DNA from: Ruminococcus sp. UNK.MGS-30
GTDB taxonomy: Bacteria > Bacillota > Clostridia > Oscillospirales > Ruminococcaceae
Reading direction: 5' to 3'
Length of the DNA stretch: 64,000 nucleotides
Assembly: GCA_000980705.1 (NCBI GenBank)
Contig: LBCK01000001.1
Coordinates: 744,001-808,000, forward strand
Positions 1 to 64,000 of the stretch are shown here, piece by piece. The notes under the pieces are model-generated. The model searched no databases, had not been told where the DNA came from, and worked only from the letters and a program-made list of their open reading frames with translations. Both the position numbers and the translations under genes were made by a program. Position 1 is the stretch's first letter, and each line of letters begins with the position of its first letter.

Positions 1-1309
1 GATCCAGCCCGTTTACCGTGCCGTCCCCGTTGCAGTCTGCCAACGCCGCAGCGTCCTTGGGCAGGCTTTCCACGCCCAGAAGATACTTCTGGAGAAGCAC
101 CAGGTCTGCGGCGGAAACGCTGCCGTCTCCGTTGCAGTCCCCCAAAAGCGGCTTGTCAGAATCACCCTTTACCGCCAGGAGCTGCTGCATCAGCGTGTCA
201 TCATACATCTTGCAGTTGTTCCGGTCGTAGTGCAGGTCTGTGATATCCCACAGCACCGGACACATATCCCGCTCATATGCTGCGCCGCAGACAGAGGACA
301 GGAACTTCCGGACGGACTCCTCTTCCTTGTTCTTTTTCGGGCAGCCGTATTCTCCGATAATGACCGGGATTCCCTTGTCCACATAGGTGGTTTTCAGAAG
401 ATCCATGTTCCGGTTCAGTTCCTCGAAGTCTGCATCTGTTCCCCAGGTGGAACGCATCTTGCCCCAGTCTGCATCCTCTTCCAGGATGGCAAAGCCGGAG
501 GGCGTATAGTAATGCACCGAGACAGCGCAGCGGTGCGCCGGGTCGTCCGGCATCTGGAACAGACTGTCACAGGTCAGTTCCACGTCGGTATTATAGCCGG
601 AGATGAGCAGGTGGCGCTGGGGATTGTTGCCGCCGGAGGAGCGGATGATGTCCACAAAGGTCTGGTTGATCTCATTGACCAGGGCATAGGATTCCGCCTT
701 GCCCTCTGTTCCGCCCCAGCGGTTCCACAGGCTCTCCCAGCCCAGTTCTTCGTTCTGGGACTCGAATATCAGATAGTCGTCATAATCGGCAAAGGCATCG
801 CTGACCTGTGTCCAGATCCGCTTGTACTTCTCCATACAGTTTTCCTTGTCCGTGGGGAAGTTCGCCAGCCAGCCGCCGTCATAGTGCAGATTGAGGATGA
901 CATACAGACCGCAGTCTCTCGCCCAGTCCACCACCTCTTGCACCGCAGAAAGATAGCTGTCGCTGATGGTGTAGTTATCCCCCATCAGATTGGTCCACGC
1001 CACCGGAACACGAAGAGTGTCGAATCCGGCGTCAGCGTAGCCCTGGATCATCTGCTGGGTAATCACCGGACTGCCCCAGGCGGTCTCATAGGATTCCGGC
1101 GTGCCGTCGCCCCACTGGGCGATCCAGTCGCCGCAGGATTCATAGGTATTGCCCAGGTTGATGCCGATGCCCATATCCTTTACCAGCTCGGCAGTCGTAA
1201 TGTCCCGCATCGGGGACTGTTTCTGGGGCAGCGCCGCAGCAGAAACGGCACAGTTGCACCAGAGCATACCGGCAGCCACTGCGCCGGCAAGTATTTTTTT
1301 CAGATTCAT
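1..1309 (-). CDS. GH5-family endoglucanase/glycanase with C-terminal type I dockerin (3' end outside window)
   Basis: Secreted glycoside hydrolase, probably a cellulosomal endo-beta-glucanase. The reading frame from the ATG at 1309 runs off the window edge, giving 436 residues. Residues 1-26 form a signal peptide (MNLKKILAG..., AAA cleavage region). The catalytic domain has the GH5 markers GIGINLGNT near the N terminus, an acid/base Glu in ESQNEELG and a nucleophile Glu in VIIGEYG. After residue about 400 comes a dockerin: one full calcium loop (DCNGDGSVSAADLVLLQKY) and the start of a second (DCNGDGTVNGLD). The dockerin implies docking to a cohesin scaffold outside the cell. Family knowledge places GH5 enzymes on beta-1,4-glucans, mannans or xyloglucan; the exact substrate cannot be read here. 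The gene lies 43 bases behind an AraC-type regulator on the same strand, which may control it. Confidence 0.93.
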   Translation of the reverse strand, partial: MNLKKILAGAVAAGMLWCNCAVSAAALPQKQSPMRDITTAELVKDMGIGINLGNTYESCGDWIAQWGDGTPESYETAWGSPVITQQMIQGYADAGFDTLRVPVAWTNLMGDNYTISDSYLSAVQEVVDWARDCGLYVILNLHYDGGWLANFPTDKENCMEKYKRIWTQVSDAFADYDDYLIFESQNEELGWESLWNRWGGTEGKAESYALVNEINQTFVDIIRSSGGNNPQRHLLISGYNTDVELTCDSLFQMPDDPAHRCAVSVHYYTPSGFAILEEDADWGKMRSTWGTDADFEELNRNMDLLKTTYVDKGIPVIIGEYGCPKKNKEEESVRKFLSSVCGAAYERDMCPVLWDITDLHYDRNNCKMYDDTLMQQLLAVKGDSDKPLLGDCNGDGSVSAADLVLLQKYLLGVESLPKDAAALADCNGDGTVNGLD

Positions 1310-1352
1310 GGTCCTTTTCCCTGCGGCAAAGCGCCGCTGTGTCACTCTATTT

Positions 1353-2156
1353 TTATGCCGGCACGGACACACGTCCCTGCTTGCGGAAGTCCGTAGGCGT
1401 ACTGCCGCAGTTCTTCTTGAACTGGCGCAGGAAGCTGTAGGTACAGCCATAGCCGCACTGCTCTGCGATCTCACCCACCGTCAGTCCCGTGGAAGAAAGC
1501 AGCTCTTTGGCACGCTGCATCTTCGCACAGGTGACATCCGTCATCACCGTGACCCCGAAGGTCTTTTTATAAAGGTGCTGGAGTCCCGAGCGGCTCATGC
1601 GGACAAAGTTCAGCATGGAATCTACCGTACCGAACTGTTCCGGCGTCTGATAGATCCGCATCCGCAGATAAGTCAGCTGCTCGTTGTTGTCCTTGAGCTG
1701 GAGGGTGCTGTGGTGGTCGCCGGCGCTGTATTCCCGGCGGATCTTCATCAGCAGGATGTTGGCGTACTGGTGTTCGATCTCGCTGTGCATCAGCTCTGCC
1801 GAGTAATGCTCATACGCCATCTTGCGGATCAGTTCCGACAGCTCCGCAGCGTTCTGGGTCTGCACCGGCGTATCAAAGGGCATTCCCTCATTGCGCAGGG
1901 CGATCTCTTCTTCCGGCGTCATATTGCAGTAAAACCAGTCGTCCGTATAGACACCGCTCTCCGCCTCATAGCGGCAGGTAGCGTGGGGCGTAAAAAACAG
2001 AATTGTATTCTTTTCCAGATGCAACTTTTTCCCGTTCAATAGCAATCGTGCAGGTGTTTTCACCAAAAGGAACAGATAACAGCCCGGTCCGTCCGGATAA
2101 TCCATCACAAAATCTGCACCGTGGGTATAGTTGTGTCCGATAACTCCAATTTTCAT
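1353..2156 (-). CDS. AraC-family transcriptional regulator
   Basis: DNA-binding regulator of 267 residues. The N-terminal half resembles a cupin-type AraC sensing domain (residues about 10-90). The C-terminal about 100 residues hold the two helix-turn-helix motifs typical of AraC/XylS proteins (AKELLSSTGLTVGEIAEQCG, then YGCTYSFLRQFKKNCGSTPTDFRK). I chose ATG 2156 because AAGGAGAAC precedes it; a longer frame to 2288 lacks a ribosome site and crosses the promoter. The gene sits directly upstream of the GH5-dockerin gene on the same strand, so regulation of plant-polysaccharide degradation is a reasonable inference. The ligand is unknown. Confidence 0.9.
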   Translation of the reverse strand: MKIGVIGHNYTHGADFVMDYPDGPGCYLFLLVKTPARLLLNGKKLHLEKNTILFFTPHATCRYEAESGVYTDDWFYCNMTPEEEIALRNEGMPFDTPVQTQNAAELSELIRKMAYEHYSAELMHSEIEHQYANILLMKIRREYSAGDHHSTLQLKDNNEQLTYLRMRIYQTPEQFGTVDSMLNFVRMSRSGLQHLYKKTFGVTVMTDVTCAKMQRAKELLSSTGLTVGEIAEQCGYGCTYSFLRQFKKNCGSTPTDFRKQGRVSVPA

Positions 2157-2255
2157 GATGTTCTCCTTTGCGTTCGTCGGATCGCCCCGTCTTTTTCCGG
2201 AGAACAGTAGGAAAATCCGAGACAGATCCATTTCAAGTACAATTGCATTGCCTCT

Positions 2256-2284
2256 ATTATAGCATGATTTTCCGTCCAATGCAA
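2256..2284 (-). promoter_or_regulatory. SigA-type promoter of the AraC regulator gene
   Basis: On the minus strand TTGCAT and TATAAT are separated by 17 bases, about 100 bases upstream of the regulator start. Confidence 0.7.
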
Positions 2285-2288
2285 CCAC

Positions 2289-2640
2289 AAATTTTGCTTA
2301 TTTTATGCACATATCGTGCAAACAAGCAGAATGTTGCGCATCAAATATTGTGCAAGGCAATATCCGCATTATCAAAATCGTATTTTCGCAGGATACTCCC
2401 GTGAGATGCACGATGTGTGGGGTGGTGAGGCGAGATTTGTAGGGGTTGATCCCCCTGCCCCTTCGGGACATCCCCCTTTTCAAGGGGGACAATATACCGA
2501 ATAGTCTCCTCTCGTAGAGGAGATGCCCGAAGGGCAGAGGAGTCGGAAGTCTCTCGGGCGAACCATGTTCGCCCCTACAGTGTTGCTGACATCTCCTGCG
2601 GTGTTTCCCCACAATTCCCATGAAATTCGAAAAATACCCC
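2289..2640. repeat. Intergenic block with R3-like, R2 and R1 palindromic repeats
   Basis: No gene is seen here. A small inverted repeat TGCACATATCGTGCA lies at 2306-2320, just upstream of the regulator promoter, and could be an operator. From about 2445 to 2580 there is a shortened R3-like element, an R2 element (CTCCTCTCGTAGAGGAG followed by a GCCCGAAGGGC hairpin) and an R1 palindrome at 2556-2574 with a C at the centre position. Confidence 0.75.
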
Positions 2641-2669
2641 TTGACAAATACCCCTATAGGGTATATAAT
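2641..2669 (+). promoter_or_regulatory. Promoter with CsoR-like copper operator in its spacer
   Basis: TTGACA (2641-2646) and TATAAT (2664-2669) are 17 bases apart. The spacer carries the palindrome ATACCCCTATAGGGTAT, which matches the operators of CsoR/RcnR copper or nickel repressors (TACCC...GGGTA arms). Binding there would block RNA polymerase. The downstream gene encodes a CopZ-like protein, which fits copper-induced expression. Confidence 0.8.
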
Positions 2670-2717
2670 AGAGACGTACTGCAAAGCAGTCTATCACATG
2701 AAAGGCGGTAACGAGCA

Positions 2718-2969
2718 ATGGTAAAGACAACATTAAAGATCGACGGTATGATGTGCAGTATGTGCGAGGCACATATGAATGACCTGGTTCGCCAGAACTG
2801 CAAGGTAAAAAAGGTGACTTCTTCTGCGAAAAATGGTGAGACCGTAGTCATCAGCGAAGAGCCGCTGGATATTTCGATGCTGGACAAGGAGATCAAGGGC
2901 ATCGGCTACACAATGCTTTCCCACGAGAGCGAACCCTATGAGAAAAAGGGTCTGTTCCACAGAAAGTAA
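2718..2969 (+). CDS. Heavy-metal-associated (CopZ/HMA-like) small metallochaperone
   Basis: An 83-residue cytoplasmic protein made of one HMA domain with a ferredoxin-like fold. It has the metal-binding motif GMMCSMCEAHM (M-x-C-x-x-C) at residues 10-20 and the usual tail IKGIGYTM near residue 63. Such proteins carry Cu(I) to a P-type ATPase or act as a copper buffer. The AAAGGCGG ribosome site sits 7-10 bases before ATG 2718. The promoter contains a CsoR-like operator. No copA or csoR gene is adjacent, so any partners lie elsewhere. The charged C-terminal tail EKKGLFHRK extends beyond a minimal CopZ. Confidence 0.88.
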   Translation: MVKTTLKIDGMMCSMCEAHMNDLVRQNCKVKKVTSSAKNGETVVISEEPLDISMLDKEIKGIGYTMLSHESEPYEKKGLFHRK

Positions 2970-2994
2970 GAGAAAATCACAGCACTGCAAACAA

Positions 2995-3030
2995 AAAGCA
3001 GCTATCCTGGTGTGGGATAGCTGTTTTTTG
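2995..3030. terminator. Bidirectional intrinsic terminator
   Basis: CAGCTATCC (2999-3007) pairs perfectly with GGATAGCTG (3015-3023) around a 7-base loop. A T run follows on the plus strand (from 3024) and the minus strand reads CTTTTTG after the stem. It can end both the HMA gene and the convergent zinc-ribbon operon. Confidence 0.88.
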
Positions 3031-3056
3031 TTTGTATGGTGTTGCTGTAATCGCTG

Positions 3057-3707
3057 TTACTGCACTGTCGTCTGTACAGCGCCGCTTTTCAGGGTATCGT
3101 CATCCTCAGAGATGATGTACCACTTTTCGCCGATCTTGCCCAGGGTGGGATAGACCACGTCTGTGCCGGAATCGTTGCTGCCCTGGAACTTCCGCTGTAC
3201 CTCCAGCGTTACCGCCTGGGAGATGTCAGCGCCGTCGTTCCCCAGCATCTCTTCCATGTTGGAGTTCCACTCCGAAACGCCGGAATCGCCCTGCTCCGAC
3301 AAGCCCTCAATCTGATAGGTCACCTTCACATCGTCCCCGTAGGTTTCTTTCCACTCCGAAACGGTGTTGCTGCAGCCCTCTGCGAAGCTGTCGATCACGT
3401 CTTCCTCCGTCTTGTTATAGGTCTCCATGTAATACGTCCAGTATTCCGGCGGCGCCATCAGCTGGGTCAGCGTCTGACCGTCCGCCGCAAAGACTGCGGT
3501 ATAATAGGATTGCAGCACATCGGCATAATCTGCGGAATCCGGTGCCTGCTGCTGTGCTTTCTGGTCGTGCTGATACCAGACCAGTCCGCCGCAGGCAAGC
3601 CCAGCCGCCGCTGCCACCATGATGATGCCTGCCACGATGCGCAGATGCCGGCGCTTTGCCGCCGCCTGCTCTGCCTGTTTCCGATTTTTTGTCACTTTTT
3701 TCGCCAT
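3057..3707 (-). CDS. Membrane-anchored protein with NTF2-like repeat domain (zinc-ribbon cluster paralogue)
   Basis: A 216-residue protein of unknown function. A basic N terminus (MAKKVTKNRK) leads to one membrane helix (about residues 23-44) and an extracytoplasmic domain. That domain has the pattern LQSYYTAVFAADGQTL ... PPEYWTYYMETYNKTEEDVIDSF and ends in KIGEKWYIISEDDD. The same pattern recurs in the two upstream genes (for example LQTYWTAVANADAETL and KIDGQWYVYDAM), so this is a paralogue that lacks the N-terminal zinc ribbon. It is the last gene of a four-gene minus-strand cluster, 30 bases behind the previous one. The fold is inferred as NTF2-like or DUF4878-like from the W-Y/W-C ending. 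Confidence 0.82.
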   Translation of the reverse strand: MAKKVTKNRKQAEQAAAKRRHLRIVAGIIMVAAAAGLACGGLVWYQHDQKAQQQAPDSADYADVLQSYYTAVFAADGQTLTQLMAPPEYWTYYMETYNKTEEDVIDSFAEGCSNTVSEWKETYGDDVKVTYQIEGLSEQGDSGVSEWNSNMEEMLGNDGADISQAVTLEVQRKFQGSNDSGTDVVYPTLGKIGEKWYIISEDDDTLKSGAVQTTVQ

Positions 3708-3737
3708 GCTTGGTTTGCTCCTCTGTCCTCTCCGAAA

Positions 3738-4523
3738 TTACCAGACGTTATAGCCGTCATTCTGGCACACAAAGTCGATGTCCTCCATCGCCTTCATACA
3801 GCACCAGCGGTTTCCGATCTTGACGAAGGTCGCCTGCTCGGATGCCTTTGTGCCGCCGTCGTCGATATTGACGCTGACGGTCACTGCCTTTTTGATCTCC
3901 ACGGTGATGTTATAGTCTGTCTTGAGTTCCGATTCCAGAGCGCTGATCTCGTCTGCGTCTGTGATCTCCTCGGTCTTTCCGATATCATAGGACATTCTGC
4001 CGTCTGTCCCGTAGTTTTTGTTCCAGTACTTAAAATAATCCTGCATCATGGATTTGACTTCCCGGCGTGTGGTGGAATAGGTGGTCTCCAGATAGTCCAT
4101 ATAGGCATCCGGCACCAGCGCCACGTACATACTGCCGCTCTCCCGGTCCACGCCCTTGACATAGCGGTATACCGCCAGCTTATAGCCGCCGAAAAAGACG
4201 TAGTACAGCACCGCCGCCAGGACCACCGCCGCTGCCACGGCTGCCGCCACGATGCGGCGTGTCAGACGGGTGGTCTTTTCCTGCTTTTGCCGCCGCAGCA
4301 CTTCCGGGTCCTCGGCGGCGATGCCGTCCGCCTTTTCCAGGTCAGCCGGCGCAGAGAGAAAGGGCATGGAGAAAGAATCGGCGTCCGGGGCTGTCTTTTT
4401 CTGGACAGCCGCCTTTTCGGTCTCCTCTTCCTCCGCTTTTTTGGGGCGTGGCAGGATCTCGCCGCATTCCGGGCAGATCACCGCACGCTCCGGTGCGTCA
4501 TATCCACAGTGTTCACATTTCAT
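3738..4523 (-). CDS. Zinc-ribbon membrane protein with NTF2-like extracytoplasmic domain
   Basis: A 261-residue protein. The N terminus is a zinc ribbon (MKCEHCGYDAPERAVICPECG; Cys 3, 6, 17, 20). A charged linker and one transmembrane segment (about residues 90-112) follow. The extracytoplasmic domain carries the family pattern VYRYVKGVDRESGSMYVALVPDAYMDYLETTYS and ends KIGNRWCCMKAMEDI. The zinc ribbon should lie in the cytoplasm and the domain outside, an arrangement that could sense or stabilise a membrane complex; no function is known to me. It lies 49 bases downstream of a larger paralogue and is probably co-transcribed. Confidence 0.84.
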   Translation of the reverse strand: MKCEHCGYDAPERAVICPECGEILPRPKKAEEEETEKAAVQKKTAPDADSFSMPFLSAPADLEKADGIAAEDPEVLRRQKQEKTTRLTRRIVAAAVAAAVVLAAVLYYVFFGGYKLAVYRYVKGVDRESGSMYVALVPDAYMDYLETTYSTTRREVKSMMQDYFKYWNKNYGTDGRMSYDIGKTEEITDADEISALESELKTDYNITVEIKKAVTVSVNIDDGGTKASEQATFVKIGNRWCCMKAMEDIDFVCQNDGYNVW

Positions 4524-4572
4524 GTTCTTTGTTTACTCCTTTGCTGTGACGGCAGAAAGTGCGGAAAAGTCC

Positions 4573-5976
4573 TTACATTCCGCCCTGGCTTGTGCCGTAG
4601 CAGGCAGTTGCGAAATAGTACATCGCATCATAGACATACCACTGACCGTCTATCTTGGTTAATGTTACATAAGTGTCGTTGCTGTCGTCACCGGTAGTTA
4701 CCGTAACGTCTACGTCCATTGCCTCTTCGCCGTCAATGCCATAGGTGTCCAGACCCTCGTTGATGTCTGCCAGTTCATCGTCGTCATAAGAGCTTGCATC
4801 GGTGATCTCTACCTGGATATCGTCCACCGATTCGCCGTTGAACTGAGATGCCACCATCTCTTCCAGCAGGCTGTTCAGATAGCTCTCGGCATCGCTCTGC
4901 TGTACGCCGTATTCCTGGTCTACCAGATCCCACCAGCCGTCGGGAACCAGGGTGGACAGTGTCTCTGCGTCTGCATTGGCAACAGCGGTCCAGTAGGTCT
5001 GGAGCATATCGCCGAACTCTGCGCCGTACTTTGCGGTTGCGGCATAGTCGGAGTCGCAGATCTCGTTGAAGTCATCCATTGCGGACAGGCTGCACCACTG
5101 ACCGTTCACCTTGACGGTCCAGATGGAATAGTCGTCCTGCTCGGAATCGTCTGCGCCGGTAACGGTGCAGTTTACATCCACACAGATGCCGGAGGAGACC
5201 TTCAGACCAAACTTGTCGGTATCTTCCCGGACAGTGTCCAGCTGGGAGCTGCTGCCGAAGCCCACAACCACGCCGGACTGCTTCCACTCGTAGGACAGGT
5301 CACCGCCCAGGCTGTCGGCATAGTCGTTCATGTATCTGCCCATGGCATCCACTGCCTCTTCCTCGGTCAGATCATAGGTGTCGGAAATATAGTTCCAGAA
5401 ATCGTCCGGGCAGAGATCCGCCAGCGCCTCTGCGTCGCAGTTCACGTGGGCATCCCAGTATTTGTCTACGGTCTTTGCGCCCTTGGTACCCATGTTTACG
5501 CCGATGCCCACGATCACGCCAATGATAATCAGAATAATCAGAATCGGGATCAGAATGATCGCCACAATGAGACCGGTCTTCTTTTTCTTCTTGGGCTGCT
5601 GACCCATAGGCGGAATGGGATTGGTGGTGGGGTCATAGGGTGTTCCGTTCACCGGCGGTACGCCTGCGCCGCCCGGAATGGTGTTGCCCGGCATCGCATA
5701 GGGATTTTCTCCGCCGACAGGCTGCTGGGGCTGAGCCTGGGGTGCAGCCTGGCTCTGGGGAGCGCTGGTCTCCGGCGCAGGCTGCGGTGCTTCCGGTGCT
5801 GCGTCCGGCATCTGTTCCGGCGCATCCGGGATGGGAGCTGTTTCCGGCATATCCGGAACTGCATCGGGGACAGCCTCCGGCATCGGGGTCGGGGTGTCTT
5901 CTGTCAGCGGTGTACCGCAGTTCGGGCAAAACTTCTTGCCGTCTTCTACGGCAGTTCCACAATTCTTACAATTCAT
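4573..5976 (-). CDS. Zinc-ribbon, proline-rich, membrane-anchored protein with two NTF2-like domains
   Basis: A 467-residue protein. Residues 3-20 form a zinc ribbon (CKNCGTAVEDGKKFCPNCG). Residues 28-130 are a Pro/Ala/Met-rich disordered linker ending in KKKKK. Residues 135-160 form a membrane helix. Outside lie two copies of the cluster domain, starting VDKYWDAHVNCDAEAL and LQTYWTAVANADAETL and ending VNGQWCSLSAMDD and KIDGQWYVYDAM. ATG 5976 is preceded by AAGGAG. A long imperfect hairpin lies in its leader on the minus strand at 6003-6037. Function unknown; internal duplication is clear. Confidence 0.85.
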   Translation of the reverse strand: MNCKNCGTAVEDGKKFCPNCGTPLTEDTPTPMPEAVPDAVPDMPETAPIPDAPEQMPDAAPEAPQPAPETSAPQSQAAPQAQPQQPVGGENPYAMPGNTIPGGAGVPPVNGTPYDPTTNPIPPMGQQPKKKKKTGLIVAIILIPILIILIIIGVIVGIGVNMGTKGAKTVDKYWDAHVNCDAEALADLCPDDFWNYISDTYDLTEEEAVDAMGRYMNDYADSLGGDLSYEWKQSGVVVGFGSSSQLDTVREDTDKFGLKVSSGICVDVNCTVTGADDSEQDDYSIWTVKVNGQWCSLSAMDDFNEICDSDYAATAKYGAEFGDMLQTYWTAVANADAETLSTLVPDGWWDLVDQEYGVQQSDAESYLNSLLEEMVASQFNGESVDDIQVEITDASSYDDDELADINEGLDTYGIDGEEAMDVDVTVTTGDDSNDTYVTLTKIDGQWYVYDAMYYFATACYGTSQGGM

Positions 5977-6002
5977 CTGGTATTCTCCTTATTTCTAATT
6001 TC

Positions 6003-6037
6003 CGGCAACACCACACAAAGCTTGTGCGGTGTCGCCG
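6003..6037 (-). promoter_or_regulatory. Leader hairpin between zinc-ribbon genes
   Basis: CGGC.ACACC.CACA pairs with TGTG.GGTGT.GCCG around AAGCTT, a long imperfect stem. It sits between the four-ribbon gene and the 467-residue gene, just before the ribosome site. No U tract follows on the minus strand, so it is more likely an RNA-stability or processing element than a terminator. Confidence 0.45.
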
Positions 6038-6087
6038 TATATTTCATGAGACGCAGTGCATCTCAGAAAAGACTTGTGTAGTGGTCG

Positions 6088-7056
6088 TCACTCTCCTACC
6101 GGCGTACCGCAGCTGGTGCAGAACTTATTCTGCGGCGGAACCGGGTTGCCGCAGGTCGGGCAGATGCGCTCTGCCGCCGAAGCAGCCGGTGCTGCATTTT
6201 CCAGAACCGGAGACGGTGCAGCAGGCGCTGCCGGGGTCTCTTCGTCTACCTTTGCGCCGCAGCAGGTACAGAAACGGTTGCCGTCCGGAACGGGCTTGCC
6301 GCAGGTCGGACAGGTTCTGCCGGGTGCTGCCGGAACAGCAGCCGGAATGGGTTCTGCCACCGGTGTGGGAATGCTTGCCGCAGTCTCCGGAGCTGCCGGC
6401 GTCTCTTCCGGCGCATAGGTCACTTCCGGCTCTGTGGGCTGAGCAGCAGGCATTTCCGGGGCAGCCGGGGCTGTGGGTTCTGCGGAGACAAAGCGGCTGC
6501 CGCAGAAGGTGCAGAACATTGCACCGGCAGTTCTGGGTTTGCCGCAGCTGGGGCAGACCTCACCGGAGACCGGCGGCTGGGTGTAGGTATACTGGGGCTG
6601 TGCATTCTGCTGTGCAGCAGCCTGGCGGGCGGCCGCCTCTGCCTCACGCTGCGCACGCTCTGCCGCCTCTTTTGCAGCACGCTCTTCCGCCAGGCGCTTG
6701 CCCACCGGATTTTCTGCGCCGCACTTGGTACAGAACAGCACTGTCTCCGGGATCTCTGCGCCGCAGGACTGGCAGACCAGCAGGTGCTTGTTCTTCCGGA
6801 TCTGTTCCCGATAGCCGCTGATCTTTTCCTGGCTGGCGGCGATGGCGCTGAGGAATTCCTGGAACTCCGGCTCTGCGTCGCCGCTGTGCAGCTCTGCGTA
6901 CTTCTTGCCCATGTTCAGATACGCCGCATTGATGAGGCGCTCTTCATCTGAAATGAGACCGTTCAAACGGATGGTGTCCGTCGAGGACTTTGTTTTTTCC
7001 ACAACGGAATGGGTGGTGTCACTGATGGTTTTACCCAGTTTATCGAAAAAAGACAT
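6088..7056 (-). CDS. Protein with four zinc ribbons and helical N-terminal domain
   Basis: A 322-residue soluble protein. Residues 1-90 are helical and amphipathic (MSFFDKLGKTISDTTHSVVEKTK...), resembling small coiled-coil domains of bacterial zinc-ribbon proteins. Four C-x2-C/C-x2-C ribbons follow at about residues 95-112, 168-185, 249-266 and 299-316. They are separated by an Ala/Glu/Arg coiled-coil stretch (121-150) and Pro/Ala-rich linkers. It has no membrane helix, unlike the three downstream genes. It is the first gene of the cluster and lies about 200 bases after a strong promoter. Function unknown; the repeated ribbons suggest a scaffold for protein or nucleic-acid contacts. Confidence 0.85.
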   Translation of the reverse strand: MSFFDKLGKTISDTTHSVVEKTKSSTDTIRLNGLISDEERLINAAYLNMGKKYAELHSGDAEPEFQEFLSAIAASQEKISGYREQIRKNKHLLVCQSCGAEIPETVLFCTKCGAENPVGKRLAEERAAKEAAERAQREAEAAARQAAAQQNAQPQYTYTQPPVSGEVCPSCGKPRTAGAMFCTFCGSRFVSAEPTAPAAPEMPAAQPTEPEVTYAPEETPAAPETAASIPTPVAEPIPAAVPAAPGRTCPTCGKPVPDGNRFCTCCGAKVDEETPAAPAAPSPVLENAAPAASAAERICPTCGNPVPPQNKFCTSCGTPVGE

Positions 7057-7266
7057 AACGATTCCTCACTTTCCGCACGAAAATCATTGTCAGCTTACGC
7101 TGACATCCCAGCACAAGGCACACCCTGCGGGCGCCTTTTCAAGGGGGACTTAAAATGGATTTCCATGCACATTACGGGCGGCTGTGCCGTCTCCGGCTGC
7201 CGCATTCCACACATAAAGTCTGCATTTCCGGGAAAAAATCCCACAGTATAGAAATGCCTATGATAC
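7057..7266. repeat. 5' leader of the zinc-ribbon operon holding an R3 repeat
   Basis: Between the start at 7056 and the promoter lies an R3 element (about 7089-7150, TGTCAGC...GCTGACA then the GGCGCC and CCTTTTCAAGGGGG arms). It would be transcribed as part of the 5' untranslated RNA. Confidence 0.7.
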
Positions 7267-7295
7267 ATTATACTATATTTTCCGATATCATGCAA
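7267..7295 (-). promoter_or_regulatory. SigA-type promoter of the zinc-ribbon operon
   Basis: The minus strand reads TTGCAT, 17 bases, TATAAT, about 210 bases upstream of the first gene. Confidence 0.72.
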
Positions 7296-7480
7296 GTATT
7301 TTTCCGCAATTTTCACAACATTTTCATGCAGTCAGCACCAACGCCGGAGCTGCGGCAGCGGCTGCCTTATCTGTCAGCGCCTGTGGAAAAGTCCTGTTCC
7401 GATGATTCTTTCTTTGCTTTTCTTTTCCACAAAAACCGCCGATGGGTTTTCCACCGTTTTCAACAGCCGGATTTTCTGCA

Positions 7481-7530
7481 AAAAAGAAAACCTGCCGAAA
7501 GCATCGCAGTTTCGACAGGTTTTCTTCTTT
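7481..7530 (-). terminator. Intrinsic terminator of serS
   Basis: GAAAACCTGCCGAAA (7486-7500) pairs with TTTCGACAGGTTTTC (7510-7524) with one mismatch. On the minus strand the stem is followed by TTTTCTTTTTT. Confidence 0.75.
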
Positions 7531-7581
7531 TTCGACAATTTTATTTTTCCACAACCGAATTTTTCGCTGTGGAAAACTCGT

Positions 7582-8877
7582 TTATTTTGCGTCGCCGTTC
7601 GGACGGATGCAGTCGGTGAACATATAGCGCTGGAGCGGTTCCGGAATGCGGACAGAGCCGTCCTCATTCAGATTGTTTTCCAGGAATGCGATGAGCATAC
7701 GGGGCGGTGCCACAACGGTGTTGTTCAGCGTGTGTGCAAAGTACTTGTTGCCGTCCTTGCCCTTGATGCGGATGCCCAGCCGTCTTGCCTGTGCGTCGCC
7801 CAGGTTGGAACAGCTGCCCACTTCGAAGTACTTCTTCTGACGGGGCGACCATGCCTCAACGTCCAGGCTCTTCACCTTCAGATCTGCCAGGTCACCGGAG
7901 CAGCATTCCAGGGTGCGCACCGGAATGTCCATGCTGCGGAAGAACTCGACGGTGTAGCCGTACATCTTATGGAACCAGTCCATGCTGTCCTCCGGCTTGC
8001 AGACAACGATCATTTCCTGCTTTTCGAACTGGTGGATACGATACACGCCACGCTCTTCGATGCCGTGTGCGCCGACTTCCTTCCGGAAGCACGGAGAATA
8101 GCTGGTCAGTGTCTGAGGCAGCTTTTCTTCCGGCAGGATGGTGTCGATGAACTTACCGATCATGGAGTGTTCGCTGGTGCCGATGAGGTAGAGATCCTCG
8201 CCCTCGATCTTGTACATCATGCCTTCCATTTCGGCAAAGGACATAACGCCGGTCACCACGTTGCTGCGGATCATAAACGGCGGAATGTAGTAGGTAAAGC
8301 CCTTGTTGATCATAAAGTCACGAGCATATGCCAGGATGGAGGAGTGCAGCCGTGCGATATCGCCGCACAGATAATAGAAACCGTTGCCGCTGGTGTCACG
8401 GGCTGCGTCGATGTCAATGCCGTTCAGCTTTTCCATGATGTCCACGTGATACGGCACTTCGAAATCCGGAACGACCGGCTCGCCGAAACGCTCTACTTCC
8501 ACGTTCTCAGAATCGTCCTTGCCGATCGGCACAGAGTCGTCAATGAAGTTCGGGATCACCAGCATGATCTCACGGATGCGTGCGGACAGCTCGGTCTCTG
8601 CCTTTTCCAGCTCTTCCAGCTTGGTGCCGATGGCGCCGACTTCTGCCTTGACTGCCTCAGCCTCTTCCTTTTTGCCCTGTCCCATGAGAGCGCCGATTTT
8701 CTTGCTGATGGACTTCCGCTGGCTGCGCAGTTCGTCGCCCTGCACTTTTGCCTCACGGAATTTCTTATCCAGTTCCACAACTTCGTCTACCAGCGGCAGC
8801 TTTTCGTCCTGAAACTTCTTGCGAATGTTTTCCTTGACTTTTTCCGGATCGTTCCGGATCCATTTCATATCAATCAT
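7582..8877 (-). CDS. serS: Seryl-tRNA synthetase
   Basis: Cytoplasmic class II aminoacyl-tRNA synthetase, 431 residues, charging tRNA-Ser with serine from ATP. The N-terminal coiled-coil tRNA-binding arm covers about residues 28-105. Class II motifs are seen in SPCFRKEVGAHGIEERGVYRIHQFEKQEM (motif 2 region) and in the motif 3 region NTVVAPPRMLIAFLENN. The C-terminal half (IEAW-like VEAWSPRQKKYFEVGSCSN, HTLNNTVVAPPR) departs from the usual Bacillus form (HTLNGSGLAVGR) and looks closer to archaeal or alternative bacterial SerRS. ATG 8877 follows AGGAAGGAAAA. It lies downstream of parAB, separated by a parS site; an intrinsic terminator follows. No T-box leader is visible. Confidence 0.95.
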   Translation of the reverse strand: MIDMKWIRNDPEKVKENIRKKFQDEKLPLVDEVVELDKKFREAKVQGDELRSQRKSISKKIGALMGQGKKEEAEAVKAEVGAIGTKLEELEKAETELSARIREIMLVIPNFIDDSVPIGKDDSENVEVERFGEPVVPDFEVPYHVDIMEKLNGIDIDAARDTSGNGFYYLCGDIARLHSSILAYARDFMINKGFTYYIPPFMIRSNVVTGVMSFAEMEGMMYKIEGEDLYLIGTSEHSMIGKFIDTILPEEKLPQTLTSYSPCFRKEVGAHGIEERGVYRIHQFEKQEMIVVCKPEDSMDWFHKMYGYTVEFFRSMDIPVRTLECCSGDLADLKVKSLDVEAWSPRQKKYFEVGSCSNLGDAQARRLGIRIKGKDGNKYFAHTLNNTVVAPPRMLIAFLENNLNEDGSVRIPEPLQRYMFTDCIRPNGDAK

Positions 8878-8930
8878 GATTTTTTCCTTCCTTTATCTTA
8901 TGTGGGATGCCCACAAGATTACAGTATGTA

Positions 8931-8956
8931 GGGCGAACAATGTTTCACGTGAAACA
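8931..8956. other. parS site fused to half of an R1 palindrome
   Basis: Perfect 16-base parS TGTTTCACGTGAAACA at 8941-8956, directly preceded by the R1 left arm GGGCGAACAA. The R1 right arm is replaced by parS. It lies between serS and parB. Confidence 0.92.
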
Positions 8957-8967
8957 ACCTCGCCGCC

Positions 8968-9804
8968 TTACTCTCTTGTCAGTTTCTGCGCCAGTGCAGA
9001 CAGGTCGTCCTTGTCGTAGAACTCCAGGTTCAGCGTGCCTTTGTTCTTGCCAGCGGTCACGGTGACACGCCGTCCCAGGCGGCTTTCCAGGCTGATCTCG
9101 ATTTCCTTGTAAAAGCTGTCCTTATGAGAAAACTGCGGCATTTTTCCGGGCTTTTCCCCGTCTGCGGCGATCTTCTCCACCGCACGCACCGTCAGCTTGC
9201 CCTCTGCCGCCTTTGCCGCCGTTTCCGAGAGCAGTTTCTCGTCGGAAATGGCCAGCAGCGCCCGTGCGTGTCCGGCGCTCAGGTCGCCGTCCTCCACCAG
9301 CTTTTTCACCTTCTGGGGCAGTTTCAGCAGCCGCAGGGAGTTTGCCACAGCGCTCCGGGATTTTCCCACACGCTTTGCCACTTCCTCCTGAGTCAGCTGG
9401 AACATTTCCATCAGCTGTGCATAGGCGTTCGCCTCTTCCACCGGGTTCAGATCCTCACGCTGGAGATTCTCGATCAGAGCGATCGCCATGGTCTCCTCGT
9501 CGGTCAGCTCCCGGATCACCACCGGCACTTCGTCCATGCCCAGCATTCTGGCAGCACGCCACCGGCGCTCGCCGGCAACGATCTGATAGTTCAGTCCCAG
9601 CGGACGCACCAGAATGGGCTGTATCATGCCGTACTGCTGAATGGAATCCGCCAGCGTCTGAATTGCCTCATCGCTGAACTGTTTCCGGGGCTGATCCCGG
9701 TTGGGTTCCAATTCTGACACACGCAGGGTCTTTTTCACCTGGACATCCGCTGCATTTTCATCGTAGAGAAAGTCCAGACCGCTCCCCAGTCCGCCGATCG
9801 TCAT
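8968..9804 (-). CDS. parB: Chromosome partitioning protein ParB (Spo0J)
   Basis: Site-specific DNA-binding CTPase of 278 residues that loads at parS, spreads and recruits SMC for origin segregation. Visible features are the ParB N-terminal domain with VAGERRWRAARMLG (GERRxRA box), ENLQREDLNPVEEA, the helix-turn-helix TQEEVAKRVGKSRSAVANSLRLLKL and a C-terminal dimerisation region. It overlaps parA by 4 bases (translational coupling). Eleven parS or parS-like sites lie in this window. The closest are at 8941 and 10799, flanking the parAB pair. Confidence 0.97.
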   Translation of the reverse strand: MTIGGLGSGLDFLYDENAADVQVKKTLRVSELEPNRDQPRKQFSDEAIQTLADSIQQYGMIQPILVRPLGLNYQIVAGERRWRAARMLGMDEVPVVIRELTDEETMAIALIENLQREDLNPVEEANAYAQLMEMFQLTQEEVAKRVGKSRSAVANSLRLLKLPQKVKKLVEDGDLSAGHARALLAISDEKLLSETAAKAAEGKLTVRAVEKIAADGEKPGKMPQFSHKDSFYKEIEISLESRLGRRVTVTAGKNKGTLNLEFYDKDDLSALAQKLTRE

Positions 9805-10622
9805 AGGTCATCACGCTCCCTTTTTCTGCCGAATGCAAGCATCCGCCGCTTTTTCTCCGGCGGCTTTTCTCCCAGCAGCTCCAGCCCCAGGAGCATATAC
9901 GCCTCGGCGCCACGGGAGAGCCGGTCGTAGTACATGACGGGCTTTCCGTGGCTGGGTGCCTCGGAAAGGCGCACGTTCCGGGGAATCTTGGTCTGAAAGA
10001 CCTTTCCCGGAAAATACTTCTTGACTTCCTCTTCCACCTGCCGGGACACATTGAGCCGCTGGTCGAACATGACGAACAGAATGCCGCCGATGTCCAGATT
10101 GGGGTTATAGTTGCTGCGCACCACCTTAATGGTATTGGTCAGCTGTGACAGACCCTCCAGCGCATAAAATTCTGCCAGCATCGGGATAATCAGCTGGTCA
10201 GCCGCCACCAGTCCGTTGACGGTGAGCAGCCCCAGCGCCGGCGGACAGTCGATGAAGATATAGTCGTAATCCAGCTTACAGGTCAGCAGCTGCATTTTCA
10301 GCCGGTTCATCCGGTTGTCCATATTGGACAGCTCCAGCTCTGCCCCGGCGAGGGTGTTCTTTGCCGGCAGCAGGCTGACGTTTTCAAACGCCGTGCGGAC
10401 GATGGCTTCCTGGATGCTGCACTTTCCCACCAGCACCTCATACGATGAGGCGTGGAGCAGTTTTTTCTTGATGCCGAGACCGGTCGTGGTGTTGCCCTGG
10501 GGATCGATGTCCACGCAAAGCACACGCTTGCCACGAGAGCCGAGATAAGCGCCCAGATTGACCACGGTGGTGGATTTTCCCACGCCGCCTTTCTGGTTCG
10601 CTACTGCATACACCATACTCAC
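9801..10622 (-). CDS. parA: Chromosome partitioning ATPase ParA (Soj)
   Basis: Walker-type ATPase, 273 residues, that binds DNA as an ATP dimer and works with ParB in origin segregation; Soj homologues also act on DnaA. It has the deviant Walker A KGGVGKSTT near residue 11, DIDPQGN, and IFIDCPPALGLLT. I chose GTG 10622 because AAAGGAG lies 8 bases upstream; the ATG at 10616 (MVYAVANQKGG) is the alternative. Longer frames to 10733 overlap the promoter. It is the first gene of the parAB operon and is divergent from noc. Confidence 0.96.
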   Translation of the reverse strand: MSMVYAVANQKGGVGKSTTVVNLGAYLGSRGKRVLCVDIDPQGNTTTGLGIKKKLLHASSYEVLVGKCSIQEAIVRTAFENVSLLPAKNTLAGAELELSNMDNRMNRLKMQLLTCKLDYDYIFIDCPPALGLLTVNGLVAADQLIIPMLAEFYALEGLSQLTNTIKVVRSNYNPNLDIGGILFVMFDQRLNVSRQVEEEVKKYFPGKVFQTKIPRNVRLSEAPSHGKPVMYYDRLSRGAEAYMLLGLELLGEKPPEKKRRMLAFGRKRERDDL

Positions 10623-10702
10623 GCTGTTTTCTCCTTTCCTGCGGTGTGCCGGACGTGGGATTTCTCCCCGTTTTTCCCGGAGCGCACCGAATTTGGTTGA
10701 AA

Positions 10703-10719
10703 GTGTGCATGACGCACAC
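10703..10719 (-). promoter_or_regulatory. Inverted repeat in parA leader
   Basis: GTGTGC-ATGAC-GCACAC lies between the parA promoter and start. It may form a small leader hairpin or bind a regulator. Confidence 0.4.
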
Positions 10720-10731
10720 AAATACTCTTTC

Positions 10732-10760
10732 ATTATAACACGATTTTCCGCCCTTGTAAA
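10732..10760 (-). promoter_or_regulatory. SigA-type promoter of parAB
   Basis: The minus strand reads TTTACA, 17 bases, TATAAT. The start of transcription would fall near 10725. Confidence 0.72.
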
Positions 10761-10798
10761 GCATTTTCCGGAATTTTTGCGGAATGTCTGTCGGATTT

Positions 10799-10814
10799 TG
10801 TTTCACGTGAAACA
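10799..10814. other. parS: parS site
   Basis: Perfect TGTTTCACGTGAAACA in the parA-noc divergent intergenic region, just upstream of the parA promoter. A further partial palindrome TTTCCATGGAAA follows at once. Confidence 0.95.
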
Positions 10815-10888
10815 TTTTCCATGGAAACGCCGGCAAAAAAAAATTATCGCAAAGCATGACACGATCCCCCAGCGAATGCAGTCGGGTT

Positions 10889-10980
10889 TTTGGGAAATGG
10901 TGTCGGCTGAAAGCGTTATTTCCCAAAGCGGCGCTGAAAATGCCCGAAACAGGCGGATTTTTTTAGTGGAAATGATTTCC
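10889..10980. promoter_or_regulatory. Noc-binding-site-like half sites in the parA-noc region
   Basis: Inverted arms TTTGGGAAAT (10889-10898) and ATTTCCCAAA (10918-10927), plus GGAAATGATTTCC (10968-10980). They contain the GGGAAAT/ATTTCCC halves known from the Bacillus Noc site ATTTCCCGGGAAAT, but in split arrangement. The last overlaps the putative noc promoter. Autoregulation is inference. Confidence 0.45.
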
Positions 10981-10995
10981 CGTATCTGTTACAAT
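10967..10995 (+). promoter_or_regulatory. Putative noc promoter
   Basis: TACAAT at 10990-10995 with TGGAAA 17 bases upstream (4 of 6 matches to TTGACA), about 45 bases before the noc start. Confidence 0.45.
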
Positions 10996-11041
10996 GGAAT
11001 CAGACAAGCCGGAGAAACGGCAAAAGAAAGGAAGTACAGCT

Positions 11042-11863
11042 ATGGCAGGATTTTTGACATTTACCAAGGAAAAGCCCATCAACCGGGTGGTGGAAGTGGA
11101 CATCGGCGAGATCCGTCCCAATCCCCACCAGCCCCGGAGCGAGTTCGACATTGCGGACATCCAGTCCCTGGCAGACAGCATTCTCCAGAACGGCATTTTA
11201 CAGCCGCTGACGGTGCGGCGGGGCGAGGACCGGTATGAACTCATCGCCGGCGAACGACGGCTGCGTGCGGCAAAGCTGGCAGGGCTGCGAGCCGTCCCCT
11301 GCATCATCCTGGACATCAGCTCCCGGAACTCGGCGATTATGGCGCTGGTGGAGAACATCCAGCGGCAGGACTTGTCCTTTTTCGACGAGGCGAGCGCCAT
11401 CGAAAAGCTGATTACATACTACGGGATGACACAGGAGGACGCTGCGGCAAAGCTGGGAAAGGCGCAGAGTACCATTGCAAACAAGCTGCGGCTTTTGCGG
11501 CTGACGGCGGACGAGCGTGAGGTCATTATGAAGTACAATCTGACGGAGCGCCATGCCCGGGCGTTGCTACGGCTGGCGGCGCCGGCGGAGCGGTTGGCGG
11601 TGCTGGAAAAGGTGGTCAAGCAGAATCTAAACGTGGAGCGGACAGAGGCGGCGGTAGAAGAGGTGATCGGGCAGAAAAAGGTGCAGAACAGCTATAAAAA
11701 GCGGAGTAAGGTGTTCCAGAACGTGCGCATTTTCGTGAATACGATCACGAAGGCGGTGGAGACCATGCAGGCGGCAGGAATCGCAGCGGATTCGCAGAAA
11801 ATACAGCGTGAGGATTATATCGAGTACCGGGTTCGCATCCCCATTGCGGCGGGTCGCCGCTGA
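11042..11863 (+). CDS. noc: ParB paralogue, probable nucleoid occlusion protein Noc
   Basis: A ParB-family DNA-binding CTPase of 273 residues. Bacillus Noc binds its own sites, spreads, tethers to the membrane and blocks FtsZ assembly over the chromosome. Seen here: VDIGEIRPNPHQPR, IAGERRLRAAKLAG, ENIQRQDLSFFDEA and the helix-turn-helix TQEDAAAKLGKAQSTIANKLRLLRL. The N terminus MAGFLTF is short and hydrophobic, compatible with membrane targeting. ATG 11042 follows AAAGGAAG. The gene lies between parA and rsmG, the usual position of noc, but is transcribed on the opposite strand. Its last residues AAGRR and stop codon lie within the first bases of an R4 repeat, so the repeat may supply the gene's 3' end. 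A second chromosomal ParB is the alternative reading. Confidence 0.85.
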   Translation: MAGFLTFTKEKPINRVVEVDIGEIRPNPHQPRSEFDIADIQSLADSILQNGILQPLTVRRGEDRYELIAGERRLRAAKLAGLRAVPCIILDISSRNSAIMALVENIQRQDLSFFDEASAIEKLITYYGMTQEDAAAKLGKAQSTIANKLRLLRLTADEREVIMKYNLTERHARALLRLAAPAERLAVLEKVVKQNLNVERTEAAVEEVIGQKKVQNSYKKRSKVFQNVRIFVNTITKAVETMQAAGIAADSQKIQREDYIEYRVRIPIAAGRR

Positions 11864-12712
11864 CCCTCCCCCCCAATTTAACGTTCAAAAAGGGCAGTGT
11901 TACGGCAGACAAGCTGCCTATAACCCCTCCGGGGGATTTATGTTCGGAAAACCTAATGGATGGCAAAGTCGTAGGAATCACACTGCCAGTCGTGTGATAC
12001 ATTGCCGTTCAGAACAAGGGTAGGCGGTAAGCTTTTCTTTTTTTGCTTCTTTTTTTCTTTTCAGTAAAGAAAAAAAGAAGGAGAATTCTTTGTAAATCCC
12101 TCTGTCAGCTACGCTGACATCTCCCTTTTCAAGGGAGACTGAATACTCCTCTGCCCTGTCGGGCATCTCCTCTATGAGAGGAGACAATTTGGTGGCAAAC
12201 GCCATAATAATAACGTCAACCGCCTGCACAAGAGACATCCAGAAAACCTACGCTACACGTACAGGAAAAGGCAGACAAGGGCGTTTGCAAGCCCCAGGCG
12301 GACAGCGAGGAACGAGCGATTCCGCCGGACGGGTTTTTGGAGTAAAATTTAGGATAATATATCCCCCTGCCCTTTCGGGCATCCCCCTTTTCAAGGGGGA
12401 CTGAATACTCCTCTGCCCTGTCGGGCATCTCGTACTGAGCGGTCCCTTTTGTCACCTACGGTGACATTTCCCCACCCCGTGGGGAATCACCTCTGTGAGA
12501 GGAGACAATTTGATAAAGCCTCCTCTACAGAGGAGGTGGCAAGCCGCAGGCTTGACGGAGGAGTCTCGGGCGAACAATGTTCGCCCCTACGGTAAAGTTC
12601 TTTCAAGCAAACCAATTTTTAAGATAGTCCCCCTTGAAAAGGCGCCCGAAGGGTGTGCCTATATTACACGGAGCATCCATCATCTTCTTTCTCATCTGCC
12701 CACCAACAGACA
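11846..12712. repeat. Repeat mosaic R4-R3-R2-R5-R6-R2-R1-R3
   Basis: This 0.9-kb gap holds no convincing gene. R4 runs from about 11846 (its GGCGGGTCGCCGCTGA overlaps the noc stop) to the 15-bp T/A hairpin at 12046-12080. R3 and R2 pieces occupy about 12092-12185, R5 about 12190-12345, further R3/R2 pieces 12358-12430, R6 in reverse 12431-12505, and R2 ending in R1 (12568-12586). An R3 piece follows at 12625-12670. Short frames across these pieces are repeat-derived. Confidence 0.85.
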
Positions 12713-12745
12713 GAAAAAATCCCTCTGTGCTTACAGAGGGATTTT
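12713..12745 (-). terminator. Intrinsic terminator of the two-component operon
   Basis: AAATCCCTCTGT (12717-12728) pairs with ACAGAGGGATTT (12733-12744) around a GCTT loop. A run of six T follows on the minus strand. Confidence 0.85.
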
Positions 12746-12764
12746 CTATTGCAATACCATTTTT

Positions 12765-14468
12765 CTAAAACGTCAGCACAAAACAGATCCAGTGTTCGTA
12801 TTCCGATTCCACCTGTATCCGTATTTTATGGGCGTCGGCGATGCTCTGGGCGATGGACAGCCCCAGACCGTAGCCGCCGGTCGCTCTGGAACGTGACGCA
12901 TCGCTCCGGTAGAACCGCTGGAAGATCTTTTCCTTTTCCGACTCCGGAATGCCCTTTCCCGTGTTGTACACCTTGAGTACCTTCTTGTTCTGCGCCTGCT
13001 GCAATGTCACCCGGATCTGCCCGTGTTCCTCGCTGTATTTCAGCGCATTGTCCATGAAAATGCCCACCAGCTGCTTGATCTGGTCGGGGTTGCCGTGATA
13101 GCGGATGCCGTCCTGGATGTCCAGTTCCAGCTGCTTTTCCTGCTCGAACGCCTGTCCTTCAAAGGGCAGCGCTGCGCCGGAAACCGCCTCGCTGAGAGAA
13201 AAGTCCACGAAGTCTTTCTGCTTGTCTCCCATCTCCAGCTTGGTCAGATTCATCATCTCCCCCACCAGCACACGCATCCGCTCCGCCTGGGACTGGATGT
13301 AGCTGAGCCACTTGTTTTCCCCGATCTCGTCATGGAGAATGTCCACGTTGGCGGAGATGATGGTGAGCGGCGTTTTCAGCTCGTGTCCGGCATCGGAAAT
13401 GAACTGGCGCTGGCGCTCAAAGGTCTCCTGCATGGGACGCATCGCCCGTTTCGTCAGGATCATGGTCAGCGCAAACACCACGCCTTCCATCAGCAAGAAC
13501 ACCAGAATGCTCACCAGCAGCACCTTGTGCAGCAGCAGCCGTTCGGCGCTCCGATCGGAGAACACCACCAGCGTTCCCATGGCGTAATCCCGGCGAAAAT
13601 ACTGCAAATTCCCATACCAGCCGTCTGCCTTGTCCTTTTGCAGCACATAGTCCAGCAGGGTCTGTGCGTCCTCTTCTGTATAGCTGTCCGTGCCGTCCAG
13701 CCGGGTCAGCGTGCCGTCGGAATTCGCAAAGCACAGAAAATGGTCGATGGTGACTACGCCGCTCTTTTTATCCGGAAACGGCGGTTCGCCGTGGTCGTCC
13801 TGGCGCATGGGCATAGACTGGGTCAGCTGCGCCAGCGGTGCGGCATAGAACACCCCCTGCTTTGCGGCAGCATAGTTCTCTTCGTTTTCCCAGCGGTGAT
13901 CCGGTTCGTCCGGTCCCCACCAGGGCGGCGGATCGGGATCCGGCTGCGTCGTCTGCTGGGGTGGTTTTGTCTGCGGCGGCGCAGTGGTCACCGCAGGCTT
14001 TGTCGCCCGTGGGCTGGTGGTTCTTGCCGCAGTGGTTGCCCGTGTCTGCGGTGCGGCAGTGGTTCGTGGCGCTGCGGTAGTCTGTACCGGAGACTGCACC
14101 GCCGGCACCTGGGTCTGCACCGGATTTTTGGGCTGTTCCGCAGGCGCAGCTTTTGCCGTTGTCTCTGCGGCAGCGGTCTCCGTGGCTGTGGTTTCCGTGG
14201 TAGTCTCTGCAGTCGTTTCCGCAGCGGAAGTGCCGGTCTCCGTGGCAGTATCCGTGGACTGCCGGGGCTGTTTTCCGTCCGGCGGCATATCATCCGGCAG
14301 TTCGGGAACGGTGGTCTCACTAATGGCAATCTGTTCCAGCAGGTTTCGGGTCTGGTTATAGCTCATCGCCTCGGTCACCACATTGAGGGCAATCAGCGGC
14401 ACCAGCAGCACTGCGGTGAGCATCGCCATCGTGATACAGATAAACTGCCGGCGCACCCGGCGGATCAT
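12765..14468 (-). CDS. Sensor histidine kinase with Thr/Pro-rich extracytoplasmic region
   Basis: Membrane-bound two-component sensor of 567 residues. Membrane helix 1 covers about residues 9-33 and helix 2 about 314-338. The outside region has a long Thr/Ala/Pro low-complexity stalk (about 51-183), then a folded part (190-310). Inside lie HAMP-like and HisKA segments with the phospho-acceptor His in FISDAGHELKTPLTII (H362), followed by the ATPase domain with FMDNALKYS (N box), NTGKGIPESEKEKIFQRFYR and GGYGLGLSIAQ (G boxes). The start overlaps the response-regulator stop by 4 bases, so the pair is co-translated. The stalk is unusual for a kinase and resembles cell-wall-spanning or glycosylated linkers. 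The signal is unknown. Confidence 0.93.
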   Translation of the reverse strand: MIRRVRRQFICITMAMLTAVLLVPLIALNVVTEAMSYNQTRNLLEQIAISETTVPELPDDMPPDGKQPRQSTDTATETGTSAAETTAETTTETTATETAAAETTAKAAPAEQPKNPVQTQVPAVQSPVQTTAAPRTTAAPQTRATTAARTTSPRATKPAVTTAPPQTKPPQQTTQPDPDPPPWWGPDEPDHRWENEENYAAAKQGVFYAAPLAQLTQSMPMRQDDHGEPPFPDKKSGVVTIDHFLCFANSDGTLTRLDGTDSYTEEDAQTLLDYVLQKDKADGWYGNLQYFRRDYAMGTLVVFSDRSAERLLLHKVLLVSILVFLLMEGVVFALTMILTKRAMRPMQETFERQRQFISDAGHELKTPLTIISANVDILHDEIGENKWLSYIQSQAERMRVLVGEMMNLTKLEMGDKQKDFVDFSLSEAVSGAALPFEGQAFEQEKQLELDIQDGIRYHGNPDQIKQLVGIFMDNALKYSEEHGQIRVTLQQAQNKKVLKVYNTGKGIPESEKEKIFQRFYRSDASRSRATGGYGLGLSIAQSIADAHKIRIQVESEYEHWICFVLTF

Positions 14469-15139
14469 GCTTTTTTCTCCAGGAAATAGCCGATGCCACG
14501 GGCGGTGCGGATCTGCACAGTGGAGTGGATGGCGGTCAGCTTTTTCCGCAGGAAGGAGATATAAACCTCGATATTGTTGTATTCCACGTCGCTTTCATAG
14601 CCCCAGATCTTTTCGATAAAGCGTTCTTTGGGCAGGATCTGTCCCGGATTGGAGAGGAGCATTTCCATGATCTGATATTCCTTCAGACTGAGTTTCATCC
14701 GGCTGTCGCCCTGGATGAGGTCATAGGTCTGGCGGTTCAGCTGGAGTTCCTCAAAGTGCAGGCAGTCCACTTCCACCTCGCCTTTCCGCCGGGTCAGCGC
14801 CCGGATACGGGCAAGGAGTTCGCCGGTGGAAAAAGGCTTTGTGAGGTAATCGTCTGCGCCGCAGTCCAGCCCGTGGATCTTGTCTTCCACCTCAGACTTT
14901 GCGGTCAGCAGCATAATGGGCGTGGCGTTTTTTTCCTGCCGCAGGATACGGACAATCTCGGTGCCGCTGCGAACCGGGAGCATGATATCCAGGAGGATAC
15001 AGTCATAGATACCGGTACGGGCGTATTCGAGACCGTCATCGCCGTCAAAGACGGTGTCCACGTTGTACTTGTTGCGTTTGAGGATTTCTGCCAGGGTATC
15101 CGCCAGCTGGACTTCATCCTCGACCACGAGTATGTTCAT
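14465..15139 (-). CDS. OmpR/PhoB-family response regulator
   Basis: DNA-binding response regulator of 224 residues. The receiver domain has the acidic pocket VVEDE and phospho-acceptor D51 in YDCILLDIMLPVRSG, with the conserved Lys in LTKPFSTGEL. The C-terminal winged helix holds LSLKEYQIMEMLLSNPGQILPKERFIEKIWG and ends near the tail RTARGIGYFLEKK. ATG 15139 follows GAAAGGGTG; an upstream GTG is too close to that site. It partners with the kinase that overlaps its 3' end. Targets are not evident. Confidence 0.94.
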   Translation of the reverse strand: MNILVVEDEVQLADTLAEILKRNKYNVDTVFDGDDGLEYARTGIYDCILLDIMLPVRSGTEIVRILRQEKNATPIMLLTAKSEVEDKIHGLDCGADDYLTKPFSTGELLARIRALTRRKGEVEVDCLHFEELQLNRQTYDLIQGDSRMKLSLKEYQIMEMLLSNPGQILPKERFIEKIWGYESDVEYNNIEVYISFLRKKLTAIHSTVQIRTARGIGYFLEKKA

Positions 15140-15405
15140 TGTAATCACCCTTTCGAAAGCGTAGGTTTCCAGTATTTATTGTAACGGGGAAAGCTTAATG
15201 CAAGCTTAAACATTGCGGCGGGCTGAAAATCGAACCGATTGTTTCTTTGAACAGGACAACTCCTCTGCCCTGTCGGGCATCTCCTCTAAAAGAGGAGACA
15301 TTTCGCAAAGCCTCCTTTACAGAAGAGGTGACACGAAGTGCCGGAGGAGTCCCGGGCGAACAATGTTCGCCCCTACGATGCGTTACCCATTTCCGTTATG
15401 TCAAC
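15140..15405. repeat. R2 and R1 repeats between the two-component operon and rsmG
   Basis: R2 with its paired CTCCTCT/AGAGGAG arms runs from about 15256 to 15350 and ends in R1 at 15354-15372. Confidence 0.8.
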
Positions 15406-16116
15406 TCACACCAGCGGCTGTTTCTTGATCTTATCGCTGCGGCGAGGGTATTTTTTCGGGGTGGCGGATACCTTTTCGATGCGGATGATGCGGCGGTCTC
15501 CGGCGGTGGGCAGGGTGTACTGTTCTTCGCCGACGACCGCTCCGCCCAGCAGCTTTGCCGCATTTTCCGCCTGCGCCGCCGTCTCGGACGGTCCTTTCAT
15601 GGCGGCAAAAATACCGCCGTTCTTTACGAAGGGCAGACAGTATTCTGTCAGCACCGGCATGGCTGCCACGGCTCTGGCAGTTGCCATATCGAACTGCTCT
15701 CGGAGTTCCGAGTCCTGTGCGCCGTCCTCGGCTCTGGCGTGAATGCAGCGCACATTCGCCAGTCCCAGCCTTGCCGCCGTCTGTTCCAGAAAGCCGATGC
15801 GCTTTTGCAGGCTGTCCAGCAATGTAATTTGTAAGTCCGGTCTCAGAATTGCCAGCACCATGCCGGGAAAGCCTGCGCCCGTTCCTACGTCAATACAGGA
15901 TGCGCCCAGGGGCAGTGTCACCTTTTGCAGCAGAATTGCGCTGTCCAGAAAGTGCTTTTCCCAGACCTCGCCGGGTTCGGTGATCGCCGTCAGATTCATG
16001 TGCCGGTTGACTTCCACCAGCTCTGTCAGATAGCACTGGAACTGGGCGAAATGGCTCTCGCTCAGCGTCAGTCCTGCGCCGGAAAACAGCGCCTTTGCCG
16101 TCTCATATGTCATCAT
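15406..16116 (-). CDS. rsmG: 16S rRNA (guanine527-N7)-methyltransferase RsmG (GidB)
   Basis: S-adenosylmethionine-dependent enzyme of 236 residues that methylates G527 of 16S rRNA. The SAM-binding motif is [19 protein letters not shown], followed by [21 protein letters not shown] and [24 protein letters not shown]. The start overlaps the mnmG stop by 4 bases and is preceded by GGAGGG, so translation is coupled. The C terminus is rich in Lys/Arg ([13 protein letters not shown]). It is the distal gene of the mnmE-mnmG-rsmG group common near oriC in Firmicutes. Confidence 0.96.
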
Positions 16117-17996
16117 GCGTTACCCTCCCTGGATGCTTCCCACACGACCAGCACGGAAATATCTGCCGGAGACACGCCGGAGATACGGCTCGCCTGTCCC
16201 AGATTCTGGGGACGGTGGGCATTGAGTTTTTCGGCTGCCTCCAGCCGCAGTCCACGAATGGTGGTATAGTCCAGATCTTCCGGCAGCTGCTTGTTTTCCA
16301 GCTTGCGCATCCGCTCGATCTGTTCCAGCTGTTTCGGGATATAGCCGTCATACTTGATCTGAATTTCCACCTGCTCCCCGATGACCGGATCCAGTGCCGG
16401 GCGTGCGGTGTCGAACGGGGCAATGCAGTCATAGCCCAGCTGCGGCCGGCGGATCAGATCTGCCACCTTACAGCCGGTGGTGATGCCGGATGTGCCGTGC
16501 TGTTCCAGAAAAGCGTTCAGTTCCGGAGACGGGGCAAGATTGGTTTTCTGCACCCGCTTTTTCTCCTGCGCCACCAGCTGGTATTTCTCCAGCATATGCT
16601 GATAGCGCTCCTCCGGAACCAGCCCCAGCTCATGCCCCAGGGGCATCAAACGCTGGTCGGCGTTGTCCTGGCGCAGAATGAGCCGGTATTCGCTCCGGGA
16701 TGTCATCATGCGGTACGGGTCTTCGCAGCCCTTGGTCACCAGATCGTCTACCAGTGTGCCGATATAGGAAGTGGCTCTGTCCATGACGAACGCCGGCTTA
16801 CCCTGAACAGCCAGCGCCGCATTGATGCCGGCAACCAGACCCTGGGCGGCAGCCTCTTCATAGCCGGAGCTGCCGTTGAACTGCCCTGCGCCGAACAGCC
16901 CGGCGATCTTCTTGCTCTCCAGGGATGCCCGGAGTTCCGTGGGGTCTACGCAGTCGTATTCGATGGCATAAGCCGGGCGCATGATCTCCACGTGTTCCAG
17001 CCCACGGATGGTACGGAGAAATGCCAGCTGGACATCCTCCGGCAGGGACGAGGACATTCCCTGGAGGTAGTACTCTTCCGTTTCCAGCCCCATGGGTTCC
17101 ACGAAGAGCTGGTGCCGGGATTTGTCGGCAAAGCGGACGATCTTCGTCTCGATGGACGGGCAGTAGCGAGGTCCGATGCCCTCGATCTGTCCGGAAAACA
17201 GGGGCGAACGGTGGAGATTTTCCCGGATGATGCGGTGGGTCTCCTCGTTGGTATAGGTGATGTAGCAGGACACCTGGTTGTGCATCTGAGACGGGTCAGA
17301 GCCGAAGGAAAACGGCACGATATGGTCGTCGCCGTCCTGGCGCTCCATGGCGTCAAAGTCGATGCTGCGGCGATGCACACGGCAGGGCGTTCCCGTCTTG
17401 AACCGGCGCATCCGCAGTCCCAGTTCCTGGAGATTTTTTCCCAGGGGACGGCTGGGCAGTGCCGCATCGGGACCGCTCTCATAGGAGACCTGTCCCACGT
17501 GAATTCTGCCGTTCAGATACGTTCCGGTGGCGATGACCACAGCCGAGACGGCATACTGTGCGCCCAGGGATGTGACCACACCGGTGACTCTGTCGTTTTC
17601 GGTCTGGATCTGGGCGATCTCCGCCTGTTTGATCTCCAGGAGCGGCGTTTTTTCGCAGACCTGTTTCATGTAGTTGTGATAGCGGACACGGTCTGCCTGC
17701 ACCCGAAGGCTGTGGACAGCCGGACCTTTGCCCCGGTTCAGCATCCGGCTCTGGAGAAAGCAGGCATCTGCCGCCTTTCCCATTTCGCCGCCCAATGCGT
17801 CGATCTCCCGGACGAGATGGCCTTTTGCCGTGCCGCCGATGGACGGATTGCAGGGCATATTGGCGATCTGGTCGAGAGAAATGGTAAACAGCACCGTGCG
17901 GCAGCCCAGACGGGCAGAGGCAAGAGCAGCCTCCACGCCGGCATGGCCTGCGCCGACCACGGCGACATCATAAGTTCCCATGTGATAATATTCCAT
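16113..17996 (-). CDS. mnmG: tRNA uridine 5-carboxymethylaminomethyl modification enzyme MnmG (GidA)
   Basis: FAD-dependent protein of 627 residues. With MnmE it installs the cmnm5 group on U34 of certain tRNAs. The N-terminal dinucleotide-binding fold is [21 protein letters not shown]. Other family signatures include [53 protein letters not shown] and [22 protein letters not shown] 17996 is preceded by GAGGTGAT; the longer frame to 18140 reads into an R4 repeat and is rejected. It overlaps rsmG by 4 bases. Confidence 0.97.
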
Positions 17997-18590
17997 AGGT
18001 ATCACCTCAGTTTTATATAATGCGTAAATGCGTATAAATGTAAATCTATCATAATCACACTGCCAGTCGTGTGATACATTGCCGCACAGGACAAGAGTAG
18101 GCGAGCGGCGGGTCGCCGCTGACCTTTCGCCCCAATTCAACGTTCAAAAAAGGCAATGCTACGGCAGACAAGCTGCCTGTTACCCCTCCGGGGGATTTTT
18201 GTTCGAAAAATCCAATTCAAGGCTTTTAATTGAAAAGTTGCAGGCATGACTCAGAAGTCACACTGCCAGTCGTGTGATACACTGCCGTTTCAAGTAAGGG
18301 TAGGCGGTAAGCTTTTCTTTTTTTGCTTCTTTTTTCTTTTTAGCAAAGAAAAAAAGAAGAGTAACTCTTTGTAAATCCCCCTGTCAGCTACGCTGACATC
18401 CCAGCACAAGGCACACCCTTCGGGCGCCTTTTCAAGGGGGACTGAATACTCCTCTGCCCTATCGGGCATCTCCTCTATGAGAGGAGACTTTCATTTGGCT
18501 CCTCTGTTAGGGGAGCCTATATTAACACTTGCAAAATTCCCACCTCAGCAAAAGGGTATGCCTTCCCGTTACCCATCATCCAATCCAAAA
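17997..18590. repeat. Repeat block R4-R3-R2 upstream of mnmG
   Basis: No gene is seen. A partial R4 copy (CACTGCCAGTCGTGTGATACA) near 18056-18100 abuts a full R4 from about 18106 whose T/A hairpin is at about 18326-18360. R3 follows at about 18373-18440 and R2 at about 18448-18487. Confidence 0.8.
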
Positions 18591-18606
18591 TGTTTCACGT
18601 GAAACA
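18591..18606. other. parS: parS site
   Basis: Perfect TGTTTCACGTGAAACA immediately downstream of the mnmE stop. Confidence 0.95.
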
Positions 18607-18613
18607 ACCGCTT

Positions 18614-19978
18614 TTATTTTCCCACGCAGAACCGGGAGAACACGTCGTTCACCACGGCATCGGAGACACGCTCGCCGGTGAGGGTGAGCAGGGCGTCGGC
18701 TGCCTCTTCCAGGAGTACGGTCACAGCGTCCAGCAGTTCGCCGGCATCCAGGGCATCCAGGGCAAGCTTTACCTGCTCTCTCGCCCGTTCCAGGCACTGT
18801 TTCTGCCGGGCGTTTGCCACGATGCCCAGTTCCGGAGTCACTTCCGCCTGGTAGAACAGCTCTTCCACCGCCTGGCGCAACTGTTCCAGACCGCTGCCGT
18901 CCCTTGCCGCCATGGTGATGACACGGGAGAACTGCTGTTCCAGGCTTTCCGGATGTAGACAGGCGGTCTGGTCGGACTTGTTCAGAATGGCGATTACCGG
19001 CTTGTCCGGCAGCTGTTCCAGCATTCGACGGTCGTCTGCATCCAGCGGACGGGTGGTGTCAAACACCGCCAGAATCAGATCCGCCTGCGCCAGGCGTTCC
19101 TCGGCGATTTTCACGCCCATCTGTTCGATCACGTCCTCGGTCTCACGCAGTCCGGCAGTGTCGGACAGCCGCAGGGTCACGTTGCCCAGGCGGATCTGTT
19201 CCTCCACCACGTCACGTGTCGTGCCGGCAATTTCAGTGACAATACTGCGCTGACTGCCGGACAGCAGGTTGAACAGGGTGGACTTTCCCACGTTGGGTTT
19301 GCCCACGATGACTGCCGACACGCCCGACTGGAGAATGCGCCCGTAGTCATAGGTGGCAAGGGTGCTGTCCAGCTGTTCCAAGACAGGCTGCAGTGCGGCG
19401 TGGAGTCCCTCCGGGGTGACTGCCGGGACTTCGTCCTCCGGGTAGTCCGCCCAGGCAGCCAGGTCGCCCAGACTGCTGACGATGCCCTGTGAGATCTGCT
19501 GCACCCGGTGAAAGAGTGCGCCGTTCTGCTGGGCATGGGCAAAGGAAAGCTCCCGTTTTCCGGCTGCGCCGATCACATCCATGACCGCCTCTGCCTGGGT
19601 GAGTGTCATTTTTCCGGCGAGAAACGCCCGTTTGGTGAATTCGCCCGGTTCTGCCGGGACAGCGCCGGCGGCGTAGACCGATTCCAGCAGCTGCTGGGTG
19701 ACAAAAATGCCGCCGTGGCAGGAAAACTCCACGGTGTCCTCGCCGGTATAGCTGTGGGGCGCACGGAACACGGTGGCGATCCCGTCATCCAGCTCCGCAC
19801 CGGACGGGTCGCAGAATTTGCCGTAGGCGCAGGTGTAGCCGGGCATTTCGGATAAGGATTTTCCGGTCACGCTGCGAAAGCAGGTCTGTGCCACGGAAAC
19901 GGCACTGTCACCGGAGATCCGGATCACAGAAATGCCGCCGGCAGCGTGAGGGGTTGCAATTGCTGCAATTGTATACAT
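18614..19978 (-). CDS. mnmE: tRNA modification GTPase MnmE (TrmE)
   Basis: Potassium-activated GTPase of 454 residues, partner of MnmG in U34 tRNA modification. The N-terminal folate-binding domain starts MYTIAAIATPHAAGGISVIRISG. The GTPase domain has P-loop GKPNVGKSTLFN, switch EIAGTTRDVVEE, G3 DTAG and G4 NKSD. The C terminus ends in the family motif FSRFCVGK, whose Cys is conserved. ATG 19978 follows AAGGAG at 8 bases; a longer frame would run into R2. A parS site lies directly behind the stop. Confidence 0.97.
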   Translation of the reverse strand: MYTIAAIATPHAAGGISVIRISGDSAVSVAQTCFRSVTGKSLSEMPGYTCAYGKFCDPSGAELDDGIATVFRAPHSYTGEDTVEFSCHGGIFVTQQLLESVYAAGAVPAEPGEFTKRAFLAGKMTLTQAEAVMDVIGAAGKRELSFAHAQQNGALFHRVQQISQGIVSSLGDLAAWADYPEDEVPAVTPEGLHAALQPVLEQLDSTLATYDYGRILQSGVSAVIVGKPNVGKSTLFNLLSGSQRSIVTEIAGTTRDVVEEQIRLGNVTLRLSDTAGLRETEDVIEQMGVKIAEERLAQADLILAVFDTTRPLDADDRRMLEQLPDKPVIAILNKSDQTACLHPESLEQQFSRVITMAARDGSGLEQLRQAVEELFYQAEVTPELGIVANARQKQCLERAREQVKLALDALDAGELLDAVTVLLEEAADALLTLTGERVSDAVVNDVFSRFCVGK

Positions 19979-20035
19979 AGTGATTTCTCCTTGCGGCGGA
20001 TTTTTTGGGGTGTGGTTTTTCTTTTCAAAAAGGGC

Positions 20036-20140
20036 AGACAACTCCTCTGCCCTGTCGGGCATCACCTCTAAGAGAGGAGGTGGCACGCAGTGCCGGAGGA
20101 GTCAGAGGAGTCCCGGGCGAACAATGTTCGCCCCTACAGA
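20036..20140. repeat. R2 repeat ending in R1
   Basis: CTCCTCTGCCCTGTCGGGCAT with paired arms, then R1 at 20115-20133, between jag and mnmE. Confidence 0.8.
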
Positions 20141-20153
20141 TGCGGCATCCTCA

Positions 20154-20169
20154 TGTTTCACATGAAACA
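20154..20169. other. Variant parS-like site
   Basis: TGTTTCACATGAAACA differs from the parS consensus in this window by one central base (CG to CA). It may be a weak or decayed ParB site. Confidence 0.6.
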
Positions 20170-20197
20170 CCCATCCCGGCGCACACTGCCGCATACA

Positions 20198-20231
20198 ACA
20201 AAACGGACTGCATTGCTACAATCCGTTTTAT
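20198..20231 (-). terminator. Probable intrinsic terminator of jag
   Basis: AAAACGGA (20200-20207) pairs with TCCGTTTT (20222-20229). The minus strand continues GTCCGTTTTGTTGT after the stem. Confidence 0.55.
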
Positions 20232-20249
20232 CTGTCTGATTTACCTTGT

Positions 20250-21236
20250 TCAGAATTCGATCTTGCCGTAGAGTCCGGCGTTCAGTTCGTCCTCCGGCTT
20301 CGGCTTTTTGTAATCCCGTTCAAAGCTGGTCTTCATGGAATCCAGGTTCTTGCGCTGGAAATCCTCCGGCTTTCTCTCCCGGTACGGACGCTTGCCGCCA
20401 CGGTTCTGACCGCCTCTGCCGCCACGGTTTCCGCCGCTGCGTCTGCCGGTGGTGGAGGATACGACTACCTTCCGGTAGGGATCTTCGCCCACGCTCTTGG
20501 AGGTCACACCCTCGATCTCGGAGATCTTGCTGTGGATGATCCGGCGCTCATAGGGGTTCATCGGCTCCAGCGTGGTGGAACGTCCGCTGCGCAGTACGCT
20601 CCGGGCGATCTTTTCTGCCAGCTGTTCCAGGGTCTTGCGGCGCTTTTCCCGATAGCCGTTGCTGTCCAGGAGCAGACGGCAGTAGTCCTCGCTGTCCTTG
20701 TTCACCAGGATCGATGCCAGATACTGGATGGAATCCAGGGTCTCGCCTCGTCTGCCGATGATGGTGCCGCTCTTATTGTCGCTGCGCAGTTCCATGCGGA
20801 TGCCGTTTGCGGTGCGCATGGTAGTAATGGTCACAGTAATGCCCATTGCTGCGTAAATGTCTGCAATATACTGTCTTGCACGGAGCAGGCCGGGGGTCAT
20901 GTTCTCCTCTGTCAGGATATCCTCGATCGCCTCGGACTCCATGCCACGTGTGGGAGAATTGTCATCCTTGTCAATGACGATCTCCTCTACAGAAGAAACT
21001 ACCTCCTGTACGGGCTGGGAAACCGGTGCTGCCGGGGTCTCCGGCGCAGCAGCCGCTGCCGGTTCTTCATACACTGCCTCTACCTGTGCCTCCCGCTTTA
21101 TCTTGCCGAAGAGTCCCTTTTTCGGCTCTTCCAGAATGCGGTAAACGATCTGGTCCTCAGAAACGCCGAACTTTTCGGCCGCCAGATGCTTTGCCTCTTC
21201 GATGCTTTTTGCAGTGAAAATCTCTTTCATTCTCAT
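20250..21236 (-). CDS. jag: RNA-binding protein Jag/KhpB (EloR)
   Basis: Cytoplasmic RNA-binding protein of 328 residues linked to cell elongation in Firmicutes and often encoded next to yidC. It has the N-terminal Jag-N domain (AKSIEEAKHLAAEKFGVSEDQIVYRILEEPKKGLFGK), an acidic/Ala linker, a KH domain (VTITTMRTANGIRMELRSDNKSGTIIGRRGETLDSIQYL) and an R3H domain with PMNPYERRIIHSKI. The C-terminal tail has a Gly/Arg stretch (RRSGGNRGGRGGQNRGG) beyond the usual family length. Start ATG 21236 or 21230 (MKEIF) are both possible behind GAAAGGG. Confidence 0.94.
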   Translation of the reverse strand: MRMKEIFTAKSIEEAKHLAAEKFGVSEDQIVYRILEEPKKGLFGKIKREAQVEAVYEEPAAAAAPETPAAPVSQPVQEVVSSVEEIVIDKDDNSPTRGMESEAIEDILTEENMTPGLLRARQYIADIYAAMGITVTITTMRTANGIRMELRSDNKSGTIIGRRGETLDSIQYLASILVNKDSEDYCRLLLDSNGYREKRRKTLEQLAEKIARSVLRSGRSTTLEPMNPYERRIIHSKISEIEGVTSKSVGEDPYRKVVVSSTTGRRSGGNRGGRGGQNRGGKRPYRERKPEDFQRKNLDSMKTSFERDYKKPKPEDELNAGLYGKIEF

Positions 21237-21334
21237 TCATCCCTTTCGTAATCATGGGATATCACAGGGTGTTTCCCTGTGAAATGGTTTTTTCGGGCGG
21301 ACGGCGCTTTCACCGGCGTCATCACAGCAGCCCT

Positions 21335-22474
21335 TTAATCCTTGTCGCTCTCGTTTTCGTCATAGGTGTCGCCGTACTTTTCTGCCAGCCGCTTGCGTGC
21401 TTCTTTCAGCACCTGCTGGTTATACTTGTTCAGCTCTGAACGGGACATATCCTTGGTCTCTTCGGCGTATTTTTCACGCTGGTTCTGGACATCCATGCCC
21501 TGCTGCGCATCCATCATGCGCTGCATAAAGCTCTTTTTGCCGTTGGCATACTTCTTGGCGTTTTTCTTGGTCTCCTGCTCGCAGATCTTTTCGATGCGTG
21601 CCGGTGTGAAGTAGCAGTTCAGACCGATGCTCTGGATCAGAGAGAAGAAGGACGAGCATACCCAGTAGAAGCCAACGCCGGCAGGTACCTGGAAAGCGAA
21701 CCAGACGGAGAAGATGGGCATTGCGTAGAGCATTACGTTCATACAGCCCATGTTCGGTGCGCCGGGGTTGCGCTTTTTCTGGGAGATCTGCATATAAATA
21801 GTCAACGCCAGCTGGAGTGCGCCGGACAGCACCGGGATCATGAACAGACCGATGGCTGCGGCGTTCCAGGTGTCCGGATGCCAGGTCGGGATCTCGCCCA
21901 GGTTGATGCCGAACAGACTGAACTTGTCGTAGAATTCCGAGATCTTTGCAGAGAGGTTGTCTCCCAGCACGCTCTGGAATGCACTGGCATCGGAGTGGTG
22001 CGCAGTCAGGATGGTCAGCTCACGCCGCAGGCTGGTGCCCTGCTTTGCCAGTTCCGGATTGATCTTCTGCACCACTTCAAAGGCACTGGAGATCACGCTG
22101 TCTTTCATTTTCAGAATATAGGACAGCGGCTTATAGACAACGTCCAGAATGCCGAACAGGATGAAGAACTGCAGGAACATCGGCAGACAGGATGCGCCGG
22201 GGTTCACGTTCTCTTCCTGGTAGAGCTTCATCTGCTCTTCCTGCATCTTTTTCGGATCATCCTTATATTTCTGCCGCAGCTTTTCCATTTTCGGATTGAC
22301 CCGCTGCATTCTTGCGGAGTTCTTCTGCTGCTTATAAGAGATGGGGAACAGGATGAGCTTGGTAAAAATGGTGAACAGCAGGATCGCAAATGCGTAGTTG
22401 TCCACCCAGTCATAGATCAGGCGCATGATCCAGCCAAAAGGCTTTCCGCACAGATCGTATAAAAAATCCATCAT
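21335..22474 (-). CDS. yidC: Membrane protein insertase YidC
   Basis: Oxa1/YidC insertase of 379 residues that inserts and folds membrane proteins alone or with Sec. The conserved five-helix core starts at YAFAILLFTIFTKLILFPIS, followed by the charged hairpin (ARMQRVNPKMEKLRQKYKDDPKKMQEEQMKLY) and NPGASCLPMFLQFFILFGI. A basic cytoplasmic tail follows. There is no lipoprotein signal, unlike Bacillus SpoIIIJ. An insertion between helices covers about residues 130-195. It belongs to the rpmH-rnpA-yidD-yidC-jag run. Confidence 0.96.
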   Translation of the reverse strand: MMDFLYDLCGKPFGWIMRLIYDWVDNYAFAILLFTIFTKLILFPISYKQQKNSARMQRVNPKMEKLRQKYKDDPKKMQEEQMKLYQEENVNPGASCLPMFLQFFILFGILDVVYKPLSYILKMKDSVISSAFEVVQKINPELAKQGTSLRRELTILTAHHSDASAFQSVLGDNLSAKISEFYDKFSLFGINLGEIPTWHPDTWNAAAIGLFMIPVLSGALQLALTIYMQISQKKRNPGAPNMGCMNVMLYAMPIFSVWFAFQVPAGVGFYWVCSSFFSLIQSIGLNCYFTPARIEKICEQETKKNAKKYANGKKSFMQRMMDAQQGMDVQNQREKYAEETKDMSRSELNKYNQQVLKEARKRLAEKYGDTYDENESDKD

Positions 22475-22483
22475 AGTTTTGTT

Positions 22484-22759
22484 TTAACCCTTTCTGTTGT
22501 GTCTTAGTGTCCGCACATAGCGCCCGAAAACAGCCCGGGGCGGTTCCAGAGATTCCGGAACGTAGTCAATGCCGCCGGGATTCCATGGGTGACAGCGCAG
22601 CAGACGGCGCAGGGCGAGAAAGCCGCCCCGCACCACACCAAACCGCAGAACTGCAGTCTGTGCATAACAGGAACAGGTCGGATAAAACCGGCACACAGCC
22701 GGAGTCAGTCGGGAAACCTTCTGGTACAGGCGGATCAGCGCCGCCACGAGGTACCTCAT
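22484..22759 (-). CDS. yidD: Membrane protein insertion efficiency factor YidD
   Basis: Small membrane-associated protein of 91 residues that aids YidC-dependent insertion. Family marks are IRLYQKVSRLTPAVCRFYPTCSCYAQTAVLRFG (Cys-rich) and LLRCHPWNPGGIDYVPE. It overlaps rnpA by 4 bases and ends 9 bases before yidC. Confidence 0.95.
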   Translation of the reverse strand: MRYLVAALIRLYQKVSRLTPAVCRFYPTCSCYAQTAVLRFGVVRGGFLALRRLLRCHPWNPGGIDYVPESLEPPRAVFGRYVRTLRHNRKG

Positions 22760-23124
22760 TTCGGTTTTCCTCCTTCCGACGGCGGTTCCACCAGCTTTCG
22801 GATGCGGCGCACGCCGCTCCCTGCCAGATAGTCACGCAGTTGTGTAGAGCGTATGCCCGTAATGGACGGCAGCGCCACGATCACCATATCCACGCCCACC
22901 GGCATGAGATGCTCAGTCTCACGATATGCCTGGCGGATGATACGGCGAGCCCGGCTGCGCTTTACGGCACAACCCACTTTTTTTCCCACTGTAATCCCCA
23001 GCCGGTTATGCTTGCGTCTGGTCTTGCGCAGGTAGATGATAACATACGGCGATGCGATCTTTTTCCCACGCTGGTACAGCTGCAAGAAGTCCCGGTTTTG
23101 ATTGAGAATCACCGTTTTTTCCAT
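22756..23124 (-). CDS. rnpA: Ribonuclease P protein component
   Basis: Protein subunit of RNase P, 122 residues, which assists the catalytic RNA in maturing tRNA 5' ends. It contains the basic helix KVGCAVKRSRARRIIRQAYR, equivalent to the RNR motif, and the N-terminal LNQNRDFLQLYQRGKKI. It lies between rpmH and yidD in the conserved order. The RNase P RNA gene is not in this window. Confidence 0.95.
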   Translation of the reverse strand: MEKTVILNQNRDFLQLYQRGKKIASPYVIIYLRKTRRKHNRLGITVGKKVGCAVKRSRARRIIRQAYRETEHLMPVGVDMVIVALPSITGIRSTQLRDYLAGSGVRRIRKLVEPPSEGGKPK

Positions 23125-23310
23125 GGCTTATACTCCAACTTTTTTCGGTTTTCAGCCGGACAAAACCGTCTGCCCGGCTGTCTTTTCGGGAAAAGCAAAA
23201 GCGTACCCCGGCATCACGCCGCACCGGCTGCGGATCCTCTGACCTGCACCTTGGCGGTATCGGTCAGTTTTCCGCAATCGGCACAACGGCGAATCCAGGA
23301 TACGCTCCTC

Positions 23311-23350
23311 GAAAAAACAAAAGACCACAAACCAATGGCGTTGTGGTCCG
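23311..23350 (-). terminator. Intrinsic terminator behind rpmH
   Basis: GACCACAA (23323-23330) pairs with TTGTGGTC (23341-23348). On the minus strand the stem is followed by TTTTGTTTTTT. It lies between rpmH and rnpA and may make rpmH transcription partly independent. Confidence 0.8.
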
Positions 23351-23357
23351 ACTTCGA

Positions 23358-23492
23358 TCAGTGGCTCAGTCTTGCTCTGCCTCTTGCTCTTCTGCGAGCT
23401 AAAACCTTTCTACCGTTCGCAGTGGCCATTCTCTTGCGGAAGCCATGCACCTTTTTCCGATGAATCTTCTTCGGCTGATATGTTCTCTTCAA
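23358..23492 (-). CDS. rpmH: 50S ribosomal protein L34
   Basis: Ribosomal protein of 44 residues, full family length ([17 protein letters not shown] ... [19 protein letters not shown]). The start is TTG at 23492, set by AAAGGAGG 7 bases upstream; no ATG is available. It is the first gene left of oriC and leads the run rpmH-rnpA-yidD-yidC-jag. Confidence 0.96.
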
Positions 23493-23598
23493 AACAGTAC
23501 CTCCTTTCTCGCTCAGACGGCAAAAACGCCGTCCCACAGATTCCTTGGAACTCCGCACAGACCGGGAATCCCCGTCCGCACGAATCCATTTACCATAT

Positions 23599-23627
23599 AT
23601 TATAGCGGATTCCACCGTGTTTGTCAA
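23599..23627 (-). promoter_or_regulatory. Consensus SigA promoter of rpmH
   Basis: The minus strand reads TTGACA, 17 bases, TATAAT, an exact consensus promoter about 100 bases before rpmH. Confidence 0.88.
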
Positions 23628-23671
23628 GCCCTAAGGCGAACTTTTTTCTGATTTTTACGGCTTTTTTTCGT

Positions 23672-24344
23672 TTTCCACAGCTTATCCACAGCGCATTTGG
23701 GCAGGCTGCACGGTTTTTCCTGCAAAATTTGTCACTTTTGCGGCGGGTCAGCCCGTCACCCGTGGTTCTTAGAAAGGCACACCGTAGGGGCGAACATTGT
23801 TCGCCCGTGACTCCTCAGTCAGCCTCACGGCTGCCAGCTCCTCTGTAGAGGAGCCAAAAGAAAAGTCTCCTCTCATAGAGGAGATGCCCGACAGGGCAGA
23901 GGAGTCTTTTGTCCCCCTTGAAAAGGGGGATGTCAGCGTAAGCTGACAGGGGGATTCACCCCTCAGTCAAGCCTACGGCTTGCCAGCTCAGCACAAGGCA
24001 CGCCCTTCGGGTGCCCTGTTAGGGGAGCCAAAAGAAAAGCCTCCTCTCCCAAAGGAGGTGGCAAACCGCAGGCTTGACGGAGGAGTTCCGGGCGAACATT
24101 GTTCGCCCCTACGATGTGTTTCCCCAAAACGGCAGTGTGCAGGGCAGGATACCCCATGTGGAAAACCGTTTCACATTTTCGTTCTGCACCGCTTTCCACA
24201 GAAAGTTTTCCCGGTTTTCCACATGGATTTTTGGGGAAATCAATAAGTTTTCAACAATTAGGGGTTGATTTTCCACAAAGTATGTGGTATACTATTATAT
24301 TAGTTACCCCTGCATAATACTGCGCCTGCGTCTGGTTTTCCACA
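23672..24344. other. oriC: oriC left subregion: DnaA boxes upstream of dnaA
   Basis: The rpmH-dnaA gap holds a consensus DnaA box TTATCCACA (23682-23690) and TTTTCCACA-type boxes at 24157-24165 (reverse), 24193-24200, 24215-24223, 24269-24277 and 24336-24344. R1 copies at 23788-23806 and 24090-24108 with R2/R3 pieces between (23836-24060) interrupt the array. A CGCCTGCG/CGCAGGCG inverted repeat (24323-24353) surrounds the last box. Confidence 0.85.
24265..24293 (+). promoter_or_regulatory. dnaA promoter with DnaA box in the spacer
   Basis: TTGATT and TATACT are 17 bases apart. TTTTCCACA (24269-24277) overlaps the -35 and spacer, which would allow DnaA to repress its own gene. Confidence 0.7.
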
Positions 24345-24387
24345 GCGCAGGCGAGAAACCGATAGATACGAGGAGGATTCCACGCAC

Positions 24388-25758
24388 ATGATTTCATTTG
24401 ACGAAGTTTTTTCCAGCGTGAAGCAATACTGCCGGGAGAAAGGTGCGATCCCGGATGTGGCTGTCAAGCTGTGGATCAACGCCCTGCACCCGGTCCGTCT
24501 GGACGGGAATGTGGCGCTGTTTACAGTACAGTCCTCATTCCAGCGGGACGTGATCCTGGGAAACTACGGCGACCTGCTGAAAGAGGCGTTTCTCAATACC
24601 CTGGGACTCGCCGTTGACATTCAGATCCAGGTGGTCGATGAAGAGGACCAGGAGGTCCAGGAGAAGTTCAAGACCAACGACTATGACGAGATCGCACGCC
24701 GCCACGAGGAGCTGGAGCATACCTTTGAGGGTGCAAACTATGAATACACATTCGATACCTTTATCGTAGGCGGTTCCAACGAATTTGCCTACGCTGCCTG
24801 CACCGCTGTGGCGAAAGAACCGGGCAAGAACTACAACCCCCTGTTCATCTATGGTCCGTCCGGACTGGGAAAGACCCACCTAATGCACGCCATCGCCAAC
24901 CAGGTACACGAAAATCACCCGGACTACAAGATCATTTATGTGACCAGCGAAGAGTTCGGCAACGACCTGATCTCCAGCATCAACGACAACAACACGGCGC
25001 TGTTCCACGACAAATACCGGAACGCCGACGTGCTGCTCATTGACGATATCCAGTTCTTCAGCAACAAGGAGCGAATGCAGGAAGAGTTCTTCCACACCTT
25101 CAACAAGCTCCACGCCGAGGGCAAGCAGATCGTCATCACATCGGACAAGCCGCCCAAGGAGCTGAAAACCCTGGAGGATCGTATCCGCAGCCGGTTCGAG
25201 TGGGGACTCATCACCGACATCAGCACGCCGGATTTCGAGACACGCATCGCCATCATCCGCCGGAAGGCAGAGCTTTTGGATCTGTACATTCCGGATGATG
25301 TGGCAGAGTTTATCGCAAACCGTCTTAAGACCAACATCCGTCAGCTGGAGGGTGCAGTGAAAAAGCTGAAAGCCCTCAAGCACCTGGCAGGTTCGCCGCC
25401 TTCCATTTCCATGGCGCAGAGCGTCATCAAGGACATTCTGAGCGACGACCAGCCGGCGCCGATCACGGTAGAGAAGATCATCGTAGAGGTTGCAGACGTT
25501 TACGGGGTTTCTCCGGAGGACATCCGCAGCAGCAAGCGTTCCAGCCAGATCTCCACAGCGAGAAAGGTTGCGATCTATGTAGTGCGTGAGATCACGCAGA
25601 TGCCGCTCCAGGCGATTGGCACAGAGTTCGGCGGCAGAGATCATTCTACCATTGTATATTCCATCAGCAACATCGAGACTGCCATGAAGCACGACGATCA
25701 TCTGAAACAGCTGGTAGAGGACATCATCAAAAACATCCGCAGCAAAAGCCACAGCTAA
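24388..25758 (+). CDS. dnaA: Chromosomal replication initiator DnaA
   Basis: AAA+ initiator of 456 residues that binds DnaA boxes and opens oriC. The N-terminal domain I is followed by a linker, then the ATPase domain with Walker A GPSGLGKTHLMHAIA, Walker B ADVLLIDDIQFFSNKERMQEEFFHTFN and arginine-finger region DRIRSRFEWGL. The C-terminal domain IV has the box-binding signature IGTEFGGRDHSTIVYSI. AGGAGG precedes ATG 24388. DnaA boxes lie on both sides of the gene. An R4 repeat follows just behind its stop. Confidence 0.99.
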   Translation: MISFDEVFSSVKQYCREKGAIPDVAVKLWINALHPVRLDGNVALFTVQSSFQRDVILGNYGDLLKEAFLNTLGLAVDIQIQVVDEEDQEVQEKFKTNDYDEIARRHEELEHTFEGANYEYTFDTFIVGGSNEFAYAACTAVAKEPGKNYNPLFIYGPSGLGKTHLMHAIANQVHENHPDYKIIYVTSEEFGNDLISSINDNNTALFHDKYRNADVLLIDDIQFFSNKERMQEEFFHTFNKLHAEGKQIVITSDKPPKELKTLEDRIRSRFEWGLITDISTPDFETRIAIIRRKAELLDLYIPDDVAEFIANRLKTNIRQLEGAVKKLKALKHLAGSPPSISMAQSVIKDILSDDQPAPITVEKIIVEVADVYGVSPEDIRSSKRSSQISTARKVAIYVVREITQMPLQAIGTEFGGRDHSTIVYSISNIETAMKHDDHLKQLVEDIIKNIRSKSHS

Positions 25759-26760
25759 GCGGCGGGTCAGCCCGTCGCCCAGCGGAAATGGCGACGGCAG
25801 ACTTGCCCAAGGATAGCAAGCCGCCGCTGACCCTTCCCCCCAATTTAGCGGTCAAGAAAGGCAGTGTTACGGCGGCAGAAGCCGCCTGTTTGCCCCTCCG
25901 GGGGATTTATGTTTCTGGTAAGCTGTGAAAACACTGCCAGTCGTGGCATACACTGCCGTTCCGAACAAGGGTAGGCGAGATCTTTTCTTTTTTTGCTTCT
26001 TTTTTTCTTTTCAGCAAAGGCAGCATGCTTGCTGCTGAGCCTTTCCCCCCAATTTAACGTTCAAGAAGGGCAGTGTTACGGCAGACAAGCTGCCTATGAC
26101 CCCTCCGGGGGATTTATGTCTGAAAAACCTATTAAATATGCCACCTCTTATGGTAAAAGGGTGTGAAATGAGGTTGGACTTGTCCACAGGCTTGACGGAG
26201 GAGTCACACACACTGCCAGTCGTGGCATACACTGCCGTTCCGAACAAGGGTAGGCGAGATCTTTTCTTTTTTTGCTTCTTTTTTTCTTTTTAGTAAAGAA
26301 AAAAAGAAGAACATCTCCTTGTGTCAATTTCGCACAGGAAAGCAAAAGAGAAACAAGCGCAGCAAACGCTGTATCAAAGCAAAAACCATCCCCAAAACAA
26401 ACACCCGGAATATCAACACAGCACATACAAGAAAAGGCAAACAAAAGCGTTTGCAAGCCCAAGGCGGACAGCGAGAGAAACGAGCGATTCCGCCGGACGG
26501 GTTTCGGAAGTGAGACCTGGGATATCGTTTACCGGAATAAGAAAAGATTGACGGGCGAACAATGTTCGCACCTACGGTAATTGTTTTAGAAAAGTCCCCC
26601 TTGAAAAGGGGGATGTCAGCGTAAGCTGACAGGGGGATTCACCCCTCAGTCAAGCCTACGGCTTTCCAGCTCAACGCAAGGCACATCCTATGGGTGCCTT
26701 TTCAAGGAGACTTGACAAAGGAGTCACGGGCGAACCATGTTCGCCCCTACAGATTTCCGT
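25759..26760. repeat. Two tandem R4 copies, R5, R3 and R1 between dnaA and oriC
   Basis: The first R4 starts behind the dnaA stop and breaks off inside its T-rich arm (about 25985-26017); the second begins near 26040 and is complete, with its hairpin at about 26270-26310. R5 follows (about 26335-26510), then a damaged R1 (26553-26571), R3 (26595-26700) and R1 (26728-26746). No gene is supported here. Confidence 0.82.
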
Positions 26761-26869
26761 TTTCAATGCAGTGCCGGCGGCGTTTCCGGCGGACAGGAGC
26801 GCATCTGGGTTTCCGGTGCGTTTCCATGCGCCAAATGCCCTTTCCAACAGGAAATCAACAGGATTGCTC

Positions 26870-27240
26870 CGGTTTTCCACATCAGTTTCAACAGCGTGTG
26901 GAAAACTCAAAGAGAGAAAAAATCCCATCTCAGCAGTTCATTTGCATCGCCGGAAAATCTGCGGTGTGGAATCTGCTGTGGAGGATTGTGGAATGAGATT
27001 TCCACAACCTGTGCAAAGTACGACACCATGCGGCAGGGTTTTCCACGAAATTCTCCACAAACTTTCCCTTTCCACTCCACAATCTTTCCCCTTTTCCACG
27101 CAGAAAAAACTTCTCCACTTTTCCGGATTCTTTCCACGAATGTCCTGTGGGGAAAAAGTCCCCGGAATTTCCGGTAAAAAGCTGGGTTTCCACTTTTCCG
27201 GGGTCTCTACTAGTACTACTATATCTTTTTTATCTTTCTA
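26870..27240. other. oriC: oriC right subregion: DnaA-box array, DnaA-trio and AT-rich tract
   Basis: About a dozen TTTTCCACA-like or TGTGGAAAA-like elements occur from 26873 to 27200 (for example 26873-26881, 26897-26905, 26999-27006). At the right edge TTTCCACTT is followed by a GC cluster (TTCCGGGG) and the triplet run CTA-CTA-GTA-CTA-CTA (27207-27221), whose complement reads 3'-GAT-GAT-CAT-GAT-GAT-5', the DnaA-trio pattern. A pyrimidine-rich, AT-rich tract follows (27222-27250). This is the layout of a bacterial basal unwinding site. Confidence 0.85.
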
Positions 27241-27550
27241 TTCTTTCTTTGTGCAGCTTCGCTGCCTCTTTTCTCGAATAAGGCGGTGTCTCCCGGAGAC
27301 GTACAATTTGAAATTGTTTCTCCAGAGCGGACACATCTGCAAAAAGCACAGAAACTGCGTCAGATTTCCTGTCTTCCCAGGCGGAACAAGACGGCAGCGG
27401 CATTCCGATCAGAAAGAATCGGGCAGAATCAAGTTCTGCTTTTCAGAACTGCCGGAAAAATCACGCGGCAGAAAAATTGTAATTTTCAGCCGATGCGGCA
27501 AGGCTGTGGAAAGCCCGTCCCGTGCGGCTTATCATAAAAGGAAGAGATTC

Positions 27551-28657
27551 ATGTTAAAATTTACTTGTGACAGACAGACGTTTTACACCGCCATTACACA
27601 CGTGGCAAAGGGCGTCTCTCAAAAATCCACGATCCCGGCGCTGGAGCGGCTGAAGCTCCGCCTGGATCACGACAATCTGGAACTGACGGGCTATGACCTG
27701 GAATTCGGCATTCAGCGGAGTATCGAGGTTGAATCCGACTGCTCCGGCGAATTTGTCATTCTGCCCCGGCTGCTGAGCGAGGCGGTACGCCGCTTTTCCG
27801 GCGACGTGGTCACCATGGAGGTGGACGACAACTATGTGGTAAAGCTGTTCTGCGATGCCACAGAGTTCCAGATCTCCGCCATGTCCTCTGAGGAATATCC
27901 GGCGCTGCCCAGTCTGGATCTGGCGGCAGGTATGCAGATCGAACAGCCGGTGCTGAACTCCATGATCCGGCAGACCAGCTACGCCACTTCTGTCAGCGAG
28001 GCAAAACCGGTGCTGACAGGTGAGCTGTTCGAGGTAGAGAGCGACACCCTGCACGTGGCAGCCATTGACGGCTATCGCCTGGCAGTGCGCCAGGAACCCA
28101 TTTCCAGTGCGGAAAACTACCGCTTTGTGGTACCGAAACGGACCCTGCTGGAGGTGGCAAATATGCTCCACGACGACGCCGAAGAACTCTGCACCATTTC
28201 CGCAGACCGCCGGCACGTGGTATTCGAATTCAACGGCTACACCGTATTTTCCCGGCTTTTGGAGGGCGAATTCCACAACTACCGGAGCAGCATCCCGTCC
28301 TCTTTTGAGACGGAGATCCTGCTGGACACCAGCGAACTGACACGCTGCCTGGAGCGCTGCTCTCTGCTCATTAGCGGCAAGTACAATGCGCCGGTGCGCT
28401 GCACCTTCTCCGGCGGCAGCCTGGGCGTATGGTGCAAGACGGGCATCGGCGAGATCAACGACAAGATTCCGGCAGACATTACCGGTCCGGATGTGACCAT
28501 TGGATTTGACAACCGTTTTCTGCTGGACGCAGTGCGTGCGGCAGACTGTGACAAGGTAAAGATCCAGCTCAGCGGCGGAAACCGTGTGGCAAAGCTGGTG
28601 CCGCCGCAGGGCGAAAGCTTTACCTTCCTGTTAATGCCGATCCAGCTGCGCAACTAG
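27551..28657 (+). CDS. dnaN: DNA polymerase III sliding clamp (beta subunit)
   Basis: Ring-forming clamp of 368 residues that holds polymerase III on DNA. The three clamp domains are recognisable: MLKFTCDRQTFYTAITHVAKGVSQKSTIPALE, then YATSVSEAKPVLTGELFEVE with AIDGYRLAVRQE, then the C-terminal domain ending LLMPIQLRN. ATG 27551 follows AAAGGAAG. The open frame extends far upstream through oriC to 26690, but that part is non-coding in character. An R4 repeat begins right behind the stop. Confidence 0.98.
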   Translation: MLKFTCDRQTFYTAITHVAKGVSQKSTIPALERLKLRLDHDNLELTGYDLEFGIQRSIEVESDCSGEFVILPRLLSEAVRRFSGDVVTMEVDDNYVVKLFCDATEFQISAMSSEEYPALPSLDLAAGMQIEQPVLNSMIRQTSYATSVSEAKPVLTGELFEVESDTLHVAAIDGYRLAVRQEPISSAENYRFVVPKRTLLEVANMLHDDAEELCTISADRRHVVFEFNGYTVFSRLLEGEFHNYRSSIPSSFETEILLDTSELTRCLERCSLLISGKYNAPVRCTFSGGSLGVWCKTGIGEINDKIPADITGPDVTIGFDNRFLLDAVRAADCDKVKIQLSGGNRVAKLVPPQGESFTFLLMPIQLRN

Positions 28658-29345
28658 CGGCAGGTTGCCGCTGACCCTTCCCCCAATTTAGCGTTCAAGA
28701 AAGGCAGTGTTACGGCGGCGGCAGCCGCCTGTTACCCCTCCGGGGGATTTATGTTTCTGGTAAGCTGTGAAAACACTGCCAGTCGTGGCATACACTGCCG
28801 TTCCAAACAAGGGTAGGCGAGATCTTTTCTTTTTTTGCTTCTTTTTTTCTTTTCAGCAAAGAAAAAAAGAAGAGTAAACTCTTCGTGTAAACTTTGCGCA
28901 AGAAAGCAAAAAAGAAACAAGCGCAGCAAACGCTGTAAAAAAGCAAAAACCATCCTCAAAACAAACACCCAGAATATCAACACAGCACATACAAGAAAAG
29001 GCAAAAAAAGCGTTTGCAAGCCCAAGGCGGACAGCGAGAGAAACGAGCGATTCCGCCGAACGGGTTTCGGGAGTGAGACCTAGGATAATATATCCCCCTG
29101 CCCTATCGGGCATCTCCTCTAAAAGAGGAGACAATTTCGCAAAGCCTCCTCTACAGAGGAGGTGGCACGCAGTGCGGTCGGAGTCAGAGGAGTCACGGGC
29201 GAACAATGTTCGCCCCTACGGTGTGCCTTTTTAAGAAAACAAACCATTTTTTAAGATAGTCCCCCTTGAAAAGGCGCCCGTAGGGTGTGCCTTGTGCTGG
29301 AATGTCAGCGTAAGCTGACAGGGGGATTAAACCCTCGGTCAAGCC
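28657..29345. repeat. Repeat mosaic R4-R5-R2-R1-R3 behind dnaN
   Basis: R4 starts at the dnaN stop and ends at its T/A hairpin (about 28838-28873). R5 occupies about 28890-29075, R2 with R1 (29197-29215) about 29090-29222, and R3 about 29255-29330. No gene is supported. Confidence 0.82.
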
Positions 29346-29399
29346 TACGGGCGTTTTTCCAAGGGAGGCAAAAGACTCCTCTGCCCATCCATTTCAAAA

Positions 29400-29415
29400 T
29401 GTTTCACGTGAAACA
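29400..29415. other. parS: parS site
   Basis: Perfect TGTTTCACGTGAAACA between dnaN and yaaA, 2.2 kb right of the unwinding element. Confidence 0.95.
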
Positions 29416-29612
29416 TCAAAGCTTGCGCCGTGTCATTTGTGTAAATTTGCACGCACACTGCCGGCAAAAACACAGATGCGCCGGGCTTTCCGAAACCCAA
29501 ACGAAACCATCCATGCGGATGTCTGTACGGCAAAACGAAAAAACGCCTGCGGACACCAGGGAGTGTCAACACACCCTAAAAAACAGCGGCTAATCTGCCG
29601 CCGGAGGATATC

Positions 29613-29846
29613 ATGGCTGAAAAAAATGAGACAATAACCGTGTCGATCCACACGGAATTTATCAAACTGGATTCCCTGCTGAAATTCGCAGGGCTTTGTG
29701 ACACCGGCGGATTCGCCAAGGAACTGGTGCAGCAGGGCGCTGTCCGGGTCAACGGCGAAGTCTGCACCATGCGTGGCAAAAAGATCCGTCCCGGCGATGC
29801 GGTGACGGTGGATAAGTATACGGTTCGGGTGACCGCTGAGGCATGA
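29613..29846 (+). CDS. yaaA: S4-domain RNA-binding protein YaaA (RlbA)
   Basis: A 77-residue protein consisting of one S4 RNA-binding fold ([49 protein letters not shown]). Homologues lie between dnaN and recF in most Firmicutes and are thought to act in ribosome-related RNA binding. GGAGG precedes the ATG. It overlaps recF by 4 bases, so the two are translated together. Confidence 0.93.
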
Positions 29847-30976
29847 GACTGACGGCACTGTCTGCGGACGGTTTCAAAAACCTGGAATCGGTCTCGCTGA
29901 TCCCCGACCCGTCCTATAATCTGATCCTGGGCGAAAATGCACAGGGAAAGACCAACCTTCTGGAGGCAATCTGGGCGCTCACCGGCTGCCGCAGCTTTCG
30001 TGGCACACGGGAACGGGACTATCTCCCGTTTTCCGGCGGCAACCTCCAGGTAGAGGCGAAATTCCAGGACGCACGCCGGGAACAGTCCGTGCGGCTCTGC
30101 ATGGTTCCCGGCAGCGTTCCCGAAAAAAAGTTCTGGTGCAATGACATTCCCCAGAAGAGCAGCGCCCTCTTTTCCGTGTTCCACTGCGTGGCGTTTACGC
30201 CGGATGACCTTTCCCTGGTGGACGGCGGCCCGGAGCGGCGGCGCACCTTTCTGGATATGTGCAGCGCCCAGCTCCATGCGCCGATGCTGGGACTGGTGCG
30301 GCGCTATCAGCTGGCACTCCAGCAGCGCAACGCCGTGTTGAAACAGCACCTGCCCGAATCCCAGGCAGAGGGCTTGCTGCTGGTCTGGGACAAACAGCTG
30401 GAACAGCTGGGAACGGAGATCGCCGTCCAGCGCAGCATCTACGTGCGGCGGCTGGCAGAGGTCTGCGTGCCGCTGTATGCCCGGATCGCACGGGGCAGAG
30501 AGACCATCTCGCTCCACTATCAGTCCAGCGTGTTCGGCAGAGATGCCCAGGAAACACTTCCGGAGCAGGCGACACCCGAACTGGTGCGGCAGTACGGCGA
30601 AAAAATGCGCCAGAGCCGTGCCTCGGATCTCCAGCTGGGACACACCGGCAGCGGTGCGCACCGGGACGACCTGTTCCTCGCCATAGACGGCAAGCCGGCA
30701 AAGGAGTTCGGCTCACAGGGACAGAAAAAAAGCCTGGCGCTGTCACTGAAACTGGCGCAGGCGGAGATCTACAGCAAGCGCCGGAAGGAATCGCCGGTAG
30801 TGCTGCTGGATGATGTCATGGGCGAACTGGACGAGGCTCGCCAGGCGGTGGTGTCTACCATCGTCCGGGAGATGCAGGTGTTTGTGACCACCTGTCACCC
30901 GGAGTCCGTGCTTTCCCCAAAAACGGGACGGCGTTTTCTGTTGAAAGACGGCAGACTCATGGACGAGCCGTCCTAA
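29843..30976 (+). CDS. recF: DNA replication and repair protein RecF
   Basis: SMC-like ATPase of 377 residues acting with RecO and RecR in RecA loading at gaps. It has Walker [18 protein letters not shown], the ABC signature region [16 protein letters not shown] and Walker [14 protein letters not shown]. The N-terminal [17 protein letters not shown] is typical. It overlaps yaaA and is followed by 225 bases holding a parS site before gyrB. Confidence 0.96.
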
Positions 30977-31113
30977 CAGCCGGAAACTGCGTGAAATTTA
31001 GTTTTCCACAGACTGTTGAAAACTGTGTGGAAACTTTGTTTGAAGCTGTGCAAAAGCAGGGATCCGGACGGTTTCTGCGGAAATTTGTCCGATTCCGTGT
31101 GCGCAGTGCCGGC

Positions 31114-31129
31114 TGTTTCACGTGAAACA
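31114..31129. other. parS: parS site
   Basis: Perfect TGTTTCACGTGAAACA in the recF-gyrB gap. TTTTCCACA-like motifs (about 31001-31035) lie just upstream. Confidence 0.95.
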
Positions 31130-31198
31130 ATCCCGGAAATCACGAAAAGCAAAGGAAACCAAACAGATCTTTCCCAAGCGGAAAAATTGAGGTAATAG

Positions 31199-33148
<1,950 letters not shown>

Positions 33149-33160
33149 AGAGGAAACGCT

Positions 33161-33712
33161 ATGGAAAAGACAACGGCGCTGCCGGTATTCGACACCACTG
33201 CCCCGTACAATATCAAACGGGAATATTACAAGACCGGATTCGAGTGCTTTCAGAAGAAGTTTATCTTAAAGCGCAACTGGATCATGCTGGTGCTGTTTTT
33301 CATTTTGTTTGTGTCCTTTGTGGCATCGGCTGTGGCAAACCCCAGCAATAAGACGGCGTACTTTCTCATGATGATCTGCCTGGCAGGAATGTTCGTGCTG
33401 TGGTATAATCCACGGAAACAAAAGCGGATGGTGCTGGACGCCGTCCGGGAGCTGGAGTTCGAGCAGTTCACCGCCTGCAATGACGGCAAGGTGCTGCGCA
33501 TCCAGATCTGTCAGACCGACGACGAAGAGGAACGCATTCCGGAATCCCGTGTGGTCATGGCGACTGCCTATGTGCAGGAGTTCGACGAGTTCTATCTGGT
33601 CTGCGACGAAAAGAAGATGTTCTACATCCTGCCAAAGTCGGCGCTGGCATCCCCTGCGGCAGAACTGCCCGAAGAGGCCAGTGCGGAAAGCGGTGCAGAC
33701 AGCGAGGCATGA
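33161..33712 (+). CDS. Small membrane protein, YcxB-like
   Basis: A 183-residue protein with two closely spaced membrane helices (about residues 40-60 and 65-82, LVLFFILFVSFVASAVANPSN ... FLMMICLAGMFVLWY). A soluble C-terminal domain follows, ending in a segment (VQEFDEFYLVCDEKKMFYILPKSAL) like the YcxB C-terminal domain. The tail is acidic and Ala-rich. It follows gyrB by 12 bases and is probably co-transcribed with it. No function is known; a parS site lies 1 base behind the stop. Confidence 0.83.
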   Translation: MEKTTALPVFDTTAPYNIKREYYKTGFECFQKKFILKRNWIMLVLFFILFVSFVASAVANPSNKTAYFLMMICLAGMFVLWYNPRKQKRMVLDAVRELEFEQFTACNDGKVLRIQICQTDDEEERIPESRVVMATAYVQEFDEFYLVCDEKKMFYILPKSALASPAAELPEEASAESGADSEA

Positions 33713-33713
33713 T

Positions 33714-33729
33714 TGTTTCACGTGAAACA
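33714..33729. other. parS: parS site
   Basis: Perfect TGTTTCACGTGAAACA immediately behind the YcxB-like gene. Confidence 0.95.
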
Positions 33730-33767
33730 TTGGCGGGATGGTTTTTCTGTTGAGTGGAAGGCGTTGA

Positions 33768-34180
33768 CTCCTCTGCCCTATCGGGCATCTCCTCTAAAGA
33801 GGAGACAATTCCGCAAAGCCTCCTCTCCCAGAGGAGGTGGCAAGCCGTAGGCTTGACGGAGGAGTTTCGGGCGAACAATGTTCGCCCCTACAGGTTTCCC
33901 TCTTTGAAAATGGGAAAACAACTCCTCTGCCCTATCGGGCATCTCCTCTATGAGAGGAGACGTTTTGCAAAGCCTCCTCTTTTAGAGGAGGTGGCAAGCC
34001 GCAGGCTTGACGGAGGAGTTTCGGGCGAACAATGTTCGCCCCTACAGGTTTCCCTCTTTGAAAATGGGAAATCGACTCCTCTGCCCTATCGGGCATCTCC
34101 TCTACAGAGGAGACGATTATGCAAAGCCTCCTCTTCTAGAGGAGGTGGCAAGCCGTAGGCTTGACGGAGGAGTCATGCAC
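33768..34180. repeat. Three tandem R2-R1 units with 154-base period
   Basis: The R2 start CTCCTCTGCCCTATCGGGC occurs at 33768, 33922 and 34076, exactly 154 bases apart. R1 copies lie at 33869-33887 and 34023-34041; the third unit lacks R1 and ends near 34175. The units are nearly identical, including the non-repeat spacer TTTGAAAATGGGAAA, which points to recent tandem duplication. The block fills the gap before gyrA. Confidence 0.9.
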
Positions 34181-34268
34181 CCCACCAAAACTCCCCACCC
34201 GTTTCCCATGAAACGACCCAAATCACAACAACCATTCGGCGGTGATGCCGCCATGATAGGAAAATAGA

Positions 34269-36938
34269 ATGATGGATAATAATACTTCAATGGAAAAAGA
34301 AAATTTCTTTACCAACGGAAAACAAAAAATTACCCCCATCGAAATTGGCAGAGAAATGCAGGACTCCTTCCTGCAATATGCAATGTCGGTCATTGTTGCC
34401 CGTGCATTGCCGGACGTGCGTGACGGTCTGAAACCGGTACACCGCCGTATTCTCTATACCATGTTCGAAAAGGGGCTGACACCCGATAAGGCATACCATA
34501 AGTGCGCCGATACCGTCGGTGCTGTGCTGGGTAGCTATCACCCCCACGGTGACGCTTCGGTCTATGATGCGCTGGTGCGTCTGGCGCAGAATTTCTCCAT
34601 GCGGTATATGCTGGTGGACGGTCAGGGTAACTTCGGTTCGGTAGACGGCGACCCGCCTGCTGCTTACCGTTATACAGAGGCAAGAATGTCCAAGATCGCC
34701 CTGGAAATGCTGACGGATATCCACAAGGAGACCGTGCCTTTCGTCCCCAACTATGACGACCGTCTGAAAGAACCGGCAGTGTTGCCGAGCCGTTTTCCCA
34801 ATATCCTGGTCAACGGCTCGGTGGGTATCGCTGTCGGCATGGCGACCAATATTCCGCCTCATAATCTGGGCGAAGTCATCGACGGCATCCATATGCTGAT
34901 GGAAAATCCGGACTGCACCATGGATGAGCTGATGACCTGTATCCAGGGACCGGACTTCCCCACCGGCGGCATTATCATGGGCAAGAGCGGCATCCGTGCC
35001 GCCTACGGCACCGGCAGAGGCAGGATCACCCTCCGTGGACAGACCCACTTTGAAAAGGTGCGTGGACGTCAGTCCATTGTCATTACGGAGATCCCGTACA
35101 TGGTGAACAAGGCACGCCTGGTGGAGTCCATCGCCAACCTGGCAAAGGATAAGCGCATCGAGGGCATTCACCACATCCAGGATGAGTCCAGCCGTGAGGG
35201 TATGCGCATCGTGGTGGAACTGAAAAAGGATGCCAACGAACAGATCGTGCTGAACAAGCTGTTCTCCTATACCCAGCTCCAGGATACTGTCAGCGTCAAT
35301 ATGCTGGCACTGGTAAACGGCGAGCCAAAGACATTGACTCTGAAACAGGTTCTCCAGGAGTATCTGCAGTTCCAGGTGGACGTTATCACCAACCGCAGCA
35401 AATTCGATCTGGAAAAGGCAAAGAAACGGGCGCACATTCTCCAGGGTTTCCTGCTTGCCATCGACTATATTGACGAAGTGATCGCCATTCTCCGGGACAG
35501 CAAGACCGTGCCGGAAGGTAAGGCTCGTCTGATGGAGCGGTTCAAGGAAATTGATATGTCTGCCCTGCTGGATCGTGCGCAGTACGATGTGGACGGCTAT
35601 CAGCTGGAACACAAGCAGGGACTCACCGAAGAGCAGGCAGAGGCGATTGTGCAGATGCGCCTGGGACAGCTCACCGGCATGGAGCGCCAGAAGGTCACCG
35701 ACGAACTGTACGGACTGATCCAGAAGATCACTGACCTGCTGGATATCCTGGCAAACCGGGAACGGGTATACCAGATCATCATGGACGATCTGAACGAGAT
35801 CCGCCGGAAGTTCGGCGATGCACGCCGGACGCAGATCGAGATGGTAGACGGCGAAGTGGACATCGAGGATCTGATCCCGGTGGAGGACTGCGTTGTTACC
35901 TATACCGAAAACGGCTATATCAAGCGCATCCCGGCAGATGTCTATAAGAGCCAGCGCCGTGGCGGCCGTGGCGTTACCGGCATGAAACAGCGGGAAGAGG
36001 ACTTCGTCAGCGAGCTGATGATCAGTTCCTCTCACGCCCACATTCTGTTTATCAGCAATCTGGGTACTATGTACAAGCTGAAGTGCTACGAACTGCCGGA
36101 GGGTTCCAAGAATGCCCGTGGCACCAACATCGTAAACCTGCTGCCCCTGTCACAGGGCGAAAAGATCGCAGCCGTTCTCACCACCCCGGACTTCGAAGAG
36201 GGCAAGTATGTGGTCATGATCACACGTTCGGGCAAGATCAAGCGGACACCGCTTTCGGCTTACAAGAACGTGCGCAAAAACGGCTTGATTGCCATTGGTC
36301 TGGACGAGGGCGACGAGATCGCCGCAGTCCGTCTCACCAACGGTTCCAACCGGCTGTTTGTTGCCACCCGGAACGGCATGGCGATCCGCATTGACGAAAA
36401 CGATGTGCGTCCCATGTCCCGTTCGGCACACGGCGTCAAGGCAATCACCCTGCGCAAGGGCGATGCTGTGGTATCCATGGCGAGAGAGCGTGAGGGCGCA
36501 TCCCTGCTGACCGTGACCGAAAACGGATTTGGCAAAAAGACGGCGCTTTCGGAATACCGGATGCAGTCCCGTGGCGGCATGGGTCTGACCAACTACAAGG
36601 TGGACGAGGAATACGGCGCAGTCTGCGGCATCAAGGTAGTAGACGAGACCGACGACCTGATGTTCATTTCCAGCGACGGCGTTATCATTCGTGTGGCTTG
36701 CAGCGAGATCCGTGAAATGGGACGTACTGCAAAGGGCGTGCGTGTCATGCGTGTCAGCGAGGGTCAGAAGGTAGTTGCCTTCACCCGTACCGAGGCATCC
36801 CAGGAAGAGGATGACGCAGAAGGCGCTCCAGATGGCGCTGAACAGCCTTCCGCAGAGCCGGAGTCAATTCCTGCACCGGATGCACAGAATGCGTCAGAGA
36901 CCGGCACAGAGGCTCCTGCGGACGAATCTGCGGAGTAA
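34269..36938 (+). CDS. gyrA: DNA gyrase subunit A
   Basis: Breakage-reunion subunit of gyrase, 889 residues. The catalytic Tyr lies in [12 protein letters not shown] and the quinolone region reads [24 protein letters not shown], with Ala at the position of E. coli Ser83. The C-terminal beta-pinwheel carries a GyrA box [11 protein letters not shown]. Beyond the pinwheel is a roughly 50-residue acidic, Pro/Ala-rich tail ([20 protein letters not shown]). The start has only a weak AGGAAA site; ATG codons at 34272 and 34290 are alternatives. It is separated from gyrB by a small membrane protein gene and a tandem repeat block. Confidence 0.98.
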
Positions 36939-36961
36939 CGTGCAGACATTGCAATAAAAAT

Positions 36962-36992
36962 CAGCAGCGGCGGAGATTCTGCCGCTGTTGTT
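36962..36992 (+). terminator. Possible weak terminator of gyrA
   Basis: CAGCGGC (36965-36971) pairs with GCCGCTG (36981-36987), followed by TTGTTGT rather than a clean T run. Confidence 0.45.
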
Positions 36993-37039
36993 GTATGGAG
37001 AGGACAGTGCATGATAAGGAAGAGGAGTTGATTGCCTCC

Positions 37040-37435
37040 CTTGAAAAGGGTGATTCCCCACGGGGTGGGGAAATGTCACCGTAGGTGACAAAGGGGACCG
37101 CTCAGTACGAGGTGGATGCTCCGTAAGGAGCAGACGGAGGGATATATCCCCCTGTCAGCTAACGCTGACATCCCAGCACAAGGCACACCCTACGGGCGCC
37201 TTTTCAAGGGGGACTATCTTAAAAATTGGTTTGTTTGCTTGAAAAAATTTTACCGTAGGGGCGAACATCGTTCGCCCGAGACTCCACCGTCAAGCCTGTG
37301 GCTTGCCACCTCCTCTACAGAGGAGGCTTATTAAACAAAAATCCCCCGGAGGGGTTACAGGCAGCTTGTCTGCCGTGACATTACCCCTTTTTGAACGTTA
37401 AATTGGGGCGAAAGGTCAGCGGCGACCCGCCGCAC
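37040..37435. repeat. Repeat block R6-R3-R1-R2-partial R4 (reversed)
   Basis: R6 at about 37043-37110, R3 at 37141-37215, R1 (37258-37276), R2 to about 37330, and a reversed R4 from about 37336 to 37435 that lacks the T/A hairpin half. Confidence 0.8.
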
Positions 37436-37453
37436 ACGAGGATTTTACTTCAC

Positions 37454-38302
37454 ATGATTTTTTTGATAATTCTATTTGTTTTGATCTTACTGATTTTCAT
37501 TTGGTTTCTCATCGAACAGCACCTGCTTTGGGTGCATCGGGAGGAAATCACACTTTCCCATCTTCCCCCGGCATTTGACGGCACATCGTTGCTCCAGATC
37601 ACCGACCTCCACCACCGGGAAATGGGAAAAAACAACTGCCGCATCGTCCGAAAAGCGGCAGAACTGCACCCCGATCATATCGTCCTCACCGGCGATCTGA
37701 TCTCACGGGATATGCGTGACTTTCACGGAATTGCGTCGTTTTTGACTGCACTTTCCAAAATAAGCCCGGTCTGGATCTGCGTGGGCAACCATGAGCTGGA
37801 TCTGCCGCCGGCGGTCTGGGAACAGCTGCGGCAGACCATTGCGCAGAGCGGCTGCCGGCTGCTGCAAAACCAGACCATTTCCCTGGAAATGCCCGGCAGT
37901 GTGCCTCTGTATCTGGCAGGCGCAGACCTGGCGTATGGGGTGTACCGGGACGAGAACCGGAAGTTCCGCAATCTGCAGCCCTATACGGCGGCAGACCTGG
38001 AAAACGACCTGGGCAGGCGCCGGGGCTGTACGGTGCTGCTGGCACATAATCCCCTGCTGCTGGACAGCTACACCGGCTGGGGCGCAGACCTGGTGCTGTG
38101 CGGTCATGTCCACGGCGGTCTGGTGCGTCTGCCATTTCTGGGCGGCGTGCTGTCGCCGGAGCGCAAGTTCTTTCCCAAATACGACAAGGGGCTGTATGAA
38201 AAAGACGGCACGAAAATGTATGTCTCCGGCGGCATCGGCAAGCCTCGGCTGTGCAATCCGCCGGAGATCAGTGTGATTCACTTGAAAAGCGTCCAGAAAT
38301 AA
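37454..38302 (+). CDS. Membrane-anchored metallophosphoesterase
   Basis: Calcineurin-like phosphoesterase of 282 residues with an N-terminal membrane helix (MIFLIILFVLILLIFIWFLI). All family metal ligands are visible: ITDLHH, VLTGDLISRD, VGNHEL, LLAHNPLLLDSY and CGHVHGG. Homologues such as Bacillus YkuE/YaeI act at or near the membrane on phosphodiesters; the substrate here is unknown. ATG 37454 is set by GAGGA about 11 bases upstream; the longer frame from 37391 enters a reversed R4 repeat. The 3' end overlaps the convergent spoVAC gene by 25 bases. Confidence 0.9.
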   Translation: MIFLIILFVLILLIFIWFLIEQHLLWVHREEITLSHLPPAFDGTSLLQITDLHHREMGKNNCRIVRKAAELHPDHIVLTGDLISRDMRDFHGIASFLTALSKISPVWICVGNHELDLPPAVWEQLRQTIAQSGCRLLQNQTISLEMPGSVPLYLAGADLAYGVYRDENRKFRNLQPYTAADLENDLGRRRGCTVLLAHNPLLLDSYTGWGADLVLCGHVHGGLVRLPFLGGVLSPERKFFPKYDKGLYEKDGTKMYVSGGIGKPRLCNPPEISVIHLKSVQK

Positions 38303-38727
38303 TAGAGCAGCCCGTACACCATGGATGCGGTGGTGCCGTAGAGGATGACCGGCCCGGCGATGGCAAAAATGCGTGTGCCGATGCCCAGGATCCAGCCCTC
38401 GGTGCGTGCCTCGATGGCGGAGGAAACCACGCCGTTGGCAAAGCCTGTGATGGGGACGAGCGTTCCTGCGCCGGCGTGCTTGCCCAGCTTGGCGTACCAG
38501 CCCAGCCCGGTGCAGACGGCGCTGACTGCCACCAGCCCGATGGAGACCCACGCAGAGGCGTTTTTTTGTTCCATGCCGCAGTATTCCGTGAGAATATGGA
38601 TGCCTGCCTCGCCGATGGTGCAGATCAGTCCGCCGATCAGAAACGCCAGGGGAATGTTCTTCCAGGACTTCGACCGGGGTGCGGTCTGATCCTGCATGGT
38701 TTTGTAAAGTTCACGACTGATTTTCAT
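38278..38727 (-). CDS. spoVAC: Stage V sporulation protein AC
   Basis: Spore inner-membrane protein of 149 residues, part of the SpoVA channel that moves dipicolinic acid. Several membrane helices are visible (IPLAFLIGGLICTIGEAGIHIL, WVSIGLVAVSAVCTGLGWYA, RIFAIAGPVILYGTTASMVYGLLYYF). Family marks include GHAGAGTLVPITGFANGVVSSAIEARTEGWILG. ATG 38727 follows AAGGAGGG. It is on the opposite strand from spoVAD and spoVAE, an unusual split of an operon normally ordered AC-AD-AE. A parS site lies upstream. Confidence 0.93.
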   Translation of the reverse strand: MKISRELYKTMQDQTAPRSKSWKNIPLAFLIGGLICTIGEAGIHILTEYCGMEQKNASAWVSIGLVAVSAVCTGLGWYAKLGKHAGAGTLVPITGFANGVVSSAIEARTEGWILGIGTRIFAIAGPVILYGTTASMVYGLLYYFWTLFK

Positions 38728-38782
38728 ATGCAGCCCTCCTTTGCAGAAAAGTATGTGCAGTTTTCCGGGGATTATACCGGAA

Positions 38783-38798
38783 TGTTTCACGTGAAACA
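38783..38798. other. parS: parS site
   Basis: Perfect TGTTTCACGTGAAACA between spoVAC and spoVAD. Confidence 0.95.
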
Positions 38799-38829
38799 TT
38801 TTGAAACGGATTGCTGTTTTACAGAGAAG

Positions 38830-39690
38830 GCATATCGTAGGGGCGAACATGGTTCGCCCGAGAACCTCTGACTCCTCCGTCAAGCCAGCAGCTTGCCACC
38901 TCCTCTATGAGAGGAGGCTTTGCGAAATTGTCTCCTCTTTAGAGGTGATTCCCCACGGGGTGGGGAAATGTCACCGTAGGTGACAAAGGGGACCGCTCAG
39001 TACGAGATGCCCGGCAGGGCAGAGGAGTTGTTTTGTCTTTCATGAAAAGGTAAATCTGTAGGGGGCGATGCCCAGCCCGTCGCCCAGCGGAAATGGCGAC
39101 GGCAGGCTTGCCTAAGGATAGCAAGCCACATCGCCCCGTCGTTCCGGGAAACACTGCCCTAGGGAAAACTTGTTCAACCCGTCCGGCGGAATCGCTCGTT
39201 TCCCTCGCTGTCCGCCTGGGGCTTGCAAACGCCTTTGTTTGCCCTTTCCTGTACCTATAACGCTGCTTTTTTGACTGTCTCTTGTGCAGGCGGTTGACGT
39301 TATTATTATGGCGTTTGCCACGCAAATCTGTAGGGGCGAACATTGTTCGCCCGTCAATCTTTTTCAAAAAATTCTCCCAAGAGTTACTCTTCTTTTTTTC
39401 TTTACTGAAAAGAAAAAAAGAAGCAAAAAAAGAAAAGCTCCCGCCTACCCTTTTTCTGTACGGCAATGTATTACACGGATGGCAGTGTAACTGCCATTAG
39501 ATTACATATAACAAAAATCCCCCGGAGGGGTTATAGGCAGCTTGTCTGCCGTGACACTGTCCTTTTTTGAATGTTAAATTGGGGCGAAAGGTCTGCGGCG
39601 GCTTGCTATCCTTGGGCAAGTCTGCCGTCGCCATTTCCGCTGGGCGACGGGCTGACCCGCCGCTTTCGCCTACCCTTACTTCAAACGGCA
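38830..39690. repeat. Repeat block R1-R2-R6-R5-R1-R4 (R5/R4 reversed) splitting the spoVA genes
   Basis: R1 near 38837-38855, R2 about 38868-38940, R6 about 38945-39010, R5 reversed about 39170-39310, R1 about 39336-39354, and R4 reversed with its T/A hairpin near 39389-39425 and the CCTCCGGGGG and TGCC arms to about 39600. A GGCGACGGCAG-type segment like that behind dnaA appears twice (about 39075-39120 and 39600-39660). No gene is supported. Confidence 0.82.
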
Positions 39691-39782
39691 ATGTATCACA
39701 CGAGTGGCAATGCAATTTTATTTTGCATTCTCACTCGCATAATTCCCAACGTCCCGGATATACTACCATCGAGGTGATTCGA

Positions 39783-40808
39783 ATGGTACGTAATCTTGCC
39801 CGGGGCGTTTTTCAATATCCCCAGCCGCCCCGCATCATCAGCTACGCCAGCACCGTGGGTCAGAAAGAGGGCGACGGTCCCATGGGCAGCTGTTTCGACT
39901 GTGTAGAACCCGACGCCCATTTCGGACAGGAGACCTGGGAACAGGCGGAAAGCGTCATGCAGCGCCGCACGGTGCAGCTGGCGCTGGAAAAGTCCGGACT
40001 CCGGGACAGCGACCTCTCCTGCATCTGCGCCGGCGATCTCATGAACCAGTGCATCGGCTCCACCTATGGAATGCGTCCGCTGGAGATTCCCCTGCTGGGC
40101 ATCTACGGGGCGTGTTCCACTATGGCGGAGGGACTGCTGACAGCGTCGTTTCTGGCGGCAGGCGGCGTGGGCGAATATACGGCGGCAGTGACTTCTTCCC
40201 ATTTTTCCACGGCAGAGCGCCAGTTTCGGTTTCCGCTCTCCTACGGCGGTCAGCGGCCGCCTACGGCGCAGTGGACCTGTACCGGATCGGGCGCTGTGAT
40301 TCTCCAGCAGCCGGACGGCGTTCCGGACGGGGTGTGCGTCACGGGTGCCTGCATCGGCATCATGGTGGATCTGGGAGTGACCGACGCCAACCATATGGGC
40401 GCAGCCATGGCGCCGGCGGCAGCGGATACCATCGTGCGCTATCTCAAAGCCACCCAAACTGCGCCGGAACAGTATGACGCCATCGTCACCGGCGATCTGG
40501 GCATCGTGGGCAGCGAACTGCTCTGCGATCTGGTGATGAAACAGGGCTATGACATCACCCGGAATCATAAGGACTGCGGCGCAATGCTCTACGACCCGGA
40601 GACACAGGACACCCACGCCGGCGGTTCCGGCTGCGGATGCAGCGCCAGCCTGCTGTGCGGCCATTTTCTCCCGGCGCTCCAGGCGGGAACGATGCGGCAG
40701 ATCCTGTTCGCCGCAACCGGTGCGCTCATGTCCCCCACGGCATCCCAGCAGGGCGAAAGCATCCCCGGCATCTCCCACCTGGTGGAACTCACACGGATGT
40801 ATCGGTAG
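39783..40808 (+). CDS. spoVAD: Stage V sporulation protein AD
   Basis: Soluble thiolase-fold protein of 341 residues that binds dipicolinic acid as part of the SpoVA system. Family marks: GPMGSCFDCVEPDAHFGQETWEQAE, AGDLMNQCIGSTYGMR, LLGIYGACSTMAEGLLTASFLAAGG and the C-terminal AGGSGCGCSASLLCGHFLP. GAGGTGAT precedes ATG 39783. It is followed after a repeat block by spoVAE on the same strand. Confidence 0.95.
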   Translation: MVRNLARGVFQYPQPPRIISYASTVGQKEGDGPMGSCFDCVEPDAHFGQETWEQAESVMQRRTVQLALEKSGLRDSDLSCICAGDLMNQCIGSTYGMRPLEIPLLGIYGACSTMAEGLLTASFLAAGGVGEYTAAVTSSHFSTAERQFRFPLSYGGQRPPTAQWTCTGSGAVILQQPDGVPDGVCVTGACIGIMVDLGVTDANHMGAAMAPAAADTIVRYLKATQTAPEQYDAIVTGDLGIVGSELLCDLVMKQGYDITRNHKDCGAMLYDPETQDTHAGGSGCGCSASLLCGHFLPALQAGTMRQILFAATGALMSPTASQQGESIPGISHLVELTRMYR

Positions 40809-40859
40809 GGAAATGCGTGACGACAGTGCGTTTTTTGTATGGCAGAAGTATTGCCTTGT

Positions 40860-41300
40860 CATCCGGGAAAAACAACACCGTAGGGGCGAACATCGTTCGC
40901 CCGAAACTCCTCCGTCAAGCCTACGGCTTGCCACCTCCTCTAAAGAGGAGGCTCTGCGAAATCGTCTCCTCTCATAGAGGTGATTCCCCACGGGGTGGGG
41001 AAATGTCACCGCAGGTGACAAAAGGGACCGCTCAGTACGAGATGCCCGACAGGGCAGAGGAGTCTTTTGCCTCCCTTGAAAAGGGAGGTGGCACGCAGTG
41101 CCGGAGGGATATCCCCCTGTCCCTTCGGGACATCCCAGCACAAGGCACACCCTTCGGGCGCCTTTTCGAGGGGGACTATCTTAAAAATTGGTTTGTTTAC
41201 TTGAAAAAAACTTACCGTAGGGGCAAACATGGTTCGCCCGGAACTCCACCGTCAAGCCTACGGCTTGCCACCTCCTCTATGAGAGGAGGCTTTGAGAAAA
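40860..41300. repeat. Repeat block R1-R2-R6-R3-R1-R2 between spoVAD and spoVAE
   Basis: R1 copies near 40884 and 41217, R2 at about 40905-40975 and 41245-41290, R6 at 40980-41045, and R3 with its long arms at about 41110-41180. No gene. Confidence 0.8.
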
Positions 41301-41341
41301 ACGTCTACCCTTATTCCAATTACTGCAGGAGGTATCTGAAT

Positions 41342-41701
41342 ATGGCACTGGATCTATTTTGGGCATTCCTGGTCGGCGGTGCGCTCTGCGCCGTGGGTCA
41401 GGTCCTGATCGACTACACCAAGCTCACCCCGGCACGCATCCTTACCGCATACGTGGTGGCTGGCGTGGCGCTGTCTGCCGTGGGACTCTATCCCTGGCTG
41501 GTGGAACTCGCCGGCGGCGGCGCAAGCGTTCCGCTCACCGGATTCGGCAATCTTCTGGCAGAGGGTGTCCGGGAATCCGTGGACGAAAAGGGCTTTCTGG
41601 GCATCTTTATGGGCGGACTCACCGCATCCTCAGCCGGCATTACGGCGGCGATGGTGTTCGGGGTCGTCTGTGCCGCAGTCTTTCGCCCAAAGCAAAAATA
41701 A
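41342..41701 (+). CDS. spoVAE: Stage V sporulation protein AE
   Basis: Spore membrane protein of 119 residues with three or four helices (LFWAFLVGGALCAVGQVLIDY, ILTAYVVAGVALSAVGLYPWLVE, GGLTASSAGITAAMVFGVVCAAVF). GGASVPLTGFGNLLAEGVRESVDEKG is the shared SpoVAC/AE signature. AGGAGG lies 9 bases before ATG 41342. With spoVAC and spoVAD it makes the minimal set usually seen in Clostridia. Confidence 0.93.
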   Translation: MALDLFWAFLVGGALCAVGQVLIDYTKLTPARILTAYVVAGVALSAVGLYPWLVELAGGGASVPLTGFGNLLAEGVRESVDEKGFLGIFMGGLTASSAGITAAMVFGVVCAAVFRPKQK

Positions 41702-41794
41702 GCGCCGTCTGGCTTGAAAAATGTGCAAAACAGAGATGAAATGCGCAGTACTCGAATTCTTTATTGTGCATTTTGCTGTTTTTCAAAAAAATGC

Positions 41795-41823
41795 TTGACT
41801 TTTATCCGGAAATGTAGTATACT
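41795..41823 (+). promoter_or_regulatory. tRNA promoter
   Basis: TTGACT, 17 bases, TATACT, about 60 bases before the tRNA pair. Confidence 0.75.
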
Positions 41824-41883
41824 ATCATAGTCGCAGGAATTCAGGATGGTGTGCAAAACACTGCTCGAAACCTGGTTTGATGT

Positions 41884-41960
41884 GGCGGCATAGCTCAGTT
41901 GGCTAGAGTACTCGGTTCATACCCGATTGGTCGCTGGTTCGAATCCTGCTGCCGCTACCA
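41884..41960 (+). tRNA. tRNA-Met (CAU)
   Basis: 77 bases with encoded CCA. The acceptor GGCGGCA pairs with TGCCGCT, D arm TAGCTCAGTTGGCTAGAG, anticodon loop TTCATAC and T arm GGTTCGAATCC. G1-U72 pairing and lack of the initiator features suggest elongator Met; tRNA-Ile with CAU cannot be excluded by sequence alone. Confidence 0.93.
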
Positions 41961-41963
41961 TAT

Positions 41964-42038
41964 GGCCCGTTGGTCAAGAGGTTAAGACGCCGCCCTTTCA
42001 CGGCGGAATCATGGGTTCAATTCCCGTACGGGTCACCA
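41964..42038 (+). tRNA. tRNA-Glu (UUC)
   Basis: 75 bases with encoded CCA, 3 bases after tRNA-Met. The acceptor GGCCCGT pairs with ACGGGTC, and the anticodon loop is CTTTCAC with anticodon TTC. An integrase remnant lies just downstream on the other strand, so its 3' end may have served as an attachment site. Confidence 0.95.
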
Positions 42039-42044
42039 AACCAC

Positions 42045-42098
42045 AAAGCTCAGAAATGACGCAGTTGCGTTGTTTCTGAGCTTTTCTTTTTTTCTCTT
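42045..42098 (+). terminator. Intrinsic terminator of the tRNA unit
   Basis: AAAGCTCAGAAA (42045-42056) pairs with TTTCTGAGCTTT (42073-42084), followed by TTCTTTTTTTC. Confidence 0.9.
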
Positions 42099-42113
42099 TC
42101 CTGCTGCTGTCCT

Positions 42114-42290
42114 TTATTTGTCCTTTATGCAGGCAGATTGTCCGGATTCGCCGAAATCGAGCACAGAAGCAATGGCTGTATATGCTTTTGCTTGTGCTTG
42201 GTTCAGTTCATGACAATAGACAGACATTGTGGTTGTAATTGTCGAATGCCCTAATGCTTCAGATACAGTAGCAACACCTCCCACTTTTGT
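42114..42290 (-). pseudogene. Tyrosine recombinase (phage integrase) C-terminal remnant
   Basis: The minus-strand frame ends with VATVSEALGHSTITTTMSVYCHELNQAQAKAY (read in two parts: LGHSTITTTMSVYCHEL, then NQAQAKAYTAIASVLDF). LGHS..TT...Y is the conserved end of tyrosine recombinases, containing the His and the nucleophile Tyr. The catalytic Arg and all upstream domains are missing; sequence before it (to 42329) is AT-rich and unrelated. It lies about 75 bases behind tRNA-Glu, the usual integrase position, and marks a lost mobile element. Confidence 0.82.
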
Positions 42291-42331
42291 ACCATTCCCA
42301 CAAAACAAATCAAATTCCAACAAAAACAAGG

Positions 42332-42360
42332 TTGATTTTATACAAAAAGTGTGCTATAAT
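42332..42360 (+). promoter_or_regulatory. Promoter of the EAL-domain gene
   Basis: TTGATT, 17 bases, TATAAT, about 45 bases before the start. Confidence 0.75.
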
Positions 42361-42401
42361 AGAGACTGCAAAGACAACTTTGGAGAGGATGTGACGTTTC
42401 C

Positions 42402-44024
42402 GTGGAAACAACTTCTGACAAGCACTTTATGAATAAGATCGAGGTTCTGGAAAATGCGGAAAAGGCGTTTGCAGACCATCAGTTTCAGATATATTATCAG
42501 CCCCAGTATAACTATCTCAACCGCCGCATCGTCGGCACAGAGGCGCTGGTGCGGTGGATCCATCCCCAGTTCGGCATCCAGCCGCCCGGCGAGTTTATCC
42601 CGGTTTTCGAGGACAGCGGTCTCATCACCAAGCTGGATCTCTACGTCATGGAAGAGGCGTGCCGGTTTCTCCGGGAGTGCCGGGAATCGGGTGTCCCCTA
42701 CGTGCCGGTTTCCTTTAACGTGTCCCGGCACGATGTCTATGCCTGCGATTTTGTAGAACGCATGGAGCGTATCCGGAAATCCTATGGCATCCCGGTGACT
42801 GATCTGCGTGTGGAGATCACCGAGAGCGCCGTGATCGGCAGCAGCGATTTTCTGATCCGGTTCGTGTCCCGGCTGCAGTCTCTGGGCTATACCGTGGAAA
42901 TGGATGATTTCGGCAGCGGCTATTCTTCGCTCAACGTGCTGAAAGATATCGAAGTGGATATCATCAAGCTGGATATGATCTTTCTGCGCAATAAGATCGG
43001 CGGCAGAGGCGGCATTATCATTAGTTCCATTGTCCGCATGGCAAACTGGCTGGGAACGCCGGTCATCGCAGAGGGCGTGGAGACCGTGGAGCAGGCGGAA
43101 TTCCTCAAGAGCATCGGCTGCATTTATATCCAGGGCTACCTGTTTTCCAAGCCCGTGCCGGAACGGGAATATCTGCGCCTGCTGACGGAGACAAAGACAG
43201 ATACTGCCGTGCCGGGAATGCAGCTCAGCGATAAGCTGGATGCGGAAAAGTTCTGGGATCCCACCACCCAGGAGACCCTGCTGTTCTATAACTTTGTGGG
43301 CGGCGCTGCCATTATTGCCTTTTCCGATCCGGAGATCGAGACCCTTCGTGTCAATGAAAAGTATCTGACCGAGCTGGGCATGAATATGAACCAGCAGGAT
43401 GTGATTCTGTACCAGAAAAATCTGAACTTCGACAACGAGCAGGAGCGCAGAGTCTATATGGAGACCATACGCCGTGCCATTGCGTTCGGTGAAGATGAGA
43501 CCTGCGAGACCTGGCGGACTGTCTATTCGCCCTGCTGCGGAGACGATCACATCTGCCTGTCCAGCACTCTGCACCTCATCGGAAAATCGAAGGGGCAGTA
43601 CCTGTTTTATGTGCTGATTCGGAATATCACAAAGGAAAAGACGGCATATCTGGAACTGGCAGAAAGCGAAAAGAAGTTTCGGACTGCCGGAGAGCAGGCA
43701 AACATTTACTGCTGGGAATACACCATTGATACGAAGGAGATGCGTCCCTGCGCACGCTGTATGCGTGACCTGGGACTCCCGAAACTGCTGGAGAATTATC
43801 CGGAGCCGGTGATCGCATCCGGGTTGTTTCCGCCGGACTATGCCGAGATGTACCGGGAATGGCACAGAAAGCTGGCGCAGGGTGCGATGCACCTGGAGGC
43901 AGTGATTCCGCTCACCGCCGACCGTATCCCCTTCCATGTCCGCTATACCGCCGAACTGGACGAAAACGGCAGACCCTATAAAGCCTACGGCTCCGCCACC
44001 CAGGTGGTGGACGGCGAGGCGTAA
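42402..44024 (+). CDS. Cyclic-di-GMP phosphodiesterase (EAL domain) with C-terminal PAS-like region
   Basis: A 540-residue cytoplasmic protein. The EAL domain is at residues about 15-255 and keeps all catalytic motifs: TEALVRW, FNVSRHD, RVEITES, DDFGSGYSSL, IIKLDMIFL, AEGVETVEQ and IQGYLFSKP. It should therefore hydrolyse c-di-GMP to pGpG. Residues about 280-540 have two segments resembling PAS or FAPA-type sensor modules, with no membrane helix; EAL first and sensor last is less common than the reverse. The GTG at 42402 fits the frame; ATG 42429 is an alternative. It sits between an integrase scar and a repeat block, so it may be an acquired gene. Confidence 0.88.
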   Translation: METTSDKHFMNKIEVLENAEKAFADHQFQIYYQPQYNYLNRRIVGTEALVRWIHPQFGIQPPGEFIPVFEDSGLITKLDLYVMEEACRFLRECRESGVPYVPVSFNVSRHDVYACDFVERMERIRKSYGIPVTDLRVEITESAVIGSSDFLIRFVSRLQSLGYTVEMDDFGSGYSSLNVLKDIEVDIIKLDMIFLRNKIGGRGGIIISSIVRMANWLGTPVIAEGVETVEQAEFLKSIGCIYIQGYLFSKPVPEREYLRLLTETKTDTAVPGMQLSDKLDAEKFWDPTTQETLLFYNFVGGAAIIAFSDPEIETLRVNEKYLTELGMNMNQQDVILYQKNLNFDNEQERRVYMETIRRAIAFGEDETCETWRTVYSPCCGDDHICLSSTLHLIGKSKGQYLFYVLIRNITKEKTAYLELAESEKKFRTAGEQANIYCWEYTIDTKEMRPCARCMRDLGLPKLLENYPEPVIASGLFPPDYAEMYREWHRKLAQGAMHLEAVIPLTADRIPFHVRYTAELDENGRPYKAYGSATQVVDGEA

Positions 44025-44059
44025 ATGCTTTGTTTTGCAAGCGGCAATTACCTGTCCAA

Positions 44060-44880
44060 ACACACCGTAGGGGCGAACAGCGTTCGCCCGAGATTTTCTG
44101 ACTCCTCCGGCACGTAGCGTCGAAGGGATTAACCCCTCAGTCAAGCCTACGGCTTGCCAGCTCAGCACAAGGCACGCCCTTCGGGTGCCCTGTTAGGGGA
44201 GCCAAAAGAACAGTCTCCTCTCCCAGAGGAGATGCCCGACAGGGCAGAGGAGTTGCCTTGTCCCCCTTGAAAAGGCGCCCGAGGGGTGTGCCTTGTGCTG
44301 GGATGTCAGCGTAGCTGACAGGGGGATTTGTAGGGGGCGATGCCCACATCGCCCCGTTCCCTTTTTTGAAAACGAAAATCGTAGGGGCGAACATCGTTCG
44401 CCCGCTAACTTTTCCCATTTCAGGCAACCCTGCCCTAGGGAAAACTCGTGCAACCCGTCCGGCGGAATCGCTCGTACCTCGCTGTCCGCCTTAGGCTTGC
44501 AAACGCCCTTGTTTGCCCTTTCCTGTATGTATAACGCTGGCATTCTGAATATCTGTTTTGAGTATAGTTATTGTTTTTTATACGGCGTTTGCTGTGCTTG
44601 CTTTTCTTTTGTTTTCTTGTGCAAAATTTCTCACAAAGAATTTCTCTTCTTTTTTTCTTTGCTAAAAAGAAAAAAAGAAGCAAAAAAAGAAAAGCTCTCG
44701 CCTGCCCTTGTCCTGTGCGGCAATGTATCACACGACTGGCAGTGTATTGCAGTTAAATTATGCACAACAAAAATCCCCCGGAGGGGTTATAGGCGGCGGC
44801 TGCCGCCGTAACACTGCCCTTCTTGAACGCTAAATTTGGGGGAAAGGTCCGCAACGACCCGTTGCCGTCGCCACAGATTC
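44060..44880. repeat. Repeat mosaic R1-R3-R2-R3-R1-R5-R4 (R5/R4 reversed)
   Basis: R1 near 44068 and 44383, R3 and R2 pieces at about 44125-44325, R5 reversed at about 44440-44530, and R4 reversed with T/A hairpin at about 44647-44684 and remaining arms to about 44830. No gene is supported. Confidence 0.8.
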
Positions 44881-44900
44881 TGCAAACTTTCGGTAAAATG

Positions 44901-44929
44901 TTGACAATGCCACGAAAATCGGGTACAAT
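44901..44929 (+). promoter_or_regulatory. Promoter of the phosphofructokinase gene
   Basis: TTGACA, 17 bases, TACAAT, about 70 bases before the start. Confidence 0.8.
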
Positions 44930-45000
44930 AAAAAGGAACGCCATTTCAGAATATTTTCTGGGATGCAATGATTTTTACCGCAGAAAAAGGAGATCTTTGT

Positions 45001-46215
45001 ATGAATATTGCTGTTGCTCAGTCCGGCGGTCCGACCTGTGCCATAAACGCTTCTCTGGTGGGCGTGTTCCGGGAATCCCTCAAAGAACCGGCAATCGATG
45101 CCATTTTCGGCTCTGTGAACGGTGTCGAGGGCATTATCCAGGATCACCTCATTGATCTGAAAACCATGATCCGTACCAACGAAGATATGGAACTGCTGCG
45201 CCAGACCCCGTCTACCGTCCTCGGCTCCTGCCGCTATAAGCTGCCGGATTACCACGAGGACAGCAGCGTCTATGAAAAGATCGCCGCAGTGCTGAAACGC
45301 CGCAAGATCGGGGCATTTTTCTACATCGGCGGCAATGACTCCATGGATACTGTCCAGAAACTGTCTGCCTATTTCAAGGAGATCAGCCTGGACGTAAAGG
45401 TCATCGGTATCCCCAAGACCATTGATAACGATTTGTGCATCACCGACCATACGCCGGGCTTTGGCTCTGCGGCAAAATATGTGGCAACCACCATGCAGGA
45501 GATCATCCGTGACAGCTCCGTTTACAGCATCCCCTCAGTGACTATCGTGGAGATCATGGGACGCCATGCCGGATGGCTCACCGCATCCAGCGCCGTGCTG
45601 CACGCCTACGGCGAACCTGCGCCGCATCTGGTCTATGTGCCGGAGACCCACTTCTCTGCGGAGCGCTTTCTCCATGACGTGGAGCAGGAAATGGCAAAGC
45701 ATAAGGCAGTCATCGTTGCCGTTTCCGAGGGCGTTTCTGTGCCGGAGGGCGTGCAGTCCGGGCTGGTGGACAACTTCGGGCATAAGTACCTGTCTGGCAT
45801 CGGCAAGTACCTGGAACAGCTGGTGCGTGATACCTTCGGATGTAAGGTGCGTTCTGTGGAACTGAACGTCATGCAGCGCTGCTCGTCCCATTTGAGTTCC
45901 AAAACGGATATCGACGAGGCAGAGCAGATCGGTGCAGCCGGCGTGCAGTGTGCGCTCCGTGGCGAGACCGGACGTGTCATGATCTTCCGCCGCATCCACA
46001 ATAAGCCCTATACCGTCGTGATGGAGCCGGCAGATGCCTCCCAGATCGCCAACCGGGAAAAGTTCCTGCCCAGAGAGTTCCTCACCCCGGCAGGCAATAA
46101 CATCAGCGACGAGGCAATGTCCTATTTCCTGCCGCTGATCCAGGGCGAACTGAATCTGATGATGCGTGGCGGCATCCCCATGCACTTCACCATCCAGGAA
46201 TCCGTGCTGAAGTAA
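45001..46215 (+). CDS. pfp: 6-phosphofructokinase, probably pyrophosphate-dependent
   Basis: Glycolytic enzyme of 404 residues that phosphorylates fructose 6-phosphate. The phosphoryl-donor region reads YIGGNDSMDT and the catalytic region PKTIDND. ATP enzymes have GGDGS and PGTIDND; an acidic residue after the second Gly pair and Lys in PKTIDND mark the PPi-dependent type. EIMGRHAGWL is the sugar-binding segment. AAAGGAGA precedes ATG 45001. Use of PPi saves ATP and is common in cellulolytic clostridia. It is monocistronic with its own promoter and a parS-containing terminator. Confidence 0.92.
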   Translation: MNIAVAQSGGPTCAINASLVGVFRESLKEPAIDAIFGSVNGVEGIIQDHLIDLKTMIRTNEDMELLRQTPSTVLGSCRYKLPDYHEDSSVYEKIAAVLKRRKIGAFFYIGGNDSMDTVQKLSAYFKEISLDVKVIGIPKTIDNDLCITDHTPGFGSAAKYVATTMQEIIRDSSVYSIPSVTIVEIMGRHAGWLTASSAVLHAYGEPAPHLVYVPETHFSAERFLHDVEQEMAKHKAVIVAVSEGVSVPEGVQSGLVDNFGHKYLSGIGKYLEQLVRDTFGCKVRSVELNVMQRCSSHLSSKTDIDEAEQIGAAGVQCALRGETGRVMIFRRIHNKPYTVVMEPADASQIANREKFLPREFLTPAGNNISDEAMSYFLPLIQGELNLMMRGGIPMHFTIQESVLK

Positions 46216-46244
46216 TTCGCAGTGTCTGGACAACAGATAAAAAT

Positions 46245-46284
46245 AAAACGGACAGTGTTTCACGTGAAACATTGTCCGTTTTTT
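46245..46284 (+). terminator. Intrinsic terminator whose stem contains a perfect parS site
   Basis: AAAACGGACA pairs with TGTCCGTTTT and encloses TGTTTCACGTGAAACA (46256-46271), so the parS palindrome forms the upper stem. The whole 38-base palindrome is followed by a T run to 46284. It should end pfp transcription and bind ParB. Confidence 0.9.
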
Positions 46285-46314
46285 GCTTGTTGGAGTTGGA
46301 AAGGGCGCTGGGTC

Positions 46315-47035
46315 AACACACCGTAGGGGTGAACATCGTTCGCCCGAGACTCCTCCGTCAAGCCTGCGGCTTGCCACCTCCTCTAAAGAGGAGGCTTTAC
46401 CATTGTCTCCTCTCATAGAGGAGATGCCCGGCAGGGCAGAGGAGTTTTAGTCTCCCTTGAAAAGGGAGGTGGCACGCAGTGCCGGAGGGATATCCCCCTG
46501 TCCCTTCGGGACATCCCAGCACAAGGCACACCCTACGGGCGCCTTTTCAAGGGGGACTATCTTAAAAATTGGTTTGCTTAAAAAAGCTTACTGTAGGGGC
46601 GAACATCGTTCGCCCATGAACTTTCCCATTTCCAAAAACACTGCCCTAGGTTAAACTCCTGCAACCCGTCCGGCGAAATCGCTCGTACCTCGCTGTCCGC
46701 CTGGGCTTGCAAACGCCCTTGTTTGCCTTTTCCTGTACGTGCGGCGTAGGCTTTCTGACTGTTGCTTGTGCAGGTGGTTTATGTAATCAATCGGCGTTTG
46801 CAATTCTAATAGTCTCCTCTCATAGAGGAGATGCCCGACAGGGCAGAGGAGTCATTTGTCTCCCTTGAAAAGGGAGATGTCACCGTAGGTGACAGAGGGA
46901 TTTTTAAGTTTCTTCAAAGAGTTACTCTTCTTTTTTTCTTTGCTAAAAAGAAAAAAAGAAGCAAAAAAAGAAAAGCTCTCGCCTACCCTTATTCCAATCG
47001 GCAGCGTATCACACGACTGGCAGTGTTTTCACAGC
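46315..47035. repeat. Repeat mosaic R1-R2-R3-R1-R5-R2-R4 (R5/R4 reversed)
   Basis: R1 near 46324 and 46596, R2 at about 46345-46445 and 46810-46850, R3 at about 46490-46560, R5 reversed at about 46655-46740, and R4 reversed with the T/A hairpin at about 46927-46965, cut short before the isomerase gene. No gene is supported. Confidence 0.8.
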
Positions 47036-47039
47036 TGTA

Positions 47040-48524
47040 TCAGCAAAACGGATTCTCCGTCGGATACCGTACACCCTTCGGCTGGTTATACCCGATCTCG
47101 CTCACATCCACACCCAGATACTTGAACACCTCATAGATCGCCTTGCCGTAGTGGCCAAACGCCACTGCGCCGTGGTGCGGAAAATGATGCTCTACCAGCA
47201 CATGGCGATAAAACCGTGCCATTTCCGGAATGGCGAAAATGCCGATCGAACCAAACGAATGCGTTGCCGCCGGCAGCACCTCGCCCTGCGCCACATAGGC
47301 GTTCAGCTTGGCATCCGAAGTGGACTGGAGACGGAAGAAGGTGATGTCTCCCGGCATAATGTCCCCTTCCAGCGTACCCTGTGTGACCTCTTCCGGCAGA
47401 CTCCGTGCCATGATGAGCTGATACTTCATCTCGCAGAACGCCAGCTTTTTGGTGGTGGTGTTGCCGCAGTGGAATCCCATAAAGGTATCATTCAGACGGT
47501 ACGGGAACTTTCCGGCGATCTCATTCTCGTACAGGTCTGCCGGAACGGTGTTGTTGATGTCCAGCAGTGTCACAGCGTCCTCGCTGACCACCGTGCCGAT
47601 AAACTCGCTCAGTGCGCCGTAAATGTCCACCTCGCAGGAAACCGGAATGCCCCGTCCGGTGAGACGGCTGTTCACATAGCATGGCACAAAGCCGAACTGG
47701 GTCTGGAATGCCGGCCAGCACTTCCCTGCAATAGCAACGAATTCCCGGTAGCCCTTGTGTTCCTCGACCCAGTCCAGCAGCGTCAGCTCATACTGCGCCA
47801 GCTTCGGCAGGATCTCCGGCTTTTTGTTGCCGCTGCCCAGCTCTGCCGCCATATCTGCCGCAACTTCGGGGATGCGTGGGTCGTTGTCGTGCTTGTGGAA
47901 CGCCTCGAACAGATCCAGCTCGGAGTTTTCCTCGATCTCGACACCCAGGTTGTACAGCTGCTGGATGGGCGCATTGCAGGCAAGGAAATTGGTGGGACGA
48001 GGGCCGAAAGTGATGATCTTCAGATGGTTCAGCCCGTAGACAGCCCGTGCAATGGGCAGGAAATCGTGGATCATATCGGCGCATTCGCTGGCAGTTCCCA
48101 CCGGATATTCCGGAATGTATGCCTTTACGCCACGCAGTTTCAGATTATAGCTGGCGTTGAGCATACCGCAGTAGGCATCCCCACGGCTGGAGGACAGCAC
48201 GCCGGTGTTTTCCTCGGCAGCGGCACAGAACATCTTCGGACCGTCAAAATGCTTTGCCAGCAGTGTCTCGGCGATCTCCGGACCGAAGTTGCCCAGATAG
48301 ACGCACAGCGCATTGCAGCCGGCTTTTTTCAGATCGTCCAGCGCCTGTACCATGTGGATCTCGCTTTCCACAATGCAGATGGGACATTCGTAAATATCCT
48401 CGGCATTATACTTTTTGGCATAGGCATCCACCAGCGCCTTGCGGCGGTTTACCGACAGGCTCTCCGGAAAGCAGTCACGGCTGACTGCGACAATGCCGAC
48501 TTTCATTTTCGGAATATTTAACAT
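47040..48524 (-). CDS. L-fucose/L-arabinose isomerase family protein
   Basis: A 494-residue aldose-ketose isomerase-family protein. Recognisable parts: MKVGIVAVSRDCFPESLSVNRR at the start, LGNFGPEIAETLLAKHFDGP, LKIITFGPRPTNFLACNAPIQQLY, SCEVDIYGALSEFIGT, FMGFHCGNTTTKKLA and VEHHFPHHGAVAFGHYGKAI. Members convert L-fucose or L-arabinose to the ketose, but many homologues are annotated only to family level. AAAGGAAA precedes ATG 48524. It stands alone in its transcription unit with its own promoter, next to an acetyltransferase on the other strand. Confidence 0.87.
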   Translation of the reverse strand: MLNIPKMKVGIVAVSRDCFPESLSVNRRKALVDAYAKKYNAEDIYECPICIVESEIHMVQALDDLKKAGCNALCVYLGNFGPEIAETLLAKHFDGPKMFCAAAEENTGVLSSSRGDAYCGMLNASYNLKLRGVKAYIPEYPVGTASECADMIHDFLPIARAVYGLNHLKIITFGPRPTNFLACNAPIQQLYNLGVEIEENSELDLFEAFHKHDNDPRIPEVAADMAAELGSGNKKPEILPKLAQYELTLLDWVEEHKGYREFVAIAGKCWPAFQTQFGFVPCYVNSRLTGRGIPVSCEVDIYGALSEFIGTVVSEDAVTLLDINNTVPADLYENEIAGKFPYRLNDTFMGFHCGNTTTKKLAFCEMKYQLIMARSLPEEVTQGTLEGDIMPGDITFFRLQSTSDAKLNAYVAQGEVLPAATHSFGSIGIFAIPEMARFYRHVLVEHHFPHHGAVAFGHYGKAIYEVFKYLGVDVSEIGYNQPKGVRYPTENPFC

Positions 48525-48564
48525 AATGCAGGTTTCCTTTCCAGCACCGGGGTGCGTATTTGAT

Positions 48565-48600
48565 TGATATTATCATAGCACAAATTTAGACGAAATGCAA
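48565..48600 (-). promoter_or_regulatory. Promoter of the isomerase gene with operator-like palindrome
   Basis: The minus strand reads TTGCAT, 17 bases, TATGAT (48572-48600). TGATA-T-TATCA overlaps the -10 and may bind a repressor. Confidence 0.6.
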
Positions 48601-48714
48601 GCAAAAATATATATCAATCGTCTGCACTACTATCAATATCGTATATTTTCCGCACCATTGTGAGAGCCTGGATACTCCATGCAGAAAAAGTGCAGGAAAA
48701 AGCAGAAATTGTAG

Positions 48715-48743
48715 TTGCACCTGTCCCCTGTTTCTGCTATAAT
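48715..48743 (+). promoter_or_regulatory. Promoter of the acetyltransferase gene
   Basis: TTGCAC, 17 bases, TATAAT, about 70 bases before the start. Confidence 0.75.
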
Positions 48744-48813
48744 AGAGGTATCAAAACGCACGGAACTGTATACAGTTCACATTTCTGCGCAGAATAAAAA
48801 GGAGGTAACCCCT

Positions 48814-49431
48814 ATGACCGAAGAACAGAAAATGCTCGCCGGAAAGCTTTACGACCCCAGCGATTCCAGGCTGGAAAAACGGCGGCAGCTGGCGCACCGG
48901 CTGTCCAAGGAATACAACGACACCCTGGAGACGGATGCGGAAAAACGCAAGGCAATCATGGCGGAACTGCTCCCCGACTGCGGCGAAGGCACTTTTTTGC
49001 AGGGACCGCTCCAGTTCGACTATGGCTGCTATACCAAATTCGGCAAGCGCTGCTATGCAAATTTCAACCTGGTGGTTCTGGATGTCTGCCCGGTGGTATT
49101 CGGGGACGACGTATTTATCGGACCGAACTGCTCCTTTGTCTCTCCCATGCACGCCTATCTCCCGGAGGAGCGTAATCTGAAACAGCGTCCCGACGGCTCG
49201 TACTACGACCTGGAATACGGCAAGCCCATTACCGTAGGAAATAACTGCTGGTTCGGCAGCAATGTCACCGTGTGCGGCGGCGTGACCATCGGAGACGGCT
49301 GTGTCATCGGCGCAGGCAGCGTGGTGACCAGAGACATCCCGGCGAACTCCCTGGCAGCAGGCAGCCCCTGCCGTGTCATCCGTCAGATCACGGAACAGGA
49401 CAGCGTCAAACATCACCCGGAGCTGTTCTGA
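48814..49431 (+). CDS. Maltose/galactoside O-acetyltransferase-like hexapeptide transferase
   Basis: A 205-residue acetyl-CoA-dependent O-acetyltransferase of the LacA/Maa group. It has the N-terminal Mac domain (MLAGKLYDPSDSRLEKRRQLAHRLSKEYN) and a left-handed beta-helix (YGCYTKFGKRCYANFNLVVLD, GNNCWFGSNVTVCGGVTIGDGCVIGAGSVV). The catalytic His is in SPMHAY. The C terminus AAGSPCRVIRQI is typical. GGAGGT precedes ATG 48814. Its role is probably acetylation of excess sugars; the exact acceptor is unknown. Confidence 0.92.
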   Translation: MTEEQKMLAGKLYDPSDSRLEKRRQLAHRLSKEYNDTLETDAEKRKAIMAELLPDCGEGTFLQGPLQFDYGCYTKFGKRCYANFNLVVLDVCPVVFGDDVFIGPNCSFVSPMHAYLPEERNLKQRPDGSYYDLEYGKPITVGNNCWFGSNVTVCGGVTIGDGCVIGAGSVVTRDIPANSLAAGSPCRVIRQITEQDSVKHHPELF

Positions 49432-49449
49432 ACCGCACCAGCGGCGCAA

Positions 49450-49465
49450 TGTTTCACGTGAAACA
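49450..49465. other. parS: parS site
   Basis: Perfect TGTTTCACGTGAAACA behind the acetyltransferase gene. Confidence 0.95.
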
Positions 49466-49672
49466 TTCCCAAAGTCTCCTTCCCCAGAGGAAATGCCCGG
49501 CAGGGCAGAGGAGTTGTCCACCCTTTTTGAAAAGAGAAACCGTAGGGGCGAACATTGTTCGCCCGAGACTCCTCCGTCAAGCCTGCGGCTTGCCACCTCC
49601 TCTGTAGAGGAGGCGTTCTCAAATTGTCTCCTCTTCCAGAGGAGATGCCCGACAGGGCAGAGGAGTCGATTC

Positions 49673-49688
49673 TGTTTCACGTGAAACA
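49673..49688. other. parS: parS site
   Basis: Perfect TGTTTCACGTGAAACA 44 bases before the thioredoxin start; the tenth and rightmost perfect site, 22.5 kb from the unwinding element. Confidence 0.95.
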
Positions 49689-49731
49689 ATCCAAAACAGC
49701 CCCCAAAAAACAACCCATGGAGGATAAAACA

Positions 49732-50052
49732 ATGGCAGTTACATTTTTGACCAAAGACAATTTCAAAAGCGAAGTCATGCAGGCGGACAAGCCCGTCCTC
49801 ATCGACTTCTACGCAGACTGGTGCGGTCCGTGCCAGATGGTCTCCCCGATCGTGGACGAGATCTCCGGCGAGCGCAGCGACGTAAAGGTCTGCAAAGTCA
49901 ACGTGGATGAACAGGTGGAACTGGCACAGGCGTTCGGCGTGTCCAGTATCCCCACCCTGGCAGTGATCTCCGGCGGCAAGCTGGTGAACCACGCCGTCGG
50001 CGCACAGCCCAAGTCAGCGATCCTGGATATGCTGGATGCCGCAACCAAATAA
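49732..50052 (+). CDS. trxA: Thioredoxin
   Basis: Cytoplasmic dithiol-disulfide oxidoreductase of 106 residues with the active site DWCGPCQM and the cis-Pro segment SSIPTL. The overall pattern (DKPVLIDFYADWCGPCQMV) is standard. ATG 49732 lies 9 bases after GGAGG; an in-frame ATG at 49717 overlaps that site. No thioredoxin reductase is adjacent. A strong terminator follows. Confidence 0.96.
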   Translation: MAVTFLTKDNFKSEVMQADKPVLIDFYADWCGPCQMVSPIVDEISGERSDVKVCKVNVDEQVELAQAFGVSSIPTLAVISGGKLVNHAVGAQPKSAILDMLDAATK

Positions 50053-50068
50053 TGGATGCACCCATCAA

Positions 50069-50114
50069 AAAAGCACCGATCTGCGAGGTTTTCTCACAGG
50101 TCGGTGCTTTTTGT
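50069..50114. terminator. Bidirectional terminator between trxA and the convergent membrane protein gene
   Basis: AAAAGCACCGA pairs with TCGGTGCTTTT around a loop of about 20 bases that itself can pair (CTGCGAG / CTCACAG). T runs follow on both strands. Confidence 0.85.
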
Positions 50115-50137
50115 GTTATGGGAAAATGTCTCACGAA

Positions 50138-51892
50138 TTACGAGATCATTCCAAGTTTCACGTAGAACAGCGCCGCAAAAACTGCAAAGCCGCCGCAGAG
50201 CGCATAGCCGATGCGGTACAGCCAGCGGCAGACCGGTTTTTCCATCTGCCGCAGCCGCTGAAATGCCAGCCCCAGGAACACTGCTCCGATCACACAGGTG
50301 GGCGTAATGTAGCGGTAGTTCATGGAACAGGTAAAGGGTGCGCTTGCCGCCAGCTGGTAAAAGCTAAACAGCAGCACCCCGTAAAATCCAACCAGAAACA
50401 GCCCCGGCAGTCTGCCCAGCGTCTTGTGTTTGCGCCAGAACATCCACACCATAGCGGCGAATGCGGCGGCAGCCAGAAGAACCTCCGTCCAGAACAGCAC
50501 CACACCCAGACTGAACGCCAGGGGATGTCCGTCCACGGTGTATTGGTTGATGTACTCCCCGAATACGGCATTTTTCAGCAGCGTGATAAGGGGATTGTAT
50601 TCGTTGTAGCCGGATGCGTCATAGTGGAGCCACTGCTCGAAAACCTTTGCCACCTGGTGCGGCGAAAAGTCCAGCGCTCTCGACAAAAAGGACTGGTCGC
50701 CCAGGTACTGGTCGGACTTCACCGACATCTCCTGCACATAGTTCAGCGGCACGCCGAACCGCACCAGATTCCGGATGGGATACCAGAGTCCCAGCGGTGC
50801 GCAGATGCCCAGAAAAGCACCGTATTGCCCGAAAATGCGCCAGTTTTTCGCCTTGCACCGCCGCACCAGAACCACCAGGAACACCGCCCCGATGGGAAAT
50901 GCCGCCAGCGCCACAGACAACTTCGTCATCATTCCCAGCCCCATGTACAGGGCGATTTTCAGAATGCCTTCCCAGGTCTGTTTCTCGTACCATTTCAGCG
51001 TCCAAAGCACTGCTCCGAGCAGAAACGCCACGGACAGCACATCGTTGTTGATGCTGCCGGAAAAGAGGATAAAACTGGGGTGAAATGCGATCACCGCCAG
51101 GGGAAAATACAGCGCCGGACCTTCCAGCCTGAAGTGCCGCAGGATCCGGTAGGCAGTAATGATGACCGCCGTGGCGTAGAACAGCGTCAGCGTTTGCAGG
51201 GATTCCTGCGCTACCTCGCTGCCGATGCCGAACACATTTTCGGAAAGCCACAGCCAGACCGCCGAAATGGCGTGGTGCAGCGGCGGATGGTAGAACTGCC
51301 AGTGATCCCGTGGGTCGAAATCCGGCAGACAGTGATGCTCCAGCAGATACGTGATATAGCCGGCATGATTGTTCTCATCTCCGAAACGCCCCACATCGTG
51401 CTGCCGCCAGGTAATGGGCGTGTAGCACACGTAGAAAAGCCGGAGGAAAAAGCTGCTGCCAATTAAAAACAGGGAGATGCGCCGCCGCTGGTTTTGTACC
51501 TGTTTCCGGGTGAGCCAGAGAATGCCTGCGAGAATGGCACAGCCGCCCAGCATAAGCCACAGCCCCGGATGAACCGCCTTGCGGTACTGCCCTGCACCCA
51601 GCAGCACCAGCACTGTGAAACCGATACCAGCCGCTGCCGCTGGGATGCGTCGATGGGGCTGATAGCGCACCAGCCGCCACAAGAGGTAAAAACCGATGAT
51701 GAGCAGCGCCACCGTCTCCAGCATCAGCGCATTTGCGGGAATCCCGTTTTCTGAACCGAAGTACAGTGGATTCAGCAGCAGGCAAAACAGCAGGCTGCAT
51801 AGATAGGGATGGCGTTCCAGCAGCTGAAAATAGCGGTTGGATTTCGGCGCAGGCAGCACTGCTTTATCCAGGATGTGTTTATTTTTGCTCAT
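50138..51892 (-). CDS. Multi-spanning GT-C-type glycosyltransferase-like membrane protein
   Basis: A 584-residue protein with about 12 membrane helices. The first large extracytoplasmic loop has [22 protein letters not shown] and [14 protein letters not shown]. An acidic motif followed by His-rich loop there is the mark of GT-C and PMT-like enzymes, which take sugar from polyprenyl-phosphate. The C terminus is three or four helices without an extra domain. It overlaps the flavoprotein gene upstream by 14 bases, so the two probably act in one pathway of surface glycan assembly. Donor and acceptor are unknown. Confidence 0.82.
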
Positions 51893-53432
51893 GGTATTCC
51901 TTTTCCTGGTTGACGTTCCAGACAGCGCCCTTGTCTGTGGAGTTGTGCTTGATGGCGTCAGCGGCGTGGATCGCCGTCAGCATGGAGTGATCCATATTAT
52001 TGTAGCGGTGCTGTCCGTTTCTGCCCACGCAGAACAGATTGTCGAAGGTGTTCAGATAATCCACGACCTGGTCGAACTGGGCATAGGTGTCAAAATACGC
52101 CGGGTATGCCTTCTTGACCTTTTCCCGGTGCGCATCCAGAACAGCGCCTTCGGTGATGACGCCCATCTTGGTCAGTTCCTTGACGGCGAAGTCCACGCAT
52201 TCCTGATCGCTCATATTCCAGAAGTCGTCCCCTTCTGCACAGAAATATTCCAGACCGATCCAAACGGTTTCCTCCGGCTTTTCCACCATATAAGGAGACC
52301 AGTTGTTGAATATCTGGATTCGACCCAGTTTGACACCCTTGTCCTGGACATAGATCCAGCAATCCGGTACAATATTGCCCAGTGTCGGAGTCCCAGTTTG
52401 ATTGACCAGATTCAGCTTGTTCACCAGCAGTCCCACGGTGACAAAGTCCCGGTACGGGAGACCTGCGGCGATGCGCTGCACCTCGGTGTTATCGCAGCCG
52501 TCCATGCCGGCGATGAGATCCTGAATCGGCATAGACGAAATGAAGATGTCGCCGGTGATGGTCTTGCTGCCCTCCGGCGTCTCACAGACCACAGAAGTCA
52601 CCTTGCCGTTTTCGGTGTGGATGGTCTTTACAGCGTGGTGATACAGGATGCGGCAGCCCTTTTCCTCTGCCTTGTGTCCCACCAGTTCCCAGAGCTGACC
52701 CGGACCGTATTTCGGATACCAGAACTGTTCGATCAGCGAAGTCTCAGCGTTTTCGTTGTTTTTCTTGCCTGAGCGCTTGGAGATCATGTCTTTCAGCACT
52801 GCCCGGATGGACAGCCCCTTAACACGCTGTGCGCCCCAGTCGGCAGAGATCTCGCTGGGGTGTCTGCCCCAGAGCTTTTCGGTGTATCCCTCGAAGAACA
52901 TCCCGTACAGCACCTTGCCGAACCGGTTGATGTAGAAGTTTTCCAGATTGGTCTCCGGCTTTTTCGAGATGCACGAACCCAGATAGCTGAATCCGGCTTT
53001 CATGGTGGTGGCAAAACCCATGCTCTGGATGGTGTTCTTGTTCATGGTCACCGGATAGTCGAAGAAGTGCTTGTTGAAGTAGATGCGGGAGACCCGGTCA
53101 CGCACCAGCATGACCACGTCGTCCTTTTCCGGATCGGGACCGCCTTTTTCCAGGGGCTTTTCCCGTCCCAGCTTTTTGTCGTCATAGGACGGCGCCCCCT
53201 GAATGGGCATCAGATCTGCCCACCACTGCATAACGGTGTCGTCCTTGGAGAAGAACCGGTGACCGCCGATGTCCATGCGGTTGCCGTGATAGCGCACCGT
53301 CTGGGAGATACCGCCCAGAACGCCGCTTTCCTCCAGGATCGTTACGTCATATTCGTTTTCGGTATCCTTGAGCAGTTCATATGCCGCCGTCAGACCAGCC
53401 GGACCGCCGCCTAAAATGATGATTTTTTTCAT
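51879..53432 (-). CDS. UDP-galactopyranose mutase-like FAD-dependent oxidoreductase
   Basis: A 517-residue flavoprotein. The dinucleotide-binding site is [18 protein letters not shown], and the second FAD contact is [10 protein letters not shown]. Middle segments such as [20 protein letters not shown] and [22 protein letters not shown] resemble UDP-galactopyranose mutase and related amine oxidase-fold proteins; the C terminus [29 protein letters not shown] binds the flavin. True mutases are about 370-390 residues, so this longer form may have another sugar-nucleotide substrate or redox role. GAGG lies 9 bases upstream of ATG 53432. Confidence 0.85.
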
Positions 53433-53460
53433 GTTGTAGTCCTCGTTGTAATTTGGATTT

Positions 53461-53536
53461 GGAAATTATTTTGAAAATTTCCATAAACACGAAAGGTGTA
53501 GTTTTTTCACAATAATATAAAATAGACACACCTTTC
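53461..53536 (-). promoter_or_regulatory. Structured 5' leader of the flavoprotein operon
   Basis: Two inverted repeats lie in the leader: GGAAATT/AATTTCC (53461-53482) and GAAAGGTGT/ACACCTTTC (53491-53499 with 53528-53536) around an AT-rich loop. They may form RNA hairpins affecting translation or stability. Confidence 0.45.
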
Positions 53537-53543
53537 TTATTTT

Positions 53544-53572
53544 ATCATAACATAGAAACTGTGCTTTGTCAA
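53544..53572 (-). promoter_or_regulatory. Promoter of the flavoprotein operon
   Basis: The minus strand reads TTGACA, 17 bases, TATGAT, about 110 bases before the start. Confidence 0.75.
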
Positions 53573-53583
53573 TGCGGCGGCGA

Positions 53584-53620
53584 TAAAAAAACTCCGGTCT
53601 GCCATTATACAGACCGGAGC
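53584..53620 (-). terminator. Intrinsic terminator
   Basis: CTCCGGTCTG (53592-53601) pairs with CAGACCGGAG (53610-53619); seven T follow on the minus strand. It lies behind the first antisense RNA unit and insulates the flavoprotein promoter. Confidence 0.82.
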
Positions 53621-53636
53621 TTTAACGATTGCAAAA

Positions 53637-53762
53637 AGAAATAACCGCCCTCAGCGACCAAACTAGAGACGGTTAATTCTTTACTTTATTTGACATGGGA
53701 GCAACCGTCTGCCGGTATGCTCTTTCTATTTTTATTATACTTAAATCCATCCGGTTTGTCAA
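53637..53762 (-). ncRNA. Candidate small RNA, first copy (solitary antitoxin-type RNA)
   Basis: The minus strand has a consensus promoter TTGACA-17-TATAAT (53734-53762). The transcript would run from about 53727 to the AACCGCCC/GACGG..TT hairpin near 53641-53678, about 90 bases. The unit is closely related to the second copy at 53980-54098, but no toxin frame lies opposite it. On the plus strand the same DNA carries a T-tailed hairpin (ATCCGG...ACCGGATTTTTT, 53742-53782). Confidence 0.6.
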
Positions 53763-53794
53763 GGGGCAGACCGGATTTTTTGTGTATCTCCGGC

Positions 53795-53824
53795 TTGACA
53801 GTTTTCGGCAGAATATGCTATAAT
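53795..53824 (+). promoter_or_regulatory. Promoter of the small toxin-like gene
   Basis: TTGACA, 18 bases, TATAAT, about 80 bases before the 27-residue frame. Confidence 0.78.
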
Positions 53825-53902
53825 AACAATCAGAGTGCATTGGAACGGGTACATAGTATGTATTCGGCGGTCTAATCCTGCTCCCGGAAGGGAGTGATTG
53901 CG

Positions 53903-53986
53903 ATGACTTGGATGGAGTTTTTTGCTTTGTGCAATGTTGTATGCGATATCATTTTGATCTTGCAAAACCGCAATAAACGGAAATAA
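53903..53986 (+). CDS. 27-residue hydrophobic peptide, candidate type I toxin
   Basis: Short frame starting MTWMEFF, with a single hydrophobic helix (FALCNVVCDIILIL) and basic tail NRNKRK. This is the plan of membrane-acting type I toxins and the small holin-like toxin peptides of Firmicutes. A good ribosome site GGAAGGGAG lies 8-9 bases upstream, and a consensus promoter precedes it with an 80-base leader. The stop codon lies inside a hairpin (AAATAACCG / CGGTTATTT) shared with an opposing small RNA whose promoter starts at 54098. That overlap would allow antisense control, as in txpA/RatA or bsrG/SR4. No exact family is recognised. It is immediately downstream of the phage-like module. Confidence 0.68.
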   Translation: MTWMEFFALCNVVCDIILILQNRNKRK

Positions 53987-54098
53987 CCGCCCCGAGCTAC
54001 CAACTTGGACGGTTATTTCTTAGCTAACCATTGGGAGCAGACCGTTTCCGATGCGCTCTTTCTATTTTTATTATACTTAAATCCATCCGGTTTGTCAA
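53980..54098 (-). ncRNA. Candidate antisense antitoxin RNA, second copy
   Basis: Minus-strand promoter TTGACA-17-TATAAT (54070-54098). The RNA would start near 54063 and end at the hairpin AAATAACCG/CGGTTATTT (53981-54018), which is also the 3' end of the toxin message. On the plus strand a T-tailed hairpin (ATCCGG...ACCGGATTTTTTT to 54118) can end a longer toxin message that covers the whole antisense RNA. Confidence 0.65.
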
Positions 54099-54156
54099 GT
54101 AGCAGACCGGATTTTTTTATTCTTTTCCACACCTCACTGTGGAAAGTACTCACCCG

Positions 54157-55050
54157 TCACGTCATCCGAAACGCCCCGTTCTGTTCCGGTGCATCCGGCC
54201 GCTTTAGCTGTGCCTGACAGAGATGTTTCTGTCGGGTGCGGAGCGTCTCCCGGAATGCCAGCAGTTCTTCCGGATTCATGCGCTCCACTGCCGCCGAAAC
54301 AGCATCCTTTTCCGTGCAGCCCTCTACCAGAAACCGCAGCCGCACCACATCCTGCCGCAGTGCATTCTGCATGCGGTTCAGCAAAACGTCCCGGTTTTGC
54401 AGCTGCTGTTCCAGTTGTTTGCAGCGCTGTGCGCCGTCCGTCTCCGAGCGGAACTGCTTGGTGACGCCTGCCTCACGCTGCGCCGGCACAGCCACAAAGC
54501 TCCACTCATAGGCATCCGTCACATCTCCCAGCACCACATGACAAAGCTTGTCTCCGTACCGCTGCCCTATCCGGTGGGAACAGGGGGAATTCCTGCGGTC
54601 GCTGCCGCAGACGGAGCAGGTCTGGGATGCTGCCGCACAGGAGATGCTCACTTCCTTCTTGATGCCGCCGTCAATTTCCCGGATCAGATCCCGGTTGGCA
54701 TCGGTGCGCACCATGTAGGCGTGTCCTTTCAAAAAGGTATACACCTCGCCGGCAGCCGTGATGCGTTCCGGATCCTGTACCAGTTCTGCCGCATAGAGCC
54801 GTGCCGTCTGGTTCTCTCCCTTGGGGTTGTGGTCAAAAATGCCCGTTTTTCCGACAAAAAGCGTTTTCAGCTGTTCCAGCGCCTCCAAAGAAAAACGCTC
54901 GCCGTCCCGGTCGATCTCATTGTCGCACAGCCGTACATCAAAGAGAAACACCTCTTCCTGGGTCAGCGTGCGTCGGGTAAACTGGTTCAGCTGCGCCAGC
55001 CTAACCTCCATCTCCTCTGTACCGGGATTTTCCGTCTTGTTTTCTGCCAT
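54157..55050 (-). CDS. Prohead protease-like phage protein with Cys-rich insert
   Basis: A 297-residue protein, last gene of the phage-like module. The N-terminal half matches the pattern of phage prohead maturation proteases: VFLFDVRLCDNEIDRDGERF, a candidate catalytic His in GIFDHNPKG (H74), IDGGIKKEVSIS with a candidate Ser (S136) and YEWSFVAVPAQREAG. Between the last two lies a Cys/His cluster (C138, C145, C148, C157, H159, C170) that may bind zinc. The C-terminal third is a coiled coil (about 205-270), as in protease-scaffold fusions. Family placement is by motif order and context only. Spacing behind the capsid gene is 144 bases. Confidence 0.7.
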   Translation of the reverse strand: MAENKTENPGTEEMEVRLAQLNQFTRRTLTQEEVFLFDVRLCDNEIDRDGERFSLEALEQLKTLFVGKTGIFDHNPKGENQTARLYAAELVQDPERITAAGEVYTFLKGHAYMVRTDANRDLIREIDGGIKKEVSISCAAASQTCSVCGSDRRNSPCSHRIGQRYGDKLCHVVLGDVTDAYEWSFVAVPAQREAGVTKQFRSETDGAQRCKQLEQQLQNRDVLLNRMQNALRQDVVRLRFLVEGCTEKDAVSAAVERMNPEELLAFRETLRTRQKHLCQAQLKRPDAPEQNGAFRMT

Positions 55051-55151
55051 TCTGTTCTTCTCCTCTCTGCTGTACTGTTTTCCACCCCTGTGGAAAACCC
55101 ACCCGTTTCACAATCTCCCGCCCGTACAGCACTTTCCACATACTTTCCACT

Positions 55152-55165
55152 TTTCCACGTGGAAA
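55152..55165. other. parS-like palindrome TTTCCACGTGGAAA
   Basis: A 14-base perfect palindrome upstream of the protease-like gene. Its core CCACGTGG matches Bacillus-type parS, but the outer bases differ. Several TTTTCCAC motifs lie beside it. Probably not a true ParB site. Confidence 0.35.
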
Positions 55166-55194
55166 GATAAGTCACCTTTTTCGAGTGTCTTTCA

Positions 55195-56163
55195 TTACAG
55201 GCTCAGCACGTGTACCGCCTCATTCAGCATGACACGGAACGCCACACGAATAGAAACCGTAATCACATCCAGCTGGCTGTCGATCAGCTTGTCTGTCTCC
55301 AGCAGCAGGTCGTCGGTGGTGATCATCTCCAGGGCAAAGCGCTTGTCCAGACCGATCAGATACTCCGAGGACATTCCGGCACACTTGCGCAGCTGTGCGC
55401 CAAAGGGCAGCAGAATGGTGCTGGGCTGAGCGGACGCCATATCCTGCATCTGCTCCATGCCCATGATCTTTGCCGCAGCTGCCGGCGATGCCAGCACAGT
55501 GGTCATGTCAAAATCGCTGAATTCTCCGTACAATTTCGTCAGATCGGCATAGGTCAGCACGCCCTCTGCGGCAGTGTCAATGGAAGAGCCGTTGTTGTCC
55601 TTCATGCTGAGGATGCTCTGTCCCAGCAGGGCATTCGCCAGGCGCACACCTACCGCACGCAGCACAGCGCTGAACGCATCCAGGCGCTGGCGGCGGATCG
55701 CCTCATAGGACGCATGGATGGAACGGCCGAACTTGTTCAGCCGGGTGGTGGTCACTGCCTCCAGATAGGACGCCGTGGGCAGGGCATTGCCCTGGGTGGT
55801 CTTGGTGGAATACGCCGCCGTATCGGTCAGCACTGCCGGCTGATACTCACCGCCGGGAGACAGGGTGTGTACTGCCACCAGGTCAGACAGCACAGACTGC
55901 TCCATGCCGCTGCGGATGGCACGGCGGATGAACTCCGGAAACAGCACGGCGCTGTCGGTGGTGGAGAAAAACTTTTCCACACGGTCGCAGTGAGAACCGC
56001 TGACGTGAATGTCGAAACGCTTCAGCTGGCGCTCATAGGCATCCAGTCCTGCCAGCGGTGTTTCGGCATAGCCGCCGGAGGGATCCATGCTCTCCAGCAC
56101 CTCAGAAAAGCTCTTGCCTGTGATGTGATACATACCCTTTTCCAGTTTCAGATCTTTGTACAT
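55195..56163 (-). CDS. Phage major capsid protein-like
   Basis: A 322-residue protein that I read as an HK97-fold major capsid protein of the PBSX/XkdG type. Features: LDAYERQLKRFDIHVSGSHCDRVEKFF near the N terminus, AVLFPEFIRRAIRSGMEQ, the E-loop-like GGEYQPAVLTDTAAYSTKTTQGNALPTASYLEAV, FGRSIHASYEAIRRQRLDAFSAVLRAVG, and a C-terminal strand region LLLETDKLIDSQLDVITVSIRVAFRVMLNEAVHVL. It follows the hub-like gene after an R3 repeat. The assignment rests on pattern and neighbours (terminase, portal). Confidence 0.78.
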   Translation of the reverse strand: MYKDLKLEKGMYHITGKSFSEVLESMDPSGGYAETPLAGLDAYERQLKRFDIHVSGSHCDRVEKFFSTTDSAVLFPEFIRRAIRSGMEQSVLSDLVAVHTLSPGGEYQPAVLTDTAAYSTKTTQGNALPTASYLEAVTTTRLNKFGRSIHASYEAIRRQRLDAFSAVLRAVGVRLANALLGQSILSMKDNNGSSIDTAAEGVLTYADLTKLYGEFSDFDMTTVLASPAAAAKIMGMEQMQDMASAQPSTILLPFGAQLRKCAGMSSEYLIGLDKRFALEMITTDDLLLETDKLIDSQLDVITVSIRVAFRVMLNEAVHVLSL

Positions 56164-56236
56164 AAGTTACCTTACCTTTCCGCCGCTTTCTGCGGCAACA
56201 CAATATAAAAATGATTGAGAGCCTATTGGCACATTT

Positions 56237-56310
56237 TTAAGATGTCCCCCTTAAAAAGGCGCCCGTAGGGTGTGCCTTGTGCTGGGATGTCAGCGTAGCT
56301 GACAGGGGAA
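56237..56310. repeat. R3 repeat inserted between phage-like genes
   Basis: An R3 element (CCCCCTTAAAAAGGCGCCCG ... GTCAGC-GTA-GCTGAC) begins directly behind the stop of the hub-like gene and precedes the capsid gene. The leader of the capsid gene would contain it. Confidence 0.85.
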
Positions 56311-57246
56311 TTACACCGGATAAAACTCGTCCCGGTATGCCTCCAGCCGTGTCCGCACACCGTTCTGATTGCCGGTCATGCGGATGTGTGTCACCGGCGC
56401 ATCCAGCAGTGCGCTGCCGTAGGTGATCCGGTCGCCCAGATCTGCCTCCACTGCGCCGATCAGGTCGAAATAATAGGACAGTAGCCCACGCCCGGCGAAT
56501 TTCCGGCGAAACACCAGCGCCTGCTGCGGATCATAGAGATACTGCCGGTCCAGAGACAGCTTGCGGCTGCGCACCAGCCCTCTTTCTTCCGCAAGCGTGT
56601 CGTTTTCCTGGAATTTACCGTATGTTCCGTCGGTATCTGCCATGGAAAAACTGCTGTAGATGCGGGACTGGTCTGTCACCATGCCCATTCCCAGCAGCGA
56701 TCCCGGCTGCATATGAAACGTCCGGTACGATTCCGGCAGGTGCATCCGCACTTCGTTGGCGTGATACACAAAGGGATACCGCTGGCACAGCTTATAGGTG
56801 AGGTTCGCTGCGCCGTCCCACAGGCTGGTGTTTTCCTTGACAAAGAGATAGTTGCTGGTGTCCGTGCTGGATTCCCAGGTGATCTCCTTGGGAAACGAAA
56901 CAAACTCCTGCATCAGCCTGTCCAGGGACATGGCGGTGTGCAGCCCCGGTTCCAGCTGGTTCTGGAGCAGCATTGCAGTCAGCCCACGGGACGAGATCTG
57001 CACCCGTGCAATGCCATTTTCCAGCGTCAACCGGCACTGTTCCACCGTCCCGAAGTGCATCTCCGTGCCGTTCACCAAAAGCTGTACCCGGGATACGTCG
57101 GCGAACTGGGTCAGCGAAAAGCTGCCGTATGCCGCCGCCGTCAGCTGGCTGTAGGGCGTGTACATCTCCTTGTCCAGCGTAAACGAAGCGATTCCGCTGG
57201 AAATCTGTGTTTTGCTGTTTTTCCCCATGAGAACCAGCTGTATCAT
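56311..57246 (-). CDS. Phage baseplate-hub/late-control-D-like protein
   Basis: A 311-residue protein of the phage-like module. N-terminal segment MIQLVLMGKNSKTQISSGIASFTLDKEMYTPYSQLTAAAY (read as two parts) followed by VSRVQLLVNGTEMHFGTVEQCRL resembles the first barrel of hub proteins (gpD/XkdQ-like). The middle (SLWDGAANLTYKLCQRYPFVYHANEVRMHLPE) fits the second hub domain. The start overlaps the preceding gene by 4 bases. Identification is tentative because no other tail gene is present. Confidence 0.55.
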   Translation of the reverse strand: MIQLVLMGKNSKTQISSGIASFTLDKEMYTPYSQLTAAAYGSFSLTQFADVSRVQLLVNGTEMHFGTVEQCRLTLENGIARVQISSRGLTAMLLQNQLEPGLHTAMSLDRLMQEFVSFPKEITWESSTDTSNYLFVKENTSLWDGAANLTYKLCQRYPFVYHANEVRMHLPESYRTFHMQPGSLLGMGMVTDQSRIYSSFSMADTDGTYGKFQENDTLAEERGLVRSRKLSLDRQYLYDPQQALVFRRKFAGRGLLSYYFDLIGAVEADLGDRITYGSALLDAPVTHIRMTGNQNGVRTRLEAYRDEFYPV

Positions 57247-57665
57247 GTGCTTTCTGTCACCTCCCCGGTCTCCGGCGGCACATAGGTCAATACGCTGGGG
57301 ACGATCAGCGTCATCTGACAGGGCAGCACCCCGTCCATCGCCTTTTCCGCAATGGAATACCCCACGATCTCCGCCATGGAAAAGCGCATATCCCGGAGCG
57401 TAAAGCTGAACCGGGTCTTTTCCCGCAGCGCCGCATCCAGCGGCAGGATCACCTCATAAGGACGCTCCAGGCAGAAAAAGCTGCCGTCCAGCACCAGCTG
57501 TTTGGTGCGTGCGCCGCTGTTGGTCACATAACAGCTGCCCTGTACACCGTTTTGCTGGGCATACTGCCGGACACAGGAGAGCTTCCAGCCCGTGGCGTGA
57601 AATGTAAGATCGCCCAGCTTGACGGGAAAACTCCGGGGCGTGACCGCCCGAAACAAACCGCTCAT
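57243..57665 (-). CDS. Phage-like module protein, unknown (140 residues)
   Basis: Beta-rich protein of 140 residues (VKLGDLTFHATGWKLSCVRQYAQQNGVQGSCYVTNSG, read in parts; LVLDGSFFCLERPYEVILPLDAAL; FTLRDMRFSMAEIVGYSIAE). Start and stop both overlap neighbours by 4 bases, so it is tightly coupled with the hub-like gene. Its place suggests a head-tail or tail-tube-related structural role, but I do not recognise the family. Confidence 0.65.
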   Translation of the reverse strand: MSGLFRAVTPRSFPVKLGDLTFHATGWKLSCVRQYAQQNGVQGSCYVTNSGARTKQLVLDGSFFCLERPYEVILPLDAALREKTRFSFTLRDMRFSMAEIVGYSIAEKAMDGVLPCQMTLIVPSVLTYVPPETGEVTEST

Positions 57666-58081
57666 ACCAGATGTGCCTCCTCTCTGTGCATCTGAAATAC
57701 ACCGTCCATGCCGAATGTTCCCTTCACGGCGATGCGCCGGAACTGGCGCAGTTCCTCCGGACTGCCGATGCGGATGTGCTGTAATGCAAAGCCTGCGGAG
57801 AGCATCCCGGAGAATACCTCCCGGCAGTAGCTGTCATACAGGGTGCGCACATCCGTATCCGGCGGCGCCAGCAGAATGACCTGTACAGATGCCGTAAAGG
57901 GATAGTACAGGAATTCGCCGCTGAGAAAGGGCGACTGCATCTCCGTCCCGGAAATTCCCACGGTGAGGAACCAGTCCGGGCGCTTGTCGAAGGGTGTCGG
58001 ATCATAGGCATCGTAGATCTGCCACTCCGCCCGGTCCGCCAGCGCCGCTTTCACCTTTTTCAAAAGCTGATCCATGAGCAT
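57662..58081 (-). CDS. Phage-like module protein, possible tail terminator/completion protein
   Basis: A 139-residue protein (MLMDQLLKKVKAALADRAEWQIYDAYDPTP..., FLSGEFLYYPFTASVQVILLAPPDTDVRTLYDSY, HIRIGSPEELRQFRRIAVKGTFGMDGVF). The alternation of a leading helix, a beta sheet and late strand region is like small phage minor tail or terminator proteins (for example XkdJ-like). ATG 58081 follows AGGAGGTGA; a longer frame to 58150 overlaps the preceding gene and is rejected. Function inferred from position. Confidence 0.6.
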   Translation of the reverse strand: MLMDQLLKKVKAALADRAEWQIYDAYDPTPFDKRPDWFLTVGISGTEMQSPFLSGEFLYYPFTASVQVILLAPPDTDVRTLYDSYCREVFSGMLSAGFALQHIRIGSPEELRQFRRIAVKGTFGMDGVFQMHREEAHLV

Positions 58082-58098
58082 TGCGCTCACCTCCTTTC

Positions 58099-58455
58099 TT
58101 ATGCCACTGCCAGAAACAGAAACGATTTCTCTTCCAGCAGGGCGTGACACAGGTTCTCGTATGCCTGCACCAGCAGCTCGGCAAAGCGCAGTTTCTGGCT
58201 GCCGTCGGTGTTCTGTGCCACCGTCCCGGCAAAGGTGCAGGCGGCACGGTCTCTTGCGGCGGTGATCTGGGTATAGCGCAGAAATCCCACCGCCGCCGCC
58301 AGCCAGTTCAGCCGGGCATCCGCAGCGTCCGCATCGGGACGCAGCGCCTGCTCCACCTCCAGCACAGCAGTTTCCAGCACTGCCCCGTAGGTCTCACCCA
58401 GCGTGTCGTCTCCGGCAAACAGCCCGAACAGACGTGCAATTTGTGCTTGTTCCAT
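58099..58455 (-). CDS. Phage head-tail connector-like protein
   Basis: A 118-residue, mainly helical protein (MEQAQIARLFGLFAGDD ... VLETAVLEVEQALRPDADAADARLNWLAAAVGFLRYTQITA). Proteins of this size and helical content directly behind portal genes are usually adaptor or connector proteins (gp6-like). AGGAGGTGA lies 7 bases before its ATG and 1 base after the portal stop region. Identification is by context. Confidence 0.6.
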   Translation of the reverse strand: MEQAQIARLFGLFAGDDTLGETYGAVLETAVLEVEQALRPDADAADARLNWLAAAVGFLRYTQITAARDRAACTFAGTVAQNTDGSQKLRFAELLVQAYENLCHALLEEKSFLFLAVA

Positions 58456-58471
58456 TTGACTTCACCTCCTC

Positions 58472-59626
58472 TCACGGTTCCAGTTCTGCCTCGATCTGCG
58501 CCGCCTGGGCGTTCCACAGTCTCGCCTGTGCATACTCCGTCTCGTCCTGGAGATTGATGTTGCTCCACTCCACCGACACGTCAGCCTGCGACCCGGCGAG
58601 CCGCAGAAACGCCGTTCCCACCCGGCGCAGCACCGGGTCTAACAGGCGGCGGTAATATTCCAGCTCTGAGGTGAGGATATCCGCCTGCTGACTGCTCATG
58701 CGCTCTGTGGATGACCAGTTCAGCCCCAGCAGAAACGGCGGAATGGACAGCTTGGCGATCAGCTGTTCCAACAGCTGGCGCACCGGCACTTCCGTGTCCA
58801 GCAGGGCATTGTCAGCGCCGATGACCCGGATGTCCACATCTCCGGCGCAGATAAAGTCCCGGATCTCTCCGGCTGCCCCGGCACGCATCCCCTCGCTCCA
58901 CTCCTTGGCGATCTGCCTTGCACGCTCTCCGGCATAGGCTCTCTCGTTGGGGTCGTTGGACGGCTTATAGGTCACGGCATAGCGCACATTTCCCATCCGG
59001 TCGTAGTTCTGCCCGATGCAGGCATAGATGCGCAGCAAAATGTGACTTAGCGCCGGCAGCCCACGCAGAACGGAAACGCCGTACACACCGCCCGGCGGCG
59101 GATTCAGCGCCGTAAACAAAATTCGTTCCGGTCTGGCGATGCGGATGCTGTCCGACTCCTGCTCGCCACGCAGCCAGTACTGCCGTTCCAGGGGATGGCT
59201 GCCCGGTCGGATCTGCACCAGCTCTGCCGGCACAGTCTGCAAACCGCCCAGATAGCCGGTGCGGTTGTCGATGAGCATTTCCCCCAGGGCATTGCCGTAG
59301 GTGAGCAGGCTGTCCAGATAGGCGTCTGCAAAGGTCTGCAGCGACTGCCCGGTCAGCCCCACCGGAACGCTTCGGACAAACTCGTCCAGCTGTTCCTGCA
59401 TCCGGCTGTCTCCGGCGACCAGCTGAAAGCTGCCGGTGAGCCGGACGATCTTTCCAATGGCGGCGTCGATCACCGGGACGGCACGGCGCAGCCCGGCATA
59501 CAGCGCCGGTTCACAGGGGTCCTGCGTCTCCGGCAGCGCATACTGGCTTTCTGCCCGTGCGGCGCTCTGCAAAATGCTGCCGCTTACGGGCGGTTTCTTT
59601 TTCCTCGGAAATAATCCCATACACAT
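58472..59626 (-). CDS. Phage portal protein
   Basis: Portal-family protein of 384 residues that would form the DNA entry ring. Family features: YAGLRRAVPVIDAAIGKIVRL, FADAYLDSLLTYGNALGEMLID, NPPPGGVYGVSVLRGLPALSHILLRIYACIGQNYDRMGN, VIGADNALLDTEVPVRQLLEQLIAKLSIPPFLLGLNWSSTERMSSQQADIL and a helical C terminus. Its ATG abuts the terminase stop codon. The frame is intact with no sign of decay. Confidence 0.9.
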   Translation of the reverse strand: MCMGLFPRKKKPPVSGSILQSAARAESQYALPETQDPCEPALYAGLRRAVPVIDAAIGKIVRLTGSFQLVAGDSRMQEQLDEFVRSVPVGLTGQSLQTFADAYLDSLLTYGNALGEMLIDNRTGYLGGLQTVPAELVQIRPGSHPLERQYWLRGEQESDSIRIARPERILFTALNPPPGGVYGVSVLRGLPALSHILLRIYACIGQNYDRMGNVRYAVTYKPSNDPNERAYAGERARQIAKEWSEGMRAGAAGEIRDFICAGDVDIRVIGADNALLDTEVPVRQLLEQLIAKLSIPPFLLGLNWSSTERMSSQQADILTSELEYYRRLLDPVLRRVGTAFLRLAGSQADVSVEWSNINLQDETEYAQARLWNAQAAQIEAELEP

Positions 59627-60877
59627 TTACCTTCTTCCTGCGGAAACCGCATAAAATCCGTCTGCCGGATTCCGGCAGACAACGGTGCGGACGAAATAGC
59701 GCATATCGTCCATGGCGTGGTCGTGTTCCTTGCGTGGGGCATCGCCGTGTGCCGAATCGTTCCAGCAGTACTGGGTGAATTCACGCCGGATATCCCGGCA
59801 GGATTCGCAGAACCTCAGCTTGTCCTGCATCAGCAGGCGGCTCACCTGCTGGATGCCGGCGTTTACGTCGTTGTCCGCCCGGAGTACCCGAAACCGACCG
59901 TGACTGTGGATGCAGGCGATAAAGCTTGCTGCGGAAGGGTCTACGATCACGGTCTCTACGGCATACCCGGCGGCAAGCTGTTCCAATGCGGCATAGTGTT
60001 CCTCATCGGTGCGCCGCTCGCCCTCGGCTCTTGCATCATAATAGTATTCCTCCAGCCGGTACCAGACCCCGTCACAGTGTCCCCACAGCCCGAAGGAGGA
60101 CGGGTTCACTGTGCCGTAGTCACAGGAGATCCAGAACCGGTCACACGCCGGTGCTTTTGCCACCACATGGCGTTCCGGCGCAAACATGGGATATACCAGC
60201 CCGTCTGCCGCCGTCCATTTTCCCAGGACAAAGCGGTCATAGAACGCACCACTGTACATCCGTTCATACCGCTGCCGCACACGCCGGGAAAGGGAGGGGT
60301 TGTCCGCCATGGTGAAGTGGACATACAGGGCGTGCTTTTCTCCGGTCTTTCGGATCCATTCCCGATAGAACCAGTGTCCGGGGTGGTCGGGGTTGCAGTT
60401 GAACCACAGCCGTGAGCCAGTCACGCTGCACCGTGCCAGCGCCTGTTCCACAAAGGAACGGGGCATCAGCGCCACCTCATCCAGAAACACGCCGCAGAGC
60501 GTCATGCCCTGGATCAGCGCTGCGGAGCTTTCGTCCCTGCCGCCGAAGAGATAAAACCGGTTCGTCCTGCCGCACAGGGTGATGTCCACATAGTTCCGGC
60601 TCACCCGTTCCAGACAGGTGAACCCCAGGTTTCCCAGCAGCCCCAGCAGCGGCGTCATCACGTTGCGTTTCAGCGCCGTGATGGTCTTGCCGCACAAGGC
60701 GAAGCTGCCGCCCTGGAAACTGGTCATCGCCCAGCTGATAAACCCGATGGACATGGAAAGCGTCTTTCCCGAGCGGACTGCCCCGTCACAGATGATGGCG
60801 TCATAGTCCCGATAGGGCTTGCGGCTCCACCAGGACATGGCGAGCTTCTGCTTGGGAGAAAAGGTCTTAAACTCCAT
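59627..60877 (-). CDS. Phage terminase large subunit (PBSX/XtmB-like)
   Basis: Packaging motor ATPase and nuclease of 416 residues. Walker A is CDGAVRSGKTLSMSIG; Walker B plus catalytic Glu is GVFLDEVALMPR; the coupling motif is WFNCNPDHPGHWFY. The C-terminal RNase H-like nuclease keeps acidic residues in WISCDYGTVNPSSFGLWG, VIVDPSAASF and HAMDDMRYFV. Both activities therefore appear complete. It overlaps the small subunit by 11 bases and abuts the portal gene. Confidence 0.94.
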   Translation of the reverse strand: MEFKTFSPKQKLAMSWWSRKPYRDYDAIICDGAVRSGKTLSMSIGFISWAMTSFQGGSFALCGKTITALKRNVMTPLLGLLGNLGFTCLERVSRNYVDITLCGRTNRFYLFGGRDESSAALIQGMTLCGVFLDEVALMPRSFVEQALARCSVTGSRLWFNCNPDHPGHWFYREWIRKTGEKHALYVHFTMADNPSLSRRVRQRYERMYSGAFYDRFVLGKWTAADGLVYPMFAPERHVVAKAPACDRFWISCDYGTVNPSSFGLWGHCDGVWYRLEEYYYDARAEGERRTDEEHYAALEQLAAGYAVETVIVDPSAASFIACIHSHGRFRVLRADNDVNAGIQQVSRLLMQDKLRFCESCRDIRREFTQYCWNDSAHGDAPRKEHDHAMDDMRYFVRTVVCRNPADGFYAVSAGRR

Positions 60878-61358
60878 CGCCGTTCACCGCCTCTCCGCCG
60901 GAAAGCGCCGCAAGCAGTGTCTGCGCCGCCGCCTTGCTGTCCGCATCGCCGCTGTACTCATAGAGCGACGCCAGCGCCTTCAGCCGGTCAAAAAAGTGGA
61001 TCTCCATGCCGCCGCTCTTGTCCCGCTTGATCGAGGACACCGGAAACAGATCCAGCTGTGCCACCTCTGCCGCCGTGGGCAGCTCTTCGCCCAGCAGGAG
61101 CCGCACCGCATCATTGGTGCGTCCGAACGCCAGGCGCTCCAGTCCGGCACGCACCATCGCCATGGGGTCATCATGAAGAACACTTCGATAGTTTGTCACC
61201 ATGCGCCGATAGCACTGCTGCCGCAGGATCGCTGCGCCGTCCGCTGCTGCTGTCTCCGGCGGATAGCCGGCACACCTCGCCGCCTCTGCCACATCCCCCA
61301 GTCTGGCGTAGTGACAGCAGAACAGGCTGCGTCTTTTGGTCTCTGCTGAATTTGACAT
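60867..61358 (-). CDS. Phage terminase small subunit
   Basis: A 163-residue DNA-recognition subunit. The N-terminal helix-turn-helix region is LFCCHYARLGDVAEAARCAGYPPETAAADGAAIL; the rest (MAMVRAGLERLAFGRTNDAVRLLLGEE, MEIHFFDRLKALASLYEYSG) fits the XtmA/Terminase_2 pattern. It is the first gene of the module and faces a divergent promoter region containing two perfect palindromes. Confidence 0.85.
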   Translation of the reverse strand: MSNSAETKRRSLFCCHYARLGDVAEAARCAGYPPETAAADGAAILRQQCYRRMVTNYRSVLHDDPMAMVRAGLERLAFGRTNDAVRLLLGEELPTAAEVAQLDLFPVSSIKRDKSGGMEIHFFDRLKALASLYEYSGDADSKAAAQTLLAALSGGEAVNGDGV

Positions 61359-61445
61359 ATCTTTCCATTTCCCCTTTCGGTTTTCTGCGACAAGGATCGC
61401 ATCTCATTGACGACCCCTCTCACTAATACCCCCGCAGAGGGCAAA

Positions 61446-61467
61446 AGTTGCACGCCGGCGTGCAACT
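61446..61467. promoter_or_regulatory. 22-base perfect palindrome upstream of the phage-like module
   Basis: AGTTGCACGCC and GGCGTGCAACT abut without a spacer, giving two-fold symmetry. It lies about 90 bases upstream of the terminase small-subunit start, where an operator or a packaging-initiation site could be. Confidence 0.6.
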
Positions 61468-61534
61468 ATGAACTCGAATTTACACGATATCTTATGATTA
61501 TTTACATTTAGAACGGCTTTTACCACGTTTTGGC

Positions 61535-61563
61535 TTGACAGATAGGTTCCGCCGTGCTATAAT
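61535..61563 (+). promoter_or_regulatory. Consensus promoter upstream of the padR operon
   Basis: TTGACA, 17 bases, TATAAT, on the plus strand, 290 bases before the PadR start. Confidence 0.82.
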
Positions 61564-61575
61564 ATATGCGTAATC

Positions 61576-61598
61576 AATATTATACGTCGTATAATATT
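61576..61598 (+). promoter_or_regulatory. Operator-like palindrome at the start of the padR transcript
   Basis: AATATTATACG and CGTATAATATT flank a single T, a perfect 11-base inverted repeat about 13 bases after the -10. Its position would let a bound repressor, such as the downstream PadR, block the promoter. Confidence 0.7.
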
Positions 61599-61599
61599 G

Positions 61600-61853
61600 C
61601 AGGAGTAAAAAACAAGAGCCGATGCAGGCATCGACTCAAGGCGCTTTTGTACTATTTGAAAAGGCGAGTCAACTCCTCCGCCCTTCGGGCACCTCCTCTG
61701 GGAGAGGAGGCTAAATTGGCTCCTCTCATAGAGGAGCTGGCAGCCGCAGGCTGACTGAGGAGTCAATGTTCACCCCTGCGACAACCAAACACATCCGCCC
61801 CTGCAAAATCCCCTTTCCCAAAAACGACTCCTCTCTGAAAGAAGGTGAAACCA
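61600..61853. repeat. R2-like repeats in the leader of the padR operon
   Basis: An AGGAG at 61601-61605 is followed by a short frame that runs into R2-type arms (about 61672-61765, CTCCTCTGGGAGAGGAG and CTCCTCTCATAGAGGAG). The original gene start may have been displaced by this insertion. No gene is called here. Confidence 0.6.
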
Positions 61854-62165
61854 TTGTCTGCATTTTCCATTGGAGCAACGCTGCTGGATGCTATGGTGCT
61901 GGCGCTGCTGACGAAGGAGGATACCTACGGCTATCAGATCACCAAGGACATCCAGGAACACTTTGCCGTATCCGAATCCACCTTGTATCCCGTGCTGCGG
62001 CGGCTGCAAAAAAACGGCAGTCTCACCACCTATGACCGACCGTATCAAGGCAGAAACCGCCGCTATTACCGCATCACCGTCTCCGGCAGAGCGCTGCTGG
62101 ATCAGTACCGGAAAGACTGGCTCACCTATAAGCAACAGGTGGACTTTTTCCTGGACGAGAAATAA
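61854..62165 (+). CDS. PadR-family transcriptional regulator
   Basis: Winged-helix regulator of 103 residues (ATLLDAMVLALLTKEDTYGYQITKDIQEHFAVSESTLYPVLRRLQKNGSL, read in parts, then YYRITVSGRALLDQY). The start is TTG 61854, 8 bases after AAGAAGG; a GTG at 61845 overlaps that site. PadR proteins repress envelope-stress or drug-export genes. Here it precedes a DUF1700-like gene and DUF4097-like genes, a common Firmicutes set. The palindrome at 61576-61598 is a candidate binding site. Confidence 0.92.
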   Translation: MSAFSIGATLLDAMVLALLTKEDTYGYQITKDIQEHFAVSESTLYPVLRRLQKNGSLTTYDRPYQGRNRRYYRITVSGRALLDQYRKDWLTYKQQVDFFLDEK

Positions 62166-62454
62166 TTGTAGTGCGATGTAAATTCTAAAACTTTATAGAT
62201 TAGGCTCCCTTGAAAAGGGAGCTGGCAGCCGTAGGCTGACTGAGGGATTTGACTGTGAAACCAGCAATTCAAGAAAAAATTTCACCAGAATCCCTCCACC
62301 AGCTTCGCTGGTTCCCCTTCCTTTTCAAGGGAGGCTTATTCCTATCGTTTTAACTGTTACATCGTAGTAAGGGGCGATGCAAACACCGCCCCGCATACAC
62401 CCCCACAATCCCTCATCATCCAAAAAGCAATCTTCAAAAAGGAGCGATATTCCT
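62166..62454. repeat. Inverted pair of R3-related elements between padR and the DUF1700-like gene
   Basis: GCTCCCTTGAAAAGGGAGC with GGCAGCCGTAGGCTG (about 62200-62245) is mirrored by CACCAGCTTCGCTGG and CCTTTTCAAGGGAGGC (about 62296-62337). Together they could fold into one long hairpin inside the operon message. Confidence 0.65.
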
Positions 62455-63018
62455 ATGACACCACAAGCATACTGCGCCCGTCTGGAACAGGCGCTTTCCT
62501 CCATGCCGCCGGCAGAGCGGCAGGAGATCATCCGCTATTATCTGGAATTCCTGGAGGACGCCAGCGAGGACGAACGCAGCGCCCTCGGCACGCCGGAAGA
62601 ACTGGCGCAGCGCATTCTCCGGGAAAACGGCATCTTTCCGCCGGACACCGCTGCCGCACCGCCGAAGAAAAATTCCAACCGCATTGCAAAATGGATCATC
62701 CTGGCGTGTACCTGCTATATCTGGATTCCGCTGCTCACCACCTGGTACAGCCTGCTGCTTACGGCGCTGATCGTCCTGGCGGTGATTCCCATTGCCCTCT
62801 GCGCCGCACTGCTGGGCGGACTGTTCACCTTTGTCCTGGCTTTGTTCCAGGATGTGCCGTCTGCGCTGATGCAGCTGGGCATGGGGCTTGCCTGCGGCGG
62901 CGTCGCTGCCCTGGTCGCTTATCCCATCTGGATCGCCTGCAAAAGCATTGTAAAATTCGCCCTGTTCACCACAAAAAAGATGTGGCACTTCGTCACGAAG
63001 GGAGACGATACCCCATGA
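62455..63018 (+). CDS. DUF1700-like membrane protein
   Basis: A 187-residue protein. The N-terminal cytoplasmic segment (YCARLEQALSSMPPAERQEIIRYYLEFLEDA, GTPEELAQRILRENG) is the hallmark of the DUF1700/HAAS group. Three or four membrane helices follow (IAKWIILACTCYIWIPLLTTWYSLLLTALIVLAVI, split here; LGGLFTFVLALFQ; GMGLACGGVAALVAYPIWI). AAGGAG precedes ATG 62455. It overlaps the next gene by 4 bases. Such proteins accompany PadR regulators and are thought to sense or modulate envelope state. Confidence 0.88.
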   Translation: MTPQAYCARLEQALSSMPPAERQEIIRYYLEFLEDASEDERSALGTPEELAQRILRENGIFPPDTAAAPPKKNSNRIAKWIILACTCYIWIPLLTTWYSLLLTALIVLAVIPIALCAALLGGLFTFVLALFQDVPSALMQLGMGLACGGVAALVAYPIWIACKSIVKFALFTTKKMWHFVTKGDDTP

Positions 63019-63368
63019 AAAAACGCTGTATTCTGATCGGCGCAGTCTATGGGCTGGTGCTGCTGGGCTGGGGCATCACCGGGACTTTTTCCCCTGCCGC
63101 CCCGACCCGTTCGGAGCAGTCGGACAATGCCGTACCTGTAGAGACCATCCAGCTGGAACAGCTCTGCATCTGTCCGGGAAACACCTTTTCCGTCCGGACG
63201 AGCCAGCCGCTTTCCGCATCCCGGAATGGCTCGGTGCTTTCCCTGCGGCGGCAATGGCAGCTGTTTCAGCGCCACAGCGAAAACGATATCACCATTACCC
63301 TGCCGGCGGCGCAGTTTGCACAGCTGGAGCAGGCAGTTAATACGACCAAAAGGAGTGACCAGAAATGA
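63015..63368 (+). CDS. Small membrane-anchored or secreted protein of the padR operon
   Basis: A 117-residue protein with an N-terminal hydrophobic segment (ILIGAVYGLVLLGWGITGTF) and a short outside domain ending in LPAAQFAQLEQAVNTTKRSDQK. The first and last 4 bases overlap neighbours, so translation is coupled. The domain may be a reduced DUF4097-like strand unit; no family is certain. Confidence 0.75.
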   Translation: MKKRCILIGAVYGLVLLGWGITGTFSPAAPTRSEQSDNAVPVETIQLEQLCICPGNTFSVRTSQPLSASRNGSVLSLRRQWQLFQRHSENDITITLPAAQFAQLEQAVNTTKRSDQK

Positions 63369-64000
63369 AAATGAAACCTTGGATCATCACCGGTGTCAGC
63401 CTGCTCTGTGCCGGAGCGATCTGCTGCGGCGCAGCCGTCCATGCCGGCGCACTGGATCAGAAACGCTACATGAAAATGCTGGATCTCACCGACTATACCG
63501 ACACCCCGGACGGTGCTTTTTCCTCCGTGCTGATGGATATTGAAAGCGCCGATGTGACCGTGCAGAACGGCAGTGCGCTTTCCGTCGCCGCAAAGAATGT
63601 CCCGGAGGACAGCTACAGCGTCACCGTCGAAAATGACACTCTGCACATTCAGATGAGTTCCAACAACGAGCCGTGGTACAGCTTCACCCGTTTCGGATTC
63701 CACCCGTTTTCCGCTCCACGGGCGAAGATCACAGTGACCCTGCCGGATGCGGAATACCAGGCAGTGGCTGTGGCAAACAGTTCCGGAGACTGCACCGTTT
63801 CCGGCATCAGCGTCAGCACCCTGTCCCTGGATCTGGATTACGGCGACTGCTGGGTACAGAATGTGACGGCGGCGAGTCTGACTGCCGTCAACAAAGCCGG
63901 AGAACTGACGATCTCGGACAGCAGCGTCAGCGGCACGGCATCCCTGGTGCTGAATTACGGCGATCTCACAGCCAAAAACACCGAGGTGCAGAATCTGTGC
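63365..64000 (+). CDS. DUF4097-like surface beta-helix protein (3' end outside window)
   Basis: The first 212 residues of a protein that continues beyond the window. An N-terminal signal or anchor helix (PWIITGVSLLCAGAICCGAAVHAG) is followed by a beta-rich domain with repeating short strands (VLMDIESADVTVQNGSALSV, VAVANSSGDCTVSGISVSTLSL, LNYGDLTAKNTEVQNL). This pattern is typical of DUF4097 putative adhesin or envelope-stress domains found with DUF1700 and PadR genes. Start ATG 63365 overlaps the previous stop. Confidence 0.87.
   Translation, partial: MKMKPWIITGVSLLCAGAICCGAAVHAGALDQKRYMKMLDLTDYTDTPDGAFSSVLMDIESADVTVQNGSALSVAAKNVPEDSYSVTVENDTLHIQMSSNNEPWYSFTRFGFHPFSAPRAKITVTLPDAEYQAVAVANSSGDCTVSGISVSTLSLDLDYGDCWVQNVTAASLTAVNKAGELTISDSSVSGTASLVLNYGDLTAKNTEVQNLC

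Follow-up and report, generated by a model that had tools for sequence, protein, structure and literature searches.

A conserved nine-gene head and packaging operon of Ruminococcus as a candidate for a gene transfer agent-like particle

Results

The window analysed here, a 64,000-nucleotide stretch of a Ruminococcus sp. UNK.MGS-30 contig, carries nine genes on the minus strand at positions 54157-61358 (7.2 kb), called the cassette below. All nine ORFs are open, and were assigned by profile and fold comparisons as terS, terL, portal, g4, g5, g6, g7, mcp and prot. Adjacent genes overlap by 11, 52, 4 and 4 bp or are spaced by 0 and 16 bp; longer gaps are found ahead of mcp (147 bp) and ahead of prot (144 bp).

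The first three genes encode packaging functions. TerS, the small terminase subunit (60867..61358, minus strand, 163 aa), matches Terminase_2, phrog_2606 and phrog_51; its residues 7-136 align to Terminase_2 positions 2-128 of 141 with 25.7 bits, just under the cut-off of 26.1, and it is 83% identical to its R. callidus counterpart. TerL, a large terminase subunit of the PBSX type (59627..60877, minus strand, 416 aa; TIGR01547, phrog_2), scores 178 bits against TIGR01547 (cut-off 105). Its Walker A motif (GAVRSGKT), its Walker B motif (FLDE) and three acidic motifs of the RNase H type are intact, and these motifs are also present in 117-131 of the 133 TerL proteins from the loci. The portal protein (58472..59626, minus strand, 384 aa) matches phrog_30703 (2e-134), and PF04860 is found in its relatives.

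Four small genes follow. On the basis of its position, g4 (58099..58455, minus strand, 118 aa) would encode a neck or connector-like protein; it belongs to a conserved family (A5) and had no significant relative among solved structures. The g5 product (57662..58150, minus strand) has a tail-terminator fold: its model (pLDDT 93.2) matches lambda gpU, 3fz2, with E 2.8e-6 and probability 1.00. This gene probably starts near 58081 rather than at 58150, because R. callidus g5 begins there, and the 52 bp overlap between g4 and g5 would therefore vanish. The g6 product (57243..57665, minus strand) has a tail-tube/Hcp-type fold, as expected of a tube or tube-initiator ring, and also matches the RcGTA virion chain 6tba (E 2e-4). 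The product of g7 (56311..57246, minus strand, 311 aa) is a baseplate or tail hub: its profile A3 matches 3d37, 'Tail protein, 43 kDa' (E 2.7e-5), and its relative in locus L236 is a phrog_177 baseplate hub (1.4e-21).

The last two genes are mcp, which encodes the major capsid protein (55195..56163, minus strand, 322 aa; phrog_3922, 8e-64; PF25209, 8e-8), and prot (54157..55050, minus strand, 297 aa). Prot is a conserved protein with a putative prohead protease or scaffold role, suggested by its position and conservation. It matches phrog_16951, a family of unknown function (1e-96), and shows long invariant blocks across 29 relatives; comparison with solved structures gave nothing significant. 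Profile-versus-profile comparison among the cassette families gave no significant match either, the top pairs being c31-g5 (E 0.0025, probability 11.8) and c31-prot (E 0.002, probability 13.9).

The domain scan beyond the cassette covered nine flanking genes between 45538 and 63997, plus dnaA. The nine flanking genes carry no phage domain; they encode PadR, HAAS and DUF4097 proteins, a FAD oxidase, PMT_2, a thioredoxin, an acetyltransferase, a fucose isomerase and one protein without a hit. The PadR-type regulator (61845..62165, plus strand; PF03551, 4e-20) is the divergent neighbour of the cassette and is syntenic with R. callidus. No integrase, replication, sheath, tape measure or lysis gene was present among the nine cassette genes or the nine scanned flanking genes, and a search of the same genes found no fibre or receptor-binding gene. 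The GC content is 0.592 in the cassette and 0.540 in the flanks, and over 103 loci cassette GC follows that of the flanks (r = 0.94).

An initial annotation, made from the letters of the window, had described nine intact genes with complete TerL ATPase and nuclease motifs, a hub-like g7, capsid and protease-like genes in last position, a host-like style and no tape measure, sheath, lysis or integrase gene. These points stand, as far as GC goes for the host-like style. Two genes that it listed as unknown are indeed intact, but can now be named from their folds (g5 and g6); its protease-like label for prot keeps the support of position and conservation, but not that of a solved structure.

The portal gene is present in single copy in all 16 species genomes of the genus of R. 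callidus, one of which has an internal stop in it. It was found in 126 of 297 genomes of the family and in 8 of 391 genomes of the class, and all of 12 chosen genomes were single-copy. In R. callidus ATCC 27760, a cultured type strain, the nine genes are all present on two contigs and keep the order seen in the window, with synteny reaching into the PadR operon upstream. This order, with the capsid gene late, reflects a rearrangement within the lineage and is common to the window and this strain. Long relatives of the cassette hold extra tail genes, and sheath and baseplate J genes are found only in such long relatives (for example L236). Phage-like contigs of at least 19 kb with this portal numbered 0 of 9, and we found no full phage with a cassette-type head module.

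Of 27 splits, the cassette tree has 17 in common with the rpoB tree (mean of 0.18 with permuted labels); it contradicts three strong rpoB splits. The latter, together with the 171 of 297 family genomes that gave no portal match, imply that loss or some horizontal transfer occurred. Inheritance of the cassette is largely, not entirely, vertical. Purifying selection acts on terS, terL, portal, mcp and prot (dN/dS 0.08-0.14), with the tightest constraint on terL and portal; g4 (0.34) and g6 (0.46) evolve faster. Broken copies, which include the portal of genome G150 and mcp of G039, are rare: one of 127 portal matches has an internal stop, and 5 of 140 genome loci have a gene in several open pieces. 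The synteny, dN/dS and inheritance checks proposed with the initial annotation thus favour the retention that it had suggested; the cassette is not confined to one strain, the site showed no full prophage, and the pseudogenes that might have spoken against retention are few.

A perfect palindrome, GTTGCACGCCGGCGTGCAAC, followed by TTTT, lies at 61447..61466 (minus strand), 89-108 bp upstream of the terS start. Past it, at a promoter -10-like position, is a TATTAGTGAGAGG box (61416..61428, minus strand), which is conserved in the clade and, with at most one mismatch allowed, has a single match in the 64 kb of the window versus 0.02 expected. With at most two mismatches, the palindrome is present in 53 of 128 terS upstream regions and in 42 of 2560 random windows, an enrichment that is partly circular because the pattern was derived from those same upstream regions. 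Among its nine base pairs, 5-16 and 7-14 beat every shuffle, and so does 1-20, which is fixed by the search pattern; the inner pairs 8-13 and 9-12 did not exceed every shuffle. An Rfam scan of the terS leader found no known RNA, two matches being far below threshold.

The element recurs upstream of terS in genomes from across the family and is found ahead of some phage-type genes at unlinked sites as well; it occurs once in R. callidus, at the cassette, and once in the window, while several sites are present in, for example, G412, G250 and G086. The scan for off-cassette sites is free of the circularity that affects the terS-upstream count. It counted 41 sites, of which 39 were retrieved and 33 examined for downstream genes, the six left out being at contig ends (L344, L349 and L351) or without the box (L360, L362 and L363). 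Downstream genes were taken in the direction of the box and assigned by eye, and sites were grouped manually with the help of scans of part of the genes; on this basis a clear phage-type gene came next at 11 of the 33 sites (L332, L333, L334, L336, L338, L343, L350, L352, L353, L354 and L365), two were ambiguous (L345 and L347), seven lay within DUF4417/DUF6883-type regions (L335, L337, L361) and 13 were followed by host-like, unknown or no clear genes. The lone phage-type genes linked to the element encode a D5/NrS-1-like primase, DnaD-type helicase loaders with an IstB/DnaC-like partner, an SPP1-type holin, a CHAP endolysin, a BppU-type baseplate protein and MuF proteins. PHROGs matches were obtained for 8 of 10 chosen downstream genes versus 3 of 10 chosen neighbouring genes, one of these three being a tail protein. 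The L332 primase is full-length in one of the 16 genus genomes, its own, with partial or weak matches in six more.

A tentative proposal, which we hold to be rather doubtful at present, is that the cassette forms a single locus of a phage-derived regulon that is dispersed over the genome and marked by GTTGYAY-N6-RTRCAAC, TTTT and a TATTAGTGAGAGG-like box. The lone occurrences of the element in R. callidus and in the window, the narrow spread of the L332 primase and the many off-cassette sites that have no clear phage-type gene next speak against it. If so, the host genome would itself act as the phage, a putative regulator that reads the palindromic element jointly switching on scattered modules for head, lysis, attachment and replication start.

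Discussion

We propose, with a probability of about 0.7, that the cassette serves as the head, packaging and stub-tail operon for a predicted, vertically kept gene transfer agent (GTA)-like particle. Ruminococcus and part of its family would have inherited the operon from an ancient PBSX-related phage. Once activated via its upstream element, it would produce a capsid protein that, aided by Prot, forms a small shell on the portal; TerS and TerL would load this shell with a short stretch of chromosomal DNA from the host, and the g4, g5, g6 and g7 products would seal it as neck, terminator ring, tube-fold ring and hub. The tail would be a stub, because there is no tape measure, and lysis and receptor binding would be supplied by genes elsewhere. 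Assembly of the particle, random packaging, release and delivery are what we infer from this gene set.

The same genes might instead make a domesticated particle without a role in gene transfer, a PBSX-like killer or an agent of altruistic lysis, which would be filled and whose stub tail would deliver no DNA. The comparative evidence fits this equally well, the stub tail has no sheath, fibre or receptor-binding gene nearby, and PBSX, the precedent in Gram-positive bacteria, is reported to inject no DNA (PMC12946183). A killer normally needs a full tail, however, whereas the operon combines a full packaging motor with a reduced tail, and selection is strongest on terL and portal; we regard this explanation as improbable.

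A phage satellite of the cf-PICI type, with its own small capsids filled with its own DNA and tails borrowed from a helper, would likewise encode terminase, portal, capsid and head-completion genes and few tail genes. Yet the nine scanned flanking genes include no integrase or replication gene, each of the 16 genus genomes has a single copy, the cassette tree follows rpoB and the cassette encodes its own hub, which makes a satellite very unlikely. The initial annotation had left GTA-like, satellite and domesticated readings side by side; a retained GTA-like particle is now the likeliest of them, while the satellite loses ground, as no integrase or replication gene was found among the scanned flanks and the tree follows that of the host. 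Equally slim are the chances of a decaying prophage remnant that is intact by chance. Broken copies do exist in relatives, and long relatives have retained more tail genes, but low dN/dS, family-wide retention, congruence with rpoB, the lone internal stop among portal matches and the failure to find a full phage with this type of head module all argue against decay.

If the cassette does encode a GTA-like particle, R. callidus is where it may already have been met. DNA of this species is packaged as 4.6 kb pieces in particles from human stool, and the available text of the report names no R. callidus genes for it (PMC12946183). An operon of the cassette type likely makes these DNA-filled particles and is a candidate source of them; the 7.2 kb cassette exceeds 4.6 kb and does not fit in one of them. 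The locus is a concrete GTA candidate in R. callidus ATCC 27760, a type strain that is in culture, its gene set is retained in many species of the family, and the palindromic cis-element provides a handle for finding partner genes and the regulator. The cassette also points to a reason why chromosomal contigs of short length from these bacteria get filed as viruses.

GTAs are best known from Alphaproteobacteria. The Rhodobacter agent RcGTA has a head-tail cluster kept vertically, as the cassette largely is, and its chain 6tba matches the g6 fold; it comes from a different phylum, and its cluster is longer, with tail and tape measure genes. PBSX of Bacillus subtilis resembles the cassette through the TIGR01547 terminase family, and long cassette relatives have a sheath and baseplate J; the cassette and its scanned flanks differ in lacking the sheath, tape-measure and lysis genes of a contractile-tailed element. 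The cf-PICI satellites, which package their own DNA in their own small capsids and borrow helper tails, share with the cassette its own capsid and packaging genes and the small number of tail genes; unlike them, the cassette has no integrase or replication module among the scanned flanks and is inherited with the host.

The closest comparison is with FpGTA of Faecalibacterium, a GTA of gut Firmicutes described in 2026 (PMC12946183). A search with the portal from a complete genome gave no Faecalibacterium among the best 120 of 7935 matches, which carry Oscillospiraceae names. When a segment of the Faecalibacterium phage FP_Mushu (12 kb of 36.6 kb) served as a Faecalibacterium marker and 396 genomes were compared with it, the best hit, in a single genome, showed 78% identity across 1335 of 3057 bases, which is not decisive. 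No second operon like FpGTA II, with baseplate, fibre, holin and endolysin genes, was found in a search with Baseplate_J as a proxy; of 22 genomes, from the genus level and from R. flavefaciens, 4 have this domain, and R. callidus is without it. A point against a GTA is that TerS here aligns with nearly the whole Terminase_2 profile, if just below the cut-off, whereas the FpGTA TerS is described as having no obvious DNA-binding domain (PMC12946183). FpGTA I packages 8.4-8.9 kb from ten ORFs spanning 10.5 kb, compared with the nine genes and 7.2 kb of the cassette and the 4.6 kb given for R. callidus in the same report (PMC12946183). FpGTA I and II are described there as small DNA-filled capsids with a short or no visible tail (PMC12946183), a description that the particle predicted from the cassette genes resembles.

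Gene products of the cassette

All nine minus-strand ORFs at 54157-61358 are intact in the window sequence, as the initial annotation had claimed; they mostly touch or overlap, with gaps of 147 bp before mcp and 144 bp before prot. TerL, the portal and MCP were clearly identified by family profiles. The hub label is supported for g7, whose family profile matched a chain of known structure, 3d37 ('Tail protein, 43 kDa'; E 2.7e-5), and whose relative in L236, a locus with a long gene run, is a baseplate hub. Less firm were the labels of TerS, a marginal match to Terminase_2, and of the last gene, prot, which belongs to a strongly conserved family without assigned function, with long invariant blocks (phrog_16951), and is presumed to encode a protease or scaffold protein from its place beside the capsid gene. 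The g5 model (pLDDT 93.2) matched tail terminators, with lambda gpU as one of the top matches, and the g6 model (pLDDT 90.0) showed a tail-tube/Hcp-type fold that also occurs in tubes, in baseplate proteins and in a chain of the RcGTA virion; g4 had no significant relative among solved structures. The operon products are thus a capsid, a motor, a putative neck, a terminator, a single protein with the tube fold, and a hub. Family profiles of the nine genes picked out nothing like a tape measure, sheath, fibre or lysis protein.

Several public records (P0012, P0044, P0121, P0174, P0189, P0194 and P0238) list members of the portal family as 'serine/threonine protein phosphatase', so that keyword searches miss the cassette.

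Distribution among bacteria and phages

Searching with TerL, one genome being taken for each species, yielded 279 confirmed relatives. Almost all of the best 80 bear the labels Ruminococcus, Oscillospiraceae, Ruminococcaceae, Clostridia or Bacillota; one MAG among these 80 is labelled Alistipes. The portal is more specific: it is present in 16/16 genomes of the genus of R. callidus, 126/297 of its family and 8/391 of its class, and none of 14 control genomes matched the portal family, phrog_30703. Occurrence in one strain only, named at the outset as evidence against retention, is not what was found. The window is 85% identical in DNA to R. callidus across terS-terL, and comes from a Ruminococcus close to that species.

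Viral contigs and phage records were examined for the cassette as well. Among IMG/VR contigs, 78 have a related TerL, and 58 of these also have this portal; of the nine that reach 19 kb or more, none has it within the stretch examined. Phage records include 516 with a related TerL and six with a related portal, namely five 'Bacteriophage sp.' scaffolds from human faeces and a Microcystis phage (30% identity). We inspected four of the five faecal scaffolds and one TerL-only scaffold. In three of the four the cassette runs as far as g7; in MT835508 (L388), the fourth, it extends from terS to the terminator-like gene, and the ORFs around it are almost all on the opposite strand. These scaffolds look like mislabelled fragments of bacterial chromosomes, and the short IMG/VR contigs with the cassette (L081-L158) look like pieces of chromosome entered under viruses. 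Among the IMG/VR contigs and phage records examined, a complete phage with this head module was not seen.

Gene order and possible tail reduction

Gene order was compared in 140 genome-derived loci (80 from the TerL scan and 60 further; some contigs are in both sets). In 70 loci mcp precedes prot, 69 of these being complete to g7; prot precedes mcp in 58, eight are truncated and four lack the portal. Long prot-before-mcp relatives, L236 among them, have a tail sheath, a tube-like protein, the hub and also baseplate J encoded in one gene run, which points to the stub-tailed kind as a reduced form of a contractile-tailed ancestor. Of the 126 loci whose examined stretch includes mcp as well as g7, only the window has g4-g7 before mcp. 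R. callidus ATCC 27760, which falls outside this count because its assembly breaks between g4 and g5 at an interspersed repeat, has the same order, which is therefore a rearrangement specific to this clade.

Interspersed repeats occur at 22 places in the window (e.g. 11845-12660, 25757-26698, 28656-29386, 53638-53781 and 53980-54117), and related copies sit at the ATCC 27760 assembly break.

Inheritance, selection and chromosomal site

In 30 chosen genomes, the concatenated terL-portal-mcp-prot tree had 17/27 splits in common with rpoB (permuting the labels gave a mean of 0.18 and at most 2), and the distance correlation was 0.88; single-gene trees shared 12-13 splits. Of the well supported rpoB splits, 15/19 were present in the cassette tree and 3/19 were strongly contradicted.

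Nei-Gojobori dN/dS between window and R. callidus, calculated for eight genes (g5 left out), was 0.080 for terL, 0.085 for portal, 0.105 for mcp, 0.128 for prot, 0.136 for terS, 0.224 for g7, 0.341 for g4 and 0.46 for g6. Another seven genome pairs gave values of 0.05-0.23 for the four packaging genes wherever these could be defined (in one pair terL and mcp were saturated), and of 0.014-0.075 for rpoB. Cassette GC tracks flank GC (r = 0.94, 103 loci), lying on average 3.6 points above it. Pseudogenes in sister strains had been named as evidence against retention; an internal stop was found in 1/127 portal matches and 1/4 MCP matches (genome G039), and a gene in several open pieces in 5/140 genome loci. 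Decay is present but rare.

Within the R. callidus clade the upstream PadR operon is syntenic. Beyond the clade, a small ORF comes immediately after g7 in 13 loci, and every other flanking family recurred in at most 9 of 81 compared sequences, some of which have short flanks; what is conserved is therefore the cassette and not its address. The PadR gene is preceded by a sigma-70 promoter (12-of-12; 61535-61563, plus strand) and, at 61577-61597, by the perfect palindrome ATATTATACGTCGTATAATAT, a likely autoregulated operator. The position of dnaA, 24388-25758, puts the cassette some 30 kb away from a likely replication origin.

An element upstream of terS and its copies elsewhere

A perfect palindrome, GTTGCACGCCGGCGTGCAAC, lies 89-108 bp upstream of terS; TTTT comes directly after it, and a short spacer separates this from TATTAGTGAGAGG. 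With up to two mismatches the palindrome was found in 53/128 terS upstream regions, window included, versus 42/2560 random windows of the same loci, an enrichment that is partly circular because the pattern was derived from those upstream regions. Of the distinct palindromes, 32/51 are exact. Pairing was kept at two variable stem pairs (42/51 versus at most 38 in 500 shuffles, and 38/51 versus at most 37), and was not above shuffles (n = 500) at the two innermost pairs. The element could act as an operator on the DNA, as a promoter or as an RNA hairpin; between it and terS, promoter prediction gave no sigma-70-type promoter on the terS strand.

Scanning 24 genomes on both strands with one mismatch gave 84 matches in 16 genomes, the palindrome often being counted twice, versus 5 for the reversed pattern; 13 genomes have the element at the cassette. 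A phage-type gene comes next at 11/33 off-cassette sites examined, and these genes stand alone (G412: L332 4043-6419 and L333 4054-6038; G250: L343, L365 and L350; G086: L352-L354; G143: L334, L336 and L338). Genes after such elements encode DNA primase, DnaD-like helicase loaders, a holin, a CHAP endolysin, a BppU-type protein, MuF (MuF-ribonuclease) proteins and a DUF6291 protein. Another 7/33 sites lie in DUF4417/DUF6883-type regions, 2/33 are ambiguous and 13/33 host-like or unclear. The lone phage-type genes support, but do not prove, a dispersed regulon sharing the element; the single element site in R. callidus and in the window counts against it.

In G143 and G126 (L335, L337 and L361), several copies adjoin repeated DUF4417/DUF6883-type genes.

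Relation to known gene transfer agents

The comparative evidence bears out the earlier reading of the cassette as a GTA-like or domesticated packaging device, which is well supported at the level of sequence. No paper on this Ruminococcus cassette was recognised among the titles and abstracts searched. GTA-like packaging has been reported in Ruminococcaceae and Oscillospiraceae in a study that characterised FpGTA of Faecalibacterium (Borodovich et al., 2026; PMC12946183). The main-text portions consulted name no R. callidus genes; they report packaged 4.6 kb pieces of R. callidus DNA, and the particles containing them may well be made by an operon of the window's type.
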